From Arundinibacter roseus (GTDB lineage: Bacteria > Bacteroidota > Bacteroidia > Cytophagales > Spirosomataceae), in the NCBI RefSeq assembly GCF_004348825.1, contig NZ_SMJU01000001.1, positions 186,001-250,000 on the forward strand: a stretch of 64,000 bases of DNA, written 5' to 3'. Position numbers and translations under genes: made by a program. Below the pieces are notes generated by a model. It worked only from the letters and a program-made list of their open reading frames with translations, had not been told where the DNA came from and searched no databases. Below are positions 1 through 64,000 of this stretch, in pieces (the stretch's first letter is position 1; each line of letters starts with the position of its first letter).

Positions 1-225
1 GACTTCCTCCCACTCGGCAAAGTCGTTATTGGCTATGTGCGCACGAAAATCAGCAACGGACAAAAAGTAGTAGTCGTGCCCATCCACCTCATACTCGCGG
101 CGGGATCTTGTACAGGCCGATACAGAAAAAGCAAGTTGGTTTGGAAATGTGTCGAGCAGGTGCCTGACGATCGTAGTTTTACCGGAACCCGAGGGTGCAG
201 AAAAGATAATGAGTTTTCCTTTCAC
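1..225 (-). CDS. gmk: Guanylate kinase, N-terminal part (runs off the window)
   Basis: Guanylate kinase phosphorylates GMP to GDP with ATP in the cytoplasm, a step of purine nucleotide synthesis. About 75 N-terminal residues are visible; the rest lies to the left of the window. The protein opens [17 protein letters not shown], with the P-loop GSGKTT, followed by a guanylate-binding stretch containing [14 protein letters not shown], both typical of Gmk. An in-frame TGA, which is also the stop of the gene upstream, lies only three codons before the first usable start, so translation most likely begins at GTG (223-225); CTG just before it is the only near alternative. The 9-base gap to the anti-sigma gene suggests co-transcription with the sigma/anti-sigma pair. 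Confidence 0.93.
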
Positions 226-234
226 CAGAACCGA

Positions 235-525
235 TCAATTAGAGAGTTGTGCTTTAATAGCCGCGACAAGTTTTTCGGGGCAGGGGCGTCTTTCAACTTT
301 GGAGTGGAGAGTTTCTTTGATACACTTTTCAAGATGATAGGTTTGAATACAGGGCATACACTTGTCCATATTCTGCCTGAAATGTTCTTTTTCCGCCTCA
401 TTCGCTTCGCCATCCAGTATTGCCTGAATCATTTTCATGCACTCGGCATGATGCTCGCAGTAATGCTTCAAGGTCTGTTCCTGCTTGTCTCCGGCAGCCT
501 CAGATGTGTTAGATGATACATTCAT
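235..525 (-). CDS. Probable anti-sigma factor (zinc-finger type), 96 aa
   Basis: This small soluble protein probably binds and inhibits the ECF sigma factor encoded just upstream (81 bases away, same strand). The position is the main argument; the sequence supports it. It is helical, with a C-x2-C pair (C56, C59) in the context DKCMPC, like zinc-binding anti-sigma proteins, and a charged helix after it. In the canonical ZAS motif a His lies four residues before the first Cys; here that position is Asn52, with the nearest His at 48 and 64. So either zinc is bound with different spacing or the redox/zinc function is altered. No transmembrane segment is seen, so it acts in the cytoplasm. Its stop is only 9 bases from the gmk start. 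Confidence 0.72.
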   Translation of the reverse strand: MNVSSNTSEAAGDKQEQTLKHYCEHHAECMKMIQAILDGEANEAEKEHFRQNMDKCMPCIQTYHLEKCIKETLHSKVERRPCPEKLVAAIKAQLSN

Positions 526-606
526 CGCTGTTGGGTATTCGTAAAACCAGTGTAGTTATACAGTTGTACCTTATAACCGCAATGCCCGCAAAAAAAGTTT
601 CACGGC

Positions 607-1206
607 TTAGGCATCATACCCCATCGAACTTGCATAATTTTTTAGTTTTTCTTTCAATAAATTCCGGGCGCGGTGGAGGCGTGAGCGTACCGTTCCGATT
701 GGGATATCGAGGATTTTAGCCATTTCTTCATAGGTAAATCCTTCGATGTCACACAGGATAATAACCGTACGGAAATCTACCGGCAGGGCATTGAGTGCAT
801 TAGCGACTTCATCCCCGATCATGTCCTGAACGGCATCCGCGCGCAGGTCTACGGTATGCGTGGTATCGGCAGCGTCTTCGGAGTTATAGGTTGTTTCAAC
901 TTCCTGATAATCAACCTTTGAGGGCTCCTTGCTTTTTTTACGATAGTCGTTAATAAAGCTATTTTTCAGGATTCTGAACAACCACGCCTTGGCATTTGTC
1001 CCCTGTTCAAAAGACGAAATGAAACGAAAGGCTTTAAGATAGGTATCCTGAACCAGATCATTTGCATCGTCTTCATCGGTCGTAAGCCGGAAGGCGAAAT
1101 TATACATTGAATCTATATGCGGCATAAATTCACGGTTGAAGACCTGATACTTCTGTTCGTCCGTGTAGCCTTCTTTCATAGGTGCTTCTGACATGGTTAC
1201 TGACAT
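607..1206 (-). CDS. ECF RNA polymerase sigma factor
   Basis: A sigma-70 family, group 4 (ECF) factor of about 199 residues that directs RNA polymerase to a stress or envelope regulon. Region 2 is clear (DANDLVQDTYLKAF, with the usual helical core and a tryptophan near WLFRILKN), and region 4 has the helix-turn-helix EEMAKILDIPIGTVRSRLHR. An acidic spacer of about 40 residues separates the two. The open frame can be extended to a TTG at 1218; ATG at 1206 (MSVTMSEA) or 1194 (MSEAPMKEG) are more likely starts and cannot be decided here. The next gene on the strand encodes a probable anti-sigma factor, then gmk, so the three may form one transcription unit. Target genes cannot be read from the sequence. 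Confidence 0.92.
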   Translation of the reverse strand: MSVTMSEAPMKEGYTDEQKYQVFNREFMPHIDSMYNFAFRLTTDEDDANDLVQDTYLKAFRFISSFEQGTNAKAWLFRILKNSFINDYRKKSKEPSKVDYQEVETTYNSEDAADTTHTVDLRADAVQDMIGDEVANALNALPVDFRTVIILCDIEGFTYEEMAKILDIPIGTVRSRLHRARNLLKEKLKNYASSMGYDA

Positions 1207-1446
1207 AGAAATGCACAATTTACGAATTTAAAAAATAGCGCCAAACTCAATTCACACAACTTGATGAACGGCAGCTGGACTCAATCGGTAGCAGTTTTGG
1301 GCAGGTTAGCCTTGGGGGAGAGTATTCTTTTACAAACTCAAAACTCCCAAAATGGTTTAACAGCAAAAAAGCTGACAATTTTGTTAAGTAGTGAAAAAGT
1401 CGAGCCAGCTTTTGATGAGACGGCCAAATTGTCAGACAAAACGAAA

Positions 1447-1953
1447 TTATCGCCTGGAAAATAGCTGAATGAGTACGATCAGCAAAGTAGTAAAAAGAGT
1501 ACTTGCCACGATCCTAAGCAGGGTGTAGCCAATCATGCCGAAATGGCTCATTTCGATCAGAAAAAGTACGCTGTGATGAACGAAAATCAGAGGAATAAGG
1601 TAGGCCAGATACCCGCCAACGCCTAGTTCTGATAAAGTAATTTCCAGCCGTTCGGTTGTTCCTTTGGTTTCCAGCTGCAATTGAATCCAAAAAGGCCGCA
1701 GGTACGCAATGAGAACGGTGGCTGCGGCATGAATACCGAGCGTATTGTAGAACACATCGAGGATAAAGCCCGTCAGAAAACCCATAAAAAGCAATGCTGT
1801 ACGGTTTACTTCGGCAGGAAGCAGCACGATGCCGGCTACGTAAATGAAGCAGAAGCCGTAGTCAAACAGTACGACATTACGTAATATCAGGATTTGCAAT
1901 ACCAGATAAAGCAAAAACCAAAGCGAATACTGTATGATTTCACGCAAGCTCAT
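1447..1953 (-). CDS. mreD: Rod shape-determining protein MreD
   Basis: A 168-residue inner-membrane protein of the elongasome, which with MreB and MreC positions lateral cell-wall synthesis. It consists almost entirely of hydrophobic segments (about five) separated by short loops, the layout of MreD, and it starts MSLREIIQYSLWFLLYL. Sequence conservation in this family is low, so gene order decides the call: its ATG overlaps the mreC stop codon (ATGA, 1950-1953), implying translational coupling in an mreB-mreC-mreD operon. About 230 bases separate it from the sigma factor gene downstream; that gap contains an inverted repeat (CTGACAATTT near 1371 and AAATTGTCAG near 1427). Confidence 0.9.
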   Translation of the reverse strand: MSLREIIQYSLWFLLYLVLQILILRNVVLFDYGFCFIYVAGIVLLPAEVNRTALLFMGFLTGFILDVFYNTLGIHAAATVLIAYLRPFWIQLQLETKGTTERLEITLSELGVGGYLAYLIPLIFVHHSVLFLIEMSHFGMIGYTLLRIVASTLFTTLLIVLIQLFSRR

Positions 1954-2792
1954 TGTCTCTCCTCTTCAATAGGTTTTAATAATTGGTCTTGCTCCGTTTG
2001 CAGGCGATTCTGAACGACATACACGTAGGAAAGGCTCCGGAAATCAGTTGCCACTTTCAGATCGATATCATAAAAAGTCTGATCGGGACGGATCTTTGTG
2101 CTCTTGACGGTACCTACCATGATTCCGGGCGGAAAAACTGAATTATAGTTGGAGGTGACGGCAGAATCTCCTTTGAGCACTTTTTTATAGCGGGAAATAT
2201 CCATGAGCGAAATGGTCTCAGGGTCTTTACTCTGCCAGCGTGCCGGGCCAATTTCGCCACTTCGTACGAGGCGGGACGAAACCATAAACTGCGAATGAAG
2301 AATAGACGTAACGACCGAGTAATGTTCTGAACACGAACGCACTTTGCCCACTACCCCGGTAGCCGAAATCACTCCCATGCCGGGTTTGATGCCGTCGGCG
2401 CTACCTTTGTCAATTGTCAGGTAGTTATTAGTCCGGTTTGTTTCGGTCATGATCACTTTGCTCACAATGAACTCAAACCGATTGGCAAATACCGAATCAG
2501 GCGTGTAGGCGGCCGGTGCCTGAACCGGATTCAATTCTTTTAGTCGCGCAACCTGCTCATTCAGCGCGAGATTTTCGTGGGCGAGTTGCTCATTGATATC
2601 TTTGAGGTGCATGTACTCCCGAATAGAGTTCGAGAGGGTGAGCGTTTTTGCCACGTAATAGTTAGACGTATTGAAGTATTTGGCACCCCAATAGGAATTA
2701 CTCTGCGTAATCAGCCAAAAGCTGAGAACTTCGAGCAGGACAAAAAAAATGAAGTTCCGGTTTCGGGAAAAGAACTCAACAAGTTGCAGCAT
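1950..2792 (-). CDS. mreC: Rod shape-determining protein MreC
   Basis: MreC is a bitopic inner-membrane protein whose periplasmic part links MreB/MreD to the penicillin-binding proteins of the elongation machinery. The N-terminus (MLQLVEFFSRNRNFIFF) runs into a membrane segment; residues of about 65-95 form the coiled coil, and the C-terminal half holds the two beta-barrel-like subdomains, with the conserved stretch IDKGSADGIKPGMGV followed by GVVGKV. The frame is open to an ATG at 2816, but the start at 2792 gives the N-terminus expected of the Cytophagales family. It lies between mreB and mreD; a stable hairpin sits in the gap to mreB. Confidence 0.92.
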   Translation of the reverse strand: MLQLVEFFSRNRNFIFFVLLEVLSFWLITQSNSYWGAKYFNTSNYYVAKTLTLSNSIREYMHLKDINEQLAHENLALNEQVARLKELNPVQAPAAYTPDSVFANRFEFIVSKVIMTETNRTNNYLTIDKGSADGIKPGMGVISATGVVGKVRSCSEHYSVVTSILHSQFMVSSRLVRSGEIGPARWQSKDPETISLMDISRYKKVLKGDSAVTSNYNSVFPPGIMVGTVKSTKIRPDQTFYDIDLKVATDFRSLSYVYVVQNRLQTEQDQLLKPIEEERQ

Positions 2793-2818
2793 GAACCAAT
2801 ATGACACACAAACCATTT

Positions 2819-2848
2819 ACAGGCCGTCGGAAGCTCCGAGGGCCTGTA
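2819..2848 (-). other. Hairpin between mreB and mreC
   Basis: Perfect arms ACAGGCC and GGCCTGT enclose a 16-base loop that itself carries a partly self-complementary CGGAAGCTCCG. There is no T-run after it in the direction of transcription, so it is unlikely to be a full terminator. It could lower mreC/mreD expression relative to mreB or mark an RNA processing site. Confidence 0.5.
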
Positions 2849-2871
2849 AAGAGTATTTCAATTAATTGTTC

Positions 2872-3897
2872 CTAGGTAATTAAGACAGGCTTATAAAGCT
2901 CTAAATTTTTGAGCACATCGCCGGTTCCGATAACGACCGCTTTCAGGGGCTCGTCTGCCACGTGAATCGGCAGTTTTGTTTTGGCAGCCAAACGCTTGTC
3001 CAATCCGTGCAAAAGTGCTCCTCCACCGGTCAGGTGAATTCCGTTCCGGTAAATGTCCGCAGAAAGTTCGGGTGGAGAAATTTCCAGAGCCTTCATCACT
3101 GCTTCTTCAATTTTGGAAATTGATTTATCGAGCGCATAGGCAATCTCACTGTACGTAACCTTGATCTCCTTGGGAATTCCCGTCATGAGGTCACGGCCCC
3201 GGATTTCATAATCTGCCGGCGGATTTTCCAATTCGGGCAACGCCGAACCGATAGCGATTTTGATCATTTCCGCAGAACGTTCACCAATAAGCAGGTTGTG
3301 TTCGCGGCGCATGTAATCGACAATATCGCGGGTAAAAACATCCCCCGCAATGCGGACGGATTGTTCACAAACAATACCTGAAAGGGCAATAACCGCAATC
3401 TCGGTAGTTCCACCGCCAATATCAACGATCATTACGCCGTTTGGCTGGGTGATGTCGATCCCAATGCCGATCGCGGCGGCAATTGGCTCATGTACCATGT
3501 ACACTTCTTTGGCACCGGCATGCTCGGCAGAATCCTTTACCGCACGCTTTTCTACCTCGGTGATTCCCGAAGGGATACAAATTACCATCCGGTGCGAAGG
3601 AGTAAAAAAACGATTTCCGGTGTCGATCATTTTGATCATCCCCCGAATCATCATTTCTGCTGCGGTAAAGTCAGCAATTACTCCGTCTTTTAGCGGACGA
3701 ATTGTTTTTATATTTTCATTCGTTTTTTCATGCATTTGCATAGCCGTGTGGCCGATCGCCAGCACTTTTCCCGTCGCCTTGTCTATCGCAATAATCGAAG
3801 GCTCATCCACCACCACTTTATCCTTGTTTATAATCAGAGTATTAGCTGTACCCAAATCAATCGCTATGTCACTCGTTAAGAAGTCAAACAATCCCAT
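2872..3897 (-). CDS. mreB: Rod shape-determining protein MreB
   Basis: A bacterial actin homologue (341 residues) that forms short membrane-bound filaments guiding cell-wall elongation. All parts of the actin fold are visible: the phosphate 1 motif IAIDLGTANTLI near residue 10, the connect 1 region HEPIAAAIGIG, the phosphate 2 motif VDIGGGTTEIAVIAL, and the adenosine motif LTGGGALLHGLD. The length is that of a normal MreB. It is the first gene of the mreBCD operon, with a good Bacteroidota promoter 40-70 bases upstream of the ATG. The N-terminal MGLFDFLTSD is the usual start in this phylum. Confidence 0.97.
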   Translation of the reverse strand: MGLFDFLTSDIAIDLGTANTLIINKDKVVVDEPSIIAIDKATGKVLAIGHTAMQMHEKTNENIKTIRPLKDGVIADFTAAEMMIRGMIKMIDTGNRFFTPSHRMVICIPSGITEVEKRAVKDSAEHAGAKEVYMVHEPIAAAIGIGIDITQPNGVMIVDIGGGTTEIAVIALSGIVCEQSVRIAGDVFTRDIVDYMRREHNLLIGERSAEMIKIAIGSALPELENPPADYEIRGRDLMTGIPKEIKVTYSEIAYALDKSISKIEEAVMKALEISPPELSADIYRNGIHLTGGGALLHGLDKRLAAKTKLPIHVADEPLKAVVIGTGDVLKNLELYKPVLIT

Positions 3898-3939
3898 GTT
3901 TTAATTTAGTAAAAAAATCAACTCCTGATTTCAGATTCG

Positions 3940-3969
3940 CAAAATTACAGATAATTACACACAAACAAA
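3940..3969 (-). promoter_or_regulatory. Promoter of mreBCD
   Basis: Read on the minus strand: a -7 box TAATTTTG (3940-3947) matching TAnnTTTG, and a TTTG -33 box (3966-3969) with an 18-base spacer. The expected start of transcription is about 35 bases before the mreB ATG. Confidence 0.65.
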
Positions 3970-4075
3970 GTCATTTGTAGAAATTACCTAATTATTTGGT
4001 AGTCAGTTAGTAAGCCTATTCAGCTACTTATTTCATATCAGGAGTTTTGTAAATAGTCGCTACCTTTACAGGATT

Positions 4076-5572
4076 ATGGGAATTAGAGCATTACTGAGCC
4101 GGCCTTTGGCTCACTATATCGTAGAAAAGCAGCTTCGCTGGATCGCCAATAGCCGGGCTATACAAGAGCAATGGCGCCAAAGTTTGGTTACAAAAGCAAA
4201 AGATACCCGCTTTGGCAAAGACCATTTCTTTAAAGATATTCAAACCTACGCCGACTTTCGGCAGGCGGTTCCGGTGCGGGATTATGAAGAGCTGAAACCG
4301 TACGTAGAACTGATTTTGCAGGGCGAAAACGACGTTCTCTGGCCGGGCAAACCTGCTTATTTTGCCAAAACTTCGGGCACTACCTCCGGTGTGAAGTACA
4401 TTCCCATTACGTCCGATTCTATTCCGAATCACATCAATTCAGCCCGGGATGCCCTTTTAACCTACATTCACGAAACAGGCAAAGCTGAGTTCCTGGATAA
4501 AAAATTAATCTTTTTGTCAGGAAGCCCGGAACTCGATCAAAAGGCAGGCATTCATCTTGGACGGCTCTCCGGAATTGTCAATCATCATGTACCCGGCTAC
4601 CTGCGTACCAATCAGCTGCCTTCTTACGAAACCAACTGCATGGACGATTGGGAAGCCAAGCTTGAAAAAATCATTGACGAGACCATTTCTCAACCGATGT
4701 CGTTGATTTCGGGCATTCCTCCCTGGGTGCAGATGTACTTTGACCGTATTCGGGACCGAACCGGCAAAGACATAAAAGATGTTTTTCCTGACTTTTCACT
4801 GTTTGTGTATGGCGGAGTAAACTTCGATCCGTACCGGGCAAAGTTGTTTGAATCCATCGGTAAGAAAATTGATTCCATTGAAACATATCCGGCTTCGGAA
4901 GGTTTTCTGGCGTATCAGGACACCCAAACGGAGGAAGGACTTTTGCTTTTGCTCAACAGCGGTATTTTTTTCGAGTTTATTCCGGCTGAAAATTACTTTG
5001 ATCCAAATCCTCCGCGATTGTCAATTGCGGAAGTTGAGTTGGGTCAAAATTATGCCGTAATTATCAACAGCAACGCCGGACTTTGGGGGTATTCGATTGG
5101 GGATACCGTCAAATTTGTCTCGCTGCATCCGTACCGAATCCTTGTTACGGGGCGGATCAAACACTTCATTTCGGCCTTTGGCGAGCACGTCATTGGCGAG
5201 GAAGTCGAAAAAGCATTGCATTATGCCATGGAAAGACATCCGGAAGTAGAAGTCACAGAATGTACCGTGGCTCCTATGGTAAACCCGCCCGAAGGCGGTC
5301 TGCCTTATCATGAATGGCTGATTGAATTCAAAACACCACCAACGGATGCTGAGGCTTTTGCGAAAGCAGTAGATACAAGGCTTACGCAACTCAACGTCTA
5401 TTATCAGGACTTAATCACCGGTTCTATTTTGAGGCCACTTGTCATTACGGCACTCCCAAAAAATTCATTCATCAACTATATGCGCTCGAAAGGAAAGCTG
5501 GGTGGACAAAATAAAGTACCGCGTTTGTCGAACGACCGGCTCATGGCCGACGATCTGCGAAAAGGAGTATGA
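4076..5572 (+). CDS. GH3-family acyl-adenylating enzyme (paralogue 1)
   Basis: A 498-residue member of the GH3 family, known in plants for adenylating carboxylic acids (auxin, jasmonate) and joining them to amino acids; bacterial members are largely uncharacterised. Three nucleotide-binding motifs of the family are visible: the Ser/Thr-rich loop KTSGTTSGVKYIPIT near residue 105, YPASEGFLAYQD near 275, and the hinge LVTGRIKHFISAFGEHV near 360. The C-terminal swivelling domain follows and ends GKLGGQNKVPRLSNDR, also present in the second GH3 gene at 21835. There is no signal peptide, so it is cytoplasmic. The ATG of dxr lies 50 bases downstream. The acyl substrate and acceptor cannot be deduced. 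Confidence 0.9.
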   Translation: MGIRALLSRPLAHYIVEKQLRWIANSRAIQEQWRQSLVTKAKDTRFGKDHFFKDIQTYADFRQAVPVRDYEELKPYVELILQGENDVLWPGKPAYFAKTSGTTSGVKYIPITSDSIPNHINSARDALLTYIHETGKAEFLDKKLIFLSGSPELDQKAGIHLGRLSGIVNHHVPGYLRTNQLPSYETNCMDDWEAKLEKIIDETISQPMSLISGIPPWVQMYFDRIRDRTGKDIKDVFPDFSLFVYGGVNFDPYRAKLFESIGKKIDSIETYPASEGFLAYQDTQTEEGLLLLLNSGIFFEFIPAENYFDPNPPRLSIAEVELGQNYAVIINSNAGLWGYSIGDTVKFVSLHPYRILVTGRIKHFISAFGEHVIGEEVEKALHYAMERHPEVEVTECTVAPMVNPPEGGLPYHEWLIEFKTPPTDAEAFAKAVDTRLTQLNVYYQDLITGSILRPLVITALPKNSFINYMRSKGKLGGQNKVPRLSNDRLMADDLRKGV

Positions 5573-5621
5573 TTTTTTGACCCCTCCCTTCTTCACCAAA
5601 AGTAGTTACCAGTTACAGTAT

Positions 5622-6785
5622 ATGACAAAGAAAAGAATCGCCCTCCTGGGTTCCACCGGATCAATTGGTACACAGGCACTTGATGTACTAAGCGCTCAGC
5701 CCGATGCATTTACGGTTCAGGTATTGACGGCTCAGCATAACGCGGATTTACTAATCCAACAAGCCATTCAATTCCGCCCGGCAGAAGTCGTGATTGGGAA
5801 TGAAGAATTGGTTTCAAAGGTCAAAATTGCCCTTGAACCGCTCGGGATTAGAGTTTACTCCGGGCCGGAAGCGTTGGCCTCGGTGGTCGAATCTGACTCG
5901 GTTGATTTGGTTCTTACGGCCTTGGTGGGCTATTCGGGTTTATTACCTACGCTTCGGGCGATTCGGGCAGGCAAGGCTATTGCATTGGCTAATAAAGAAA
6001 CGCTCGTGGTTGCAGGCGCACTTGTTACGCAGCTTGCCCGGGAGCATCAGGTGCCGATTTTTCCCGTCGATTCGGAGCATTCAGCTATATTTCAGTGTTT
6101 GGTTGGGGAGGAAAATAATCCGATTGAAAAAATCATTCTGACAGCCTCCGGCGGACCTTTCCGCGGAAAAGACCGGGCCTATTTGTCTACGGTCACACGG
6201 GCGCAGGCGCTTAAACATCCCAATTGGAGCATGGGAGCCAAAATCACGATCGACTCGGCCTCGCTCATGAACAAAGGCCTGGAAGTGATTGAAGCCAAGT
6301 GGCTGTTTGATCTGGAACCTTCTCAGATTGAGGTCATTGTTCATCCCCAAAGTATCATTCATTCGCTGGTACAGTTTGAAGACGGCAGCCTGAAAGCCCA
6401 ACTTGGTTTGCCCGATATGCGTCTGCCGATTCAGTATGCTCTTGCGTATCCTCAACGCTTGAAAGCTGACTTCCCACGGTTTGATTTTGCCCAATACCCT
6501 TCGCTTACCTTTGAACCGGCCGACACCCAAACATTTCGGAATTTAGCGTTGGCCTATGAAGCTTTGGCCAAAGGTGGCAACAGTGCCTGTATTATCAATG
6601 CCGCCAATGAAGTTGCCGTAGCGGCATTTTTGCAGGATGAAATCAGCTTTTTGGATATGTCGGATGTGATCGAAACCTGCACCGCAAAAGTGGCTTTTAT
6701 CGAAAATCCTCAGTACACAGACTATGTGGAAACCGATCAGGAAACAAGACGGATTGCCGCCGAACTAATTCATGAAAAAGTATGA
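5622..6785 (+). CDS. dxr: 1-deoxy-D-xylulose 5-phosphate reductoisomerase
   Basis: Dxr converts 1-deoxyxylulose 5-phosphate to 2-C-methylerythritol 4-phosphate with NADPH and a divalent metal, the second step of the MEP isoprenoid pathway. The start at 5622 gives the standard N-terminus MTKKRIALLGSTGSIGTQ with the NADPH-binding GSTGSIG; the frame is open further upstream but overlaps the GH3 gene. Other family motifs: LANKETLVVAG near residue 120, PVDSEHSAIFQ with the metal-binding Asp and Glu near 150, the flexible-loop SGGPFRG, and SLMNKGLEVIEAKWLF. At 387 residues it is of normal length. It overlaps the following membrane-protein gene by four bases. Confidence 0.97.
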   Translation: MTKKRIALLGSTGSIGTQALDVLSAQPDAFTVQVLTAQHNADLLIQQAIQFRPAEVVIGNEELVSKVKIALEPLGIRVYSGPEALASVVESDSVDLVLTALVGYSGLLPTLRAIRAGKAIALANKETLVVAGALVTQLAREHQVPIFPVDSEHSAIFQCLVGEENNPIEKIILTASGGPFRGKDRAYLSTVTRAQALKHPNWSMGAKITIDSASLMNKGLEVIEAKWLFDLEPSQIEVIVHPQSIIHSLVQFEDGSLKAQLGLPDMRLPIQYALAYPQRLKADFPRFDFAQYPSLTFEPADTQTFRNLALAYEALAKGGNSACIINAANEVAVAAFLQDEISFLDMSDVIETCTAKVAFIENPQYTDYVETDQETRRIAAELIHEKV

Positions 6786-7237
6786 ACAGCGGTCTGTTAA
6801 TGAAGTACTTTTCCGTAGTCATAGCCGCCTCGTTAAAGTTTTTTGCCGGTCCTATCACCGGATTTGCCGTTGGACTTAGCTGGTACGAAACGGCCCTCTG
6901 CTCCGCCGCCGGCATGATGCTCAGCGTGCTGATTTTTACTTATTTGGGAAAAGGCCTGCAAACTTTGATGGGTCGGTGGCGAAAAGGCCCCTCCAAACGA
7001 TTTAGTAAATCGAGCCGAATGGCTGTGCGGATTTGGCAAAAGTTCGGAATTATTGGCATTGCCCTGCTGACGCCCTTTCTGTTTACGCCCATTGGCGGAG
7101 CTATTTTGGCCGTTGCGCTTCGCGTGCCGCGGCAATCCATCTTTTTGTGGATGCTCATCAGCGGTTTGTCGTCAGGCTTTATCTTGTCCTACCTTCTGTA
7201 CCGCATGACTTTTCTTCAGGAATGGATCAGTAAATAA
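6782..7237 (+). CDS. Small membrane protein coupled to dxr, function unknown
   Basis: A 151-residue protein with hydrophobic segments at about residues 10-30, 38-57, 90-112 and 120-142 and a strongly basic loop (GRWRKGPSKRFSKSSR) in the middle, so an inner-membrane protein with that loop probably in the cytoplasm. It resembles the small multidrug-export/SNARE-associated-like class of small membrane proteins in layout only; I do not recognise a family with confidence. Its ATG overlaps the dxr stop (ATGA), so it is translated with dxr. The gene expected after dxr in many Bacteroidota, the site-2 protease rseP, is not here. Confidence 0.75.
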   Translation: MNSGLLMKYFSVVIAASLKFFAGPITGFAVGLSWYETALCSAAGMMLSVLIFTYLGKGLQTLMGRWRKGPSKRFSKSSRMAVRIWQKFGIIGIALLTPFLFTPIGGAILAVALRVPRQSIFLWMLISGLSSGFILSYLLYRMTFLQEWISK

Positions 7238-7298
7238 ACCCGGGGAGTTTTGGCAAGATGTATTTTTAATGGGTATGGATATATGCTTACTTTTTGAG

Positions 7299-7377
7299 AA
7301 CTGCGGTCCGTCGTGGGAAGTAACCGCAGTTGCTCACGCCCTTGTCATATAATTCAGTCGTTCATTAAATGACTGAA
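7299..7377. repeat. Two inverted repeats after the dxr unit
   Basis: AACTGCGG (7299-7306) pairs with CCGCAGTT (7324-7331), and TTCAGTC (7353-7359) pairs with GACTGAA (7371-7377). They lie between convergent genes and could end transcription from either side, though neither is followed by a clean T-run. Confidence 0.45.
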
Positions 7378-7413
7378 CAAAGATAAGGAGTACCAATAGC
7401 CCGGATTAGAAGT

Positions 7414-7454
7414 ATTGGGACATAAACTGTCGGATTTGGGACATAGTATTTTTG
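7414..7454 (+). promoter_or_regulatory. Phased TTGGGACATA direct repeats next to a TATTTTTG box
   Basis: TTGGGACATA occurs at 7415-7424 and again at 7436-7445, exactly 21 bases (two helical turns) apart. Immediately after the second copy is TATTTTTG (7447-7454), a perfect match to the Bacteroidota -7 consensus on the plus strand. The layout is that of an activator binding site abutting a promoter, but the transcript would run antisense into the 3' end of the hybrid regulator gene at 7487. No open frame starts there. Confidence 0.45.
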
Positions 7455-7486
7455 TGGTGACAAAGTCGAGAAACTACCTTCCAGAT

Positions 7487-9553
7487 TCAGGCCGAAGTTT
7501 TGCCTACGTATTCCATGGGAGTCAGGCCATATAATTCTTTGAAGCACTGCCCAAAATAGGAAGGTGTTTCAAATCCAACCATGTAAGCGGTTTCGGAAGC
7601 CGAGTAGCCAATCTTTAATAAATTCGTAGCCTTTTTGAGCCGATACTGCCTAATAAGCTCATTTGGAGAAAGTTGAGTAAGTCCCTGAATCTTACGATAC
7701 AGCGTTTTGCGACTAATGGCGAGCATTTCTGCCAAACTTTCAACCGAAAAAGCAGAGTCATCCAAACGCTCCTCTATTAACTCATACACTTTGCGCAGAA
7801 ATTTATCCTGCACGGTTTCCACCGGCTCTGAGGCTTCTTTTCCGATAAGTTGCTGCTGATAAAAGAGTTGCAACTTTTGTTGACGCGTCAATAAATTTCG
7901 GAGGCGCAGGTGCAATTCTTCCAGATGAAAAGGCTTGGGCAGATAGATATCCGCTCCTTCTTCAAGACCTTTCAGAATATCCTTTTCATTGGTTTTGCTC
8001 GTCAATAAAAGTACCGCAATATGATCCGTTGCGGGATGTTTTTTGAGTAAATTAGTCAATCGAAATCCATCCATGTTGGGCATAGCCACATCCGAAATCA
8101 CAACGTCCGGAAGCTCAGTTTGGGCTATTTCCCAGGCTATTTTTCCGTCTGCGGCCGTCAGCACTTCATAGATTGGGCGCAACTCATCGGCAATGAACGT
8201 TCGCAGTTCGGCATCATCTTCCACCACAAGCACTACGGCAGCCTTTTCGCTCGACCGTTTCTCCGGTCGGGGCTCGGTGGGTTCGTGCCAATCCAGAACA
8301 GGCAGCGTTGGAATGGAATCCGGTCCATGCTCTTGTTCAGAGGCCGGTTTCAAAGGAAGTTCCAGCGAAAACACCGTTCCCTGATTGATAGCGCTGCTTA
8401 CCGAAATGGTACCTTCCATAAGCTCCGTCAGCTCTTTTATGAAGGCCAATCCAATACCCGTGCTTGGTTGAACAAGCGCTACATTGGGTCGTAAATCTTT
8501 TGGATTGAGCGTATGAAATCGATCAAAAATATGCGGCAATCGTTTGGGTTGAATCCCGATGCCGGGATCTTTGACCAGCAACCGAACCCCCTCCGAGTCA
8601 CTGTCCGACGGTTGCGGTTCCAACGTTCCTGTATGCGGAGAATACGAGTGAATGGCATGCTCAGCCTGCGGGTAGTCCGTCAGGAGAAGGGGCGGAAGCT
8701 GATGCCGCGGAAGCAGCAGAATAACGATTTCTTTCGGGCCGGAGGAGTCCTCTACCAACGTGAATTTGAGGGCATTGGCGAGCAGATTATGAACGATTTG
8801 CTCGATTTTTTCGGCATCAAAAAAATAATTCTGCGTCAGCTGATTTTCAAACCTGATGTGCAACTTCCGGTCTTCGGCAAGAGGTTGAAAGGCTTCAACG
8901 AGTTTTTCTATAAATTGCCCCAAATCGCCCGCTGCTTCATGAACGGTTAGATTGCCGGATTCGAGCCGGGCGAGGTCGAGCAACTGATTGGTGATCCGAA
9001 GCAACTGACGCGCGTTTCGCTGCACGAGTCGAAGTTTTTGCCGCGCTTCTTCCTGTTTTTCGTCCCGGAGCAATTTTTCCACCGGCCCCAAAATCAGCGT
9101 CAACGGGGTACGAAATTCATGGGTGATATTGTCAAAAAAACGGCTTTTGAGCTCGTCCAATGAATTAATATGTCGTTTTTCCCGGCTCTCTTCCAGCGCG
9201 TTGGCCGTTCGAATCAGCGTAGCTTTGAGGTCCTCAAAATTCAGGGGTTTGGGCAAAAAATCAAACGCGCCCAAATTCATGGCTTTGCGAATGGACGAAA
9301 GGTCGGTTTGAGAAGACATGCCCACCGCGCGAAGGGCCGGATTTAGCTGAGGGAGTTCTGAAAGTAACGAAAACCCTCCCAAACCGGGCATGTGTAGATC
9401 CAGCAATACCACATTCAGCTCCGGTTTTGAGCGGATCTGATTCATGGCTTCACCGCCATCTTTTACAAAAAAGAATGTATAATTATCTGTCCCGAATTTA
9501 CTTCGGAATAGCTGTTCAATTTCGGAATCTGCGTCAACTATTAAAATCTTCAT
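7487..9553 (-). CDS. Hybrid two-component regulator: REC, histidine kinase, REC, AraC-type HTH
   Basis: A 688-residue one-protein phosphorelay. Domains in order: receiver 1 (residues 1-118, phospho-acceptor D52 in LLDLHMPG, K102); dimerisation/phospho-acceptor domain with H145 in ITHEFRTPL; ATPase domain (about 245-400; N256/N260, DPGIGI near 330, TGIGLA near 365); receiver 2 (438-555, D488, K540); AraC-type double helix-turn-helix (about 595-685, ending YFGQCFKELYGLTPMEY). There is no signal peptide or membrane segment, so unlike classical Bacteroidota hybrid systems with a periplasmic sensor it is cytoplasmic and receives its input through receiver 1 or protein contact. The gene stands alone between the glycosyltransferase operon and the dxr unit. 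It may control the neighbouring glycan genes, but that is inference. A weak promoter (TACCTTTTG) lies upstream. Confidence 0.93.
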   Translation of the reverse strand: MKILIVDADSEIEQLFRSKFGTDNYTFFFVKDGGEAMNQIRSKPELNVVLLDLHMPGLGGFSLLSELPQLNPALRAVGMSSQTDLSSIRKAMNLGAFDFLPKPLNFEDLKATLIRTANALEESREKRHINSLDELKSRFFDNITHEFRTPLTLILGPVEKLLRDEKQEEARQKLRLVQRNARQLLRITNQLLDLARLESGNLTVHEAAGDLGQFIEKLVEAFQPLAEDRKLHIRFENQLTQNYFFDAEKIEQIVHNLLANALKFTLVEDSSGPKEIVILLLPRHQLPPLLLTDYPQAEHAIHSYSPHTGTLEPQPSDSDSEGVRLLVKDPGIGIQPKRLPHIFDRFHTLNPKDLRPNVALVQPSTGIGLAFIKELTELMEGTISVSSAINQGTVFSLELPLKPASEQEHGPDSIPTLPVLDWHEPTEPRPEKRSSEKAAVVLVVEDDAELRTFIADELRPIYEVLTAADGKIAWEIAQTELPDVVISDVAMPNMDGFRLTNLLKKHPATDHIAVLLLTSKTNEKDILKGLEEGADIYLPKPFHLEELHLRLRNLLTRQQKLQLFYQQQLIGKEASEPVETVQDKFLRKVYELIEERLDDSAFSVESLAEMLAISRKTLYRKIQGLTQLSPNELIRQYRLKKATNLLKIGYSASETAYMVGFETPSYFGQCFKELYGLTPMEYVGKTSA

Positions 9554-9641
9554 TTTATAAAAATAAATAGTTTGAACAGATCTTCAAAAGGTAGCCGAAC
9601 GACTTGTTTGCAACCAGCCTATTTCACAAACTGATCGGCAT

Positions 9642-10406
9642 CTAACGGCTGACAGACTTTTGCGGAGCAGCGGTTTTTTTCTTGAAATCTCCCTGAGAAA
9701 AATACTTTTCAATGAGGCAATACATCAAAATAAAAAAGTAGCGGCTACCCATTTCTTTTATTTTGAGCTTTGATTCGCCGTACTTTCGGTTGGTCCAGCT
9801 GTTGGGCACCACCGCATACGAGTAGCCCCGCACGATTGCTTTCAACGGTAGCTCAATCGTAAGATTGAAATGAGGCGAAAGAAAAGGCTTGATGCCTTCC
9901 ATCGTTTCTCTTTTGTACAGTTTAAAAGCGTTTGTTGTGTCGTTGTAGTTGATCCCCATCACCATTCGCACGATAAAATTGGCTACCCGATTGATGATTT
10001 TTTTGACCTTCGGGTAATCAACCACCTTCCCTCCTTTTGCCCATCTCGACCCAAATACGCAGTCATAATTTCCTTCGAGCATCTTGAAATAATACTTTAC
10101 AAGATCTTCGGGGTCGTCTGACATATCGGCCATAAACACCGCCACGCAGTCGCCCGTAAAGCGTTCGAGACCGTAGCGAACGGCGTAGCCAAAGCCATTG
10201 GGACCGAGATTGGTATAGTAAACCAGCTCCGGAATTTCTTCTGACAGCTCATCGAGTACGCGCAAAGTACCGTCTTTGGAATTGTCGTTAGTTACACATA
10301 TTTCGTGTGGAACGTTGTATTTTTCCAGCGTGCTGTGCAAAGTCCGAAGCGTATGAGGAATGGATTCTTCTTCATTATAGGCCGGTATAACTACGCTTAA
10401 CTTCAT
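9642..10406 (-). CDS. Family 2 glycosyltransferase, dolichyl-phosphate-mannose-synthase-like
   Basis: A 254-residue GT-A-fold enzyme that transfers a sugar from a nucleotide donor, probably to a polyprenyl phosphate or glycan. The N-terminus MKLSVVIPAYNEEESI, the nucleotide-site stretch VTNDNSKDGT, and the metal-binding acidic cluster ADMSDDPEDL near residue 95 are as in polyprenyl-phosphate glycosyltransferases. The conserved TTNAFKLYKR follows near residue 165. No membrane helices are obvious apart from a hydrophobic patch near the C-terminus (YFFILMYCLI), so it is probably peripheral on the inner membrane. It is the last gene of the minus-strand cluster 15116-9642, 70 bases after the preceding glycosyltransferase. 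Confidence 0.88.
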   Translation of the reverse strand: MKLSVVIPAYNEEESIPHTLRTLHSTLEKYNVPHEICVTNDNSKDGTLRVLDELSEEIPELVYYTNLGPNGFGYAVRYGLERFTGDCVAVFMADMSDDPEDLVKYYFKMLEGNYDCVFGSRWAKGGKVVDYPKVKKIINRVANFIVRMVMGINYNDTTNAFKLYKRETMEGIKPFLSPHFNLTIELPLKAIVRGYSYAVVPNSWTNRKYGESKLKIKEMGSRYFFILMYCLIEKYFSQGDFKKKTAAPQKSVSR

Positions 10407-10476
10407 GTAAATCTGCTGTATGGTAAAGTGACAAATTTGACTATTTCACTTGTAATTTCCTGGTTTTTCAACCAGC

Positions 10477-11295
10477 TCATGGCTTCATTTCTCTCAGCTG
10501 GGCTGCATATTTTTTTACAGTCTGCTGCACCACCGAATCGTAGGCAAAATTCAGCCATTCGTTTACATTTTCAAACATCTCTTTCCGATTTTGGATAAAA
10601 AACGCATTGGTAGTAGCCTGCACGTTACTGAGTCCGCCGCGGTGTTTTCGATACACGCCCATTGGCTCGGGCAGGTAGGCAATTTCCCCACGAGCAGCCA
10701 ACTGTAACACGAGTGCCCAGTCGCCGGCAGCGGCTTTGGCATGCCAGGGAGCAAAGTCTTCCTGCAAAAAATAATTACGGTACAAAATGCTTGCCGTGGC
10801 CATAAACCAGTGATCCCGCAGTAAATCTTCTATGTTTGAAACTGCTTTTTGCGAAGGACTATTAAAAAAATGACTTTCTGAGCCATCTTCATAGATTACC
10901 TCCACGTTATGATGACAGATAGAAAAGTCGGGGTTGGCATCGAGCATTTCTACCTGTTTCTGCAATTTATACGGATCGGTCCAGTAATCGTCGCCTTCAC
11001 ACAACGCTACGTATTGACCCCGGCAGGCTTTCAGCAGAAAAAGGACGTTGTTTCGCCCGGCAAACTCACGAGGCTCAGCCGGACCCAAATTCTGCGGGTG
11101 CAGGTAGGCCCGAATGAGGTCAGGATGTCTGTCTGCAAAAGTTTGAATGATGTCGGGGGTGTTGTCCGTAGAAGCATCGTCACCGATGACAATTTCAAAC
11201 GGAAAGGTTGTTTGTTGCTGCAACGCTCCTTCGAGCATTTGGGCAATGAAGTTCTCGTGGTTATAAACAGGCACACATACCGAAACCTTCATCAT
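10477..11295 (-). CDS. Family 2 glycosyltransferase (tandem pair, second copy)
   Basis: A 272-residue GT-A glycosyltransferase. It carries the Rossmann-like start SVCVPVYNHENFI, the donor-site motif GDDASTDNT near residue 40, and the catalytic-metal motif CEGDDYWTDPYKLQKQ near residue 100. It is clearly a paralogue of the gene immediately upstream: both share GDDYWT, KLQKQV, LDA-PDFS and a YEDG stretch in the same order. The two genes overlap (ATGATGA at 11292-11295, so either of two adjacent ATGs may be used) and are translationally coupled. It probably adds one sugar of a surface or exported glycan; donor and acceptor are unknown. Confidence 0.88.
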   Translation of the reverse strand: MMKVSVCVPVYNHENFIAQMLEGALQQQTTFPFEIVIGDDASTDNTPDIIQTFADRHPDLIRAYLHPQNLGPAEPREFAGRNNVLFLLKACRGQYVALCEGDDYWTDPYKLQKQVEMLDANPDFSICHHNVEVIYEDGSESHFFNSPSQKAVSNIEDLLRDHWFMATASILYRNYFLQEDFAPWHAKAAAGDWALVLQLAARGEIAYLPEPMGVYRKHRGGLSNVQATTNAFFIQNRKEMFENVNEWLNFAYDSVVQQTVKKYAAQLREMKP

Positions 11296-12263
11296 AGCGA
11301 ACCTCGGAATCGGTGGGGCAACAGCGCAAAAAAACTATATACATTCATCATCCATTTGGGCAAAACAAAGCACCGCAGGATTTCCCGCACTTCCAGCGCC
11401 GACGGGCGGCGCAGATAGAGGTAGTACAAAGCAAGTGCTGCACGCCGAAAATAGCTTTTCTTGTATTGTCGGGCATCCAGCAGCATGCGATAGTAGCGCG
11501 AAATGTTTCGCCGGAGTGCAGGGCTGTACTCAAACTTGGTTTCCTGATCAATGCCCTTGTACATCATGATGCGGTTTTGCAAAAAACGGGCATCCCGATA
11601 ATGATCCTTGAAACTTGCGCCGGCAGAATTTTTACGATACACCGACATCGTCTCGCCGATATAGCCAATCGGCCCGTGCTGTGCCAGAATTACGTAGCGC
11701 GGAATATCGCCACTTGTAGATTTCAAAAACCAATCGGGATAGTGCATCAGTCCGTTGCGAAACAGCACGGCCGAGGTAGCCATAAACCATATTTCCTCTT
11801 CTCCAATCAGGTCTTTTACCTCAATCACTTTCTTCTGATCTGCCGCATTTACCTCGTGAGCCGGCGTACCGTCTTCATAGGTCACGAGGGCATTATGAAA
11901 GCAGGCGGAAAAATCCGGATGCGCATCCAGAAAATCCACCTGCTTTTGTAGCTTGTGAGGGCTTGTCCAGTAATCGTCCCCATCGAGCGGAGCGATGTAG
12001 GTTCCTGTGGCCAGTTTCAGGGTTTCGATGGTGTTGAAAAGCCCATTTTGACCAAGATTTCGTTCATGCAAAACCGCCTTTACTTTACCGGGATAGCGTT
12101 TTTCGTAGTCCAGAATCACCTGCTGAGCGCCATCCGTGGAGCAGTCGTCTCCCACCAGGATTTCGTAGTCAAAATCCGTGATTTGGTCAAGAGCGCTTTG
12201 AATGGTTTTCCCAATAAAAGCAACCTGATTGTACGTAAGTATGGTAACGCTGACTTTCGTCAT
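11292..12263 (-). CDS. Family 2 glycosyltransferase (tandem pair, first copy)
   Basis: A 323-residue GT-A glycosyltransferase with SVTILTYNQVAFI at the N-terminus, the nucleotide motif GDDCSTDGA near 40 and the metal motif PLDGDDYWTSPHKLQKQ near 95. About 50 residues longer at the C-terminus than its paralogue downstream, with a basic and aromatic tail (YKKSYFRRAALALYYLYLRR) that may bind the membrane. Its stop overlaps the start of the next gene. The ATG at 12263 begins MTKVSVTILTYN, directly at the first beta-strand, as usual for the family. Confidence 0.88.
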   Translation of the reverse strand: MTKVSVTILTYNQVAFIGKTIQSALDQITDFDYEILVGDDCSTDGAQQVILDYEKRYPGKVKAVLHERNLGQNGLFNTIETLKLATGTYIAPLDGDDYWTSPHKLQKQVDFLDAHPDFSACFHNALVTYEDGTPAHEVNAADQKKVIEVKDLIGEEEIWFMATSAVLFRNGLMHYPDWFLKSTSGDIPRYVILAQHGPIGYIGETMSVYRKNSAGASFKDHYRDARFLQNRIMMYKGIDQETKFEYSPALRRNISRYYRMLLDARQYKKSYFRRAALALYYLYLRRPSALEVREILRCFVLPKWMMNVYSFFALLPHRFRGSL

Positions 12264-12314
12264 GGAAATATCAATCGGTTTTTCAATGAATCACTTGCCT
12301 GCCTGCGGTGGCAG

Positions 12315-13133
12315 TTAGGCGTACAGATCCCGTAGCTGCTGTGCCGTAGGGAAACCTGGCGTGATAAGCTCTGATTCAGGTTTATAGATATAGGCCATAG
12401 GGTAGCCTCGCTCGATGAAGGTAGGCTCGGCCAGGTTGTTATACCGCAACTGCACCGACCAGCGAATGTTGCGGGTAATGTTGTTGCCGGACTGATGAAC
12501 CAAAAATGCGGAGAAGATCAGCACGTCGCCGACCTGAAACTCCGTTTGCACGAATTCATCTTCGCGCAAAGCGGCCGTAATTCCTCCCTGATAGCCCGAC
12601 GTACTCGATTCGAGCAGGCCCGTGGTGTGGCTTCCCGGAATCACCTGCAGGGCACCGATTTCGGCGGCAGCGTCTACCATCGGAAACCAGATTACCGTGC
12701 TGTCGAGGGAGCCTTGTCCCGTCCGCCAATCCTGATGCGCATCGAGCTTCCAGTGTTTACTGCCATCTTTTGATAAAAAACGGCTGTTGAACTGCATAGC
12801 CGGGCGTGCGCCAATGACGGGCTTTTCGATGCCCACTTCTTTCAGTAAGCTGATTATTTTTTCATCCAGCGCAAAGCGATGCAGCGAGATGGCGTGCTGT
12901 ACGGTTTTTCCGGTATTGACAAAGGCCGTAAAGTCTTTTTCAAAAAAGTCAAACATTGCATTTTCAAAGGCATCCCGGTCTTCAATGTCTACCGTACGGC
13001 CCGTCGCCCGTTGAATTTGGACGGCAAAGATTTCGCGTGCTTCGCGGTAAATCCCCGCTACGGCTTCTTTGTCAAGATAATTCCGTAGCAATAAAAACCC
13101 ATTCTGATTAAATTCTTCTTTAAGCGTTGCCAT
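12315..13133 (-). CDS. Phytanoyl-CoA dioxygenase (PhyH) family oxygenase
   Basis: A 272-residue non-heme iron, 2-oxoglutarate-dependent oxygenase. The facial triad is visible: H133 and D135 in AHQDWRTG, and the distal H213 in VHQSGNN, with R224 or R230 in place to bind 2-oxoglutarate. The N-terminal FNQNGFLLLRNYLD is typical of the PhyH family, whose bacterial members hydroxylate or halogenate small molecules and sugar or lipid building blocks. It is embedded in a run of glycosyltransferases, so a sugar- or lipid-linked intermediate is a reasonable substrate, but this is inference. The stop is followed by a short hairpin-forming CTGCCACCGCAGGCAGG. Confidence 0.86.
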   Translation of the reverse strand: MATLKEEFNQNGFLLLRNYLDKEAVAGIYREAREIFAVQIQRATGRTVDIEDRDAFENAMFDFFEKDFTAFVNTGKTVQHAISLHRFALDEKIISLLKEVGIEKPVIGARPAMQFNSRFLSKDGSKHWKLDAHQDWRTGQGSLDSTVIWFPMVDAAAEIGALQVIPGSHTTGLLESSTSGYQGGITAALREDEFVQTEFQVGDVLIFSAFLVHQSGNNITRNIRWSVQLRYNNLAEPTFIERGYPMAYIYKPESELITPGFPTAQQLRDLYA

Positions 13134-13234
13134 AGTTTTGTTCAGATATATGTGAAAAACATCGCTAGTTAGTCTTCTTTTTTAGTCAAACGAATGACCT
13201 GCCTCAGCCGTTGCCTTGATCTTCGTGAGTGGTG

Positions 13235-14170
13235 CTAATCCTCCCAAACGGCATAGGCAAATCCGGCAGCGCCAAATCCGTTTCCATTGTAGAGCAGGTA
13301 TTTTTTGCCCTTATGCTCGTAGCGGTGCGCATAGTTGATCATCATGTAGTCAAAATCCTCGGGATTGTCTGATTTCCCTATCCCCACCAAATGATCTTTG
13401 CGCTCCCAATGCGTTCCATCAACGGACTCGGCGTAGCCAAGCCGGTAGCTTTGGTTGCGGTCGGTGCGGTAGTCGCGGGTGTGGCGGTAGGAGTAGTACA
13501 TTTTGTAAAGCCCGTCTTCTTTAAAAACACTGGGCCGCCCTACGGCGTGCAGAAAATCGTCAAATTCGAGCGTCGGCACATCGCTGATTTCCCAGTGAAT
13601 GCCATCTTTTGAAACCGCCGACTGTCCCCGATAAAAAGGCTCCGGATAGCCGTGAATGTACTCGCACTTGTGCCCCGAGATGTACCACATGCGCCAGGTT
13701 CCGTCGTCTTCTTTGATCACCGACGGCTGCGCTGCCCAAATAGGATTCTGAATGCTGCGATCCATGATGGGGCCTTTGAACATTTTTTCAAAACTTAACC
13801 CACCATCCTGACTTACGGCAAGGCCCATGGAAAGCCGGTACGAATTGTGCGTTCGGTTCCAGCCGGTGTAGTACAGCCAAATGTCGCCATTGGGCTGATC
13901 CACAAACCAGGCAGGCATGGCGCCGGTTTCGTCGTACTCGCCCGGTCCGCCCAGTTCAAGCACGGGCCTATCGTGGATGTAGCGGATTTGGGAAGGGTCG
14001 TCGTACTCTACATCAATAAATGTAGGGCGCGATTGTCCCTGCGCATCGCGCGACGAGAAATATATTCTTAAAAAATCTTCGTGCTTGTAGGCAAACGGAA
14101 CCTGCGCGTGCGACAGGCTGTGCGGCAGTGTTCCGTCCGGTTTATATACTACTCCTTTTTTGATCCACAT
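13235..14170 (-). CDS. Five-bladed beta-propeller, glycoside-hydrolase-like protein
   Basis: A 311-residue protein with the repeating pattern of GH32/43/130-type propeller enzymes: recurrent blocks such as WLYYTGWNR, WRMWYISGHK, YKMYYSYRHTRD and a final YLLYNGNGFG, each preceded by an Asp/Glu-containing turn (for example YDETGAMPAWF and AQPSVIKEDDGTWRMW). The frame is open to 14215, but the ATG at 14170 (MWIKKGVVYKPDG) begins at the first blade and is preferred. There is no signal peptide, so it acts in the cytoplasm, as expected for a glycoside phosphorylase or for a biosynthetic enzyme rather than an exported hydrolase. It lies between the methyltransferase and the PhyH oxygenase in one cluster. 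The substrate is unknown. Confidence 0.75.
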   Translation of the reverse strand: MWIKKGVVYKPDGTLPHSLSHAQVPFAYKHEDFLRIYFSSRDAQGQSRPTFIDVEYDDPSQIRYIHDRPVLELGGPGEYDETGAMPAWFVDQPNGDIWLYYTGWNRTHNSYRLSMGLAVSQDGGLSFEKMFKGPIMDRSIQNPIWAAQPSVIKEDDGTWRMWYISGHKCEYIHGYPEPFYRGQSAVSKDGIHWEISDVPTLEFDDFLHAVGRPSVFKEDGLYKMYYSYRHTRDYRTDRNQSYRLGYAESVDGTHWERKDHLVGIGKSDNPEDFDYMMINYAHRYEHKGKKYLLYNGNGFGAAGFAYAVWED

Positions 14171-14234
14171 AGTATGGTTAAGTTTTGAATGAATCTGAGT
14201 GTTACGTTCATTCAACTTTTCTTTTGTATTGAGA

Positions 14235-15116
14235 TTACCCTTCGGCCTTTTCGGCTCTCAGACGCCAGTTATCCACAAAATCTTTTCCGGGAATCGGCAG
14301 ATCTACGTCAATCTCCGGTGCGGTGGCGGTTACGGTATATTCCATGACATAAAAAGCGTTGCCAAAAATCCAGTGAAGTTTGAAGTTTTCCAGATTTGCA
14401 GGCAGGTCTTCCAGCGGTACTTCGGCTCTGAACAGCGGATTGGCTTTCAGAAGCATTTGGTAGCTTGGCCGGGACCGCAGCCACGGCGCTACACTTTCGT
14501 CGCCGACTACCACTTTTCCGCCCGGACGAACGACGCGGGTCAGTTCGGCAAAGGCTTTTTTGCGCTCCGAAAACGTATTGATTCCTCCAAAATGAAAAAC
14601 AGCATCGAAGGTATCGTCTGCGAAAGGCAGGTAAGAGCCATTTCCCAGAAAATAATGTACGTTTACCTCTTCGGTTGACAGTTTATCCTGCGCCAGTTTT
14701 AACATATTTGGCGATAAATCGGAGAGTACAGCCGTGCCGCCGGGTTTTATTTTTTCAAGAATCAGTGCCGAGTCTTTTCCCGTACCGGCGCCAACTTCCA
14801 GAGCCGTCATGCCGGGTTTGAGCCCCATCAGATCAATCATAAACTGCCTGGTTGCGGCTTCATCCGAGTGGTTGAGGGTTTCAAAAACCCACGAAACGCC
14901 CCTGTCGTACCGCAAAAATGCCTGGTCGTACAAGTATTGTTCGCGGGCATCATCGGGCAGTAACTCTTTGGGATAAAGCATATTAACTATACCTGTATCG
15001 CCTACGGAATATACCACGCCATCCTGGCTGATCAGCGATTTTCCGTCCTCTGCCAATTCGAGAGGAGTTTGAGTAAGCGGGCAAACCAAGGCATTCAAAA
15101 AGTCCTGATGAGTCAT
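14235..15116 (-). CDS. SAM-dependent methyltransferase with N-terminal Trm112-like segment
   Basis: A 293-residue class I methyltransferase. The first 60 residues (LNALVCPLTQTPLELAEDG and following) look like a Trm112-type domain lacking most zinc cysteines. The catalytic domain follows, with motif I LEVGAGTGKDSALI near residue 110, an acidic motif II near VLSDLSPNML, and the later motif RVVRPGGKVVVGDES. Small-molecule methyltransferases of the UbiE/COQ5 kind share this pattern. It is the first gene of the cluster running to 9642 and has a good promoter box 25 bases upstream. Confidence 0.87.
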   Translation of the reverse strand: MTHQDFLNALVCPLTQTPLELAEDGKSLISQDGVVYSVGDTGIVNMLYPKELLPDDAREQYLYDQAFLRYDRGVSWVFETLNHSDEAATRQFMIDLMGLKPGMTALEVGAGTGKDSALILEKIKPGGTAVLSDLSPNMLKLAQDKLSTEEVNVHYFLGNGSYLPFADDTFDAVFHFGGINTFSERKKAFAELTRVVRPGGKVVVGDESVAPWLRSRPSYQMLLKANPLFRAEVPLEDLPANLENFKLHWIFGNAFYVMEYTVTATAPEIDVDLPIPGKDFVDNWRLRAEKAEG

Positions 15117-15147
15117 TCTTCGGAATATTAGATTTTTTTTAGTCGGC

Positions 15148-15155
15148 CAAAATTA
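15148..15155 (-). promoter_or_regulatory. -7 promoter box of the methyltransferase/glycosyltransferase cluster
   Basis: TAATTTTG on the minus strand is a perfect TAnnTTTG match about 32 bases before the methyltransferase ATG. No clear TTTG -33 box is seen at the right distance. It would serve the six-gene cluster to 9642. Confidence 0.5.
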
Positions 15156-15295
15156 ACCATTTTCTGCGAAGTCCTTTCATTAGCCGATAGGTTCTTCGTG
15201 AGCGTTTGTACAACAATTTTTAACCATTGGCATTTATTCTGAGTTAATTCGGTGGAAATAAATCCTGCATTTTTGTACGCTTTCTCTATTTTTTC

Positions 15296-15772
15296 ATGGC
15301 AAAAAAATTACTCAAATTCAAAAATTACGACGTCCATTCCATTACTACTATCGGTGCAACCGGTGTGCTGAACGCCAACATTGCCACCTGGGTGATGCAG
15401 GTAGCAATGGGTGGAAAAATGCTTTGCGTGGCTCTTTACAAAATAGATTATACGCTGGAATTGGTTCAACAGACCGGAATTTTGAACGTAAATCTTTTGG
15501 CCGAAGACCAAACCCGGCTCATCGCGCGCCTGGGCCGAAAAAGTGGCCGACAAACCGATAAACTCAAAACCGTCCCCTACGCTACCGATGAGCGGGGCTG
15601 CCCTTACCTAACCGAGGCGATTGGCTACGCACAGTGCCGGGTGGTGAGCTACACCGATGCCGGCGATCATCTGTTGGTGGTGTGCGAGGTGCTGGCGCAA
15701 ACCGTTCTGCATGCAGACAAAAACGTGCTGACCAATAATTTTTTGCGTGAAAAAGGGCTAGTGAGAGGCTAA
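15296..15772 (+). CDS. Flavin reductase-like protein
   Basis: A 158-residue split-barrel FMN-binding protein of the flavin reductase family, which reduces flavin with NAD(P)H for a partner oxygenase or acts as a stand-alone flavoprotein. The central block ANIATWVMQVAM followed by MLCVALYKIDYTLELVQQTGILNVNLL matches the family core, and the later GRKSGRQTDK and the C-terminal LLVVCEVLAQ strand also fit. No signal peptide. It is convergent with the membrane glycosyltransferase, and the two genes overlap tail to tail by 15 bases (15758-15772). The PhyH oxygenase nearby does not need flavin, so a functional link is not implied. Confidence 0.85.
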   Translation: MAKKLLKFKNYDVHSITTIGATGVLNANIATWVMQVAMGGKMLCVALYKIDYTLELVQQTGILNVNLLAEDQTRLIARLGRKSGRQTDKLKTVPYATDERGCPYLTEAIGYAQCRVVSYTDAGDHLLVVCEVLAQTVLHADKNVLTNNFLREKGLVRG

Positions 15773-17380
15773 AACGGCCGTTCGGCGTCGGTAAAAGCGA
15801 ACGCCATCAACGCTCCCAATGGGCTCGTACAGCTGCCGGATGCAGGCGGCAATTGCCGGAAATCGATCGTGAGGCAGGAGCATATTTTCCATAATTGAAA
15901 TGCCTTTGACGGACGCATCCACAAACAAAGCGGGACGATTGCGCTGGATGTCTTCCAGAAATAGTTTTTCACGAAACGGATATAAACTACTGGTTTTCAT
16001 AAACAAATGATGCGTATGTGAATTTCGATAACCGGCCGCGCGGCGCGTCTGCACATACAGGCGATCGGCCCAGCCCCACACCACGAGCCGGTCGTTGGGC
16101 TGTCCGTTGGCCCGAATCATGGCTACCAGTTTTTTGTCCAACCGATGCGAAACGGGAGTTTCAAGCGGCTGCCGGGTATAGAGATTAAAACTCCCCTGAA
16201 CGACCGCGCCCGCAAACGCCATCGCAAGTATGAGCCGTTGCCGGTTGCCCGGGGGCTGCACTGTACACAGCCATGCCGCCAAAAAAGTAAAGGGCACGAG
16301 CAGGTACAACAGGTAATGATCAAAAAAATTGCCGGATTGCACACTTGCATACACGCTTGTTCCCAATAGCAAAACGGCAAAAGAACCCAGTCGTTTTTGC
16401 GTTTTGCTTAGCAAACGAAACGACGGCCAAAGAAACAAAATCCCGGCAAGGCAGGCGGCCAAAAGCGGAATGAAGTAGAGCCCATGAAACCTGCTCCTGA
16501 AAATAAAGTACCCTATCCGGACCGGATCGAAGCGGGCCGTCATGGACTGCGAAGAAAACTCGGTGGAATATGAATAGTAGTAGTAGTTCCAGAAATAGCC
16601 GTTCCAGAAAGTAGCCACGCTGTCGTGCCAGGCATAGTACAGGTGCACGCCAAGCGTGGGCACGATGCCGCCGGCCACAAAGGCGATGAGCGAACCGTAG
16701 GCCCGCCGATAGGCCAACAAATAGGCCAGGTACGTAGCAATAACCAAACCCATGGGTATATTTTGGAATTTTGCATACAGCAAGCTCCCCAGAAGCATGC
16801 CGAGCAGAAACGCCCAGAAACCGGATAGCTTTTGCCTGAATTCGTAGCGTAAATAGCCGTACGAAGCCAGGCTGATCATGAGCACGCTGACATGCTCTGA
16901 ATTGTAGCTGATGTAGTCGAAGTAGCCCGTAGTGCCGATAAAAAGACAAAGAAACCAGCTCCACAGCAGAGCGAGCGCAGCGGATGTCCACAACCGAAGC
17001 ATCGCATAGAACACGCCAATAGTGCCAAGCCATAGGCTTACGCCCAGGAGTTGAGCGCTGGCGTAGGTTGGTACTACGCCGAGTTTGGCAGCTATAAACA
17101 AAGGAAGTACGGTAAGCGGACGCGAATCAGAGAAGTTCAGGAGTGTCCACCAGGTATTAGGGTAGTGTTCCATACTCAGCACGCTGGCAAGCCAGGTACT
17201 TGTGTCCTCGTTCCCTTCGGCGTTGTTCAGGTTCAGGACTCTGAAAATACTGGCAATGAGCAGAATAACCGCCAGAAAGACCGGTGAATAGCGTTTGGCA
17301 AATGGAGAATTTTTCCAATATACCAGCCAAAGCACACCGCTCGTCAGCGGCACTACCAGCAAAAGTAGAGCTGTTTCCAT
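15758..17380 (-). CDS. Polytopic membrane glycosyltransferase (GT-C fold)
   Basis: A 540-residue integral membrane protein with about eleven hydrophobic segments in the first 400 residues and a soluble C-terminal part of about 140 residues. The first extracytoplasmic loop holds the acidic stretch NNAEGNEDTSTWL, the position of the catalytic Asp/Glu in GT-C enzymes that use polyprenyl-phosphate sugars on the periplasmic side. It probably adds a sugar to a lipid-linked or surface molecule. The next gene upstream on the strand, the restriction-modification enzyme, ends 58 bases before its ATG but differs strongly in base composition, so a shared operon is unlikely to be ancestral. Confidence 0.78.
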   Translation of the reverse strand: METALLLLVVPLTSGVLWLVYWKNSPFAKRYSPVFLAVILLIASIFRVLNLNNAEGNEDTSTWLASVLSMEHYPNTWWTLLNFSDSRPLTVLPLFIAAKLGVVPTYASAQLLGVSLWLGTIGVFYAMLRLWTSAALALLWSWFLCLFIGTTGYFDYISYNSEHVSVLMISLASYGYLRYEFRQKLSGFWAFLLGMLLGSLLYAKFQNIPMGLVIATYLAYLLAYRRAYGSLIAFVAGGIVPTLGVHLYYAWHDSVATFWNGYFWNYYYYSYSTEFSSQSMTARFDPVRIGYFIFRSRFHGLYFIPLLAACLAGILFLWPSFRLLSKTQKRLGSFAVLLLGTSVYASVQSGNFFDHYLLYLLVPFTFLAAWLCTVQPPGNRQRLILAMAFAGAVVQGSFNLYTRQPLETPVSHRLDKKLVAMIRANGQPNDRLVVWGWADRLYVQTRRAAGYRNSHTHHLFMKTSSLYPFREKLFLEDIQRNRPALFVDASVKGISIMENMLLPHDRFPAIAACIRQLYEPIGSVDGVRFYRRRTAVLASH

Positions 17381-17438
17381 TGAGTTTTTTTTAACGTTGA
17401 GTTGAGTTTGTCCGACACGAGCACGTGGCTGCGCCGGT

Positions 17439-20400
17439 TTAGGCTGTTTCTATAATTTTTATTTCTTCTTCCGTCAAGTCGTACAGTTGATACACTAATT
17501 GGTCAATTTGGTTTTCTAAATCGGTTGTGTCGGCTTTCTGATTACTACTTTTTTCCTGAATAGCTCTCTCAGCTAATTCGATCAATTTAAACTGAGATTC
17601 CTCATCAATAAATGGAATTGGAATTTGTTCAAAATATTGTGGTTTAACCTCGATATATCCACCACTTCTAATTACACAAATACTTTTTAAAAAGTGCCAG
17701 ACAACTTTTGAATTAAGAATAGCTAGTAATGATCTATCATTTGAAGGCAAGAAAACTGCCGGAGCATTTAAGTAAACCCCTGTATCATCAAATGCAAACT
17801 TGTTTGTATTTTGAAGGTTAGGAAAAATTATTTTGGGCTTTTCAAATAAATCGTAATAGGCACAGTTTCTCAATTCCCACCAAAATTCACCTTTATCAAA
17901 ACGCTTTTTGGCTTTCTCTTTAAAACATTCAAGATGATTAAAAATTTCCGGATAAGATTCCTTCATTTTTCCCAATGCTACGTCCTCAGTTAGTTTACCA
18001 AAAGTCTTTGTTGTTGATTTACTTTCAAAGACAATCATTTTTTTAAATGGTTGAGGCGTTGTCCATTTCTTTAAATCTTTCCCATCATAAACATGTTTCA
18101 AAACAGCGTAATTTCCTAAATTACTTTCAATTACAAAACCTTCATTTAATCCTGTAATAATCCCTCGAAAACACTTTCCATATATTTCTCCAATAGTTTT
18201 ATATTTTTGAATTTTAGCTAAAATATTTTGTTCAAATGGATTTATGAAATTCCAGGCAGACGAATTTAATTTATCCTGTGCAACTTCTGTGTATACTGAT
18301 TCATCGCTTAATAAATCTTTATTGTTGAAATTAATTTTTGTGAATTTGAAAAATTTAAAATTGCTCTTATGCTTGTTTTTTTGAGCTATAAGTATAACTG
18401 GATAAGTTGTTGCTTCTTCAAAAACCGTAACATCTGTAAAATCAATGTATCTTTCAAATCGAAAATTATTTTCAACAAAATTTCTTAACGTTTTTCCTGC
18501 TGTTGTTTTGTCAAAAGTGTTATTAATAAATGAAAAATAACCCTTCTCTTTCATTATACTATGGCTTAACTCATAAAAATATGAAAAAATATCACCTCCT
18601 GATGTAAATACTTTATAGTTAGAAATAAGATGATTTTTAAAATCTCCTAACTCTTCCTGCCTGATATACGGAGGATTTCCAATCACCACATCAAAGCCTA
18701 CAAAATCGCCTTCATCGTTCAGTACTTCGGGAAATTCAAAGCGCCATTCAAAGGCATTTTCAAAAATTTTATTGGCTTTTATTTCTTCTATTTCTGTTTC
18801 TATCTTTTTTGTTTCAACGGTCAGTTGCTGCACTTTTTTGTTCCAGACGGCTTTTTCTTTTTTACTCATTTCAAAAAGTTGCTGCTGATTGGTCATTTGA
18901 AACAACTCGCCCGATAGTTTGCGCAGTTTTTTTAGTTTTGGGTCATTCAAAGAAATTTCACTTCTAAAATCCGACTTAATGTCGGCAATCAGCCGTTCCA
19001 TTTCTCTTTTTTGTTCCTTACTTTCGGCATTTCGGTACGTATCCACGGCTATCCGGTAGCTGTCAATCGTCCACTTGCTTTTCTTTAACGCCTGCTTAAT
19101 GTCGGCATCAATAGCAAACCGGCTCACCAGGGAATTCCCGCATTTGATGTTGATGTCAATATTGGGCAATGTTTCCAGTTCGGTGGCATTTTTGTAATAG
19201 GCATTTTTCAAAAGTTCAATCCACAAGCGCAACCGACAAATCTTTACTGAGTTGGGGTTAATATCCACACCAAAAAGGCAATTTTCAATCAGCGTCTGCT
19301 TTTCGTGAAAAAGTGTTTCCTGTATACGCTGACTTTCTTTATTGGCCGGGTTATAGTCAAATAGTTCACCTTCTTCGTCCGTAACGATCAACTCATCATT
19401 CACTACTTCTACCTCGTACCTGTGCAGCGACTTAGCCTGCCTGTCTTCCAGTATTTTCAGATCGTTTTTTACCGCAATCATTTCATTCAGAGCCGAAACC
19501 AGAAAATGCCCCGACCCCACCGCAGGATCACATATTTTGATGCTGTTGACTACTTCATTGGCTTTCTTTCTTGATATTTTATGCGGGATCAACTCATAAA
19601 TATCCTCAATTTTTCCAATCCCCAAATCAGGAAAATTCTGGTCAAATTTCTGCACCACCGCCTTTCGGATCGTTTCACGGCACATGTACATCGTAATGAA
19701 ACCCGGAGTAAAAAACGAGCCGTCTTTGTAGCCATTTATTTTTTCAAAAATCAACCCAAGAACCGACGCATTGATCAGCGTTTTGTTATCTTCCTGAATT
19801 TCTTCGGCTCCTTCATTACTAAAATCATAGGCATTCAGAAATTCAAACAAATAGTCGAGCGTGCTTAGTTTTCCCGTTCTTTTTTTACCATACTGATCTT
19901 TCAAAACGGTAGAAGAAATGATTGGAATCGTTTTCTCGTCTTTCAAATTGCTGATAAACAAAGTAAGCTGCTCCAAATCCGTTGGCTCAAAAAGCGAAGA
20001 ATTCAGGTAAGGTACTTTCTCAAACGCCTTTTTTACATCGTCGTTTCTTTTGTCATATTTACGTGCCAGCACCTGAAAAAACAACCCGTTCAGATCGTCA
20101 TAGTTTTTGATTTTATTCAGATTCAAAAACGAGTACGATTGGTCGCCTTTGTGGTACGTAAGCAGCTGCGCTTCCAGCAACTTCAAAAATAAAATCCGAT
20201 TGATCCACGTAATTGTGAGTTCCAGGGCTACATTGAAGAGTCGTTCCTCCTGCGTATTTCCGTATTGTCCCGGTTTTTCCAACCGGCTCAATTTATCCAG
20301 ACTATCCAGCTGAATAATCGCATCTTCAAGGATTGTTCCCGTATTTCGTTCACCCGCCTTGTTGCGTTCAATCAGCTTTTTGCTTCCTTCTTTGGTTTCG

Positions 20401-21185
20401 GTCAGGCCAATAATGTGTAGCAGCTCACTATAAAACCGTTTGTCGAGGCTATTGCTATCGTTAGTAAAAGGTAATTTTAACAGATGCTCCGGCGACAGCA
20501 ATTTGAACAACGCAATCAGCGCCGTATCGTCGGCCTTATCCGCATTACGCAGCGGTTTTTGATACTCCTGAATATTGAAATAGGTAAATTCAATTTCGCC
20601 GGTGATGTTACCGATAAACGGCTCCGCAATTTGTTTGTAAAAAAAATCGGTTTTGGTATCGGCCAGCCGTCCTCCTTCAAAATCGTTGAATTGTTTTACA
20701 AGGTTTTTATTTTGGGCAAAAAGTTTGTCAAATGTAGTCGCATCAAAAATGAACCATTCGTTGATATTGGTTGCTATGAGGTATTTTACTTCAAGATTTT
20801 TGTAGGTAATTCGCTCCCTCAAATAATACAGCACCAATTCCTGAAACGCCTTCACGTTCAGCTTTTTGGAGGTTAGCATTTCTGCTTTGTTGGTCGGTTT
20901 TTTCGCTTCAATAATTACCCCCACCGAAGTATTGGCGTGGGGGCCGTTATGAATCACAAGGTCGTTCCGGCCTTTGGTATTGATGAAGTGGTTTTGTTTG
21001 TAATAGGTATCTTTTAGAAAGTCCGAAACCAGGTTTTTATGAAACTCTTCGCTTTCCGTGTCATTTGTGCGGTCGAGTAACGAAATAAGATTGGTTTTGA
21101 AACGTTCAATTTCATCTCTGTTGGGCTTTACTTTCAGGAAGGCTTTGTTCAAAATCTTCCTTGGCTTGAATTCTCTTAATTCCAT
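17439..21185 (-). CDS. Single-chain type IIG restriction-modification enzyme (Eco57I-like)
   Basis: A 1248-residue protein fusing nuclease, adenine methyltransferase and target recognition. Residues 1-200 hold a PD-(D/E)XK nuclease, with D75 and E93-A-K95 in the order D...EAK. Residues 480-860 are the gamma-class N6-adenine methyltransferase: FFTP near 492, motif I DPAVGSGHF (553-561) and motif IV NPPY (837-840), interrupted by a charged coiled-coil insertion of about 100 residues (710-810). The remaining 390 residues form the DNA-recognition region. One chain can therefore cut and protect DNA; no separate methylase or specificity gene is next to it. The gene is visibly richer in A and T than its neighbours (especially 17800-18650) and is flanked on its upstream side by a repeat island, both signs of acquisition by transfer. 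The reading frame is intact. Confidence 0.92.
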   Translation of the reverse strand: MELREFKPRKILNKAFLKVKPNRDEIERFKTNLISLLDRTNDTESEEFHKNLVSDFLKDTYYKQNHFINTKGRNDLVIHNGPHANTSVGVIIEAKKPTNKAEMLTSKKLNVKAFQELVLYYLRERITYKNLEVKYLIATNINEWFIFDATTFDKLFAQNKNLVKQFNDFEGGRLADTKTDFFYKQIAEPFIGNITGEIEFTYFNIQEYQKPLRNADKADDTALIALFKLLSPEHLLKLPFTNDSNSLDKRFYSELLHIIGLTETKEGSKKLIERNKAGERNTGTILEDAIIQLDSLDKLSRLEKPGQYGNTQEERLFNVALELTITWINRILFLKLLEAQLLTYHKGDQSYSFLNLNKIKNYDDLNGLFFQVLARKYDKRNDDVKKAFEKVPYLNSSLFEPTDLEQLTLFISNLKDEKTIPIISSTVLKDQYGKKRTGKLSTLDYLFEFLNAYDFSNEGAEEIQEDNKTLINASVLGLIFEKINGYKDGSFFTPGFITMYMCRETIRKAVVQKFDQNFPDLGIGKIEDIYELIPHKISRKKANEVVNSIKICDPAVGSGHFLVSALNEMIAVKNDLKILEDRQAKSLHRYEVEVVNDELIVTDEEGELFDYNPANKESQRIQETLFHEKQTLIENCLFGVDINPNSVKICRLRLWIELLKNAYYKNATELETLPNIDINIKCGNSLVSRFAIDADIKQALKKSKWTIDSYRIAVDTYRNAESKEQKREMERLIADIKSDFRSEISLNDPKLKKLRKLSGELFQMTNQQQLFEMSKKEKAVWNKKVQQLTVETKKIETEIEEIKANKIFENAFEWRFEFPEVLNDEGDFVGFDVVIGNPPYIRQEELGDFKNHLISNYKVFTSGGDIFSYFYELSHSIMKEKGYFSFINNTFDKTTAGKTLRNFVENNFRFERYIDFTDVTVFEEATTYPVILIAQKNKHKSNFKFFKFTKINFNNKDLLSDESVYTEVAQDKLNSSAWNFINPFEQNILAKIQKYKTIGEIYGKCFRGIITGLNEGFVIESNLGNYAVLKHVYDGKDLKKWTTPQPFKKMIVFESKSTTKTFGKLTEDVALGKMKESYPEIFNHLECFKEKAKKRFDKGEFWWELRNCAYYDLFEKPKIIFPNLQNTNKFAFDDTGVYLNAPAVFLPSNDRSLLAILNSKVVWHFLKSICVIRSGGYIEVKPQYFEQIPIPFIDEESQFKLIELAERAIQEKSSNQKADTTDLENQIDQLVYQLYDLTEEEIKIIETA

Positions 21186-21221
21186 TCTACGATTTATATC
21201 CTTTTAAAGTAGGTTAAGCAG

Positions 21222-21576
21222 GCAAATCCGTGGGCCAAATCCGTGGGCTGTGTCGCACAGCCCCAAAGGCCCAAATCCGTGGGCTGCGTCGCACCATAGC
21301 CGTCAGGCTAAGAATAGCTTCGGAGAAGCGGAACGTTTGTAGTATCTCATAATCAGTTAGTTAACAAGCTTCGGAGAAGCGCAATGTTTGCAGCTAGTTC
21401 AAACTCGGACTCCATTGCCAAAGTGTAATATTGCGCTTCTCCGAAGCTTTTTTATAACCACAATGGCTTTTTCTACAAACATTGGGCCTCTCCGAGGCCA
21501 TTAGCCTGACGGCTATGGTGTCGCACAGCCCCAAAGGCCCAAATCCGTGGGCTGTGTCGCACAGCCCCAAAGGCTG
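21222..21576. repeat. Tandem 36-bp palindromic repeat, three units, middle one interrupted
   Basis: Units begin with AAATCCGTGGG at 21237, 21273 and 21541, and a truncated unit precedes them at 21223. Each full unit contains the perfect hairpin GGGCTGTG-TCG-CACAGCCC followed by CCAAAGGCC. The first two starts are 36 bases apart. The second unit is split by the 227-bp element at 21293-21519; subtracting that element and one 5-bp duplication puts the third unit exactly 36 bases after the second. The repeats lie upstream of the restriction-modification gene. Confidence 0.85.
21293..21519. mobile_element. MITE-like nested palindromic element with target duplication (copy 1)
   Basis: The ends are inverted repeats of about 47 bases, beginning ACCATAGCCGTCAGGCTAA and ending with its complement. 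Inside are four copies of a hairpin-forming motif of the type GCTTCGGAGAAGC followed by a CAATGTTTGTAG-like tail, two in each orientation, so the whole element folds into a nested hairpin. A 5-bp direct repeat GTCGC flanks it (21288-21292 and 21520-21524). No transposase is encoded, so it would depend on an enzyme from elsewhere in the genome. A related copy is at 29549-29761. Confidence 0.82.
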
Positions 21577-21687
21577 CACATCAATCTACGATGTATTTCT
21601 GTGAAATAGAAAAGTAAATCGGGGGAAATTATTGATCGTTTGCTTTTCACAGCCAAAGTGAATACCGGATTGTAAGATTTTTGGGCC

Positions 21688-21752
21688 GCTCCCAACGGAG
21701 CTCAAACGAATAAATATTCTAAGTTGCTACAAACGGATTGCTCCTACGGAGC
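21688..21752. repeat. Two short GGAGC palindromes
   Basis: GCTCC-CAAC-GGAGC at 21688-21701 and GCTCC-TAC-GGAGC at 21740-21752 are separate REP-like hairpins in the same gene-free stretch (21577-21834). They are followed by another half copy of the CCGTGGGCTGTG sequence at about 21764. They look like remnants of a second dispersed palindromic repeat family. Confidence 0.6.
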
Positions 21753-21834
21753 TTTTTCTCTCATCCGTGGGCTGTGGTGGTACAAAGCTCACGGAAGAAA
21801 GTGGGTGAACAAGCGACGAAATACATTCAGCTAC

Positions 21835-23364
21835 TTAGCGCGTAGCCTGCTCCAGCAATTCTCTGATTTCCTCAATATAGACCCGGTCGTTGCTGAGTCG
21901 TGGTACTTTATTTTGTCCGCCAAGTTTTTTACGGCGCCCCATCCATTCGTAAAAAGTACCGGGCGCAACCACCTGAACCAAAGGTTTGAGCAAGGCAATA
22001 TCCTGAAACCGTTTGGCATCATAGTCCGAATTCAGCCGCCGCAGGGCTGCATCAAGTGTTTCAACAAAAACGGACAGATCGTTTGGATCATTGGAAAATT
22101 CGATGATCCATTCGTGCCTTCCCCGCGCGCCATCCTCCATGTACACGGGCCCGGCCGTAAAGTCCCGGACAATTGCCCCTGTCTCTTCGCAGGCTTCGGT
22201 CAGGGCCATTTCGGCATTTTCAACAATCAGTTCTTCACCAAAAGCATTGATGAAATGCTTGGTGCGGCCGCTTACTTTCAGACGAAAAGGAAAGCGGGAA
22301 GTAAATTTTATGGTATCTCCGATCAAATAGCGCCACAAACCCGAGTTGGTAGACAGAATAATCGCATAGTTTTTATCCAGTTCTACTTCATCCAAAGTCA
22401 GCGTTTTTGGAAAAGGTTTGCCTAATTCTTCCATGGGCATAAACTCATAGAAAATGCCATAGTCGAGCATCAGTAGCATTTCGCCGGGATGAGCGAGGTC
22501 GTCCTGCAAGGCAATGAAACCTTCGGAAGCGTTGTAGGTTTCGAGGTAGGTAACTTTGTCGGACGGAAAATATTTTTTGGAAAAAAGCTCACGGTAGGGT
22601 TGAAACGCAACGGCCCCGTGAACAAATACCTCAAAATCGGGCCAAACATCCAGCATAGACTGCGCGCCTTTATGCTCCATGATCCGATCCAGCAGCACGA
22701 TTGTCCAGGTAGGTACGCCCAGGATACTCGTGACATTTTCCTCGGAGCATATAGCGGCCATTTTTTCCAGCTTTTCTTCCCAGTTTTCCAAAAGGGCAAC
22801 TTCCAGAGGCGGCGTGCGCATAAACTCGCCCCACGCGGGCAGATTTTGCATAATTACCGCCGACACATCGCCCACCTGCGTTTCCGAATTATAGGGATTT
22901 GTATGAATCGTGCCGCCAATCGAAAGTCCTTTTCCTTCAAAAACCTGCGTATCGGGCCGATTGGCCACGAGGAGCGTCATCATATCTTTTCCGCCCATGT
23001 GGTGGCACTCTTCCAGCGACTCCGGCGTGACGGGAATATACTTACTGCGTGCGTTGGTAGTGCCCGACGACTTGGAAAACCATTCGGTTGGCGTGGGCCA
23101 AAGCACGTTGGGCTCGCCTTTCAGCACCCGCTCGATGTACGGAAAGAGATCTTCGTAGGTTGACACCGGCACTTGCTCCCGGAATTCCTGAGTGGTTTTG
23201 ATTTGGCCATAGTTGTACCGAATCCCCCATTCGGTATAGCGGGCCGTTTGGATTAATTCGTTAAAAATACGCTGCTGAGTCTCGACCGGATTCTGCATAA
23301 AATCCTGAATACGCTGAAGGCGGCGTTTCAGAAACCAAACCACTACGTCGTTCACCATGCTCAT
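21835..23364 (-). CDS. GH3-family acyl-adenylating enzyme (paralogue 2)
   Basis: A 509-residue GH3-type enzyme, cytoplasmic, expected to adenylate a carboxylic acid and transfer it to an amine. Motifs: KSSGTTNARSKYIPVTP near residue 110, LETYNASEGFIALQDD near 275, and LKVSGRTKHFINAFGEELIVENAE near 360; the C-terminus has the same GGQNKVPRLSNDR block as paralogue 1 at 4076. The two proteins are divergent along most of their length, so this is not a recent duplication. Starts at 23364 (MSMVNDVVV) or 23358 are both possible. It stands alone, with a promoter box 63 bases upstream; the downstream side is the repeat island. Confidence 0.9.
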   Translation of the reverse strand: MSMVNDVVVWFLKRRLQRIQDFMQNPVETQQRIFNELIQTARYTEWGIRYNYGQIKTTQEFREQVPVSTYEDLFPYIERVLKGEPNVLWPTPTEWFSKSSGTTNARSKYIPVTPESLEECHHMGGKDMMTLLVANRPDTQVFEGKGLSIGGTIHTNPYNSETQVGDVSAVIMQNLPAWGEFMRTPPLEVALLENWEEKLEKMAAICSEENVTSILGVPTWTIVLLDRIMEHKGAQSMLDVWPDFEVFVHGAVAFQPYRELFSKKYFPSDKVTYLETYNASEGFIALQDDLAHPGEMLLMLDYGIFYEFMPMEELGKPFPKTLTLDEVELDKNYAIILSTNSGLWRYLIGDTIKFTSRFPFRLKVSGRTKHFINAFGEELIVENAEMALTEACEETGAIVRDFTAGPVYMEDGARGRHEWIIEFSNDPNDLSVFVETLDAALRRLNSDYDAKRFQDIALLKPLVQVVAPGTFYEWMGRRKKLGGQNKVPRLSNDRVYIEEIRELLEQATR

Positions 23365-23426
23365 AGTATTTCTTCGGAGAAATTAAATTTTAACGTATTC
23401 CAGGCTTGCAAGTTATCTGCCTGATA

Positions 23427-23434
23427 CAAACATA
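23427..23434 (-). promoter_or_regulatory. -7 promoter box of GH3 paralogue 2
   Basis: TATGTTTG on the minus strand is a perfect TAnnTTTG match 63 bases before the GH3 ATG. No good -33 TTTG is seen. Confidence 0.45.
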
Positions 23435-23759
23435 CCAAATTATTGATTGAATTGGAGAAGTGCCACTTCGGTTGGGGAATAGCTACTTAAAAATACGCCC
23501 ACTAGTACATTTTTATGCAAATCTTATTCCCGCAGAAACAACCTGAACCAGGTTCAATCAAAAGTAAAAATATGTTTTCCTGTATGTCAGGGGTAAACAT
23601 CAATTTTTTTATGCTAATTATTTGGAATTTTAGTCCCTTCCATTTAGCTTAGAATTAGAGAGAAAACACTGATACACAATAATGTAGCATAGTATACACA
23701 CACATTTTTTTATAATTCAGTGTATTTTAAAACAATGTTCTCTCTCTTCTACAATGGTC

Positions 23760-23782
23760 AACGGGCGCTAGATGCGCCCGTT
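23760..23782. other. Perfect 9-bp hairpin
   Basis: AACGGGCGC (23760-23768) and GCGCCCGTT (23774-23782) with a five-base loop TAGAT. It is GC-rich in an AT-rich stretch and followed on the plus strand by only three T residues, so it is a weak terminator or a structural part of a non-coding transcript. Confidence 0.5.
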
Positions 23783-24058
23783 TGGCATGCACAAAATACT
23801 TTTTCTGAAAGAATCCTGTACAAATAGCTATTTGATCTATTTTTTCACTTAAATGAACGCTTACCTATACTTATTTTAATCTCGCTGTTACCATCTGACT
23901 AAATCAGCGTCTAAAACCACAATAAACGATATTGCCGTACAATAGGGACGTCGGACAACTACTCTACACACACTAAGTAATTTGAGTCAGGCTCAAAAAA
24001 AGCCTGTACTTTATTTTCTTAAAGAGTAACCCTCCCCTATATTAAGTATATTAAGTAA

Positions 24059-24091
24059 AGCAGGTTTCTATATGGAAACCTGCTTTTTTTT
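24059..24091 (+). terminator. Strong intrinsic terminator (plus strand)
   Basis: AGCAGGTTTC pairs perfectly with GAAACCTGCT around the loop TATATG and is followed by a run of T residues. On the minus strand the same hairpin lies just after the cupin gene and could end that transcript too, although the T-run on that side is poorer. Confidence 0.8.
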
Positions 24092-24116
24092 ATGGTACAA
24101 TTTACATCACTCATCT

Positions 24117-24629
24117 TTATGTAAGTTGCTCAATCAGAGCACTGTGTTGTGGATAACGACCGAGCAAATCGCTGCGATCGGCCAGTTCGAAATCTTCGAA
24201 ATCGAAGCCGGGTGCCACGGTACAGCCCACAAGGGAATAGCTACCGCCCGCCATAGGTTTGGAACCGAACCACATCCCGGCCGGTACTACGGCCTGAAAA
24301 ACCTGCCCGGCTTCGGGGTCATTGCCCAGCCGAATGATGCTGAGCTCTCCGGTTTCGGGATCAATTACAAAAACTTCCAGCGGATCGCCCGTATAAAAAT
24401 GCCACAACTCATCGGCCTGAATGCGGTGCAGAGCCGAAACATGATGCCCTTCGAGTAAAAAATAAATAGCCGTACCAAACGAACGTGCACCGCCAAACCG
24501 TGACGGCAGCGCCTGCGCTGAAATCAGCTCCGCAGCGCGGTAAGTTTCGGCAAAATAGCCGCCCTCAGGGTGCGCCTGCATCGTCAGTTTTTCGACCCAA
24601 TACGCCGCACTTTTCTTTTTTTCTGCCAT
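24117..24629 (-). CDS. Cupin superfamily protein (DUF985 type)
   Basis: A 170-residue single-domain cupin. The family signature HPEGGYFAETYR near the N-terminus, the central LEGHHVSALHRIQADELWHFYTGDPLEVFVID with the metal-binding His/Glu residues, and VGCTVAPGFDFEDFELADR near the C-terminus are those of the DUF985 cupins, whose reaction is not established. No signal peptide. It is monocistronic, with a -7 box TACGTTTG about 45 bases upstream and a hairpin terminator just downstream. Confidence 0.9.
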   Translation of the reverse strand: MAEKKKSAAYWVEKLTMQAHPEGGYFAETYRAAELISAQALPSRFGGARSFGTAIYFLLEGHHVSALHRIQADELWHFYTGDPLEVFVIDPETGELSIIRLGNDPEAGQVFQAVVPAGMWFGSKPMAGGSYSLVGCTVAPGFDFEDFELADRSDLLGRYPQHSALIEQLT

Positions 24630-24670
24630 AATTTTAGTTGTAAACTATTGGTCAACTATACTGCTCTTTT

Positions 24671-24678
24671 CAAACGTA
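24671..24678 (-). promoter_or_regulatory. -7 promoter box of the cupin gene
   Basis: TACGTTTG on the minus strand matches TAnnTTTG exactly; the predicted transcript would start about 36 bases before the cupin ATG. Confidence 0.45.
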
Positions 24679-24814
24679 AAAGTATTCCAAATTCTATCGT
24701 ACTGATCTATACGCGCCATTTTATTAACTTTTGAGTATAAAAACCTGCGAATTTACTCTTTCCTGATAGACCTGAAACCGGTCAATTTTTAACAAACAGT
24801 AAGAATTACTATCT

Positions 24815-27800
24815 ATGAATTTAAAAAAACTCTACCACTCCCGTTTGTTTCTGTACCTGATGGCAGCAGGTATGGTTGTTTCCTGTATGAAACTGGCGCC
24901 TACGGGTTCGTTACCCATTGTGGTTAAAGAAGATGCAGCCACGGCACGGGCAACGGAGATTCGGGACAATAGCTCCATTAAATTGGCTGATGGCCTGAAG
25001 CTCGATTTATGGGCTTCTGATTCGCTGGCACCGGACCCAATCGCCATGTCGATTGACGATCAGGGCCGGGTGTACCTGACCCGGACGAACCGGCAAAAAA
25101 ACTCAGAATTTGATATTCGCGGGCATCGCAACTGGATGACGCCCTCCATTGCACTCCAAACGGTGGAAGAACGCCGGGCCTTTTTGCGTGAGACGTTTGC
25201 CCCTGAAAAAAGTGCCGAAAACGAGTGGCTTAAAGACCTTAACGAAGACGGCTCCCACGACTGGAAAGACCTGGCCGTTGAAAAAGACGAAGTTTGGCGG
25301 CTGGAAGATACCGACGGCGACGGCCTTGCCGATGTCTCTACCCGTATCCTCAGCGATTTTTTTGAAGAAATTTCGGACGTAGCCGGAGCGCTGCTCGTGC
25401 GGGCCGAAGATATGTTTGTGGGCATTGCCCCCGATATGTGGCGCCTGACCGATACTAACGGTGACGGCCTGCCCGATCAGAAAACGTCGATCAGCCACGG
25501 CTACGGCGTGCACATTGGCTTTGGCGGCCACGGCATGTCGGGTGCCATCGAAGGTCCCGACGGGCGCATTTACTGGGGTATTGGCGATATTGGCGCTTCC
25601 TTAACCGACAAATCCGGCAAAAAACACGAGTACCCCAATGAGGGAATCATCGTACGGTCGGAGCCGGACGGCAGCAATTTTGAAGTCTTTGCCGCCGGAC
25701 TGCGCAATACGCATGAGTTTGTGTTTGATGAGTACGGCAATTTAATTACCGCCGACAACGACGGCGACCACCCCGGCGAAAGCGAGCGATTGGTACACAT
25801 TGTGGACGGGCATGATGCCGGCTGGCGCGCCAACTGGCAATACGGAAAATATACCGATCCGAAAAACAATAGCTATAAAGTCTGGATGGACGAGCAGCTT
25901 TTCAAACCTCGTTGGGAAGGACAGGCTGCCTATATCATTCCGCCCATCATGAATTTCCACAATGGCCCCACAGGTATGGTTTATAATCCGGGTACGGCGC
26001 TGGGCTCGGAGTGGAAAAATAAATTCTTTTTGGTGGAATTTGTGGGAAATCCTGCCCGCTCGCCCATTTGGTCGTTTGGTTTGAAACCACAGGGCGCCTC
26101 GTTTGTGCTCGATGGCGAAAAAAATATCCTGAACGGTATTCTCCCCACGGGCATCCGCTTTGGCCCCGATGGCGCATTGTACGTGGCCGACTGGCTCAAC
26201 GGCTGGAACACCAAAGATGCAGGACGTGTATGGAAGCTTGACGTAACGGCTGATAAAGATGATTATAAAGCCCTGCGGGAAGAAACCAAACGCCTGATGC
26301 AGCTCAACTACGCTACGCAGTCAGAAGATGCATTGCTTGGATTTTTGTCCAATCAGGACATGCGCATTCGGCAAAAAGCTCAGTTTGAATTGGTAAAAAG
26401 AGCTGCGCCGGGAGCTGCTGTTTTTGAAAAAGCGCTCGCATCCTCATCCCCTCAAATGGCGCGGATTCATGCCGTGTGGGGCTTAGGCCAATTGGCCCGT
26501 CAAAACAAATCGTATGGCAATCCGCTGTTGGCTTTGCTGAAAGACGCTGATCCCGAAATCGTAGGACAGGCCGCCAAAGTTCTTGGCGATGCGGCAATTG
26601 CTGAGGCAGGCCCGATGCTTGCTCCCCTGCTCACGAGCCAAAACGACCGGGTAAAATTCTTTGGCGCGCAAGCCATTGGCCGCGTAGGCTACACGGCGGC
26701 GGTTCCGGCTTTGTTAAAAATGATTGAGGCCAATCAGGATAAAGATGTGTACCTGCGGCATGCAGCGGTTTTGGCACTCACCCGCCTGAACCAAACGGAG
26801 CCAATTATAGCGCTTGCTAAAAGTCCTGACAAATCGCTGCGACTAGCCGCCGTGCTGGTGCTACGCCGCTGGAAAAATGAAAATGTGCGCCTGTTTCTCG
26901 CCGACTCCGACGAGTACATAGTAGCCGAAGCAGCCCGGGCCATCAACGACGACCTGTCGATTCCGGCTGCGCTGCCTTCCCTTGCCGCAACGCTCAAAGA
27001 AACCCGTTTTACGTCAGAACCCTTGCTTCGCCGTGCCATCAATGCCAGTTTGCGGGTGGGTGGAAACGAGCAGCTTGCTTCTCTGATTGCTTTTGCCAAA
27101 CGCCGCAACGTACCCAAAGACCTCCGCACCGAAGCCCTCGCAACGATTGCTTCATGGGCGTCGCCTTCGGTACTCGACCGCGTCGATGGCCGCTATCGGG
27201 GCGTTGTGACTCGTGATCCAGCGTCCATTCAGGCATTGGTAGAGCCGCATCTTGCTACACTATTGGCCGACAGCGAGCCGCAGGTACTGATTGCCACTGC
27301 GGAAATCATGAGTGCTTTACAAATCAAAAGCCAACAGAAGGAACTGATCCATATCCTGAATAATAATCCGTTCCCTGACGTCCGGTCTGCTGTACTTACG
27401 TCGCTTACAGCCCTGCAATATTCCGATTTGGAATCGATCCTTAAAAAAGGAATGAACGATAGCAACGAAGATGTACGCACACGGGCTCTTAGCCTTGTAA
27501 ACAGCCAAACGCTTTCAGAACAGGCACTTTCAGATATTGTAAATGTGATTTTTGCCAAAGGTTCGGTAAAAGAACAACAGCAAATGCTGCGAATTTTGAG
27601 TGCAGCACCCGCCCAGAAAACGACCACCATTCTTGGCAATCTGATTAGCCGGGTAGAGAAAAAAGAGCTATCGCCCGCGCTCAACCTCGAACTGACCGAA
27701 GCCGTAGACTCTACGCACTCAGAGGCGTTGATTAGCCGCCTTGCCGCGGCAAGGCCCAAAGGTACGGGCGTAGCCGACTATTTGGATGCCCTTTACGGTG

Positions 27801-28216
27801 GCGACCGTCAGCAGGGACAGCGTTATTTTTACACCAATTCTACGGGGCAATGTGTGCGTTGCCACGCTGTCAATGGCAGAGGTGGAGAAGTAGGGCCTTC
27901 GCTTACAACGATTGCCAATGAGCTTAGCCGCGAGAAAATCCTTGAAGCCCTGATTGAACCCAGCGCCCGCCTTGCCCCCGGCTATGGCACCGTGACGCTG
28001 ACCCTCAAAGATGATCAGATGATTACAGGAATTTTGATGGCCGAAACCAGCAGCGAACTCACGCTGAAAACCTCCGAAGCTGAGCCGCTGAAAGTACCAA
28101 CCGCACGCATCGCCAAACGGGAAAACCTTCCGTCGAGCATGCCGCCGATGGGCTATATTATGTCTAAAAGAGAGATCAGAGATGTCGTAGAATTTTTGGC
28201 AAGTCTTAAAAAGTAA
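24815..28216 (+). CDS. Lipoprotein with propeller dehydrogenase-like, HEAT-repeat and cytochrome c domains
   Basis: An 1133-residue exported protein. The N-terminus is a lipoprotein signal ending in VVSC, with C24 as the lipidated residue. Residues of about 50-480 resemble the membrane-bound dehydrogenase/sorbosone-type beta-propeller domain common in Bacteroidota and Planctomycetes, interspersed with calcium-binding-type loops (DTDGDGLAD near 165, DTNGDGLPD near 213). Residues 490-980 are HEAT-like helical repeats. The C-terminal 130 residues form a cytochrome c domain with the heme motif C1013-V-R-C1016-H1017. It probably oxidises a sugar or alcohol outside the cytoplasm and passes electrons to the heme, but the substrate is unknown. 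It is monocistronic, with a strong terminator 25 bases after the stop. Confidence 0.87.
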   Translation: MNLKKLYHSRLFLYLMAAGMVVSCMKLAPTGSLPIVVKEDAATARATEIRDNSSIKLADGLKLDLWASDSLAPDPIAMSIDDQGRVYLTRTNRQKNSEFDIRGHRNWMTPSIALQTVEERRAFLRETFAPEKSAENEWLKDLNEDGSHDWKDLAVEKDEVWRLEDTDGDGLADVSTRILSDFFEEISDVAGALLVRAEDMFVGIAPDMWRLTDTNGDGLPDQKTSISHGYGVHIGFGGHGMSGAIEGPDGRIYWGIGDIGASLTDKSGKKHEYPNEGIIVRSEPDGSNFEVFAAGLRNTHEFVFDEYGNLITADNDGDHPGESERLVHIVDGHDAGWRANWQYGKYTDPKNNSYKVWMDEQLFKPRWEGQAAYIIPPIMNFHNGPTGMVYNPGTALGSEWKNKFFLVEFVGNPARSPIWSFGLKPQGASFVLDGEKNILNGILPTGIRFGPDGALYVADWLNGWNTKDAGRVWKLDVTADKDDYKALREETKRLMQLNYATQSEDALLGFLSNQDMRIRQKAQFELVKRAAPGAAVFEKALASSSPQMARIHAVWGLGQLARQNKSYGNPLLALLKDADPEIVGQAAKVLGDAAIAEAGPMLAPLLTSQNDRVKFFGAQAIGRVGYTAAVPALLKMIEANQDKDVYLRHAAVLALTRLNQTEPIIALAKSPDKSLRLAAVLVLRRWKNENVRLFLADSDEYIVAEAARAINDDLSIPAALPSLAATLKETRFTSEPLLRRAINASLRVGGNEQLASLIAFAKRRNVPKDLRTEALATIASWASPSVLDRVDGRYRGVVTRDPASIQALVEPHLATLLADSEPQVLIATAEIMSALQIKSQQKELIHILNNNPFPDVRSAVLTSLTALQYSDLESILKKGMNDSNEDVRTRALSLVNSQTLSEQALSDIVNVIFAKGSVKEQQQMLRILSAAPAQKTTTILGNLISRVEKKELSPALNLELTEAVDSTHSEALISRLAAARPKGTGVADYLDALYGGDRQQGQRYFYTNSTGQCVRCHAVNGRGGEVGPSLTTIANELSREKILEALIEPSARLAPGYGTVTLTLKDDQMITGILMAETSSELTLKTSEAEPLKVPTARIAKRENLPSSMPPMGYIMSKREIRDVVEFLASLKK

Positions 28217-28240
28217 TTGATACTTGTTGCTTCATATAAA

Positions 28241-28277
28241 CCAAGGCCCGCAGGTTCTCTGCGGGCCTTGGTTGTTT
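28241..28277 (+). terminator. Intrinsic terminator after the cytochrome lipoprotein gene
   Basis: A perfect 13-bp stem (CCAAGGCCCGCAG with its complement, 28241-28253 and 28259-28271), a five-base loop and the tail TTGTTTT. Confidence 0.85.
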
Positions 28278-28279
28278 TA

Positions 28280-28340
28280 GTGTAGTTGGTGAAAACATCA
28301 AATGTATTTAGCTGTAGTTAGTGTTTTTCATCAACTACAC
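28280..28340. repeat. Inverted repeat of the GTGTAGTTGGTGAAAA motif
   Basis: GTGTAGTTGGTGAAAACA (28280-28297) is nearly complementary to TGTTTTTCATCAACTACAC (28322-28340); a further direct partial copy, TGTAGTTAGTG, lies at 28313-28323. The same core is found upstream of the repressor gene at 29488-29512. It may bind that repressor. Confidence 0.55.
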
Positions 28341-28448
28341 CGAATATAAGGCTTGAAAAATAATAGCCATGAAGCATTACCAGAAACTCTTTTTATCCTG
28401 AGTTTGATTTGGCAGGCTTGTGCTTGAGTACAAATATGAGGTCACAAT

Positions 28449-29399
28449 TTACCTGCTTAGATCCGATTCAATCACGTGCGAGATATAAAACATATACTCA
28501 ATATCAGGTACTTTCAGAATGAGTGAGTTGAACTCGAGCAAAAGCATTAATTCACCTTCGGGTTTCTCCATGGTGTTTTTGTAAACGGGTGCAATCAATA
28601 ATTGCTCAGCGACCCGGACAGCAACCAAATCATCTGGCTTTAAGTCCTCGAACTGATCGGCTGATAATAAATAGCCAACCAGCAAAGTTCCTGGCTTGAA
28701 TTTCACATAGTCTGATGGTATTGTTTCAAAAACGACGGCAGAAGCCAATTCTTCATCAGTGAGCCGTCCTCGTCGCATAAGCCAGCCATCGGGTTGGGGG
28801 TTTCTGTCATCGAAATGAAGTAAAGTGTCTACGATTTTCTGCAATGTAAGATCAGTCCGGATTTGTGGGTCTAATTTGGGTAGAACGACAAACTCTTTGT
28901 ATACAGGCTGATTTACAGACGATAACCGCGTGGTGAGTAAATTTAGATTCTTCTCTCCAAATACAATTTCTTCAGGAACGTTTAAAGCATGAAGAATTTT
29001 TTCTTTCACATCGGATCTGAAACGGGAAGTATTCAAATATACATTTATCATAGCCCGGGTAACGCCTATCTTTTTAGAAAGATCAGCCTGTTTAATATCC
29101 TTACGTTTTAGATAAACTCTGAGACTTTGGCCTTCGTGCTCATCCTTCGTTTTCTCTAACAGTGGATGGCTAGGCATAAAATGAGTTTTGCCCAAAATGT
29201 AGGCGGTAGAGCCGGGAATAGCCTTTTCTATCTGACTCAGCATGTATTCTGAGGGCTCAGTCATTTCGTTTTCGACTCTTGAAATGGTGTGGGCACCTAG
29301 TTCTACCAGAATAGCAAATTTAGGACGGGACAAATTCATTGCGACTCTTAAATCAGCTAATCGTTCAGCCGCCAAGTTTGAAGTCATTTCCGTATCCAT
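28449..29399 (-). CDS. XRE-family transcriptional regulator with two HTH domains
   Basis: A 316-residue DNA-binding protein. A first helix-turn-helix of the Cro/CI type spans about residues 12-65 (LRVAMNLSRPKFAILVELGAHTISRVENE) and a second spans about 88-140 (LRVYLKRKDIKQADLSKKIGVTRAMINVYLN). The C-terminal 130 residues, with the stretch FKPGTLLVGYLLSADQFEDLKPDDLVAVRV, resemble the beta-rich dimerisation half of CI/LexA-type repressors, but I do not see a clear self-cleavage Ser-Lys pair. Tandem HTH domains in one chain are uncommon. Inverted repeats with the core GTAGTTGG lie on both sides of the gene, one overlapping the likely promoter, which suggests autoregulation. No phage genes are nearby. 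Confidence 0.82.
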   Translation of the reverse strand: MDTEMTSNLAAERLADLRVAMNLSRPKFAILVELGAHTISRVENEMTEPSEYMLSQIEKAIPGSTAYILGKTHFMPSHPLLEKTKDEHEGQSLRVYLKRKDIKQADLSKKIGVTRAMINVYLNTSRFRSDVKEKILHALNVPEEIVFGEKNLNLLTTRLSSVNQPVYKEFVVLPKLDPQIRTDLTLQKIVDTLLHFDDRNPQPDGWLMRRGRLTDEELASAVVFETIPSDYVKFKPGTLLVGYLLSADQFEDLKPDDLVAVRVAEQLLIAPVYKNTMEKPEGELMLLLEFNSLILKVPDIEYMFYISHVIESDLSR

Positions 29400-29465
29400 G
29401 ATTATTTGTTGAATGTAGTTGTTTGTATCTAATGTAATAGTATTTATGAAGAAGATTTAAAAGTA

Positions 29466-29512
29466 CAAAAGTTTAATTTATTGGTCCGTAGTTGGTGAAA
29501 AATCCCAACTAC
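29466..29512 (-). promoter_or_regulatory. Promoter and candidate operator of the double-HTH regulator
   Basis: GTAGTTGG (29488-29495) and CCAACTAC (29505-29512) form a perfect 8-bp inverted repeat with a nine-base spacer. On the minus strand it lies just before TAAACTTTTG (29466-29475), one base off the -7 consensus, so the palindrome covers the -33 region. Another half site, TGTAGTTG, is in the leader at about 29415. Confidence 0.5.
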
Positions 29513-29548
29513 ACCGCAAACTAGGGCGTAAATATTGTTGGTGAATTC

Positions 29549-29761
29549 ACCAGGCTTCGGAGAAGCCCAATGTTTGTAGGAAAAGCTGGTTTTTGTAACT
29601 AAATAGCTTCGGAGAAGCGCAATATTATGATTTTATGCTTCTTCGATGACTTTAAGTGACCGTCAACATTGCGCTTCTCCGAAGCTCCATAACTTGCTGA
29701 TTATGAATTACCTACAAACATTTAGCTTCTCCGAAGCTATTCTTAGCCTGACGGCTATGGT
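29549..29761. mobile_element. MITE-like nested palindromic element (copy 2, left end shortened)
   Basis: This 213-bp stretch aligns along its length with the reverse complement of 21293-21519: the right end TTAGCCTGACGGCTATGGT is identical, the middle keeps CTGATTATGA and the four GCTTCGGAGAAGC-type hairpins, and the inner sequence CGCAATATTA is shared. About 16 bases are missing just inside the left end, where ACCA is followed directly by GGCTTCGG. No convincing target duplication remains. It lies between the regulator's upstream region and the SPFH gene. Confidence 0.75.
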
Positions 29762-29815
29762 GAAAACACCAACAAAGGCATTAACAAAATACCAATGATG
29801 GCATTCTAGCTTCCC

Positions 29816-30724
29816 TTACTTATCATTCAAAATCAGCGGAATTCCGCCTTTTCCTCCACCCAAAATGACAATTTTTGTATTCGGCGATTCTGCCAGTTCT
29901 TTTTGGGCTTTAATCAACTCATACTGCAACTGCCGGTCGGTAAGACTTGTCGCAATGATGGTTTGGTAATCCGAAATACCCTTGGCCTCTACCCGCTTCC
30001 GCTCGGCTTCCTGCTGTTCTTTTTGCAGGACAAATTCCATTTTCTGCGCGTCCTGTTCTGCATTTATTTTTGATTCAATGGTTTTCTTCACTGATTCAGG
30101 CAAATTAATGTTCCGAATCAACAGCTGTTCCAGAATCAGGCCACGTTCTTTGAAATCCTTGTCGATGGTTTTGTAAATCCGATCCTGAAACTCATCGCGT
30201 TTTTTGGAATAAAGTGAAACCGCATCATAATAAACAGCATTGTCCCGAATCCTTGTACGCGTAACGGGCCGAACGATTTTATCCTTATAATCTCGGCCAA
30301 TTTGTTGATAAATCGTCGGTGCAGAGCTTGGGACAATTTTGTACAGAACCGTCAGGTCAATGACCACTTCCAGACCGTCTGCCGACAGCACCCGGATGGC
30401 GTCATCGCCCGATTGCTCGCCTTCCGCAGCCGTGGCCGACATGGTGTAGTTTTGGGTTTTGGTGTCGAAAACGGTAACCTCGACCAGCGGATTGACAAAA
30501 TTCAATCCATTTTCAAGCACATTGGTACTTACTTTTCCAAACAGCGACTGAACGCCAATGGTCCCCGCATCAATCTGCCGAATACTCGCAGTAAGTGCAC
30601 CAACGAGTGCCACGAGAATTCCCGCAATTTTGACGGGCCGTGAAAAGCGGGAGATATTCAGTGAGGGGGTATTAATCGCAAAACCCGCCACAACAAGCAG
30701 CAGACCTAAAATTATAAAAAACAT
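29816..30724 (-). CDS. SPFH/prohibitin-family membrane protein
   Basis: A 302-residue band-7 protein. Two hydrophobic segments at the N-terminus (residues 1-17 and about 32-47) anchor it in the inner membrane, followed by the SPFH domain (QIDAGTIGVQSLFGKV to about residue 200) and a charged coiled coil (about 205-255, NAEQDAQKMEFVLQKEQQEAERKR). The last residues, with a Gly-rich ILGGGKGGIPLILN, are typical of prohibitin-like proteins in this phylum. Such proteins form ring-shaped membrane microdomain scaffolds that modulate proteases such as FtsH; no partner gene is next to it. It is separated from the efflux operon by a terminator. Confidence 0.9.
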   Translation of the reverse strand: MFFIILGLLLVVAGFAINTPSLNISRFSRPVKIAGILVALVGALTASIRQIDAGTIGVQSLFGKVSTNVLENGLNFVNPLVEVTVFDTKTQNYTMSATAAEGEQSGDDAIRVLSADGLEVVIDLTVLYKIVPSSAPTIYQQIGRDYKDKIVRPVTRTRIRDNAVYYDAVSLYSKKRDEFQDRIYKTIDKDFKERGLILEQLLIRNINLPESVKKTIESKINAEQDAQKMEFVLQKEQQEAERKRVEAKGISDYQTIIATSLTDRQLQYELIKAQKELAESPNTKIVILGGGKGGIPLILNDK

Positions 30725-30851
30725 AGGGATGGTAAATTAGGTGAAAGTTTGCGTGTGTTTCTGAAACCGAAGACAGGTACATATCCACACGCAGGCACAT
30801 TCTGTGCTCTCCTAAATTACGGAAAAACCCAACGCCATACAAGAATTTTGA

Positions 30852-30890
30852 TAAAAGGACGCCCCGAAGGATGTAACGTCTTCGGGGCGT
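30852..30890 (-). terminator. Intrinsic terminator of the RND efflux operon
   Basis: ACGCCCCGAAG (30859-30869) pairs perfectly with CTTCGGGGCGT (30880-30890); on the minus strand it is followed by CCTTTT. It lies about 30 bases after the outer-membrane channel gene. Confidence 0.8.
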
Positions 30891-30919
30891 TTGATTAGTA
30901 GTGGAAAAGAGGTTCAAAT

Positions 30920-32362
30920 CTATTCCCAACCGCCACCCAACGAACGGTAGAGATCAATGAGTGCCGAAAACTCCCGTTGCCGGATCGTCGTTTGTTCCAG
31001 TTCGGCAGAAAGTACCGAGCGCTGCGCGGTGATTACTTCGAGATAGGAGGCATATCCCGCCAAATACAAATCGTTGGAAATAGATACGCCCTGCTGCAAC
31101 TCCGACGTTTCCTGGGTTTTCAGAGCCGATATTTTCTTTAAATTATCAATAGTTCCCATCAGCAGAGCGGATTCCTGATACGCTTCCAGAATCGTTTTAT
31201 TATAGCTGTACAACGCTTCCAGACTTCGGGCCTGCGCACGATTCTGATTGGCACGCAACGCCTGTCGATTCAGAATGGGAGCCGTTAATCCTCCCAATAA
31301 TCCAAAAGCCAGCGAACCCGGATTCAGAAGTACGGCGCTCCTGAAAGCGTTTAGGCCGGTGTAGGCCGTAATGTTCAGCGAAGGCAAAAACGACAGCCGG
31401 GCTGCCTGCAACTCTTCCTGATTTGCTTTGAGTTCGAGTTCGGCCTGCTGCACATCCGGTCTCCGTCGAAGCATTTCGGCAGGAATACCCACACCAATAC
31501 TTTGTGGAAGCTTTTGATCCAAAATAGGATTTCCGCGTACGATGGGCTGAGAGAAACGTCCCATGAGGGTATTGATGCGGGTTTCTATTTCCAAAATTTG
31601 TTGTCGAATTTGTATTTCCAGGCTTTGGGTATTGAGCAACTGAGCCGCAAATTGCCTGACGGCCAACTCATTGGCCCGGCCACCCTCTTTCTGAATAATT
31701 ATAGTTTCCAGAGCTTGTTGCTGCAAAACGGCATTTCGTTGAATAATTTCCAACTGATTATCCAGCGTCAATAACTCATAGTACAAGCGGGCAATATCGG
31801 CCACCAGGGTAGTTTGAACCAACTGACGGCCATTTTCTGTGGCCAGAAAACGCAGGTAAGCAGCTTTGCGGCGGGTACGAAGTTTACCCCAAATGTCCGC
31901 TTCCCAGGTACTTCGAGCCCCCACAAAATAATCGGGAAGCGGGTTAGTCATGCGTTGATCGGGGTTGATATTGTCCGAAAAATTGGTATCATAATTTCCC
32001 ACACCATCCATCGTATATTCACCAAATCGGCGAACACCGCCCGAAATCTCAGCATCTACCGTCGGCCACAACGCCCCGGAGCGCTCCTGCAAATCGGCCC
32101 GGGCCTGAGCAATGCGCTGCTGCGCAACGGCCAAATCCGGATTTCGGATCAGGGCTGTGTCCAGCAAAGCCACCAAATACGAATCCGTAAAAAAATTACG
32201 AATGGTCATCCCTCCTACGCTGGAACTATCCATGCGTTCCAGAAAAGTCCGGGGCGCCTGCAGCGACGTTGGTGCGGGCAAAGGTGTCATCATTTTACAC
32301 CCGTTCAAAAACATAAGCACGACCGGAAGGAGGTATTTTATTAGAGGTATGTTACACTTCAT
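30920..32362 (-). CDS. Outer-membrane efflux channel (TolC/OprM family lipoprotein)
   Basis: A 480-residue outer-membrane factor that forms the trimeric exit duct of the RND pump encoded upstream. The start at 32362 (MKCNIPLIKY) gives a lipoprotein signal with lipobox LNGC (C22). Two internally repeated halves, each with long helices, are visible; the first begins after NPDLAVAQQRIAQARADLQE and the second after RPDVQQAELELKANQEELQAA, the usual OEP repeats. The family motif GVGIPAEMLRRRPDV is intact. It is the last gene of the adaptor-pump-channel operon; the hairpin in the 70-base gap before it may adjust its level relative to the pump. Confidence 0.94.
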   Translation of the reverse strand: MKCNIPLIKYLLPVVLMFLNGCKMMTPLPAPTSLQAPRTFLERMDSSSVGGMTIRNFFTDSYLVALLDTALIRNPDLAVAQQRIAQARADLQERSGALWPTVDAEISGGVRRFGEYTMDGVGNYDTNFSDNINPDQRMTNPLPDYFVGARSTWEADIWGKLRTRRKAAYLRFLATENGRQLVQTTLVADIARLYYELLTLDNQLEIIQRNAVLQQQALETIIIQKEGGRANELAVRQFAAQLLNTQSLEIQIRQQILEIETRINTLMGRFSQPIVRGNPILDQKLPQSIGVGIPAEMLRRRPDVQQAELELKANQEELQAARLSFLPSLNITAYTGLNAFRSAVLLNPGSLAFGLLGGLTAPILNRQALRANQNRAQARSLEALYSYNKTILEAYQESALLMGTIDNLKKISALKTQETSELQQGVSISNDLYLAGYASYLEVITAQRSVLSAELEQTTIRQREFSALIDLYRSLGGGWE

Positions 32363-32385
32363 ATACGTAAGATTGTACATAGAAC

Positions 32386-32419
32386 GCCGGGTGTTTCAGA
32401 AGCCGAAGAAACACCCGGC
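32386..32419 (-). other. Hairpin between RND pump and channel genes
   Basis: GCCGGGTGTTTC (32386-32397) pairs perfectly over 12 bases with GAAACACCCGGC (32408-32419), loop of ten bases. No T-run follows on the minus strand, so it is more likely an attenuating or RNA-stabilising structure inside the operon than a full terminator. Confidence 0.6.
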
Positions 32420-32431
32420 AGGTAGCTATAT

Positions 32432-35400
32432 CTATTGATTGATTAAATTTTCTTCGGTTTCTTCCGTAGGCGCAGGCTCCACAATTTCAGGAGTTTTTTT
32501 CTCGGTAAGACTTGCAAAAAGTACGTAAAGACCCGGAATCAGGATAATCCCAAAGATCGTCCCAATGAGCATACCGCCGGCAGCGGCAGTTCCGATGGAA
32601 CGGTTGCCCAGCGCACCTGCACCCGTGGCAATACACAGCGGAATAAGACCCGCAATGAACGCAAAGGAAGTCATCAGGATGGGACGCAGACGCTCGGTAG
32701 CTCCTTCCATAGCCGCTTCCAGTACCGAAAGGCCTTCTTTTTGTCTCAAAATAGCGTATTCTACAATCAGAATGGCGTTTTTACCCAAAAGCCCAATGAG
32801 CATAACCAAAGAAACCTGCGCATAAATATTATTTTCCAGCCCCAGAAGTTTTAACCCTAAAAAGGCCCCGAAAATACCCGTTGGCAACGACAGAATAACA
32901 GGCAACGGCAGCAGAAAACTTTCATATTGCGCCGCCAGCAGCAGATATACAAACACCAGACATAGAATGAAAATATAAATGGCCTGATCGCCCGACAGGA
33001 TTTCTTCGCGCGTCATACCCGACCACTCGTAGGTAAATCCTTTGGGGAGTTTTTGGGCCGCCACTTCTTCTACGGCTTTGATGGCATCGCCACTACTGAA
33101 TCCCGCAGCAGCGTCGCCGTTTATCATCGCCGACGTAAACATGTTGTAGCGCGTGAGCTGTTCAGGGCCGTAAACTCGTTCGAGTTGGGTGAAGGTAGAA
33201 TAGGAAACCATTTCGCCCCGATTGTTTTTAACGTACATCTTGATGATGTCTTCGGGTGCCGCCCGGTAGCGCGGATCGGCCTGCACCATCACTTTGTACA
33301 TTTGCCCAAAGCGAATAAAATTTGATGCATAGTAGCTCCCGATTAGCGTTTGGAGCGTACTCATGGCATTGTCGACGGTTACGCCTTTCTGGGCAGCCAT
33401 GTCCTGATCCACGTGAATCAGGTACTGTGGAAAACTCGCATCAAAACTCGTGAAAGCGTTATTGATGGCCGGTGTTTCTTTTAGGGCCGCAATAAATTCA
33501 TTCGTCACCCGGGCGGTTTGTTGCAAATCTCCGCTTCCGGTTTTATCCAGCAGGCGGAGCTCAAACCCGCTCGAATTTCCAAAACCGGGCACCGTAGGTG
33601 GTGGAAAAAACTCAATGCTTGCATCATGAATATTTTTTGTTTTTTCCTGCATGATCTCAATGATATCCTGCACCGACCGATTGCGGTCGTCCCAGGCTTT
33701 GAGGTTAATCATGCCCATGCCGTACGAAGCGCCTGCCGACTCGGTCATGAGGCTATAACCTGCCAGCGTAGATACTGATTCAACCTCTTCAATTTCGGCG
33801 GCCACCCGCTGCACTTCATCCAAAACGACCTCCGTCCGCTCGACGGTAGCGCCTACGGGTGTGGTCACGTTGACATACAAAACGCCCTGATCTTCGGTCG
33901 GAATAAAACCCGCCGGTAAAATAGAATTGATCCCCCAGGTAGCTGCACAAAAGGCTACTAACAACAGAATCGTGATAACCCGCCGCCCTGCGATTACTCC
34001 TACCAAAGACTTATACCGCGCAGCTACGGAGTCATAGCCGCGGTTGAAGGTGCCAAAAAAGCGATTTAGAATCGTCTGCTTCTTTTCTTCATGATGCGTA
34101 TTTTTCAAAAGAAGAGCGCACAAAGCAGGCGTTAGGGTGAGGGCGTTGATTCCGGAAATAACAATGGAAATGGCAAGCGTCAGGGAAAACTGTCGATAAA
34201 AAACGCCCACCGGACCCGACATAAACGCCACGGGTATAAACACCGCCGACATCACGAGCGTGATGGCCACAATGGCGCCGCTGATCTCGCCCATTGCGGC
34301 AAAAGTCGCTTCCCGGGCACTCATATCGCTTTCGGCCATTTTGGCGTGCACGGCTTCTACCACCACAATCGCATTATCGACCACAATTCCAATAGCCAAA
34401 ACCAGAGCAAAAAGGGTCAACAGATTAATCGAAAAACCCAGCATTTGCATAAACGCAAAGGTCCCGATCAGGGCCACAGGAACGGCAAGGGCCGGAATGA
34501 GCGTGGAGCGGAAATCCTGAAGGAACAGGTAGACGATCAGAAAAACCAGAATAAATGCTTCAAACAACGTTCGTACTACCTCAGAAATGGATGCATCCAA
34601 AAAGCGTGAAACGTCGTACGAGACCGTGTAGGTCATGCCGGGCGGAAAGGACGTTTCCTTCAATTCGGCCACCCGCTTCTTTACGTTCGCAATTACCTCA
34701 CGGGCATTCGAGCCGGGGCGCTGTTTGAGCATAATCGAAGCCGACGGACGACCGTCAGACTTTGACGCCATGCTGTAATCCAGCGAACCAAATTCAATTT
34801 CGGCCACATCGCGCAATTTGAGCATCGAGCCGTCAGGCTCCGCCCGAATCACGATGTTTTCGTACTGTTCGGGCTCGTACATTTTGCCCGTGTAGCGCAG
34901 CACATATTGCAACATGGGCGAAGTCCGTCCTGAGCTTTGACCTGATTTTCCGGGGGCTGCTTCTACATTTTGCGCTCGAATCGCCTCAATCACTTCCTCT
35001 GTTGATACTTTATAGCTCGTCATCCGGTCGGGTTTGAGCCATACGCGCATGGAGTAATCACGGCTACCCATAATTTCAGCAAAGCCTACGCCGTCAATTC
35101 GTTTCAGCTCGGCCAACACGTTGATGTCAGCGAAGTTATACACAAACTTTTCACCAATTGTCGAATCAGAACTCATGATGTCGAGGTACATCAGCATGCT
35201 GTTTACCTCTTTTTCGGTCATAACGCCCGCCTTGATTACTTCTTCGGGCAGCTCATCAATAACCGACTGCACGCGGTTTTGCACATTGACCGCCGCGAGG
35301 TCTGGATCGGTGCCTACTTCAAAAAAAACCTGGATCAGCGTCGTGCCGTTGTTACTTGACACCGACGACATGTAGGTCATGCCCGGCACACCGTTGATGG

Positions 35401-35602
35401 CACGTTCGAGCGGAGTTGCTACTGCTTTGGTACATACCTCCGCATTGGCCCCTGTATATTTGGCCGTTACTGTCACCGACGGCGGAACGATTTCGGGAAA
35501 TTGTGTGATGGGTAAGCTGATCAGCGCCAAACCTCCCAACAAGGTAATTAGTAACGAAATAACCAATGAAAGCACGGGTCTTCGTATAAAAAGATTAAAC
35601 AT
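32432..35602 (-). CDS. RND efflux pump, hydrophobe/amphiphile type (AcrB-like)
   Basis: A 1056-residue inner-membrane proton antiporter that drives export of drugs, detergents or lipophilic metabolites through adaptor and channel. It starts with the typical MFNLFIRRPVLSLVIS, has two repeated halves of one plus five membrane helices and two large periplasmic loops, and carries the proton-relay helix with LAIGIVVDNAIVVVEAV near residue 400 and the late motif LLGKNAILIVEYA near 950. The length is normal for the HAE1 family. The C-terminal tail is acidic (EIVEPAPTEETEE). It is the middle gene of a three-gene operon. Substrate range cannot be read from the sequence. Confidence 0.97.
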   Translation of the reverse strand: MFNLFIRRPVLSLVISLLITLLGGLALISLPITQFPEIVPPSVTVTAKYTGANAEVCTKAVATPLERAINGVPGMTYMSSVSSNNGTTLIQVFFEVGTDPDLAAVNVQNRVQSVIDELPEEVIKAGVMTEKEVNSMLMYLDIMSSDSTIGEKFVYNFADINVLAELKRIDGVGFAEIMGSRDYSMRVWLKPDRMTSYKVSTEEVIEAIRAQNVEAAPGKSGQSSGRTSPMLQYVLRYTGKMYEPEQYENIVIRAEPDGSMLKLRDVAEIEFGSLDYSMASKSDGRPSASIMLKQRPGSNAREVIANVKKRVAELKETSFPPGMTYTVSYDVSRFLDASISEVVRTLFEAFILVFLIVYLFLQDFRSTLIPALAVPVALIGTFAFMQMLGFSINLLTLFALVLAIGIVVDNAIVVVEAVHAKMAESDMSAREATFAAMGEISGAIVAITLVMSAVFIPVAFMSGPVGVFYRQFSLTLAISIVISGINALTLTPALCALLLKNTHHEEKKQTILNRFFGTFNRGYDSVAARYKSLVGVIAGRRVITILLLVAFCAATWGINSILPAGFIPTEDQGVLYVNVTTPVGATVERTEVVLDEVQRVAAEIEEVESVSTLAGYSLMTESAGASYGMGMINLKAWDDRNRSVQDIIEIMQEKTKNIHDASIEFFPPPTVPGFGNSSGFELRLLDKTGSGDLQQTARVTNEFIAALKETPAINNAFTSFDASFPQYLIHVDQDMAAQKGVTVDNAMSTLQTLIGSYYASNFIRFGQMYKVMVQADPRYRAAPEDIIKMYVKNNRGEMVSYSTFTQLERVYGPEQLTRYNMFTSAMINGDAAAGFSSGDAIKAVEEVAAQKLPKGFTYEWSGMTREEILSGDQAIYIFILCLVFVYLLLAAQYESFLLPLPVILSLPTGIFGAFLGLKLLGLENNIYAQVSLVMLIGLLGKNAILIVEYAILRQKEGLSVLEAAMEGATERLRPILMTSFAFIAGLIPLCIATGAGALGNRSIGTAAAGGMLIGTIFGIILIPGLYVLFASLTEKKTPEIVEPAPTEETEENLINQ

Positions 35603-35653
35603 GAATCGGGGCGAGTTAGATAAAAAAAATAGACCGCATACTCTTTTGATAGC

Positions 35654-36823
35654 TTATAGCGAAAGTCCTTCGTCAATCGAAACAGACTTCCCCGTGTCAG
35701 CTTTTACGAGCTTGGGCAGGATTTTTACATTATCCTTCAACGACTGAATCCCCTCGTACACCACACGGTCGCCTTCTTTCAAACCCGACTGCACCAGGTA
35801 ATAATCCGAAAACCGGGACTTCGGCACAAAGCTTTTTACCTTCACCTGATTATCCTTACCGACTACATACACGTAGCTTTTATCCTGAATTTCAAAAACG
35901 GCTTTTTGCGGGACCAAAATAGCATCCGTAACTGCATTGGTCAGACGAATAGTACCCGAAGAGCGGTGTTTCAGGAGTTTGCCTGGATTGGAAAACTGCG
36001 CCCGAAACGCAATGGAGCCTGTTCCTTCGTCAAATTCTCCTTCCATGGTTTGTATTCGTCCTTTTTCAGGAAATTCAGAACCATCGGCCAGCTGTAATTC
36101 TACGATGCGGTTGTCGGTATCGCCAGTCTGTTTGCGGGATTTTATAAATTCGAGGTATTCATTTTCTGAAACATTGAAATAGACATACACAAACCTGGTA
36201 TCCGAAACCGAAGTCAGCAGCGTTCCTTCGTCAATCAAACTTCCAACTTTGTAGGGAATCCGGTTGATGACTCCATCAAATGGCGCTTTGATTCGGGTAC
36301 GGCTCATGTGAATAGCGGCATTCGTTTGGGCCGAGCGCGCTTCTTCAATTCGGGCCTGAGAGGCCAGCAAACGAGCTTCGGCTACCTCCCACTCAATTTT
36401 TGAGATCACTTTTTTATCCACCAATTGCTTGATCCGGCTTACTTCCAGCTCAGCAGCTTTGGCTTCGGCAATGGCACTTTGCAGATTTGCCTTGGCTTTG
36501 GCAGCTTCGGCTTCATATTCTTCATCATTGATACGAAAAAGTAACTGACCTTTGCGCACTTCCTGCCCTTCATCCACATATATTTGTTCCAGATAGCCTT
36601 TCACACGAGCGTAAATTTCTACATTTCTGACCGCATTGATATCTCCAACATATTCACGGTGTAGTTCTGCTTTTTGTGCTGTTAGCTCAATGACTGGAAA
36701 TTCGTCTACCGTAATTTTGGGAGCATTTTTATCCGCATTTTCTTTGCTGTTCACGGTGCATCCTGCCAGCAGGAAAGCACAGATCACAGCCACATATCCG
36801 GGGGCGTTTGTTATAGTTTTCAT
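35654..36823 (-). CDS. RND efflux periplasmic adaptor (membrane fusion lipoprotein)
   Basis: A 389-residue adaptor joining the RND pump to the outer-membrane channel. The signal peptide ends in a lipobox LAGC (C22). Then come the biotinyl/lipoyl-like half motif (VKGYLEQIYVDEGQEVRKGQLLFRI near residue 75), a helical hairpin of about 90 residues (100-180), the second half motif RIKAPFDGVINRIPYKVGSLID, and the beta-barrel and membrane-proximal domains. It is the first gene of the operon; the pump gene begins 51 bases after its stop. No strong promoter was recognised upstream, and no regulator gene is adjacent. Confidence 0.95.
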   Translation of the reverse strand: MKTITNAPGYVAVICAFLLAGCTVNSKENADKNAPKITVDEFPVIELTAQKAELHREYVGDINAVRNVEIYARVKGYLEQIYVDEGQEVRKGQLLFRINDEEYEAEAAKAKANLQSAIAEAKAAELEVSRIKQLVDKKVISKIEWEVAEARLLASQARIEEARSAQTNAAIHMSRTRIKAPFDGVINRIPYKVGSLIDEGTLLTSVSDTRFVYVYFNVSENEYLEFIKSRKQTGDTDNRIVELQLADGSEFPEKGRIQTMEGEFDEGTGSIAFRAQFSNPGKLLKHRSSGTIRLTNAVTDAILVPQKAVFEIQDKSYVYVVGKDNQVKVKSFVPKSRFSDYYLVQSGLKEGDRVVYEGIQSLKDNVKILPKLVKADTGKSVSIDEGLSL

Positions 36824-37005
36824 TGATTAAATATTTTGATGGGTTAAAGTTTTTTTGTGCATAAGTTTTCCTTCCGAAATAAATCAGCCATTCACTGTCT
36901 GAATTATTCTGAAAATATTTATGTAACTAAATAAAACTTAAATAATTTAACGTGAAAATAGTGTCCTGACTATCAGGCATTCACTACACGCAGAAAAGAG
37001 GAAAA

Positions 37006-37401
37006 TCAACCCAGTTCGGGTGGAGGTATAGAATAAGGGAGAAAAAAACTTAACCAACGTTTTTCTTCACTGAGAATAGGCGCGGCCAGCGTTTTTAGAG
37101 CCCGAAAGCAGATGAACTGCGTCACACCGTCTTCATAGTGTGTTTCCAGGGTATCTTCAAAATCAAAGTTCCCTCCTTCTACTTCTTCATTGTCAAACTC
37201 ACGAGAAGAAGCATTATGAGTAACTTTTATCTTTTTTACTTTTTTGACATACGACGAAACCGGCTTGCAGCGGGTTTGCTTCAAATAACACTTTGATTTA
37301 ATTAAATTTTTTGCAGGTATTGTACTATTAGAGCCATAAGAAAGGGCCTTACTTAGCGTCAGCGACAAAATCAGCACCAGCATGTAAGCCACTCGTATCA
37401 T
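37006..37401 (-). CDS. Small exported protein, function unknown
   Basis: 131 residues with an N-terminal signal-like hydrophobic segment (MIRVAYMLVLILSLTLSKALS), two cysteines close together (C38, C45), a basic middle (YVKKVKKIKVTH), an acidic stretch around NEEVEGGNFDFED, and a Pro-rich end (SIPPPELG). It resembles no family I know. It lies alone between nuoM and the efflux operon in an AT-rich stretch. The signal peptide and normal codon use argue that it is real. Confidence 0.6.
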   Translation of the reverse strand: MIRVAYMLVLILSLTLSKALSYGSNSTIPAKNLIKSKCYLKQTRCKPVSSYVKKVKKIKVTHNASSREFDNEEVEGGNFDFEDTLETHYEDGVTQFICFRALKTLAAPILSEEKRWLSFFLPYSIPPPELG

Positions 37402-37685
37402 GTAGAAAAACTCAAATCGGCAGAAACTTCACTAGTAAGTAAAGACGAAGCAAAGAAAACCTACTTCTTTATAAAAACTAAAATAGTTCTAATAAAGTTT
37501 GCATAAAAATATTTTATACTAATAATCAAAATATTATTTCAAGATATTTAAATATTGCCAAATTATCAGGAGCATTCTTTTGCAAGGTCAGATTGTTCTC
37601 TATTTGTATTTTTCTTTGAATAATTTTAAAAAGAACGGATTTTTTGTAACTAAACTATTTTAATATACGTCAATCCGTCCAATTT
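37402..37685. other. AT-rich gap, nothing recognised
   Basis: Strongly AT-rich, with no open frame, clear hairpin or -7 box. It separates the end of nuoM from the small exported protein. Confidence 0.5.
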
Positions 37686-39356
37686 TTAATTCAGGCTATC
37701 GAGCCATGCCTGAACGGTTGGTCCGGTGATTGAAAAAACGGTATTCGGGAATAAGCCCAGCAGCAACGTGGCCAACGCAAGTACCATCAACAGGCTCATT
37801 TCTCTTGGAGATAGGTCTGTAAGCAACGCCGCATCTTCTGACTTCCGATACCAGAATTCTCCAAAGAACATGCGCTGCAAAGTCCACAGAAAATAGGCCG
37901 CAGCCAGTACAATACCAACGGTAGAAACGGCCGGAATCCAGATCGGAATCTGCCCTGCGCGAAAGGCCCCCATCAAGGTAAATAACTCTCCTACAAAACC
38001 AGAAAAACCCGGCAGCCCCAGGGAAGCAAAAAAGGCGATACCGGTTAAGACCGTATACCGGGGCATTCGGCCAATGAGCCCGCGGTAGTGATCGATTTGC
38101 CGGTTATGCGTCCGGTCTGAAAGAACACCAGCCAGTAAAAACAACATCGCCGACAGCACCCCGTGGCTAACCATCTGATAAATAGCGCCGTTGAGTCCTT
38201 CGGCAGTTAGTGCCGCGATTCCCAGCAACACAAATCCCATGTGTGAGATTGATGAATAGGCAATCATCTTTTTGAGGTCGTACTGCGCCAGAGCATTAAA
38301 GCCACCGTACACAATGGAAATCATAGCCAGAATCGCCAGTGGAACGGAGCTATCGAGGGCTTCATTTGGAAAAAAACCATGCACGATTCTGATAAACCCA
38401 TAGCCGCCAATTTTAAGCAAAATTCCGGCCAGCACAACCGAAATCGGCGTGGGCGCTTCGACGTGGGCATCGGGCAGCCAGGTATGAACGGGCACAACGG
38501 GAAGTTTGACGGCAAAGCCGGCAAACAACAGCCAGAAAGCCAGCACTCGTACCGAAGTTTCGCCCAGAAAAATACCGGAAATTGGATTGAGCCAGGCATC
38601 CGGCAGGTAATTGGCCGGATCGGCCAGGTACTCAAACCGGAATGTGTGCACCAGCTGCTCAGGCAAAAGTACGCCCTGCGCCAGGGCCTGCTGTACTTTG
38701 GAAATCAAACCTTCGGAAGGCAGTTCGCCAGCCAGAAGCCAGCCCGCCGCACGGGCCGTTTCCAGCGGATCAATCGCTGAAAGATACAGGCCAATCATCA
38801 CGATAAGAATCAGTAAAGAACCGAGAAAGGTGTACACAAAAAACTTGATGGCGGCGTATTCACGCCGGGGCCCTCCCCAAAGTCCGATCAGGAAATACAT
38901 GGGAAGCAGCATGAATTCAAAAAAGAGGTAAAACAAAAAGAAATCCTGCGCCAGAAAACAACCTACGACCGTGCCGCTCAGAAGCAAATACAACGCAAAG
39001 TAGGCCTTAGGGCGGGCCGTGATGGTCCAGGAACTAATGGCACCCACGAGCATAATACTTGTTGCCAGCAGCACGAGCGGCAGGCTGATTCCGTCTACGG
39101 CCAACGCGTAGTCGATCGAAACCGTGCCAAGCGAGCCCAGCGGCAGGGTGATCCAATCATAGAGCTCTGAATAGGGATAGCGACCCGTGCTGAAATCAAA
39201 GTTTGTGTATAAAAACCCGCTCAGGACAACTTCGAGCAGGCAAATGCTGAGGGTCAAAAGGCGGAGATTGCGGCTGCGGTGGGCAGGCCACACGAGCGCC
39301 AGCAAAGCGCCGGTCAGAGGCAGAAAAATCAGTAGGGTGAGCAGATGTTCACGCAT
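37686..39356 (-). CDS. nuoM: Proton-pumping NADH-quinone oxidoreductase subunit M
   Basis: A 556-residue inner-membrane antiporter-like subunit of respiratory complex I (or of a related cation/proton module). It has about 14 hydrophobic segments; the channel Glu lies in FFEFMLLPMYFLIGLW, the central Lys in the region FAVKLPVVPVHTWLPDAHVEAPTPISVVLAG, and KKMIAYSSISHMGFVLLG follows, all diagnostic for NuoM. A hydrophilic insert of about 70 residues (about 205-275) is longer than in E. coli NuoM. Downstream one expects nuoN, but no such gene follows. It is read with nuoL, 180 bases away. Confidence 0.93.
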   Translation of the reverse strand: MREHLLTLLIFLPLTGALLALVWPAHRSRNLRLLTLSICLLEVVLSGFLYTNFDFSTGRYPYSELYDWITLPLGSLGTVSIDYALAVDGISLPLVLLATSIMLVGAISSWTITARPKAYFALYLLLSGTVVGCFLAQDFFLFYLFFEFMLLPMYFLIGLWGGPRREYAAIKFFVYTFLGSLLILIVMIGLYLSAIDPLETARAAGWLLAGELPSEGLISKVQQALAQGVLLPEQLVHTFRFEYLADPANYLPDAWLNPISGIFLGETSVRVLAFWLLFAGFAVKLPVVPVHTWLPDAHVEAPTPISVVLAGILLKIGGYGFIRIVHGFFPNEALDSSVPLAILAMISIVYGGFNALAQYDLKKMIAYSSISHMGFVLLGIAALTAEGLNGAIYQMVSHGVLSAMLFLLAGVLSDRTHNRQIDHYRGLIGRMPRYTVLTGIAFFASLGLPGFSGFVGELFTLMGAFRAGQIPIWIPAVSTVGIVLAAAYFLWTLQRMFFGEFWYRKSEDAALLTDLSPREMSLLMVLALATLLLGLFPNTVFSITGPTVQAWLDSLN

Positions 39357-39535
39357 GGACAGTCGATAGAGGTTTGGGATTCGGTTTCGAATCAGCTAAT
39401 TTATAGTAAGTACTTGAACATATTTAGTTTCATTAAATGGACAATCAAACAATGGTACAAACATTTGATTATCAGTACAATAAAAAACTAATAACCGGGC
39501 GGCGTTCCGCTAATAACCTAACAGCTAATAGCTAC
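39357..39535. repeat. Gap between nuoL and nuoM with a dispersed repeat (copy 1)
   Basis: Just after the nuoL stop the minus strand reads AGTAGCTATTAGCTGTTAGG, followed by TTATTAGC; at 39498 the plus strand has GGGCGGCGTTCCG after TAAAAAAC. The same two modules occur at 52681-52830, also starting directly after a stop codon. Confidence 0.5.
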
Positions 39536-41527
<1,992 letters not shown>

Positions 41528-41552
41528 GTACTACGTTGGGTATTTGGCTGGG

Positions 41553-41583
41553 CAAATATCTTTAATTCGGCCCCCAATTCAAA
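41553..41583 (-). promoter_or_regulatory. Promoter of nuoL-nuoM
   Basis: On the minus strand TTTG (41580-41583), a 19-base spacer, then GATATTTG (41553-41560), seven of eight positions matching T-A-n-n-TTTG. It begins immediately downstream of the serine hydrolase stop codon. Confidence 0.55.
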
Positions 41584-41589
41584 CCGAAC

Positions 41590-42807
41590 TTACAGGTCTT
41601 TCTCAATATCATCGGTCTGTACCTGCCCATGCAGGATGTCCAGCAGTTCTTTGATCTGATAGACCGAACGATTATACGAATTACTTAAAATGATAATAAT
41701 GAAGTCGTCCGCAGGATTCATCCACATCATGGTATTGTAACCTTTCCACCACCCCCCGTGATAAATATAGCGGGCTTCTTCGCGTTCGTCCAGGTGCATT
41801 CTGAATCCATAGCCATAATTTTTCATGCCTTTTCGTTCAAAACTTCGGGGAGAGAACGCTTCCCTCATGGTTTTTCTACTAAGCAAACAATTGGCTGTCA
41901 ATCCTTTATAAAAGCGATACAAATCTCCGGTGGTGGAATACAAACCTTTATCACCCACTACTTCGTCGTAGTAATCCTTGGGCACCTCGCGCCCGTACTG
42001 ATGCCCGACCGTTCGGAATGGCAGCGTTGAATCGGCAGCATTGGTGTTCAAAAAGGTATGCGTCATGCCGAGCGGAGCCAGGATTTGCTTTTGGAGATAA
42101 GCCTCAAAAGTCACACCTGATACTTTTTCAACAATTGCCGCCAAAACCAGATAATTGGTATTACTGTAATTGAACGAACGGTTGGGCCGATTGTAAGGTA
42201 CGGGAGTCGGTTTTACAGTTGCAAACCAACGCATGACGTCCAGATTAGACGGATACTTTTTGCCGTGCCGCACGCTGTCCATGAAAGCGTAGGTGTAGTT
42301 GGGCAAGCCACTTCGGTGGCAAAGCAGATCCTTAATGGTAATGGCGCGGTACGGGAAATCAGGAAAAAAATGCTGGATTGAATCTTCTAAACGGACTTTT
42401 TTCGCCTCGTATAATTTAAGAATAGCCACTGCTGTAAAGGGTTTCGAAAGGGAGGCCAATTGAAACGCATGCTGCGAACGGAGCGTATCTTTATCTCTTA
42501 AATGAGAATATCCAAACGATTTTTCATACAGAACGACTCCTTTTTGAGCAATCAGGACATTGCCATTAAATCCTGAAAGGCGCTTTTTCCTGAAAATTTC
42601 CTCGATTTGACCGACTTTATGTGTGGCATCAATTTTCAATCGAATGGTCGCTTCCTGTTCCGCTGTCAACGGACTTCCGACACACTCGGTATACCAGTCG
42701 TTCGGTTCCTTCACTTTGCTATGTTGCGTCCGCTCACAGCCCTGCAACCCAATGAGGAGGGCAAAACCCAGCACCCATTTGGCTTTCTTCTTCACGTTTT
42801 GTATCAC
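41590..42807 (-). CDS. Serine hydrolase lipoprotein (beta-lactamase class C/esterase family)
   Basis: A 405-residue exported penicillin-recognising serine hydrolase. The lipoprotein signal ends LQGC (C24). Catalytic motifs of the class C beta-lactamase/DD-peptidase/esterase fold are present: S119-L-S-K122 in QLASLSKPF, the Tyr-containing NYSNTNYLVL near residue 215, and YHGGWWKGYN in place of the third KTG-type motif. Members of this family act as D-aminopeptidases, esterases or peptidoglycan enzymes; true beta-lactamase activity is not implied. It stands alone, with more than 150 bases to the T9SS gene upstream. Confidence 0.9.
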   Translation of the reverse strand: MIQNVKKKAKWVLGFALLIGLQGCERTQHSKVKEPNDWYTECVGSPLTAEQEATIRLKIDATHKVGQIEEIFRKKRLSGFNGNVLIAQKGVVLYEKSFGYSHLRDKDTLRSQHAFQLASLSKPFTAVAILKLYEAKKVRLEDSIQHFFPDFPYRAITIKDLLCHRSGLPNYTYAFMDSVRHGKKYPSNLDVMRWFATVKPTPVPYNRPNRSFNYSNTNYLVLAAIVEKVSGVTFEAYLQKQILAPLGMTHTFLNTNAADSTLPFRTVGHQYGREVPKDYYDEVVGDKGLYSTTGDLYRFYKGLTANCLLSRKTMREAFSPRSFERKGMKNYGYGFRMHLDEREEARYIYHGGWWKGYNTMMWMNPADDFIIIILSNSYNRSVYQIKELLDILHGQVQTDDIEKDL

Positions 42808-42970
42808 CAGCTCACTACCAATTTTGTGTCAAAAAATGTAATTTTAGGTAAAGAGTTTAGGAATAAGTCGTCTTTTTATTTACATCTTTGTGTAAAACGC
42901 CTAACAAAGGTACGGAGGAAAGGCTTTGAGTTCAACATTTTATGGAATCCAATTAAAGTTTCAGAAACGC

Positions 42971-44095
42971 TTATTGAACCAAAACCCGTAGCGACAGCGG
43001 TATTCCGTTTTCTTTCAGTGTTAAAACGTAAATATCAGGTTTAAGTATCTTTTCCGGGATAAGTTCCAGAAGTTCGGGGGAAATTCGCTGCTGTTTTAGA
43101 CCAATTTCGACACCCTGTAACGAAAATAACCGAACCTGCGACATATCCTGAACAGGTAATGCAAGATAGATTCGGTTGCCCGTAGCGGGAGAAGGGCTCA
43201 CGTAGGCCGACGGGTTTTGATGCGGTGTAATGATATCCTGAATGGGCGAATATTCATACGTTCCGTCCCAATCCACTATTTTCAATCGGTAGTAACTTGT
43301 GCCGGGCCTTGGGTCTGTTTCGGCAAATTCGTAAGCCTGCGGAGCTTCCTGTCCACCCGAGGCCGGCATACGGGCGACATCTACAAATCGCTTTAAATCG
43401 GTACTTCTCTGAATCACAAATTCGCGCGTATTCACTTCCTGAGCAGTTTTCCAGGAAAGATGAACTTTCTGATTGATTTTTTGAGCTTTAAAATCAACGA
43501 GCCTTACCGGAAGAATGAATAACGTGCGCTCGCCGTTGATTGTCAACTCATCAAACCACAGCGTTCCGCGACCGCTGATCGCTCCATATGCGTATATCCT
43601 GAGCGTGACTCCGGTAGATAGATTTGGATGGGCAAAAGGAATGGTCGGTTCAACAAAAACAGAAGCGCTCGTCAGCTCTACTGCCTGAATAACAGTCGAA
43701 TAATTATCCAGACTACTTTTAAAAAGCACCCATACGGGCCCTTCGCCAGAGCGCTTAAGACGTACGGAGATGGACGAAAGTGTGTACTCATATTGGATTG
43801 GTGTGAATGAAATCTGCATGTAAAATGATTCATCGATTTCTGTTGGCCAACGCTTGGTAATCAAGGCCTGATTGACCGCATCGGTGATACCATATGGGCT
43901 GATTTCAAGCTGACCTACATCCGCAGAAAAGGAGGCAGCGCTAATCGAAAAATTAGTAGATCCGGACTCCCCTGAGAGTGAGTTGTCAAAAGGCCATCTG
44001 ATCTGAAACGGAGTTGTTTGTGCATGAGCAAACAAGTGAGAGAAAAGCACAAAAACCAATGTGCGAACAACGAGAATGCAGTGACATAAACGCAT
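42971..44095 (-). CDS. Exported protein with type IX secretion C-terminal domain (copy 1)
   Basis: 374 residues. A signal peptide ends near AHAQ (residue 25). The N-terminal 190 residues are a beta-rich module of unknown function. It is followed by LPVRLVDFKAQKINQKVHLSWKTAQE with FVIQRSTDLKRF, the fibronectin-like module common in Cytophagales exoproteins, and about 80 C-terminal residues (from SPSPATGNRIYLALP to the end) that form a type A sorting domain for T9SS. So it is moved across the outer membrane and either attached to the surface or released. It is a paralogue of the next gene upstream in its second half. Confidence 0.82.
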   Translation of the reverse strand: MRLCHCILVVRTLVFVLFSHLFAHAQTTPFQIRWPFDNSLSGESGSTNFSISAASFSADVGQLEISPYGITDAVNQALITKRWPTEIDESFYMQISFTPIQYEYTLSSISVRLKRSGEGPVWVLFKSSLDNYSTVIQAVELTSASVFVEPTIPFAHPNLSTGVTLRIYAYGAISGRGTLWFDELTINGERTLFILPVRLVDFKAQKINQKVHLSWKTAQEVNTREFVIQRSTDLKRFVDVARMPASGGQEAPQAYEFAETDPRPGTSYYRLKIVDWDGTYEYSPIQDIITPHQNPSAYVSPSPATGNRIYLALPVQDMSQVRLFSLQGVEIGLKQQRISPELLELIPEKILKPDIYVLTLKENGIPLSLRVLVQ

Positions 44096-44193
44096 GGAAC
44101 AGAGAAGTTAAGAGGAGTAATTTCAACCCTGTTTTTCATACCTACGCTGAGCACTAGTGGTGTATCTGATTTTAAGTTAATTACTATTTAAAT

Positions 44194-44228
44194 AAAAAAA
44201 AAGCTCTGGCGAAAATTTACGCCAGAGC
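44194..44228 (-). terminator. Intrinsic terminator after T9SS protein copy 2
   Basis: On the minus strand GCTCTGGCG pairs perfectly with CGCCAGAGC around an eight-base loop and is followed by a run of ten T residues. It separates the two T9SS cargo genes into independent transcripts. Confidence 0.9.
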
Positions 44229-44267
44229 ACTAATTAGAACTGTTTTTTTGCTAAAAATACTTTTAAA

Positions 44268-45560
44268 TCAGTAAGGAACAACCAGTTGGGAGCTGTACCG
44301 GGTTCCATTTTTTATGGTAGAAATAATATATAACCCTGGTGACATAAATGAAAGTGGCCGAAGTTCCAGCGTATTGGGTTCAGTCTGTTTCATGTCAAAC
44401 GGAATGGTCTGTCCGAGCAAGTTAACCAACTGCAAAGACGAATCGTCAAGTAAAAAAGTACGCAACCGAACCACCTGATTCCTGATTGGATTGGGACTAA
44501 CCAACAGCTGCGGCGCATTAGGATTATTGACAACATCTACCACCTTTGAGTATTCATACGTATTGTCTTTATCGACCTGCCGCAGGCGATAGTAGTTCGT
44601 TCCCAAAGCGGGTGACGGATCGGTAAATGTGTACTGTGTTTTTCCTTCGGTTTCACCGGCGGCTGCAAGTTTGCCAATATCTCCAAACTCTTTGAGGTTC
44701 GTACTCCGTTGCACCACAAACTCCTTACTATTGCGCTCCCAGGCAGTTTCCCATTCCAGAGCAACTTCTTCGCCCAGTCGCTGAGCGCGGAAATACGTCA
44801 GGTTTACAGGTAAAATTCCTTCAATTTCACGAATTCGGAGAGGACCAAACTGAATAGAACCAACTCCCAGCCCGAACCGAAAGTCAAAGTCCGTAATGGG
44901 AAGATCATTATTAGACCGCACATTTTCTGAAATCAACTCTGTTCCTGCCCATAGGCTGTACGAATTGAGTGCCAACGTATCATACGTACCAAGTGGAGTC
45001 AGGTATGGAAAAGGCTCATCTCGTCCGTTTGTCACCAGCAGGATAGCGGTTGGACCGCTCAGATTAGCCGAAGTTGTGAAGTACCTAGGATCGTATATCC
45101 GGTAGGTATTGTCACCATTAAAGGCAATCGAAAAGCGCGCAAAAGAATTTCCGGGTGAGGTTGCTCCAACTGCGGTAGTTGAGTAATTTGTACCAAAAGA
45201 AAAAAGACCCGCATTATTGCTTGCACCTGAGTTATTAGGCACATTTACGGTAAACTCAATATACAAACTCCGCAGGTTAACGCCTATGTCTGTTGAGCGC
45301 ACAATACGGGCTTCGCCGCTTGTTGATGGACGATTAAACTGCAAATAGCCATCGCCGGGGCCGCTCGTCAGCGTGAGTGGAGGCGCAATACGGATAGTAT
45401 CAAACTGCTGAACGGTCGGTGTGGTAGATGCGTACTCAGCCTCATCCAGAAAATCCTGTTCAAAATATACACGTTGAGCATGAACACAAAAAGGCAATCC
45501 CAGAACTGCAAGTCCCAGAATGAGTGCTGATTTTCTTATTTTCTTATAAAGATTTTTCAT
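44268..45560 (-). CDS. Exported protein with type IX secretion C-terminal domain (copy 2)
   Basis: 430 residues. Signal peptide to about residue 28 (PFCVHAQ). The first 230 residues are a beta-sandwich-like module (LYIEFTVNVPNN, GLFSFGTNYS) of unknown ligand. Then the same fibronectin-like segment as in the neighbour: LPVNLTYFRAQRLGEEVALEWETAWE and FVVQRSTNLKEFGDI. The last 80 residues, from LLVSPNPIRNQVVRLR to SSQLVVPY, are a T9SS type A sorting domain. It has its own promoter (TACCTTTG, 60 bases upstream) and terminator. Probably a surface-attached protein; adhesion or glycan binding are both possible. Confidence 0.83.
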   Translation of the reverse strand: MKNLYKKIRKSALILGLAVLGLPFCVHAQRVYFEQDFLDEAEYASTTPTVQQFDTIRIAPPLTLTSGPGDGYLQFNRPSTSGEARIVRSTDIGVNLRSLYIEFTVNVPNNSGASNNAGLFSFGTNYSTTAVGATSPGNSFARFSIAFNGDNTYRIYDPRYFTTSANLSGPTAILLVTNGRDEPFPYLTPLGTYDTLALNSYSLWAGTELISENVRSNNDLPITDFDFRFGLGVGSIQFGPLRIREIEGILPVNLTYFRAQRLGEEVALEWETAWERNSKEFVVQRSTNLKEFGDIGKLAAAGETEGKTQYTFTDPSPALGTNYYRLRQVDKDNTYEYSKVVDVVNNPNAPQLLVSPNPIRNQVVRLRTFLLDDSSLQLVNLLGQTIPFDMKQTEPNTLELRPLSFMSPGLYIISTIKNGTRYSSQLVVPY

Positions 45561-45619
45561 TTTACATTAAATAATAACACGGGTATGTTGAAAACGTGTG
45601 GTCGCTTTTTACATTTTTA

Positions 45620-45627
45620 CAAAGGTA
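45620..45627 (-). promoter_or_regulatory. -7 promoter box of T9SS protein copy 2
   Basis: TACCTTTG on the minus strand, a perfect TAnnTTTG match, about 60 bases before the ATG; a weak TTTTAG lies near the -33 position. Confidence 0.5.
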
Positions 45628-45700
45628 AGGAAATGAGCTTCGTATCTCTAAAACTTGAATAGATAAACTTCTTCCTGGATTTTATCATTTTAGGTAAAAG

Positions 45701-47290
45701 CTATTCTCTGCCATCCAATGTTGATTTTTCCTCATGGTTTGTTTCTGATGAAACATTTTGCGGAATGCGTGCCAAAACCAGGCCATACTTTTCATACAGA
45801 ACATCCATGGTTTGGAATGATTTCAGTCGGTGTTTTTTTGTAAAAACCAAATCTCCGGGTCGGCTTTCGCGCTCCTGTGCAAACCTGCCCGAATAAAAGT
45901 GAAAACTTGGTGTGTAGTGATCGTTGACTACGAGGAGCTCATTGGGCAATGTTTTGGCGATTAACGCCGCTTCTTTTACGGGTTCCTGAAGCAGGGCACC
46001 CAACCGCGGCATCCAGAGGATGTTTACGGTTACGAGCAATACGACACCCATCAGTCCCAACCGGAGCTGCGGGGGCCAGGAGGTTTTGAAGCCTGTCAAT
46101 CCAAGAAGTAGCAATAAAAATACCATGGTAAGTACATACCACACATCAAATTGTTCAGCTGCTCCACGCATGACCTCCACGGCATACTCGTCGTTTACGT
46201 ACGGAATACCTGCGGGCAGAATAAACGGAATGACTGTCAATACAATCAGTAAACTCATGAGCGGGCCGACGCCAACCGGCCGTCTGCTTTGCGAAGCATA
46301 CCAACCGCCTAACACAAATAACGGACTGTATCCATAAATGATGTAATGATGCAGTTTGGTACCCGACAGCGAAAAGAAAACAAACACAAAAGCAAACCAC
46401 AGCAACAGAAAGGAAAAGTAGCGGTCGTACCACAAAAATCTGGCTTTGCCGAGAGCCCGAAGCATGAGACCTGTAAACGGCAACAGCCCTACCAATAGAA
46501 TAGGCACAAAGTAGAGAATGCCGCCATAATGCCCTTCAAAGGCTGTTTGGAAGCGGTTGAGGTTATGATTCATGAAAAACCCCTGCAAAAACTCGTCGCC
46601 ATTTTTTTGGTATTGAAGCACATACCAGGGCGTTGCCACTAACAAAAACAACGCAATTCCGCCCGGATGCAGCAGTCGAAGCAACGGTTTCCAGGTGCGC
46701 CATCGCAACAGGTAGAGTATCGTGACGGCTCCCGGCACAAGCACCGCAATGGGACCTTTGGTCAAAAACCCAAGCCCGGTCAGGAAATAAAACAGCAGAA
46801 TGTAGTTTAACTGCCGGTGAGGCGCAGCCAATAATTCAAACAGACAAAACATAGCTCCTGCCAGCGCGGCGTTGAGCAGGGCATCAGCCAGGGCTGCTTT
46901 GCCGATAATCGTAACTTGTAAGGCGCAGGTAGCAAAAAGCGCGGCATACCAGGCAGTCTGATGGTTTAGTTTTCTTTTGGTAAAAAAATAAATTGTCCAC
47001 ATCCAGGCAATAGCCGCCAAGGCAGAAGGCAGCCGCATCGCCGCTTCGGTCCAGCCGAGCAATTGTGTAGCGGCATATTGCAGCCAATTGGTAAGGGGCG
47101 GTTTGTCGTAGCGGGCTTCCTGATTAATATAGGTAGAGATAAAATCCTGCCGAAGGACCATTTCACGGGTTCCTTCGGCAAAGAACCCCTCGTCTTCATC
47201 GAATAGCGGCGCATTGGAAAGCCCCCATCCGAAGCCAAAAAGCATGAGAATCCAAAGAACAATCTGTTGGTTTTTGTCGGTCAAAAGCAT
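45701..47290 (-). CDS. ArnT/PMT-type membrane glycosyltransferase (GT39/83-like)
   Basis: A 529-residue GT-C enzyme that transfers a sugar from a polyprenyl-phosphate donor on the outer face of the inner membrane, as ArnT does to lipid A or PMT enzymes to proteins. The first periplasmic loop has the family signature: LFDEDEGFFAEGTREMVLRQDF with the catalytic Asp/Glu, then YDKPPLTNWLQYAATQLLG. About eleven membrane helices follow, including the conserved FLTKGPIAVLVPG and LSGTKLHHYIIYGYSPLFVLGG. The acceptor is not known. It lies 17 bases after the SDR gene and may be co-transcribed with it. Confidence 0.87.
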   Translation of the reverse strand: MLLTDKNQQIVLWILMLFGFGWGLSNAPLFDEDEGFFAEGTREMVLRQDFISTYINQEARYDKPPLTNWLQYAATQLLGWTEAAMRLPSALAAIAWMWTIYFFTKRKLNHQTAWYAALFATCALQVTIIGKAALADALLNAALAGAMFCLFELLAAPHRQLNYILLFYFLTGLGFLTKGPIAVLVPGAVTILYLLRWRTWKPLLRLLHPGGIALFLLVATPWYVLQYQKNGDEFLQGFFMNHNLNRFQTAFEGHYGGILYFVPILLVGLLPFTGLMLRALGKARFLWYDRYFSFLLLWFAFVFVFFSLSGTKLHHYIIYGYSPLFVLGGWYASQSRRPVGVGPLMSLLIVLTVIPFILPAGIPYVNDEYAVEVMRGAAEQFDVWYVLTMVFLLLLLGLTGFKTSWPPQLRLGLMGVVLLVTVNILWMPRLGALLQEPVKEAALIAKTLPNELLVVNDHYTPSFHFYSGRFAQERESRPGDLVFTKKHRLKSFQTMDVLYEKYGLVLARIPQNVSSETNHEEKSTLDGRE

Positions 47291-47307
47291 TTGAATAACG
47301 TTGAAAT

Positions 47308-48066
47308 TTAACTCGCCATCATTCCGCCATCAATTGGCAGCGCCAGGCCGGTTACGAAGGAGTTGCCGGGGTCGCACAGCCATAAAATAGCCTGTGCTAT
47401 ATCGGCAGGCTCGCCGTAGCGCCCAAGCGGAATATTTTTAACTAGTTTTTGTTCATAATCAGGTGCCAGAGCAAACATTTGGTCCACCATACCGGTGCGG
47501 GTAAAAACCGGGCAAATAGCGTTGATACGAATATTTTTGCGGGCATACTCCATAGCGGCGGCCTTGGTCAATCCTACGACGGCGTGTTTTGTAGCCGTGT
47601 ACACCGAGCTGTTGGGCAATGCTTTCAGGCCAGCCACCGAGGCAACATTCACAATACAGCCACCTCCCTGCGGCTGCATGTGCCGAAGCTGATGCTGCAT
47701 ACCAAAAAATACGCCCCCCAAATTAATGTTTACCAGCTGATGAAACTCAGCCTGCGGTACATCGGCCACTTTGCCCAGATTACCCGCCACGCCCGCATTA
47801 TTGATGGCAATATGCAATCCGCCAAAGTAAGCTACCGTTTGCGAAACCAGTGCAGCAATTTGCTCAGGATCAGCCACATCACAGTGAATAAAAATAGACT
47901 CTCCACCTATTTCCTGCACCATAGCGACTGTTTGGGCACCGCTGTCATCGTTGATGTCCGAAACGGCGATTTTCCCGCCTTCACGCGCAAAAGCGAGCGC
48001 TGCCTCCCGGCCAATGCCCGAGCCTGCTCCGGTAATGAGTACTACTTGTTCTGCAAATCTTTTCAT
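47308..48066 (-). CDS. Short-chain dehydrogenase/reductase
   Basis: A 252-residue classical SDR that oxidises or reduces an alcohol/ketone with NAD(P). Cofactor motif TGAGSGIG at residue 13, NNAGVAG near 88, the catalytic Ser region NVASVAGLKALPNSS, and Y-x3-K in VYTATKHAVVGL. The acidic residue at the end of the second strand (VSDINDD) favours NAD. It is close to FabG-like and glucose 1-dehydrogenase-like enzymes, and the substrate cannot be read. It precedes the ArnT-like gene on the same strand. Confidence 0.92.
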   Translation of the reverse strand: MKRFAEQVVLITGAGSGIGREAALAFAREGGKIAVSDINDDSGAQTVAMVQEIGGESIFIHCDVADPEQIAALVSQTVAYFGGLHIAINNAGVAGNLGKVADVPQAEFHQLVNINLGGVFFGMQHQLRHMQPQGGGCIVNVASVAGLKALPNSSVYTATKHAVVGLTKAAAMEYARKNIRINAICPVFTRTGMVDQMFALAPDYEQKLVKNIPLGRYGEPADIAQAILWLCDPGNSFVTGLALPIDGGMMAS

Positions 48067-48154
48067 GTGCTTGGGGGGAGTGAGTGAAGGAAAAAGTATG
48101 CAGGCATACGTTTAAACACAAACCTATAAAAAACTCAACGGTTGAAAGCAGAAG

Positions 48155-48826
48155 TCAGGATTCTTTTTTAGAAAGCAACTCTCGCAAACCCCGATTTTCC
48201 CATGTATCCAAACGCGGCAGCACCTTTTTTTCTGACAGATAGTACAGCAATGCGGCGGTGCCGGTACCCAGAAATGCCCCCATGTGTACATCCAGAAGGT
48301 AATGCTGCAGCAGGTACATGCGTGAGTAGGCTACAAGCAAAGCCAATAGCAGAAAAAACAATTTGTATGGCATGGAGGAATTAAAAAAAGCCAGCATAGC
48401 AAATAATGCAAAGGCCGAAGTGGTATGCCCTGAAGGAAAGCTGCCATTCTGATACATTGCAACACCGCTCACGGTGTGTAGCCACGGGAGAATGTTTTCC
48501 ATGACGCGGGCCGGTCGGTGTGCATCAGGAAAAACAAAATGCTTGCTGAGCTGCACAATGATTCCTGAAAATACATATCCTGCCAGAATCAGAGTACCTT
48601 TTTTTATGGAAAACCAGGCAAACAACAGCACCATACCGATCACAAAAATACCATCTCCCAAAAACGTCATGAAACTGAAAATCCAGTCCTGAGCCGGTGT
48701 CCACAAACGATTGATACTAACGATGATGTAATTTTGGGAATAAAAAAACTGTATATAACCTACGCCCAGCCAAAGCAGGCCAAAAGGCAAAAAAAAGGCG
48801 CGATGCCGATAGAAAAAGGAAATCAT
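48155..48826 (-). CDS. PAP2-family membrane phosphatase
   Basis: A 223-residue inner-membrane phosphatase with six hydrophobic segments. The three PAP2 motifs are present: K-HFVFPDAHRP, PSGHTTSAF, and SRMYLLQHYLLDVHMG. Such enzymes dephosphorylate undecaprenyl pyrophosphate, phosphatidylglycerol phosphate or lipid A. The frame extends upstream into the next gene, but the ATG at 48826 (MISFFYRHRAFF) avoids that overlap and gives a normal N-terminus. It lies 13 bases after the isochorismatase-like gene, so both are probably in one transcript. Confidence 0.9.
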   Translation of the reverse strand: MISFFYRHRAFFLPFGLLWLGVGYIQFFYSQNYIIVSINRLWTPAQDWIFSFMTFLGDGIFVIGMVLLFAWFSIKKGTLILAGYVFSGIIVQLSKHFVFPDAHRPARVMENILPWLHTVSGVAMYQNGSFPSGHTTSAFALFAMLAFFNSSMPYKLFFLLLALLVAYSRMYLLQHYLLDVHMGAFLGTGTAALLYYLSEKKVLPRLDTWENRGLRELLSKKES

Positions 48827-48839
48827 GCTATACCAGAAA

Positions 48840-49631
48840 TTAAAGGTCTGTGGACGCCAGGAACCGGACTCCCTGCTGCCGGGCAGTCTCATAAATCGGA
48901 TCAGCCAAATGTCCCAGGCCCGGCACGTCGGATGTGCAGTCGGTTAACAGGGTAATTTTTGGTGCCAGCGCCGGAGCGTGCCGAAGGATTTGTTTCAGGC
49001 TTGTGGCTACGCAATGCGAGCGGGCTTCTCCTCCAATCCAGATTTCTTCATAGTGGGTCAGGTCGTTGAGCAGCGCCAGATTTAGTTCCGTTTCGGGTGC
49101 ATTTTCTACGGGGATTTGGGCTTGAAAAACCCCAAAATGCTCCGACAACGGGTTCTCGCCTTTTGCCAGGGTTCGGTAATTTTTCTGCGTCTGATGCGTC
49201 CATTGTACAAGTGCGGTTGCAATTGGCTCGGCCAATGCAGCTCCCCTGCTGCCGGCAAGACAATGCTCGGGCCAAATAAAATGGGTAAACTCTCCCTGTT
49301 CTTCCAGCTTCCGAACGTACGTTTTGCAGTACTCAGTCTCAAATCGAGGGAGCCACTTTCCTGTGCAAATATCGTCATAAGAAATCGGCGTAAAGGCCGC
49401 AGGTGGCTGACCATCAGCATTTTCCCAAAAACCCGGATGGGCTATATCCAGTACCTGATGCGTATCAAGAGTAGCAATTATTTGCCCGATTTGATCAGCG
49501 TGAGTGCTAATCAGCCTGGCAAGTCGTTGAATGTCCTGCTCGGCACCGGGCACAAAAAGTGCACCCTCCGGCGAACAAAAATCAACCTGAGCATCAATAA
49601 TCAATAAAGTACAGCGAGCGGTGTTTTCCAT
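48840..49631 (-). CDS. Isochorismatase/nicotinamidase-like cysteine hydrolase
   Basis: A 263-residue cytoplasmic hydrolase of the isochorismatase superfamily. The first strand has the catalytic Asp in LLIIDAQVDFC, and the nucleophilic Cys is in GGEARSHCVATSLKQI; the His and acidic residues around LDTHQVLDIAHPGFW and FIWPEHC are those used for metal and substrate binding in nicotinamidases. It is about 60 residues longer than typical nicotinamidases, mainly in the middle. The ATG at 49631 (MENTARC) directly precedes the first strand; an upstream ATG at 49667 is possible. Confidence 0.87.
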   Translation of the reverse strand: MENTARCTLLIIDAQVDFCSPEGALFVPGAEQDIQRLARLISTHADQIGQIIATLDTHQVLDIAHPGFWENADGQPPAAFTPISYDDICTGKWLPRFETEYCKTYVRKLEEQGEFTHFIWPEHCLAGSRGAALAEPIATALVQWTHQTQKNYRTLAKGENPLSEHFGVFQAQIPVENAPETELNLALLNDLTHYEEIWIGGEARSHCVATSLKQILRHAPALAPKITLLTDCTSDVPGLGHLADPIYETARQQGVRFLASTDL

Positions 49632-49682
49632 GTACACAAAAGTAGGCGTTTGGGGCTGATCCGACAATTTTTTCTATCGTTC

Positions 49683-50231
49683 TCAGGGCCACTGCCGGGG
49701 CAAAGCAAGCTGTGCTGCGTACATTCGGGTACAGTGGCTATGTATATACTGCAAGAGTACATTGACCTCATTTTCAAAATCGACGTAATATTCTTCATCC
49801 AGTTTAGCGAGTCGAGCCAGTACAAGTTTTACCTTCTTTGCCATGTACAGCGCACATTTGTCCGTCCGTGAATTGTAGTTGCTCAGCTGCTCGCTATGTG
49901 TGGCAAAAGCCGTGGTGAGCATCCGGAGTAACAGCTCTATTTCTCCGTATTTATCTTTGGTTATTTTCACATGATAGGTTATCTCTCCGCTAAGTGTGCG
50001 AAGATCCATCATTAGCCATCCGGCCGAGGAATGATTCGTTTTGCCCAGGAGGGCTATATGCTCAAAAATCACGCTTTTCCGCTCTTCGACCGTTGCAGAG
50101 CCTTCTATTAGCTCAAAATGAAGTTTATCGGCAAGCACCCGGTCTTTTGTAATCAGACGCAGCAGCAGTTTGTCTTTCTCCCGCGTCGGCAGGTTCAAAA
50201 TCGCCTTTTTAAGCGGATCATTTAATGCCAT
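49683..50231 (-). CDS. Conserved-looking helical protein, function unknown
   Basis: 182 residues, soluble, mostly alpha-helical and charged, with no signal peptide. It begins MALNDPLKKAILNLPTREKDKLLLRLI, a pattern of heptad-spaced leucines, and has a Tyr-rich, acidic stretch LDEEYYVDFENEVNVLLQYIHSHC. I do not recognise a family. Codon use is like its neighbours. It is divergent from the GT-C gene at 50328 with a 96-base gap, and ends 51 bases before the isochorismatase ATG. Confidence 0.65.
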   Translation of the reverse strand: MALNDPLKKAILNLPTREKDKLLLRLITKDRVLADKLHFELIEGSATVEERKSVIFEHIALLGKTNHSSAGWLMMDLRTLSGEITYHVKITKDKYGEIELLLRMLTTAFATHSEQLSNYNSRTDKCALYMAKKVKLVLARLAKLDEEYYVDFENEVNVLLQYIHSHCTRMYAAQLALPRQWP

Positions 50232-50327
50232 TTTATCTCTCCGTTTACTAACTTTTGGTTTACTATTTACTAAAAAATCCCTTATTTTATTCCTGTAAGT
50301 CCTACTATAAAATCATACCTTAAAAGC

Positions 50328-51641
50328 ATGAATCGAACAATATCCCTAGTGATTATTACCACTGTCTTGTGCGTTTTTGCAGGCACTCTCAGCTATTTTA
50401 TCTGCAATATCCCCTCGTATGATGACTACGCAGCCACCCTGATTTTCATCAAAAACCATTACTACCAAAACCCTGATACTGCGGAGAAAATACGGGCCTT
50501 GCTCATTCCTCATGGTGAGCATTACATTTTACTCTCCCGTGGCTCAGCAGCGCTTTTTTACACTATTTTTGGCACAATCAATTTTTCAGCGCTGGTTTGG
50601 TACCAAAATATTTACCTGCTCGCTATATTCGTTCTGATTCTTTTTATTATCAAAAATCAGAGAATTTCCTACTTCCCCGTTCTCGTTCCTATAACCCTGT
50701 TTTTGTTTAACCTTTCGCATTGGCAGGTTGCGCTTTACTACTGGGGCGGAATCCAATATTATGCCGTATTTTTCTTTTCTTTTTTAAGTTTGTTTCTGTT
50801 ACATATTTCGGTTACTAAACCGTCTCATTTCTATTTTTTCGGGGCACTATTTTTTGCCGCAATCGCCCTGGTCTCCTTCGGCAATGGTATACTGGTTTTA
50901 CCGTTGGGGTTTTTCTTTCTGGCCGTAAAAAACAAACGAAGTTACCTGACCGTCTGGACACTTTTCAGCCTCTTGGGAGTAATTTTCTTTCTTTCGGGTT
51001 TTCATGGGTCATTCAGCAACAAGCCACCTTTTAATCCTTTTTGGATGGCAAAATTACTCTTCACTTTTCTGGGAAGTTTTCTTTATGTGAATCCTGCTGC
51101 TCAGTTTTGGTCGCACGCCAATATCGTGCTTTGCTTTGTTGCTGGATTGGGGGTCTTTGGGTTTTGGCTTATGCTTTTATTTAAAGGATATGCCTTTAAA
51201 AATCCATTTTTGTACTGTCTGCTCTCGTTACCAATCCTCACCGGAATCCTGATTGCGATGGCTCGCTACGACTCCAAAGCAGCGGGTGGCATTGCGCCGA
51301 GGTACATGTTTTTTTCGGCTTGCCTGCCTATTTTCCTACTTTTAATTTTTCAGGATATTAAAAAAACCAAATTCCCCGTAATTTTACCGACCCTAAGTCT
51401 GATTATGCTCCTTTGGATGCTAAGCTTTGTGAACAATTGGCGGGATATTCAACGGAATAATAGAGAAATTTCCCAAACCCTGGAACAATGGCTTGAAAAC
51501 CCTGCGACCCCTTTGGTGTATTACAACCCCGACCCACGATACGCAGAAGCTCTTCAATGGGCACTTGAACATGGTGTATATAGCTATTCACCTGCTGGTC
51601 AACCGTCAGGCACAATACGACTTTCCCAATCCCCACCATAA
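50328..51641 (+). CDS. Polytopic membrane protein, probable GT-C glycosyltransferase
   Basis: A 437-residue inner-membrane protein with about ten hydrophobic segments. The first extracytoplasmic loop carries the acidic YDDYAATLIFIKNHYY, and HGEHYILLSRG follows, a placement like that of the catalytic loop in GT-C enzymes. Near the end of the membrane part is GIAPRYMFFSACLPIFLL, common in these proteins. The C-terminal 70 residues are soluble. Two further glycosyltransferase-type genes follow on the same strand, which supports a role in glycan assembly. Exact family not recognised. Confidence 0.65.
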   Translation: MNRTISLVIITTVLCVFAGTLSYFICNIPSYDDYAATLIFIKNHYYQNPDTAEKIRALLIPHGEHYILLSRGSAALFYTIFGTINFSALVWYQNIYLLAIFVLILFIIKNQRISYFPVLVPITLFLFNLSHWQVALYYWGGIQYYAVFFFSFLSLFLLHISVTKPSHFYFFGALFFAAIALVSFGNGILVLPLGFFFLAVKNKRSYLTVWTLFSLLGVIFFLSGFHGSFSNKPPFNPFWMAKLLFTFLGSFLYVNPAAQFWSHANIVLCFVAGLGVFGFWLMLLFKGYAFKNPFLYCLLSLPILTGILIAMARYDSKAAGGIAPRYMFFSACLPIFLLLIFQDIKKTKFPVILPTLSLIMLLWMLSFVNNWRDIQRNNREISQTLEQWLENPATPLVYYNPDPRYAEALQWALEHGVYSYSPAGQPSGTIRLSQSPP

Positions 51642-51702
51642 AGTTCTATTTTGAAAATAGTATTAACACAAAGGATATTTGTTTTACAAATCACATACAC
51701 AC

Positions 51703-52680
51703 ATGATTTCAGTGGCCCTCTGTACGTACAACGGGGAAAACTATTTGCCCGAACAGTTAGAGAGCATTTTACAACAATCGCTACCAATAGACGAAATTGT
51801 TGTATGTGACGATGGCTCCACGGATGGCACCCTTGTATTGCTTCAAAAATTCGCAAGTCAGGTCAACTTTCCTATTCGCATCGTTCAAAACGAAACAAAC
51901 CTGGGCTCAACCCGGAATTTTGAAAAATGCCTTTCGCTGTGTTCGGGAGAAATTATTTTCTTGTGCGATCAGGACGATGTATGGCGGGTAGATAAAGTAG
52001 AAAAGCAAGTAGATTATCTGCAAACTCACCCAGAAATCGACGCCGTTTTTTCAAACGCACAAGTTATTAACGACGACTCACAGCCGACCGGATCTACGAT
52101 TTGGCAAGAGGTTGAGTTTACAGAAAGCTCGCAGCGCCGCTGGAAAGCCGGAAAAGCGCACGAAATTTTGTTTGGTGGTTTTGTCGTTACGGGTGCTACG
52201 CTGGCCTTACGTCGCTCATGCCTGGCTCGACTTACGCCCTTTCCGTTACATATCCCGACGCTTATTCATGATGCCTGGATTGCCCTGGCGCTGAGCCTGG
52301 AAAAGAAGATTGATTTCATTGCCGAACCGCTCATTTCTTACCGCATGCACGCAAGTCAGCAGGTTGGGTTTGGTGCAAAAACCGACCCCGTTCGGTTTTC
52401 GGATCGCTTTCGCCGCGATCGGGCCGAGAAACTTACGCCAATTCTGGAAAAAGCTGATCATGCCCAGAATATGTACGCTCTGCTCCGCGAACTGCCGTTT
52501 GTTCCGCACGAAAAACTCGTGAAACTTTACCTCCGGCAAAGGCATTTTCGCCGCCGGGCAACCCTGCCCGATAACCGTTTGCAACGACTGCCGGGCGTCA
52601 TGAAGGAGGTCGTTTCGGGGCGCTATTTGTTTAGTAGTAAAGATTGGTGGCTACCGGCTTTGGGTGATATTTTTGAGTAA
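51703..52680 (+). CDS. Family 2 glycosyltransferase (rhamnosyltransferase-like)
   Basis: A 325-residue GT-A glycosyltransferase. The ATG at 51703 gives MISVALCTYNGENYLPEQL, the usual start; the open frame extends eight codons upstream. Further motifs: VVCDDGSTDGT near 38, LGSTRNFEKCL near 72 and the metal motif LCDQDDVWRVDKVEKQ near 90; these resemble family 2 enzymes that add rhamnose or galactofuranose. The end is basic and contains no membrane helix. It lies 61 bases after the GT-C gene and probably shares its transcript. Confidence 0.88.
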   Translation: MISVALCTYNGENYLPEQLESILQQSLPIDEIVVCDDGSTDGTLVLLQKFASQVNFPIRIVQNETNLGSTRNFEKCLSLCSGEIIFLCDQDDVWRVDKVEKQVDYLQTHPEIDAVFSNAQVINDDSQPTGSTIWQEVEFTESSQRRWKAGKAHEILFGGFVVTGATLALRRSCLARLTPFPLHIPTLIHDAWIALALSLEKKIDFIAEPLISYRMHASQQVGFGAKTDPVRFSDRFRRDRAEKLTPILEKADHAQNMYALLRELPFVPHEKLVKLYLRQRHFRRRATLPDNRLQRLPGVMKEVVSGRYLFSSKDWWLPALGDIFE

Positions 52681-52830
52681 GAAGTAGCTGTTAGCGATTA
52701 GGTTTTTAGCCATTAGAGCGATTCAATTATACGTGCATTTAGCATTCATAGAGTATATTTCAAAGTGAAAAATTATTCTAAAATCTGAAAGTCAATTAGA
52801 TAAAAAAGCTAACAGTTGGGCGACATTCCG
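52681..52830. repeat. Dispersed repeat modules (copy 2)
   Basis: Immediately after the glycosyltransferase stop codon is AGTAGCTGTTAGCGATTAGG followed by TTTTTAGC. About 90 AT-rich bases later TAAAAAAGCTAACAG precedes GGGCGACATTCCG (52818-52830). Both modules also occur in the nuoL-nuoM gap (39480-39535), where they are adjacent and in opposite relative orientation. Confidence 0.5.
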
Positions 52831-52856
52831 ATAAATGTTCATTACTACTTATCATC

Positions 52857-52864
52857 TACTTTTG
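52857..52864 (+). promoter_or_regulatory. -7 promoter box of the DUF5672 gene
   Basis: TACTTTTG, a perfect TAnnTTTG match, 36 bases before the preferred ATG at 52900. It supports that start over the upstream in-frame one at 52816, which would lie before the promoter. Confidence 0.5.
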
Positions 52865-52899
52865 TATCTTTTTTAGAGAAATCGTATTCGTCTAAACTC

Positions 52900-53655
52900 A
52901 TGAGTTCGCTACCTGTTCCCTCCGTTGCCGTCCTGATTCCGATTTACCAAAACCATTTTTCGGAAGTAGAAAAAGCTGCATTAAAGCAGTGTTTTCGCAC
53001 CCTTGACACTTATCCGATTTACTTCGTAAAACCCCAAAGTCTGGATATAAAAATACTCCTGAGCGAGTTTCCGATGGCCCGTACTCAGGCTTTTGCAGAC
53101 GACTATTTTACGGGCACCGACAGTTATAACAAGCTGATGATTTCGCCCGGTTTTTACCAGCAGTTCGACGCATTCGATTACCTGCTTATCTGTCAGCCTG
53201 ATGCCTACGTTTTTCGGGACGAGCTGCCCTATTGGTGCGCTCAGGGGTACGATTATTTGGGAGCGCCTACGCTGCATCAGGAAGAATTTGACGCGCTGCC
53301 TGCGCATCAGCATCAGGACTTTGCCCGGGCGCTCGCTACGCATCGTTTGGTGTTTAATGGCGGACTATCGCTACGCAGGGTAAAAGGGATTTTACGCTAT
53401 CTGCGCATCTACAACACACTTTTTCCGGCCTGGATAGGCAACGAAGACATGCTTTTTTCACGCGAAGCAACCCGGCTTCGTTTGCTGAAGCCTTTCATCA
53501 AGCTTCCTTCCTGGGAAGTAGCCCTGCGTTTTTCTTTTGAGAAAAGTCCGGCTGCAAGCTTTGAACTTACGCAACATTCGTTGCCCTTTGGGTGTCATGC
53601 CTACGAGCGTTACGCACCTGATTTTTGGCATCCGTTTATCCCATCGCTCTCCTGA
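52900..53655 (+). CDS. DUF5672 family glycosyltransferase-like protein
   Basis: A 251-residue protein of the DUF5672 type, found near glycosyltransferases and probably a GT-A-like enzyme. It begins MSSLPVPSVAVLIPIYQNHF, has FDYLLICQPDAYVFRDELPYW (an acidic D-x-D-like site) near residue 95, the block YDYLGAPTLHQEE near 120, FNGGLSLRRVKGI near 155 and GNEDMLFS near 185; all are family signatures. The C-terminal FGCHAYERY is also conserved. A longer reading from 52816 is open but begins upstream of the promoter. It completes a glycosyltransferase run with the two genes before it. Confidence 0.82.
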   Translation: MSSLPVPSVAVLIPIYQNHFSEVEKAALKQCFRTLDTYPIYFVKPQSLDIKILLSEFPMARTQAFADDYFTGTDSYNKLMISPGFYQQFDAFDYLLICQPDAYVFRDELPYWCAQGYDYLGAPTLHQEEFDALPAHQHQDFARALATHRLVFNGGLSLRRVKGILRYLRIYNTLFPAWIGNEDMLFSREATRLRLLKPFIKLPSWEVALRFSFEKSPAASFELTQHSLPFGCHAYERYAPDFWHPFIPSLS

Positions 53656-53748
53656 CAGCCTGCCGTTTAACAAATTTTAACATACTAAACCGCACCAGAA
53701 TGCGTTGTGGCGATGTTACAGAAAAAGTACCAAACTACTCCGACACCT

Positions 53749-54972
53749 ATGCGTTTCGTATCGTTTATTGTTTTGTTGGCCACCTTTTGCCTGCAAATCG
53801 AACCTGTGAGCGGGCAAGTGACCCGGCAGCCTTACGTAGAAGAGCGCTACTCCCGCTCTGTGCGTATTCTTCAGGTAGAACTCACCGACCGCTACACCAT
53901 CATCGACATGCAGTATGGCGAACCTGCCACGCAGCAGATGTTTAGAATGCAGCCCTTTTCTACGGGTGGATCCATTGGTTTTGATCCCCAAAGTCGTCTG
54001 TATAAACCCGGTGATACCAGGCATCGGTTTAATTTCATAAAAGCAGAGGGCATACCGGAGTCGCCTGCATCCCTGAAAGTAAGACCCGGCGAAGTGGTGC
54101 GTTTTAAGGTGTATTTTGAGCGCCTTGATCCGGGCATTGAGGTGTTTGATTTGTACGAAGGCCGTAATCCTGACCAAACTGAATACTGGAATTTTTACGG
54201 CGTTCATATTACCAATCCGGCCCGAAAAAAACCAGTGGCCAAAGCACCCGCACCCACCAAAACCCCGCCACCTGCCAAAGTACAGGAACCAGAACCCACA
54301 CCAACTCCTGCTGAACCGCCTCTGCTCGACAAGGTTCCTGACGAGCTCCCCGTTCAGGAGCCGGAGTTTATCACCTTGGCCGGAACTGTTTTTGACGCCA
54401 AAACCAATAAACCCCTGTCTGCCCGCTTGTACTACCGGGAGGAAACTGACACACTGAGTCTGAATACGTCTTCGGGTAAATATCGGCTGGGACTCAATAA
54501 AACCCAACGCTACACGGTTGGAGTTCAGGCCAAAGGATACCTCAACGGCAGCTTGCTGGTAAGTCCGGCAGACTCTGCTGCCAATCCATCGCTTCGGCAT
54601 GACTTCTACCTGACGCCGTTGGCCGAAGGAACGAGCGTCACGCTGAACAAAATTTATTTTGCAACTTCTCAATACCAGCTTTTATCCGAATCTTTTGACG
54701 AATTGAACGGATTGGTGGAATTGCTAAAAGAAAACCCTGGCCTGAAAATCCGGATTGAAGGACATACCGATAGCGTGGGCGATTTTGAAAAAAATGTGGA
54801 GCTCTCGCGCAACCGGGCCGATGCTGTACGTACGTATCTGATCGAAAAAGGAATTGACACCTCGCGCCTGGAAGCCAAAGGTTACGGCCCTACGCGTCCG
54901 GTTTCGAAGGGCAACAGCGAAGAAGAACGTCAGAAAAATCGCCGGGTCGAGTTCGTGATTTTGGGAACCTGA
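53749..54972 (+). CDS. OmpA-family envelope protein with carboxypeptidase-regulatory-like domain
   Basis: A 407-residue exported protein anchoring the envelope to peptidoglycan. The ATG at 53749 (MRFVSFIVLLATF) begins the signal peptide, cleaved near SGQ. An N-terminal beta-rich domain of about 145 residues follows, then a Pro-rich linker (from about residue 158 to 200), a carboxypeptidase-regulatory-like domain (TLAGTVFDAKTNKPLSARLYY near 215), and the C-terminal OmpA domain (about 290-407) with IEGHTDSVGD and LSRNRADAVRTYL, the peptidoglycan-binding residues. A terminator follows 40 bases after the stop. Confidence 0.9.
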   Translation: MRFVSFIVLLATFCLQIEPVSGQVTRQPYVEERYSRSVRILQVELTDRYTIIDMQYGEPATQQMFRMQPFSTGGSIGFDPQSRLYKPGDTRHRFNFIKAEGIPESPASLKVRPGEVVRFKVYFERLDPGIEVFDLYEGRNPDQTEYWNFYGVHITNPARKKPVAKAPAPTKTPPPAKVQEPEPTPTPAEPPLLDKVPDELPVQEPEFITLAGTVFDAKTNKPLSARLYYREETDTLSLNTSSGKYRLGLNKTQRYTVGVQAKGYLNGSLLVSPADSAANPSLRHDFYLTPLAEGTSVTLNKIYFATSQYQLLSESFDELNGLVELLKENPGLKIRIEGHTDSVGDFEKNVELSRNRADAVRTYLIEKGIDTSRLEAKGYGPTRPVSKGNSEEERQKNRRVEFVILGT

Positions 54973-55010
54973 TTTTTTATAGAAAGATAGTTTAGTTAGA
55001 AAAAAAACCT

Positions 55011-55050
55011 AAAAAAGCGGAGTCCGGCACCGAGGGACCTCCGCTTTTTT
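55011..55050 (+). terminator. Intrinsic terminator after the OmpA-family gene
   Basis: AAAAAAGCGGAG (55011-55022) pairs with CTCCGCTTTTTT (55039-55050). The A/T ends make it work in both directions. Confidence 0.85.
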
Positions 55051-55128
55051 GGTGCTTTGCCTACCTTTGCCCTGCTGCCTGTCCATTTGCCTGCATCCTG
55101 GCTTTTCAAAAAACGGCACTCCTGCACA

Positions 55129-55962
55129 ATGAATCACGTAGAACTACAACTTACTCTTTCGCCAGACTATACCGACATCCTGATGGCCGAGCTGGCCGAA
55201 CTTGGCTATGAATCCTTTGTTGAAACCGACGAAGGGCTGCATGCGTATATCCTGGAAGAAGATTTTGATGAAACCCAACTCATAAGCCTGCTGGCCAAAT
55301 ATCAGGCTTTCAGCGCAATAGGCCATTCGTGGAAAACGTTAGAAAGAGTGAACTGGAACGAAGAGTGGGAACGCAGCTACGAACCCATTGAGGTGGGCGA
55401 AGCCGTACGGGTGAGAGCTTTGTTTCATGCGCCCGACGAGCGTTTTAAGTACGAACTGCTCATCACTCCAAAAATGTCGTTTGGCACCGGACACCACGAA
55501 ACTACCTGGCTGGTCATGAACGAACAACTCAGCCTGCCGCATCAGAATCTGGACGTACTTGATGTTGGTTGCGGAACGGGGATTCTGGCGATTCTGGCCA
55601 GAAAACTAGGCGCCAAACGCCTACTTGCCTTTGATATTGACGAGTGGGCCGTAGAAAATACCCGTGAAAATTTTTCGTTAAATTCCATCACCGATTCATT
55701 GGCAGAAGTCTTTCAGGGAACCATCACGGACGTTCAACCTGAGCTGCGCTTTGGCGGTATTCTGGCGAACATCAATCGCAATATTTTATTGAATGAAATC
55801 AAAACCTACGTTCAACATTTGCTGCCCGGTGGCTGGCTTGTGGTGAGTGGGTTTTATGAAACCGATGCTCCCGACATCATTCAGTGCACTGAAAAAGAAG
55901 GACTTATCTTTGAACGGATGAACACCCGCAATCAGTGGGCAACGGTGGTTTTTAAGAGTTAA
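55129..55962 (+). CDS. prmA: Ribosomal protein L11 methyltransferase
   Basis: PrmA trimethylates ribosomal protein L11. The ATG at 55129 gives MNHVELQLTLSPDYTDIL, the usual N-terminus of Bacteroidota PrmA; the frame is open 24 codons further but that part runs into the terminator region. The N-terminal substrate-recognition domain (about 1-90) is followed by KMSFGTGHHETTWLV, motif I LDVGCGTGILAILARKLGA, the acidic FDIDEWAVENTREN, and the post-motif ILANINRNIL (NxN-type catalytic loop). 277 residues is normal. The large exported protein begins 24 bases downstream. Confidence 0.95.
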   Translation: MNHVELQLTLSPDYTDILMAELAELGYESFVETDEGLHAYILEEDFDETQLISLLAKYQAFSAIGHSWKTLERVNWNEEWERSYEPIEVGEAVRVRALFHAPDERFKYELLITPKMSFGTGHHETTWLVMNEQLSLPHQNLDVLDVGCGTGILAILARKLGAKRLLAFDIDEWAVENTRENFSLNSITDSLAEVFQGTITDVQPELRFGGILANINRNILLNEIKTYVQHLLPGGWLVVSGFYETDAPDIIQCTEKEGLIFERMNTRNQWATVVFKS

Positions 55963-55985
55963 ACCAAGGAATTTTTACCTGCCTT

Positions 55986-58900
55986 ATGCATAGCAGCTAT
56001 ATTCAATCCGGTAGAAAAATCGGAAAACGTCCGGGCGCTCTTTGCGGCCTCTGGCTTATTTTGTGGGCATTTTTGGCGCTGCCTGCGCTTCATGCGCAAT
56101 CGGTTTCTTTTTCGGAAGATCCCGGTACGTTTATCGTAGAAGTAAAAAAAATAATGGAAGCCAATGCTGTTCCTGCCTACGGACAAGCTGCTCGCGACCT
56201 GGAAACCGTCTGGATGAGCTCTGCTTCCTCAGCCCAACAAACGCAGTTTGTGACGCTCATGCGCCGCCTTGCCGGCAAAGGCCAAAAAGCAGGTCCGGTG
56301 TTTTATTTGCTGCTGCGCAATTTTCATACGGCCCTCACGCAGGAAGGCGCTGACGTAAACGGCTTGCTGACCATGCTTTCCAAAGCAAGTGAACGTTATG
56401 ATGCAAAAACGTACCTGAAATTGCTGGAATCGGTTCAACTGGTTTTAGAAAAAAAACAACTCTACGCTTCTAACTATTATAAACTTTATCTAACCGAAGG
56501 AAATATTTCTTTTCGGTTTGATGAGGCCGCTGCCCCAACCCCAACAGCCAATAGCGCCGTCGCACCCACTACGAATGACGGCTGGGACGATGTACCTGCC
56601 GATACGGCGGCGGTTCTTATTCCCACTTCTCAGGCACTTCCTGTGCTGACGGGTGCTCTTCTGACCTTATCGAAAGGCCAATTTGCTATGGTAACGGCTT
56701 CCGACTCCGTAACCTTCGGGCCAAGTGAAGGAAGCGTTGCGCTGCGCGAAGGGCTTTTTGCAGGAAAAGGCGGGAAATTTTCCTGGGCTTCGGCAGGTGA
56801 CTCCACTATGTATGTCGACTTTGCTGACTATTCTTTTGGAATTTCAAATCCCAAACTTAGCATCGAAAACGTAACCCTGCACGCAACCAATCGGCTTTCC
56901 AAACCTATTGCCGGTGCTTTTGAATTTAGAAGCGTTAAGCGGCAGGCAGGTAAACCTGCTACCTATCCGCGATTTGTATCAAAAAAAGACGATGCCGAGC
57001 TACGCAATACCCGCCAAAGCATGACCTACCGCGGCGGGCTGAGCCTTGTGGGCACCACGATGTACAGCACATCCCTAACCAATGAGCCTGCGCACGTATG
57101 GGTAACTTACCAGAAAAAACCCGCTTTCAGGCTTTCGAGCAAACGTTTCGTCCTGACAGATTCAGTAATCACCGCTGCTTTGGCTTCTTTTTCTCTGCCC
57201 CTGGGACAAGACTCCATCTATCATCCCGGCGTGCATTTTTATTACAGTGATGATGCCGGATATTTACGTCTCGAACGCGCCGACGGTACTTCATTTGCAG
57301 ATCTTCCGTACGCAGACAGCTACCACAAAATGAATATTTGGGCCGAAGCCATGCGCTGGAATCTTGCTCAGGAAAAAGTAGAGTTCTACATGATTGTGGG
57401 TAAAAAGGAGGTTCCGGTACGGCTCGAATCATACGATTATTTCCGGAAACAGCGCTTTCAGGGCATGGCCGAAGAGTTTGGTTTTCAACCGCTGATTATG
57501 GCGGCCAATTATATTCAAACCAAAAAAGTCCAGGCATTTTCGCCCTACGACCTGGCCAATCAGTACCGGCAGGATGCTGCCATTATGCGTAGCGCTCTCG
57601 AGCGCCTTAGCTTGCAGGGCTATTTTGAAGCCAACGAAAAAGCAGATTTATATCGCCTCACCCGCAAAGGCGTTATGTATATTCTGGCTAATACGGACAA
57701 AAGCGACTACGATAATTTCCAGATAATTTCTCAGTTTGAAGCCAACAGTGAACTAGCCAACGCCACTATTTCGATGAAAGATACCCTCCTGACAATTCGG
57801 GGCGTGGAGCGGTTTGTGGTGAGTGATTCGTTGAAAATAATGGCCGTGCCATCTGATAAGCAACTCGTAATGGGCCGCGGGAGGGATTTTGTCTTAAATG
57901 GCCAACTCAAATCAGCTAATTTCAGGTTTACTGGTGCAGATATTAAGTTTAATTACGACAAATTTTTCGTCAATCTCAATCAGGTAGATTCCATCACCTA
58001 TGTACCGCAGGAGCAATACGCCAAAGGTAAAGGCAGCGAAGTGGGCGGGCACGTGAAGTACGAAAAAGGCGGGACGTTTTATCTGAGTGATCCTAAAAAT
58101 AAATCGGGCCGGCAAAAAGGCGGCAAATCTCCCCGATTGGTCATTCCCGAAGGGATGACTGTGTTTTTTGATCAGCCCGAACGAGGAAAATTAAAGTATC
58201 AGCGCGAAGTTTTTTTCAAAATACCCAAACTCGATTACGACAGCCTCGACCAACGGGACGTTGTTTTTACGGGCACGTTTAACTCCGGTGGCATTGTGCC
58301 CGCTTTTCAAACTACGCTGAAAAGCATGGATGATAATTCCCTCGGATTTGAGTACAAAGTCCCCGCTGAAATGAAATTATATGGCGGAAAATCATCCGCT
58401 AAGTTTGACAGTCCGCTCGTGATGGACAACAGCGGACTTCGATCTACGGGTACGCTTAGTCATTTGTCGGCTGCTATTGCAGCAGAAGAAATGCTGCTCA
58501 CAACCGATTCCCTGCTTGCTTCGGGAACGGAGGCCTCCATTAAAGAAGCAACAATCGGCAAGGGTTATTTCCCAAAAGTTGAGTTGAAAAATTACTCCCT
58601 GCGCTGGTTTCCCAAAGCGGATAGTATGTTTATCGTGACCAAGGGAAATTCATTTAATTTTTATGCCGGAACCACGCAGCTCGAAGGCGGGCTGATGCTA
58701 CGGTCGGTGGGACTTTTTGGCTATGGAAAACTAAAACGTGCGGATTCTGAACTTGCTTCGCGCGAAATAAAATTTAACAAAGAAGGTTTTGTAGCCAATC
58801 AATCGCAGTTTAGCGTAACCTCCGGGCAGCAGCAGTCGTTCAGGCCGATTCTTCTGGGCAAAAATGTCAATGTTGATTTCAATATTGCCAAAAACATGGT

Positions 58901-60728
58901 GGACCTGGCTACGGCTGCAAGCGGCTTTGGCACCGACTCCTCCACGCTCGAATTCCCGTATGCCGCCTACCGCACCTCTATAAGCAAAGCCCGATGGAAT
59001 ATTGCGAAAAAAACCATCGCCATGCAGGGCGACGTCAATAACTCGACCTTTACCTCAACTGCGGAAGAACAGGAAGGGCTGGCTTTCAATGGCTCGGCAG
59101 CTTTGTATGAGATTGAGAAAATGATGCTCAATATCAGCGGTGTACCCTTTATTCGCACTGCGGATGTAAAAATCATACCGGATAAAGGCCTTGTGAGTGT
59201 TCGGCGCAATGGAGAAATGAATCCTTTCAAAAACGCCCGCATCGAAATTGATACCCTCAACAGCAGCCACCGTCTGCGCGATGCATCCATTCAGATTGTG
59301 TCCCGAAATCGTTTTGAAGGTTCAGCGACCTATGAGTACATTACGGCACGCAAGGATACTTTTGATATAAAAATGGAAAACTTTGAGCTTCGCGAAACCG
59401 GTGGAGCTGTTGCTTCCTCGCGCCGAAACAAAAACGCTCCGACCCCGCCTGCCGGCACGCACTACTACACCACGGCCCGCGCCGAAGTAAGCGAAAACGA
59501 CCGCCTGTTGCTCTCGCCCCGCATGCAGTACAAAGGCAAAGTGCACCTGATCGCTTACGAGCCCAAGCTGCAACTCGACGGTTTCATCCGCCCACAGCTC
59601 CGGCCCCGGCCTGAGCTGTCGAGCTCCTGGATTACCTTCAAAGAAAACGGTACGGATTCTACCTCCGACGGAACAATCAGCATTCCGATAAATAAAGATC
59701 TGAAAAATGAAGTAGAACAGCCGCTCTTTGCCGGGCTGCACTACCGCTCGGGCGGAGGCATGTACCTGTCCTTTCTATCCCCAAAAGATACGGAGCGCGA
59801 CCGCGATATTTTTGTGGCACAGGGCAGTTTGCGCTATGAAGAAGACAGCAAGCTTTTCCGCATTTTGCCGCCTGCCGGAGCCGACGGCCTGATCAACGAA
59901 GCAAACGCGTTTATCTTTGACGATCAGAAAGGAGTCGCTTCCTTTGCGGGCCCGCTCAAACTGACCGACAGCGAGCTCGTGCGGGCAGCGGGGCTGGTGG
60001 ATGTGCAGGTTGACAGCGCCCGGTTTGAATTCAACACACTACTGCTGTTAGATCTACCTGCGCTCGTGCCGGTAACGCCCGAAATGGCCACCAAGATTGT
60101 TCAAACAAATCTTGACGAACAAAACAGCGAAGCCGCCGAAGACGACGCCTCCCGCCTAACGCTGAAACTTGCAGCGCTGATCGGTCAGAAAGCAGCGGAC
60201 GAGTACCTGACCAAAACGGCCGGAGAATACAAACCGCTGTACGAAGCCTCTAATCTGCTGGATGTTCCGCTCGTGATTTCCAATCTGGCGCTGCGGTGGT
60301 CTGACGTACACAGTTCCTACTTTTCGATGGGTAAAATCGGCGTTTCAAATATGGGCCGAAGCGACATCAATGCGCAGATGGACGGCATGTTTGAGCTACG
60401 AAAAACAGACCGGGGCGACGAGTTCAGCATGTACCTCGAAGTGTCACCGGATGTGTGGTACTATCTGGATTATTCTCAGAAACAGCTCGGCCTGGTTTCT
60501 TCCGAAATGGACTTCAATGATCAGATTCTGGCCAAATCCAAGAACGTCAAAACCAAGGATATGGAGCTGATTCAACTGGGGTTTGAGGAGAAAGCAATGT
60601 TCATGGATCGCTTCTACGATTTTTATCAGCCCGCCCTCAAAAAAGCCCGTCTTGTGAAGGCCGCCGAAAAGAAAGAAACCAAAAAGAAACCGGAGAAGAA
60701 GAAAGTCGAAGCAACCGAAGGTTTCTAA
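55986..60728 (+). CDS. Very large exported protein (1580 aa), function unknown
   Basis: It has an N-terminal membrane-type segment ending LHAQ (residue 38), read as a cleavable signal peptide. The first 170 residues are helical; most of the remainder is beta-rich with recurring strand pairs, many with Asp-Ser or Asp-Thr turns (for example MKDTLLTIRGVERFVVSDSLKIMAVP and SKARWNIAKKTIAMQGDVN), the texture of AsmA/TamB or LptD-like elongated beta proteins, though I recognise no known domain. The last 40 residues are a Lys/Glu-rich tail (KAAEKKETKKKPEKKK). No type IX sorting domain is seen. The short gap to prmA and the terminator after it suggest a prmA-containing transcript. An outer-membrane biogenesis role is a guess. 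Confidence 0.85.
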   Translation: MHSSYIQSGRKIGKRPGALCGLWLILWAFLALPALHAQSVSFSEDPGTFIVEVKKIMEANAVPAYGQAARDLETVWMSSASSAQQTQFVTLMRRLAGKGQKAGPVFYLLLRNFHTALTQEGADVNGLLTMLSKASERYDAKTYLKLLESVQLVLEKKQLYASNYYKLYLTEGNISFRFDEAAAPTPTANSAVAPTTNDGWDDVPADTAAVLIPTSQALPVLTGALLTLSKGQFAMVTASDSVTFGPSEGSVALREGLFAGKGGKFSWASAGDSTMYVDFADYSFGISNPKLSIENVTLHATNRLSKPIAGAFEFRSVKRQAGKPATYPRFVSKKDDAELRNTRQSMTYRGGLSLVGTTMYSTSLTNEPAHVWVTYQKKPAFRLSSKRFVLTDSVITAALASFSLPLGQDSIYHPGVHFYYSDDAGYLRLERADGTSFADLPYADSYHKMNIWAEAMRWNLAQEKVEFYMIVGKKEVPVRLESYDYFRKQRFQGMAEEFGFQPLIMAANYIQTKKVQAFSPYDLANQYRQDAAIMRSALERLSLQGYFEANEKADLYRLTRKGVMYILANTDKSDYDNFQIISQFEANSELANATISMKDTLLTIRGVERFVVSDSLKIMAVPSDKQLVMGRGRDFVLNGQLKSANFRFTGADIKFNYDKFFVNLNQVDSITYVPQEQYAKGKGSEVGGHVKYEKGGTFYLSDPKNKSGRQKGGKSPRLVIPEGMTVFFDQPERGKLKYQREVFFKIPKLDYDSLDQRDVVFTGTFNSGGIVPAFQTTLKSMDDNSLGFEYKVPAEMKLYGGKSSAKFDSPLVMDNSGLRSTGTLSHLSAAIAAEEMLLTTDSLLASGTEASIKEATIGKGYFPKVELKNYSLRWFPKADSMFIVTKGNSFNFYAGTTQLEGGLMLRSVGLFGYGKLKRADSELASREIKFNKEGFVANQSQFSVTSGQQQSFRPILLGKNVNVDFNIAKNMVDLATAASGFGTDSSTLEFPYAAYRTSISKARWNIAKKTIAMQGDVNNSTFTSTAEEQEGLAFNGSAALYEIEKMMLNISGVPFIRTADVKIIPDKGLVSVRRNGEMNPFKNARIEIDTLNSSHRLRDASIQIVSRNRFEGSATYEYITARKDTFDIKMENFELRETGGAVASSRRNKNAPTPPAGTHYYTTARAEVSENDRLLLSPRMQYKGKVHLIAYEPKLQLDGFIRPQLRPRPELSSSWITFKENGTDSTSDGTISIPINKDLKNEVEQPLFAGLHYRSGGGMYLSFLSPKDTERDRDIFVAQGSLRYEEDSKLFRILPPAGADGLINEANAFIFDDQKGVASFAGPLKLTDSELVRAAGLVDVQVDSARFEFNTLLLLDLPALVPVTPEMATKIVQTNLDEQNSEAAEDDASRLTLKLAALIGQKAADEYLTKTAGEYKPLYEASNLLDVPLVISNLALRWSDVHSSYFSMGKIGVSNMGRSDINAQMDGMFELRKTDRGDEFSMYLEVSPDVWYYLDYSQKQLGLVSSEMDFNDQILAKSKNVKTKDMELIQLGFEEKAMFMDRFYDFYQPALKKARLVKAAEKKETKKKPEKKKVEATEGF

Positions 60729-60730
60729 CT

Positions 60731-60755
60731 AAAAGGCACGGAATCCGTGCCTTTT
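60731..60755 (+). terminator. Intrinsic terminator after the 1580-residue protein
   Basis: AAAAGGCACGG pairs perfectly with CCGTGCCTTTT around the three-base loop AAT. Confidence 0.85.
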
Positions 60756-60797
60756 AGCGTTAATTACTAAACTATTAAATTATCTAGTTCGGGATCA

Positions 60798-60828
60798 TTT
60801 GGTAAATCCGAATAGAATCGTATTTTTG
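60798..60828 (+). promoter_or_regulatory. Promoter of plsY
   Basis: TTTG (60798-60801), a 19-base spacer, and TATTTTTG (60821-60828): a full match to the Bacteroidota housekeeping promoter, about 50 bases before the plsY ATG. Confidence 0.7.
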
Positions 60829-60877
60829 TTCTGTTAAGTGTCTAATTACTCATTTATTTCTTGAAATAATCCTAAAA

Positions 60878-61528
60878 ATGACAATCACCTTGTTTCTTAT
60901 TTCAGTTATCGGTGCCTATCTATTGGGCTCAATTCCAACATCAGTCTGGTACGGAATTGGCTATTTTGGGGTAGATGTGCGGCAATACGGCAGCGGAAAC
61001 GCAGGAGCAACCAACACTTTTCGGGTACTTGGCAAGCGTGCCGGGACAATCGTGATGCTGATTGATGTACTGAAAGGCTGGACAGCGACCTGTCTGGCGC
61101 TACTTTTGTACTATTTTAATACAATAGATGCCGGTGAACTACTTACTTATAAAATTATCTTTGGAATAATTGCCATCGCCGGGCATATTTTCCCGGTGTT
61201 TGTCGGCTTCAAAGGCGGCAAAGGTGTAGCCACACTGCTGGGCATGGTGCTTGCGGTGCACCCCGAGCTTGCCCTGCTCTGCATTACCATTTTTATCCTG
61301 ACACTCCTGACGTCTCAGTACGTTTCGCTTAGTTCTATTTTGGCGACTCTCGCCTTTCCGGTGCTCTCGCTGTTGCGGGTGTTTGGGCAGCCCGATACGC
61401 TGTTGGTTGTTTTTGGATTTGTCATGTTTTTATTGGTGGTCATTACACATCAGAAAAACATCGTCCGGCTCTTTAAAGGCAGCGAAAGTCGCGTGAAACT
61501 TTTTGGAAATTCCCGCTCCGGCAACTGA
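60878..61528 (+). CDS. plsY: Acyl-phosphate:glycerol-3-phosphate acyltransferase
   Basis: PlsY moves an acyl group from acyl phosphate to glycerol 3-phosphate, the first step of phospholipid synthesis, at the inner membrane. It has five to seven hydrophobic segments over 216 residues. Family motifs: LLGSIPTSVWYG, QYGSGNAGATNTFRVLGK and GHIFPVFVGFKGGKGVAT (phosphate-binding loop). The promoter is complete and a double terminator follows, so it is a single-gene unit. Confidence 0.96.
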   Translation: MTITLFLISVIGAYLLGSIPTSVWYGIGYFGVDVRQYGSGNAGATNTFRVLGKRAGTIVMLIDVLKGWTATCLALLLYYFNTIDAGELLTYKIIFGIIAIAGHIFPVFVGFKGGKGVATLLGMVLAVHPELALLCITIFILTLLTSQYVSLSSILATLAFPVLSLLRVFGQPDTLLVVFGFVMFLLVVITHQKNIVRLFKGSESRVKLFGNSRSGN

Positions 61529-61563
61529 TTCATCCGCCTGTAAATAGCATGTGTTTTTTCATA

Positions 61564-61635
61564 CCAAAAGCCCGGAAGCAGTAGATCGCTTCCGGGCTTT
61601 TGGCTAAGGAGCGTTTTAGCGCTCCTTCTATTTTT
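61564..61635 (+). terminator. Double intrinsic terminator after plsY
   Basis: First hairpin: a perfect 16-bp stem CCAAAAGCCCGGAAGC with its complement (61564-61579 and 61588-61603). Second: AAGGAGCG with CGCTCCTT (61606-61613 and 61620-61627), followed by CTATTTTT. The first, nearly symmetric, can also stop transcription from the minus-strand gene at 61706. Confidence 0.85.
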
Positions 61636-61705
61636 CATGGCTCTATGTAAAACAACTCAGGTAAGGGGACGGCGATTATGTTTGTGTGTATACTATGTGT
61701 TCATT

Positions 61706-62218
61706 TTACTTTACCGTCAGGCTCCGGGCGTGCTGAACCGAGCTGAGGCTGTCGAAAGCCCGGCTACGCCCAAAACAAAACAAGGCGTGGCTGATGCGGT
61801 TGCCTTCCAGGCGGGCAATGAGCTCAAAAGGCGTGGATTTGAGTAGACGATTGTTGCTTTTCAGTCGGAGGCAATCGGCCTGTACGTACACATATTTGTC
61901 GCGATCTATATCGCCAAAAACGCTGAAAACTGCCGAATGCCGTACGTCGAAGCGTTGATGCACGTACTGCGAACGAGTACGCTCCCAGTCAAAAAGCAGT
62001 TCATCGGCAGTACTGATTTTGTTTTCGGCGGGTTCGTGCGCTCTGAATTCCGGGCTGAGCAGCGCCTTGACCGCCTCACTCTGCCCTTCTGACAAAATCC
62101 GTAAAAAATCAAGCACGAGTCGCTCGCCCTGCTCAGGTGCGGGCTTGGCCGGAATTCGTTGTGCCACAGGAGACGAAATCAATCCCCAAAGATTCAAAGG
62201 AAAGCTAAAATTTTTCAT
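61706..62218 (-). CDS. NTF2/SnoaL-like domain protein
   Basis: A protein of about 170 residues. The ATG at 62218 (MKNFSFPLNLWGL) is preferred; the frame continues upstream without good support. From EQGERLVLDFLRILSEGQSEAVKALLSPEFRAHEP it has the helix-sheet pattern of the SnoaL/NTF2-like fold, with the pocket strand YVYVQADCLRLKS, but catalytic residues cannot be named. The first 20 residues are hydrophobic but do not form a good signal peptide. Likely cytoplasmic. It is divergent from the M20 dipeptidase. Confidence 0.65.
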   Translation of the reverse strand: MKNFSFPLNLWGLISSPVAQRIPAKPAPEQGERLVLDFLRILSEGQSEAVKALLSPEFRAHEPAENKISTADELLFDWERTRSQYVHQRFDVRHSAVFSVFGDIDRDKYVYVQADCLRLKSNNRLLKSTPFELIARLEGNRISHALFCFGRSRAFDSLSSVQHARSLTVK

Positions 62219-62322
62219 AACGTTGAGTAAATTAAACAGCACCTTGTTTGATTGTCTGACGTGATGATACAAAGGTCATCCAAAACATCGCCGCTGACTT
62301 CCTGTATTTGGCCAATTTCTAT

Positions 62323-62336
62323 CGGATTTGGGACAC
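62323..62336. repeat. 14-bp motif TCGGATTTGGGACA shared with 7430-7443
   Basis: The 14 bases are identical to those in the direct-repeat site downstream of the hybrid regulator. A weaker partner, ATTTGGCCA, lies 20 bases before it (62307), again about two helical turns away. Located between the divergent NTF2-like and dipeptidase genes, so it could be a regulator binding site for either. Confidence 0.4.
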
Positions 62337-62407
62337 AGGCGTCGATTGGCTAAATTCGTGAGCCCAATCAACCGGGTTCAATTCATATTTTAAAGCATTT
62401 CATTGCT

Positions 62408-63769
62408 ATGCAAACTTATCTGGAAAATCATAAAGAGCGTTTTTTAGGCGAACTCCTTGACCTCCTGCGCATTCCGTCGGTAAGTGCCGACTCCAAGTTT
62501 AAAGAAGATACCCGCCGGGCCGCTGAATTTGTGCGCCAAAGCATTGAAGATGCCGGGGCCGATTGGGTAAAAATTTTTGAAACACCGGGACATCCGATTG
62601 TCTATGGCGAAAAAATCATCAATCCCGCCGCGCCAACCGTCCTGATTTATGGCCACTACGATGTACAACCCGCTGATCCCTACGAACTTTGGGACTCGCC
62701 GCCGTTTGAGCCCGTCATTCGTAATGAGCGCATTTATGCCCGGGGCGCCTGCGACGACAAAGGACAGTTTTATATGCACATCAAGGCGCTCGAACTGATG
62801 CTTGCCACCAACACGCTGACCTGCAACGTAAAAATCATGATTGAAGGTGAAGAGGAAGTGGGCTCAGACCACCTCGGCGAATTTGTGAAACAGCATCGCG
62901 ACATGCTCGCCTGCGACACAATCCTGATCTCAGATACGAGCATCATTGCCAACGACGTACCGTCTATTGAAGTTGGCCTGCGCGGACTCACTTACCTCGA
63001 AGTAGAAGTAACGGGCGCCAACCGTGACCTGCACTCGGGTGTGTACGGCGGGGCGGTGGCCAATCCGATCAATGTGTTGTGTGAAATGATTGCTTCTTTG
63101 AAAGACGAAAACGGGCATATTACCATTCCGGGTTTTTACGATCAGGTAGAGGAACTTTCGGCAGCAGAGCGCAAGGCCATGAACGAAGCGCCGTTTAGCC
63201 TTGAAGAATACAAAAAAGATCTTCATATCGAAGACGTAGCCGGTGAAGCCGGTTACACCACAGTTGAACGAACCTCAATTCGGCCAACGCTCGACGTAAA
63301 CGGGATTTGGGGCGGCTATACCGGCGAAGGTGCCAAAACCGTTTTGCCGTCCAAAGCCTACGCCAAAATTTCAATGCGCCTTGTACCCCACCAAACGGAT
63401 AAGGAAATTGAAGAGAAATTTACCAGGCATTTTTTGTCCATTGCGCCTCCTTCGGTTTCGGTACGCGTGAAGCCGCATCACGGCGGGTTGCCGTATGTAA
63501 ACCCTACGGATTCTATTGAGTATGAAGCAGCGTCCATGGCAATGGAAGAATCGTTTGGTAAAAAACCTATTCCGACGCGGGGCGGTGGCAGCATCCCGAT
63601 TGTTGCACTTTTTGAACAGGAACTAGGTGTTAAAAGCATCCTGATGGGCTTTGGGCTCGACATCGACGCATTACACTCACCCAACGAAAGCTACGGGTTA
63701 TTCAATTATTACAAAGGCATCGAAACCATTCCGCTGTTTTTTAAACACTATGCGGCTTTGAAAAAGTAA
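62408..63769 (+). CDS. M20-family dipeptidase
   Basis: A 453-residue zinc-dependent peptidase of the M20/CNDP type, cytoplasmic, that cleaves dipeptides. Metal ligands and catalytic residues: H and D in GHYDVQPADP near residue 83, the bridging D in RGACDDKGQFY near 116, E pair in MIEGEEEVGSDH near 150, D in ISDTS near 178, and the late His in LDIDALHSPNESY near 420. The dimerisation domain (about 200-355) is present. Normal length and start (MQTYLENHKERF). A terminator follows 25 bases after the stop. Confidence 0.95.
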   Translation: MQTYLENHKERFLGELLDLLRIPSVSADSKFKEDTRRAAEFVRQSIEDAGADWVKIFETPGHPIVYGEKIINPAAPTVLIYGHYDVQPADPYELWDSPPFEPVIRNERIYARGACDDKGQFYMHIKALELMLATNTLTCNVKIMIEGEEEVGSDHLGEFVKQHRDMLACDTILISDTSIIANDVPSIEVGLRGLTYLEVEVTGANRDLHSGVYGGAVANPINVLCEMIASLKDENGHITIPGFYDQVEELSAAERKAMNEAPFSLEEYKKDLHIEDVAGEAGYTTVERTSIRPTLDVNGIWGGYTGEGAKTVLPSKAYAKISMRLVPHQTDKEIEEKFTRHFLSIAPPSVSVRVKPHHGGLPYVNPTDSIEYEAASMAMEESFGKKPIPTRGGGSIPIVALFEQELGVKSILMGFGLDIDALHSPNESYGLFNYYKGIETIPLFFKHYAALKK

Positions 63770-63794
63770 CCTATTTCGGTTTTAGGCTTATCCA

Positions 63795-63845
63795 CCCGAA
63801 GAGTAGCACCTGTTTTGATACAGCCACTCTTCGGGTTTTTGTTGT
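63795..63845 (+). terminator. Intrinsic terminator after the dipeptidase gene
   Basis: CCCGAAGAGT (63795-63804) pairs with ACTCTTCGGG (63826-63835), followed by TTTTTGTTG. Confidence 0.85.
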
Positions 63846-63879
63846 TTTGAGTAATCACTCTTTAAGTAAAACTTACTTG

Positions 63880-63887
63880 TATCTTTG
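63880..63887 (+). promoter_or_regulatory. Candidate -7 promoter box at the right edge
   Basis: TATCTTTG, a perfect TAnnTTTG match on the plus strand. The nearest ATG after it, at 63981, opens a frame that runs off the window, so a gene may begin there; only six codons are visible. Confidence 0.35.
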
Positions 63888-64000
63888 GGTTAATAATTGA
63901 TTATAATAAATAGTTATCCAAAAATTAAATATCTGACTAATAGATTAGTGTAAATTGTTGAGAAAATCCATTACTTTTTCATGACATTAAAGTCAACCTC

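What the first reader, a model, noticed from the sequence alone, without database searches (positions are those of the whole stretch)
21288..21524. Transposase-less palindromic element caught inside a tandem repeat, with an exactly reconstructible target
Seen directly: a 227-bp element with ends ACCATAGCCGTCAGGCTAA and its complement, flanked by GTCGC on both sides, splits one unit of a 36-bp tandem palindrome. Removing 227 + 5 bases places the following unit precisely 36 bases after the split unit. This arithmetic makes a true insertion with a 5-bp target duplication very likely. The inserted DNA encodes nothing and carries four GCTTCGGAGAAGC-type hairpins in a nested inverted layout. It is a candidate MITE family that prefers the loop of another palindrome.
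Basis: seen in the sequence. Interest (0 to 1): 0.65.

Follow-up and report, generated by a model that had tools for sequence, protein, structure and literature searches.

The report
IS4-type MITE inside palindromic repeat
A 223-bp piece of DNA without genes, bearing the ends of a known type of jumping gene (IS4 family) and filled with small hairpin repeats from a second mobile system, has inserted at the exact centre of a third, unrelated palindromic repeat; elements of this kind are common, but the way these insertions centre on palindromes is unusually clear and testable.

Summary
Two corrections: the duplication is best read as 9 bp (GYGTCGCAC, one mismatch), not 5, and the element is 223 bp (21295-21517, CATAGCC...GGCTATG). 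Complete insertion sequences with the same ends (CATAGCCGTCAGGYTAAG) encode IS4-family transposases in relatives. The host's draft genome has several end copies but no such transposase. The four interior hairpins are REP units of the kind found in tandem array beside a RAYT/IS200-like transposase gene in the same genome: a palindromic repeat holding an IS4-type MITE holding REP units.

The most interesting result came from collecting copies. In 41 non-redundant copies with a resolved duplication, strong palindromes (16) are all centred exactly on the duplication; shuffles give 0.1. Duplication length follows the hairpin: 9 bp on three-base loops, mostly 10 bp on four-base loops, both within this one genome. 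Centring on a palindrome axis was already reported for ISRm22, an IS4-family element, so this is a new variant of a known kind. Whether an extruded hairpin or symmetric duplex is recognised remains open.

The parts
21245..21263 (.). intact target palindrome GGGCTGTG-TCG-CACAGCCC (unit 1 of the 36-bp tandem repeat)
   Evidence: 28 matches of this palindrome with up to 2 mismatches in the genome (some on both strands of one site), reversed-pattern control 0
21281..21294 (.). left half of the split palindrome unit; its last 9 bases (21286-21294, GCGTCGCAC) are the left target duplication
   Evidence: compared with the right copy and with other insertions
21295..21311 (+). left terminal inverted repeat CATAGCCGTCAGGCTAA
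   Evidence: identical in full insertion sequences with IS4 transposases
21295..21517 (.). 223-bp non-autonomous element (MITE), whole length an imperfect palindrome
21316..21342 (+). REP unit 1: hairpin GCTTCGGAGAAGC plus GGAACGTTTGTAG
   Evidence: same unit in tandem array at G000:C44 beside a Y1_Tnp gene
21367..21393 (+). REP unit 2: hairpin GCTTCGGAGAAGC plus GCAATGTTTGCAG
21427..21452 (-). REP unit 2', inverted partner of unit 2 (92% complementary)
   Evidence: (pair I3)
21473..21498 (-). REP unit 1', inverted, hairpin GCCTCGGAGAGGC next to CTACAAACATT
   Evidence: (pair I4)
21501..21517 (-). right terminal inverted repeat
21518..21531 (.). right half of the split palindrome; first 9 bases (21518-21526, GTGTCGCAC) are the right target duplication
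21549..21567 (.). intact target palindrome, unit 3
29551..29759 (-). second copy of the same REP-bearing element, end on its 29551 side eroded; flanked by GTGAATTCAC (29541-29550) and GTGAAAACAC (29760-29769) in a TTGGTG-N4-CACCAA palindrome

Best explanation
The feature is a 223-bp MITE mobilised in trans by an IS4-family (DDE, cut-and-paste) transposase that recognises the ends CATAGCCGTCAGGYTAAG. It inserted at the dyad axis of one unit of a 36-bp palindromic tandem repeat. The two strand cuts lay symmetrically, three bases outside the three-base loop on either side, so gap repair left a 9-bp duplication. The interior is not a remnant of the insertion sequence: it holds four REP units in nested inverted order (unit1> unit2> <unit2' <unit1'), of the type arrayed next to a RAYT/IS200-like gene in the same genome. 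Shown: ends, copies, autonomous partners in relatives, duplications, centring on palindromes, shared REP units. Inferred: mobilisation in trans, cut position, and capture of REP units by the MITE. Not settled: whether the transposase reads a hairpin (cruciform) or symmetric duplex.
For: Same ends bound complete insertion sequences of 1.44-1.57 kb with one IS4-family transposase each: L044, L047, L123, L125, L182, L244, L267; all carry the Y(2)R(3)E(6)K signature, and all five scanned exceed the NF033592 cut-off. Duplications of 9-10 bp dominate: 47 of 51 resolved copies, as described for IS4Sa (8-10) and ISH8 (10) in PMC2266710. Two REP-bearing 192-bp relatives with exact 10-bp duplications occur in G039, which also has the full insertion sequence. 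Same genome: exact 10-bp duplication GTGTTTTCAC on a four-base loop (L005), 9 bp on a three-base loop (window). Palindrome centre equals duplication centre in 16 of 16 strong cases; expected number 0.1 by shuffle. The REP interior is homologous in window, C10, second window copy, G039 and partly G169. A REP array lies directly after the Y1_Tnp gene at G000:C44:265192-265533.
Against: No orthologous empty site was available. One of nine bases of the duplication differs. No transposase of this type was found in the window's own draft genome (controls positive), so mobilisation here is inferred. About half of all paired ends found (48 of 97) have no clear direct duplication, although that set includes chance pairings with loosely matching ends, and in the Caldithrix copies the sites look non-palindromic, so palindrome targeting is not universal among elements with these ends.
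Confidence: 0.9

Rival explanations
1. The 5-bp reading: the element ends at ACC/GGT (227 bp) and a different kind of transposase makes 5-bp duplications.
For: GTCGC is the exact repeat flanking ACCATAG...CTATGGT.
Against: Other copies have exact 9-10 bp duplications starting at CATAG/CTATG. The bases outside CATAG vary with the host palindrome, for example GAG/CTC in L067 and L051. Full insertion sequences have IS4-type transposases, whose duplications are about 10 bp (PMC2266710).
Confidence: 0.04
2. No transposition: the structure is a mosaic made by recombination or RAYT activity among palindromic repeats, and the flanking repeats reflect the shared symmetry of palindromes or longer terminal inverted repeats of the element.
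For: Seven copies have flanks that are inverted rather than direct copies; several solo ends occur in the genome.
Against: 49 copies have direct duplications, including non-symmetric loops repeated in the same direction (ACA/ACA in L178, TCTC/TCTC in L196). The same ends bound insertion sequences with intact transposase genes. The target palindrome exists elsewhere without the element.
Confidence: 0.04
3. The RAYT (Y1 transposase) moves the whole element as a large REPIN, and the IS4-like ends are passengers.
For: Interior REP units match an array beside a Y1_Tnp gene.
Against: Y1 elements are not known to make target duplications (general knowledge); most elements with these ends and duplications have no such REP units.
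Confidence: 0.05

Closest known systems
ISRm22 of Sinorhizobium meliloti (IS4 family, subgroup IS4Sa)
   Same: IS4-family element that inserts into REP palindromes exactly at the axis of palindromy (PMC1525189; PMC2266710).
   Different: Autonomous; reported 6-bp direct repeats; one target family. Here non-autonomous copies, 9/10-bp duplications matched to loop size, many different palindromes.
IS4 family, subgroups IS4Sa / ISH8 / IS231
   Same: Ends start CAT; duplications 8-12 bp; YREK signature; IS231 members share TAA at positions 15-17 of the ends (PMC2266710).
   Different: The ends agree with more than one subgroup consensus; subgroup not assigned here.
BrickBuilt MITE of Porphyromonas gingivalis
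   Same: Bacteroidota MITE whose interior is made of repeats unrelated to the parent insertion sequence (PMC4596501).
   Different: IS5-type ends, 23-bp minisatellite, no palindrome targeting reported.
REPINs / BIMEs with RAYT transposases
   Same: Inverted pairs of REP hairpins, transposase gene flanked by the same hairpins (PMC2817692, PMC3116915, PMC3733652).
   Different: Here the REP units sit inside a TIR-bounded, duplication-making element; the GTAG motif is separated from the stem by about 9 bases.

Membership tests
MITE (non-autonomous derivative of an insertion sequence) | short, non-coding, terminal inverted repeats | tested here: met
   223 bp, no ORF of 80 codons or more, 17-bp identical TIRs
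MITE (non-autonomous derivative of an insertion sequence) | target duplication at several independent copies | tested here: met
   51 copies with TSD, 41 non-redundant, mostly 10 bp; own genome L001 (9, one mismatch) and L005 (10, exact)
MITE (non-autonomous derivative of an insertion sequence) | autonomous element with the same ends | tested here: met
   L044, L047, L123, L125, L182, L244, L267; none in the own draft genome
MITE (non-autonomous derivative of an insertion sequence) | empty site in a relative | tested here: inconclusive
   no other genome of the genus is held; only uninserted paralogous palindromes in the same genome
IS4 family (parent insertion sequences) | DDE transposase with Y(2)R(3)E(6)K | tested here: met
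   motif in all seven full elements; NF033592 above cut-off in the five scanned
IS4 family (parent insertion sequences) | duplication of about 10 bp (range 7-13 by subgroup) | tested here: met
   10 bp in 39, 9 bp in 8 of 51
IS4 family (parent insertion sequences) | assignment to one subgroup by transposase tree and ends | not tested
   ISfinder sequences not available; ends compatible with IS4Sa and ISH8, partly IS231
REP / RAYT system (interior units) | REP hairpins flanking a Y1 transposase gene in the same genome | tested here: met
   array beside Y1_Tnp at G000:C44
REP / RAYT system (interior units) | REP_Tyr_transpos model (NF047646) above its curated cut-off | tested here: not met
   28 bits against a cut-off of 80; above cut-off only for IS200/IS605 TnpA (77 against 55), so called RAYT-like, not a RAYT sensu stricto

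The most novel reading that the evidence does not exclude
The transposases of this IS4 group recognise the shape of a DNA hairpin (an extruded cruciform) rather than a sequence: they cut at a fixed distance, three base pairs, below the loop on both arms, so duplication length is loop length plus six, and stems of unrelated sequence in different phyla are all accepted.
Probability: 0.25. Interest if true: 0.7.

Novelty: new variant of a known kind. Interest (0 to 1): 0.42.

Why it matters
It gives a set of insertions in which target choice of a DDE transposase can be read from geometry: duplication length follows palindrome parity, and stem sequences differ between genomes. That makes hairpin recognition against symmetric-duplex recognition a directly testable question. 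It also shows how two mobile repeat systems (IS4-type ends and REP units) can combine into one element and land in a third repeat, a route by which bacterial intergenic regions become nested palindrome mosaics.

Tried and rejected
Rfam: no match in the window. Transposase search in the own genome by protein and by NF033592: nothing. Literature search for the end sequence: no paper. The 5-bp duplication and the idea that ACC/GGT belongs to the element were rejected after comparing copies. The idea that the palindromic flanks are an extension of the element's own inverted repeats was rejected because asymmetric loops are repeated in the same direction. Two Pfam calls failed because I gave out-of-frame or stop-containing ranges.

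Full report
The element. The window is part of contig C11 (186001-250000) of a 5.83-Mb draft genome. At 21295-21517 lies a 223-bp non-coding element with terminal inverted repeats CATAGCCGTCAGGCTAA. It splits the second unit of a 36-bp tandem repeat whose core is the palindrome GGGCTGTG-TCG-CACAGCCC. With the ends corrected, the duplication is 9 bp: GCGTCGCAC (21286-21294) against GTGTCGCAC (21518-21526), one mismatch.

Copies in the genome. The ends occur at nine places with at most one mismatch: both ends of the window element, one end of the second copy in the window, both ends of the copy on C10, and solo ends on C1, C17, C39 and C43. The C10 copy has an exact 10-bp duplication, GTGTTTTCAC, in a TTGTTGGTG-TTTT-CACTAACAA palindrome. 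Its loop has four bases; the window copy's loop has three. The second window copy (about 29551-29759) has a deleted outer end and lies in a TTGGTG-N4-CACCAA palindrome.

Autonomous partners. A search of 222 genomes of the same family for the 19-base end found 21 with matches and, for the reversed control pattern, almost none. Two pairs of ends there lay 1.45 kb apart and held single genes for 412-413-residue transposases. Five more full elements of the same design came from wider scans. All seven transposases carry the Y(2)R(3)E(6)K signature of the IS4 family, and the five scanned exceed the cut-off of the NCBIfam IS4 model NF033592. Identity between them falls to 39% (G046 against G039) while the ends stay the same. 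The window's own genome has no such transposase; both searches had positive controls, but a draft of 44 contigs can miss repeated insertion sequences.

Interior. The four hairpins are REP units (GCTTCGGAGAAGC followed by sequences like GCAATGTTTGTAG). The same unit forms a tandem array directly 3' of a Y1 transposase gene at G000:C44:265192-265533. Other Y1 genes in the genome have their own hairpin families; one of these families also appears right of the element in the window, at about 21685-21760. REP-bearing versions of the element are homologous through the interior in the window, on C10, in the second window copy, and in two exact-duplication copies of G039, and partly in G169. G039 shares a contig length with Arcicella aurantiaca DSM 22214, so it is probably that species, and it also holds the full insertion sequence. 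Most other elements with the same ends have different interiors.

Target choice. From all fetched loci I took element copies with both ends and a direct duplication with at most one mismatch: 51, of which 41 non-redundant; 39 of 51 have 10 bp and 8 have 9 bp. I rebuilt the empty site of each and scored base pairing of the arms around every half-base offset from the centre of the duplication. Mean pairs were 4.9 of 9 at offset zero and 1.9-2.8 at every other offset. Sixteen sites had seven or more pairs somewhere, and in all sixteen the best centre was offset zero; shuffled sites gave 0.1 on average. Pairing outside the duplication was five or six of six in 29% of sites and in 1.5% when right arms were swapped between sites. 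Nine-base duplications sit on odd palindromes with three-base loops (L178, L183, L192, L142, L155 and, with one mutated base, the window); ten-base duplications mostly sit on four-base loops. Stems near the loop differ: GTG/CAC dominates in this order, while GTT/AAC, GAT/ATC, GGC/GCC, GAC/GTC and GCG/CGC occur elsewhere. Elements of Caldithrix and some others show no palindrome, so the rule is not universal.

Flank inversion. Seven copies have flanks that are inverted copies of each other instead of direct ones. A likely cause is correction of an imperfect palindrome to a perfect one after insertion; this is an inference.

Known background. The IS4 family review gives ends CA------T and duplications of 8-10 bp for IS4Sa, CAT and 10 bp for ISH8, CAT and 10-12 bp for IS231 (PMC2266710). 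ISRm22, of subgroup IS4Sa, inserts into S. meliloti REP palindromes at the palindromy axis (PMC1525189). A Bacteroidota MITE with a repeat-built interior is known (PMC4596501). So each ingredient has a precedent. What I did not find described, in an open-access library only, is the match of duplication length to palindrome parity across many copies, and the IS4-MITE with REP interior.

Mechanism, step by step. Shown: common ends with IS4 elements, duplications, centring, interior REP units. Inferred: an IS4 transposase, now absent or unassembled, cut the MITE out and joined its ends to the two strands of a palindrome at positions symmetric about its axis; repair of the gaps made the 9-bp repeat. 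Open: hairpin against duplex recognition, and how REP units came to fill the MITE.

Noticed in passing
window 29541-29769: Second copy of the REP-bearing element in the same window, one end eroded, in a different palindrome family with a four-base loop.
   Followed up: partly
L041 1474-2450 (G000:C44:265165 onward): Y1/IS200-like transposase gene followed at once by a long tandem array of the same REP unit as in the element; GTAG-ending REPs in this phylum are not among those listed in PMC3733652.
   Followed up: partly
L042 1000-2450; window about 21685-21760: A decayed Y1 transposase gene (in-frame TAG) embedded in arrays of a second REP family (GCTCCTACGGAGC / GCACCGTAGGTGC); single units of this family lie to the right of the element in the window.
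   Followed up: no
L097, L144, L161, L165, L225, L261: Copies whose flanking 9-10 bases are inverted instead of direct repeats, as if the palindrome had been corrected after insertion.
   Followed up: partly
L246-L264 (genomes G316, G265): Two genomes of one genus carry about 20 copies of these ends each, mostly short elements with exact 10-bp duplications in palindromes; a good system for polymorphism studies.
   Followed up: partly
loci L079-L195: The same 17-base end is found in Bacteroidota, Caldithrix, Desulfobacterota, Gammaproteobacteria, a Thermoanaerobaculia MAG and others, although the transposases diverge strongly.
   Followed up: partly
window 17439-21185 (-) and 21835-23364 (-): Genes beside the element: a 1248-residue Eco57I-type restriction-modification methylase and a GH3-family protein.
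   Followed up: no
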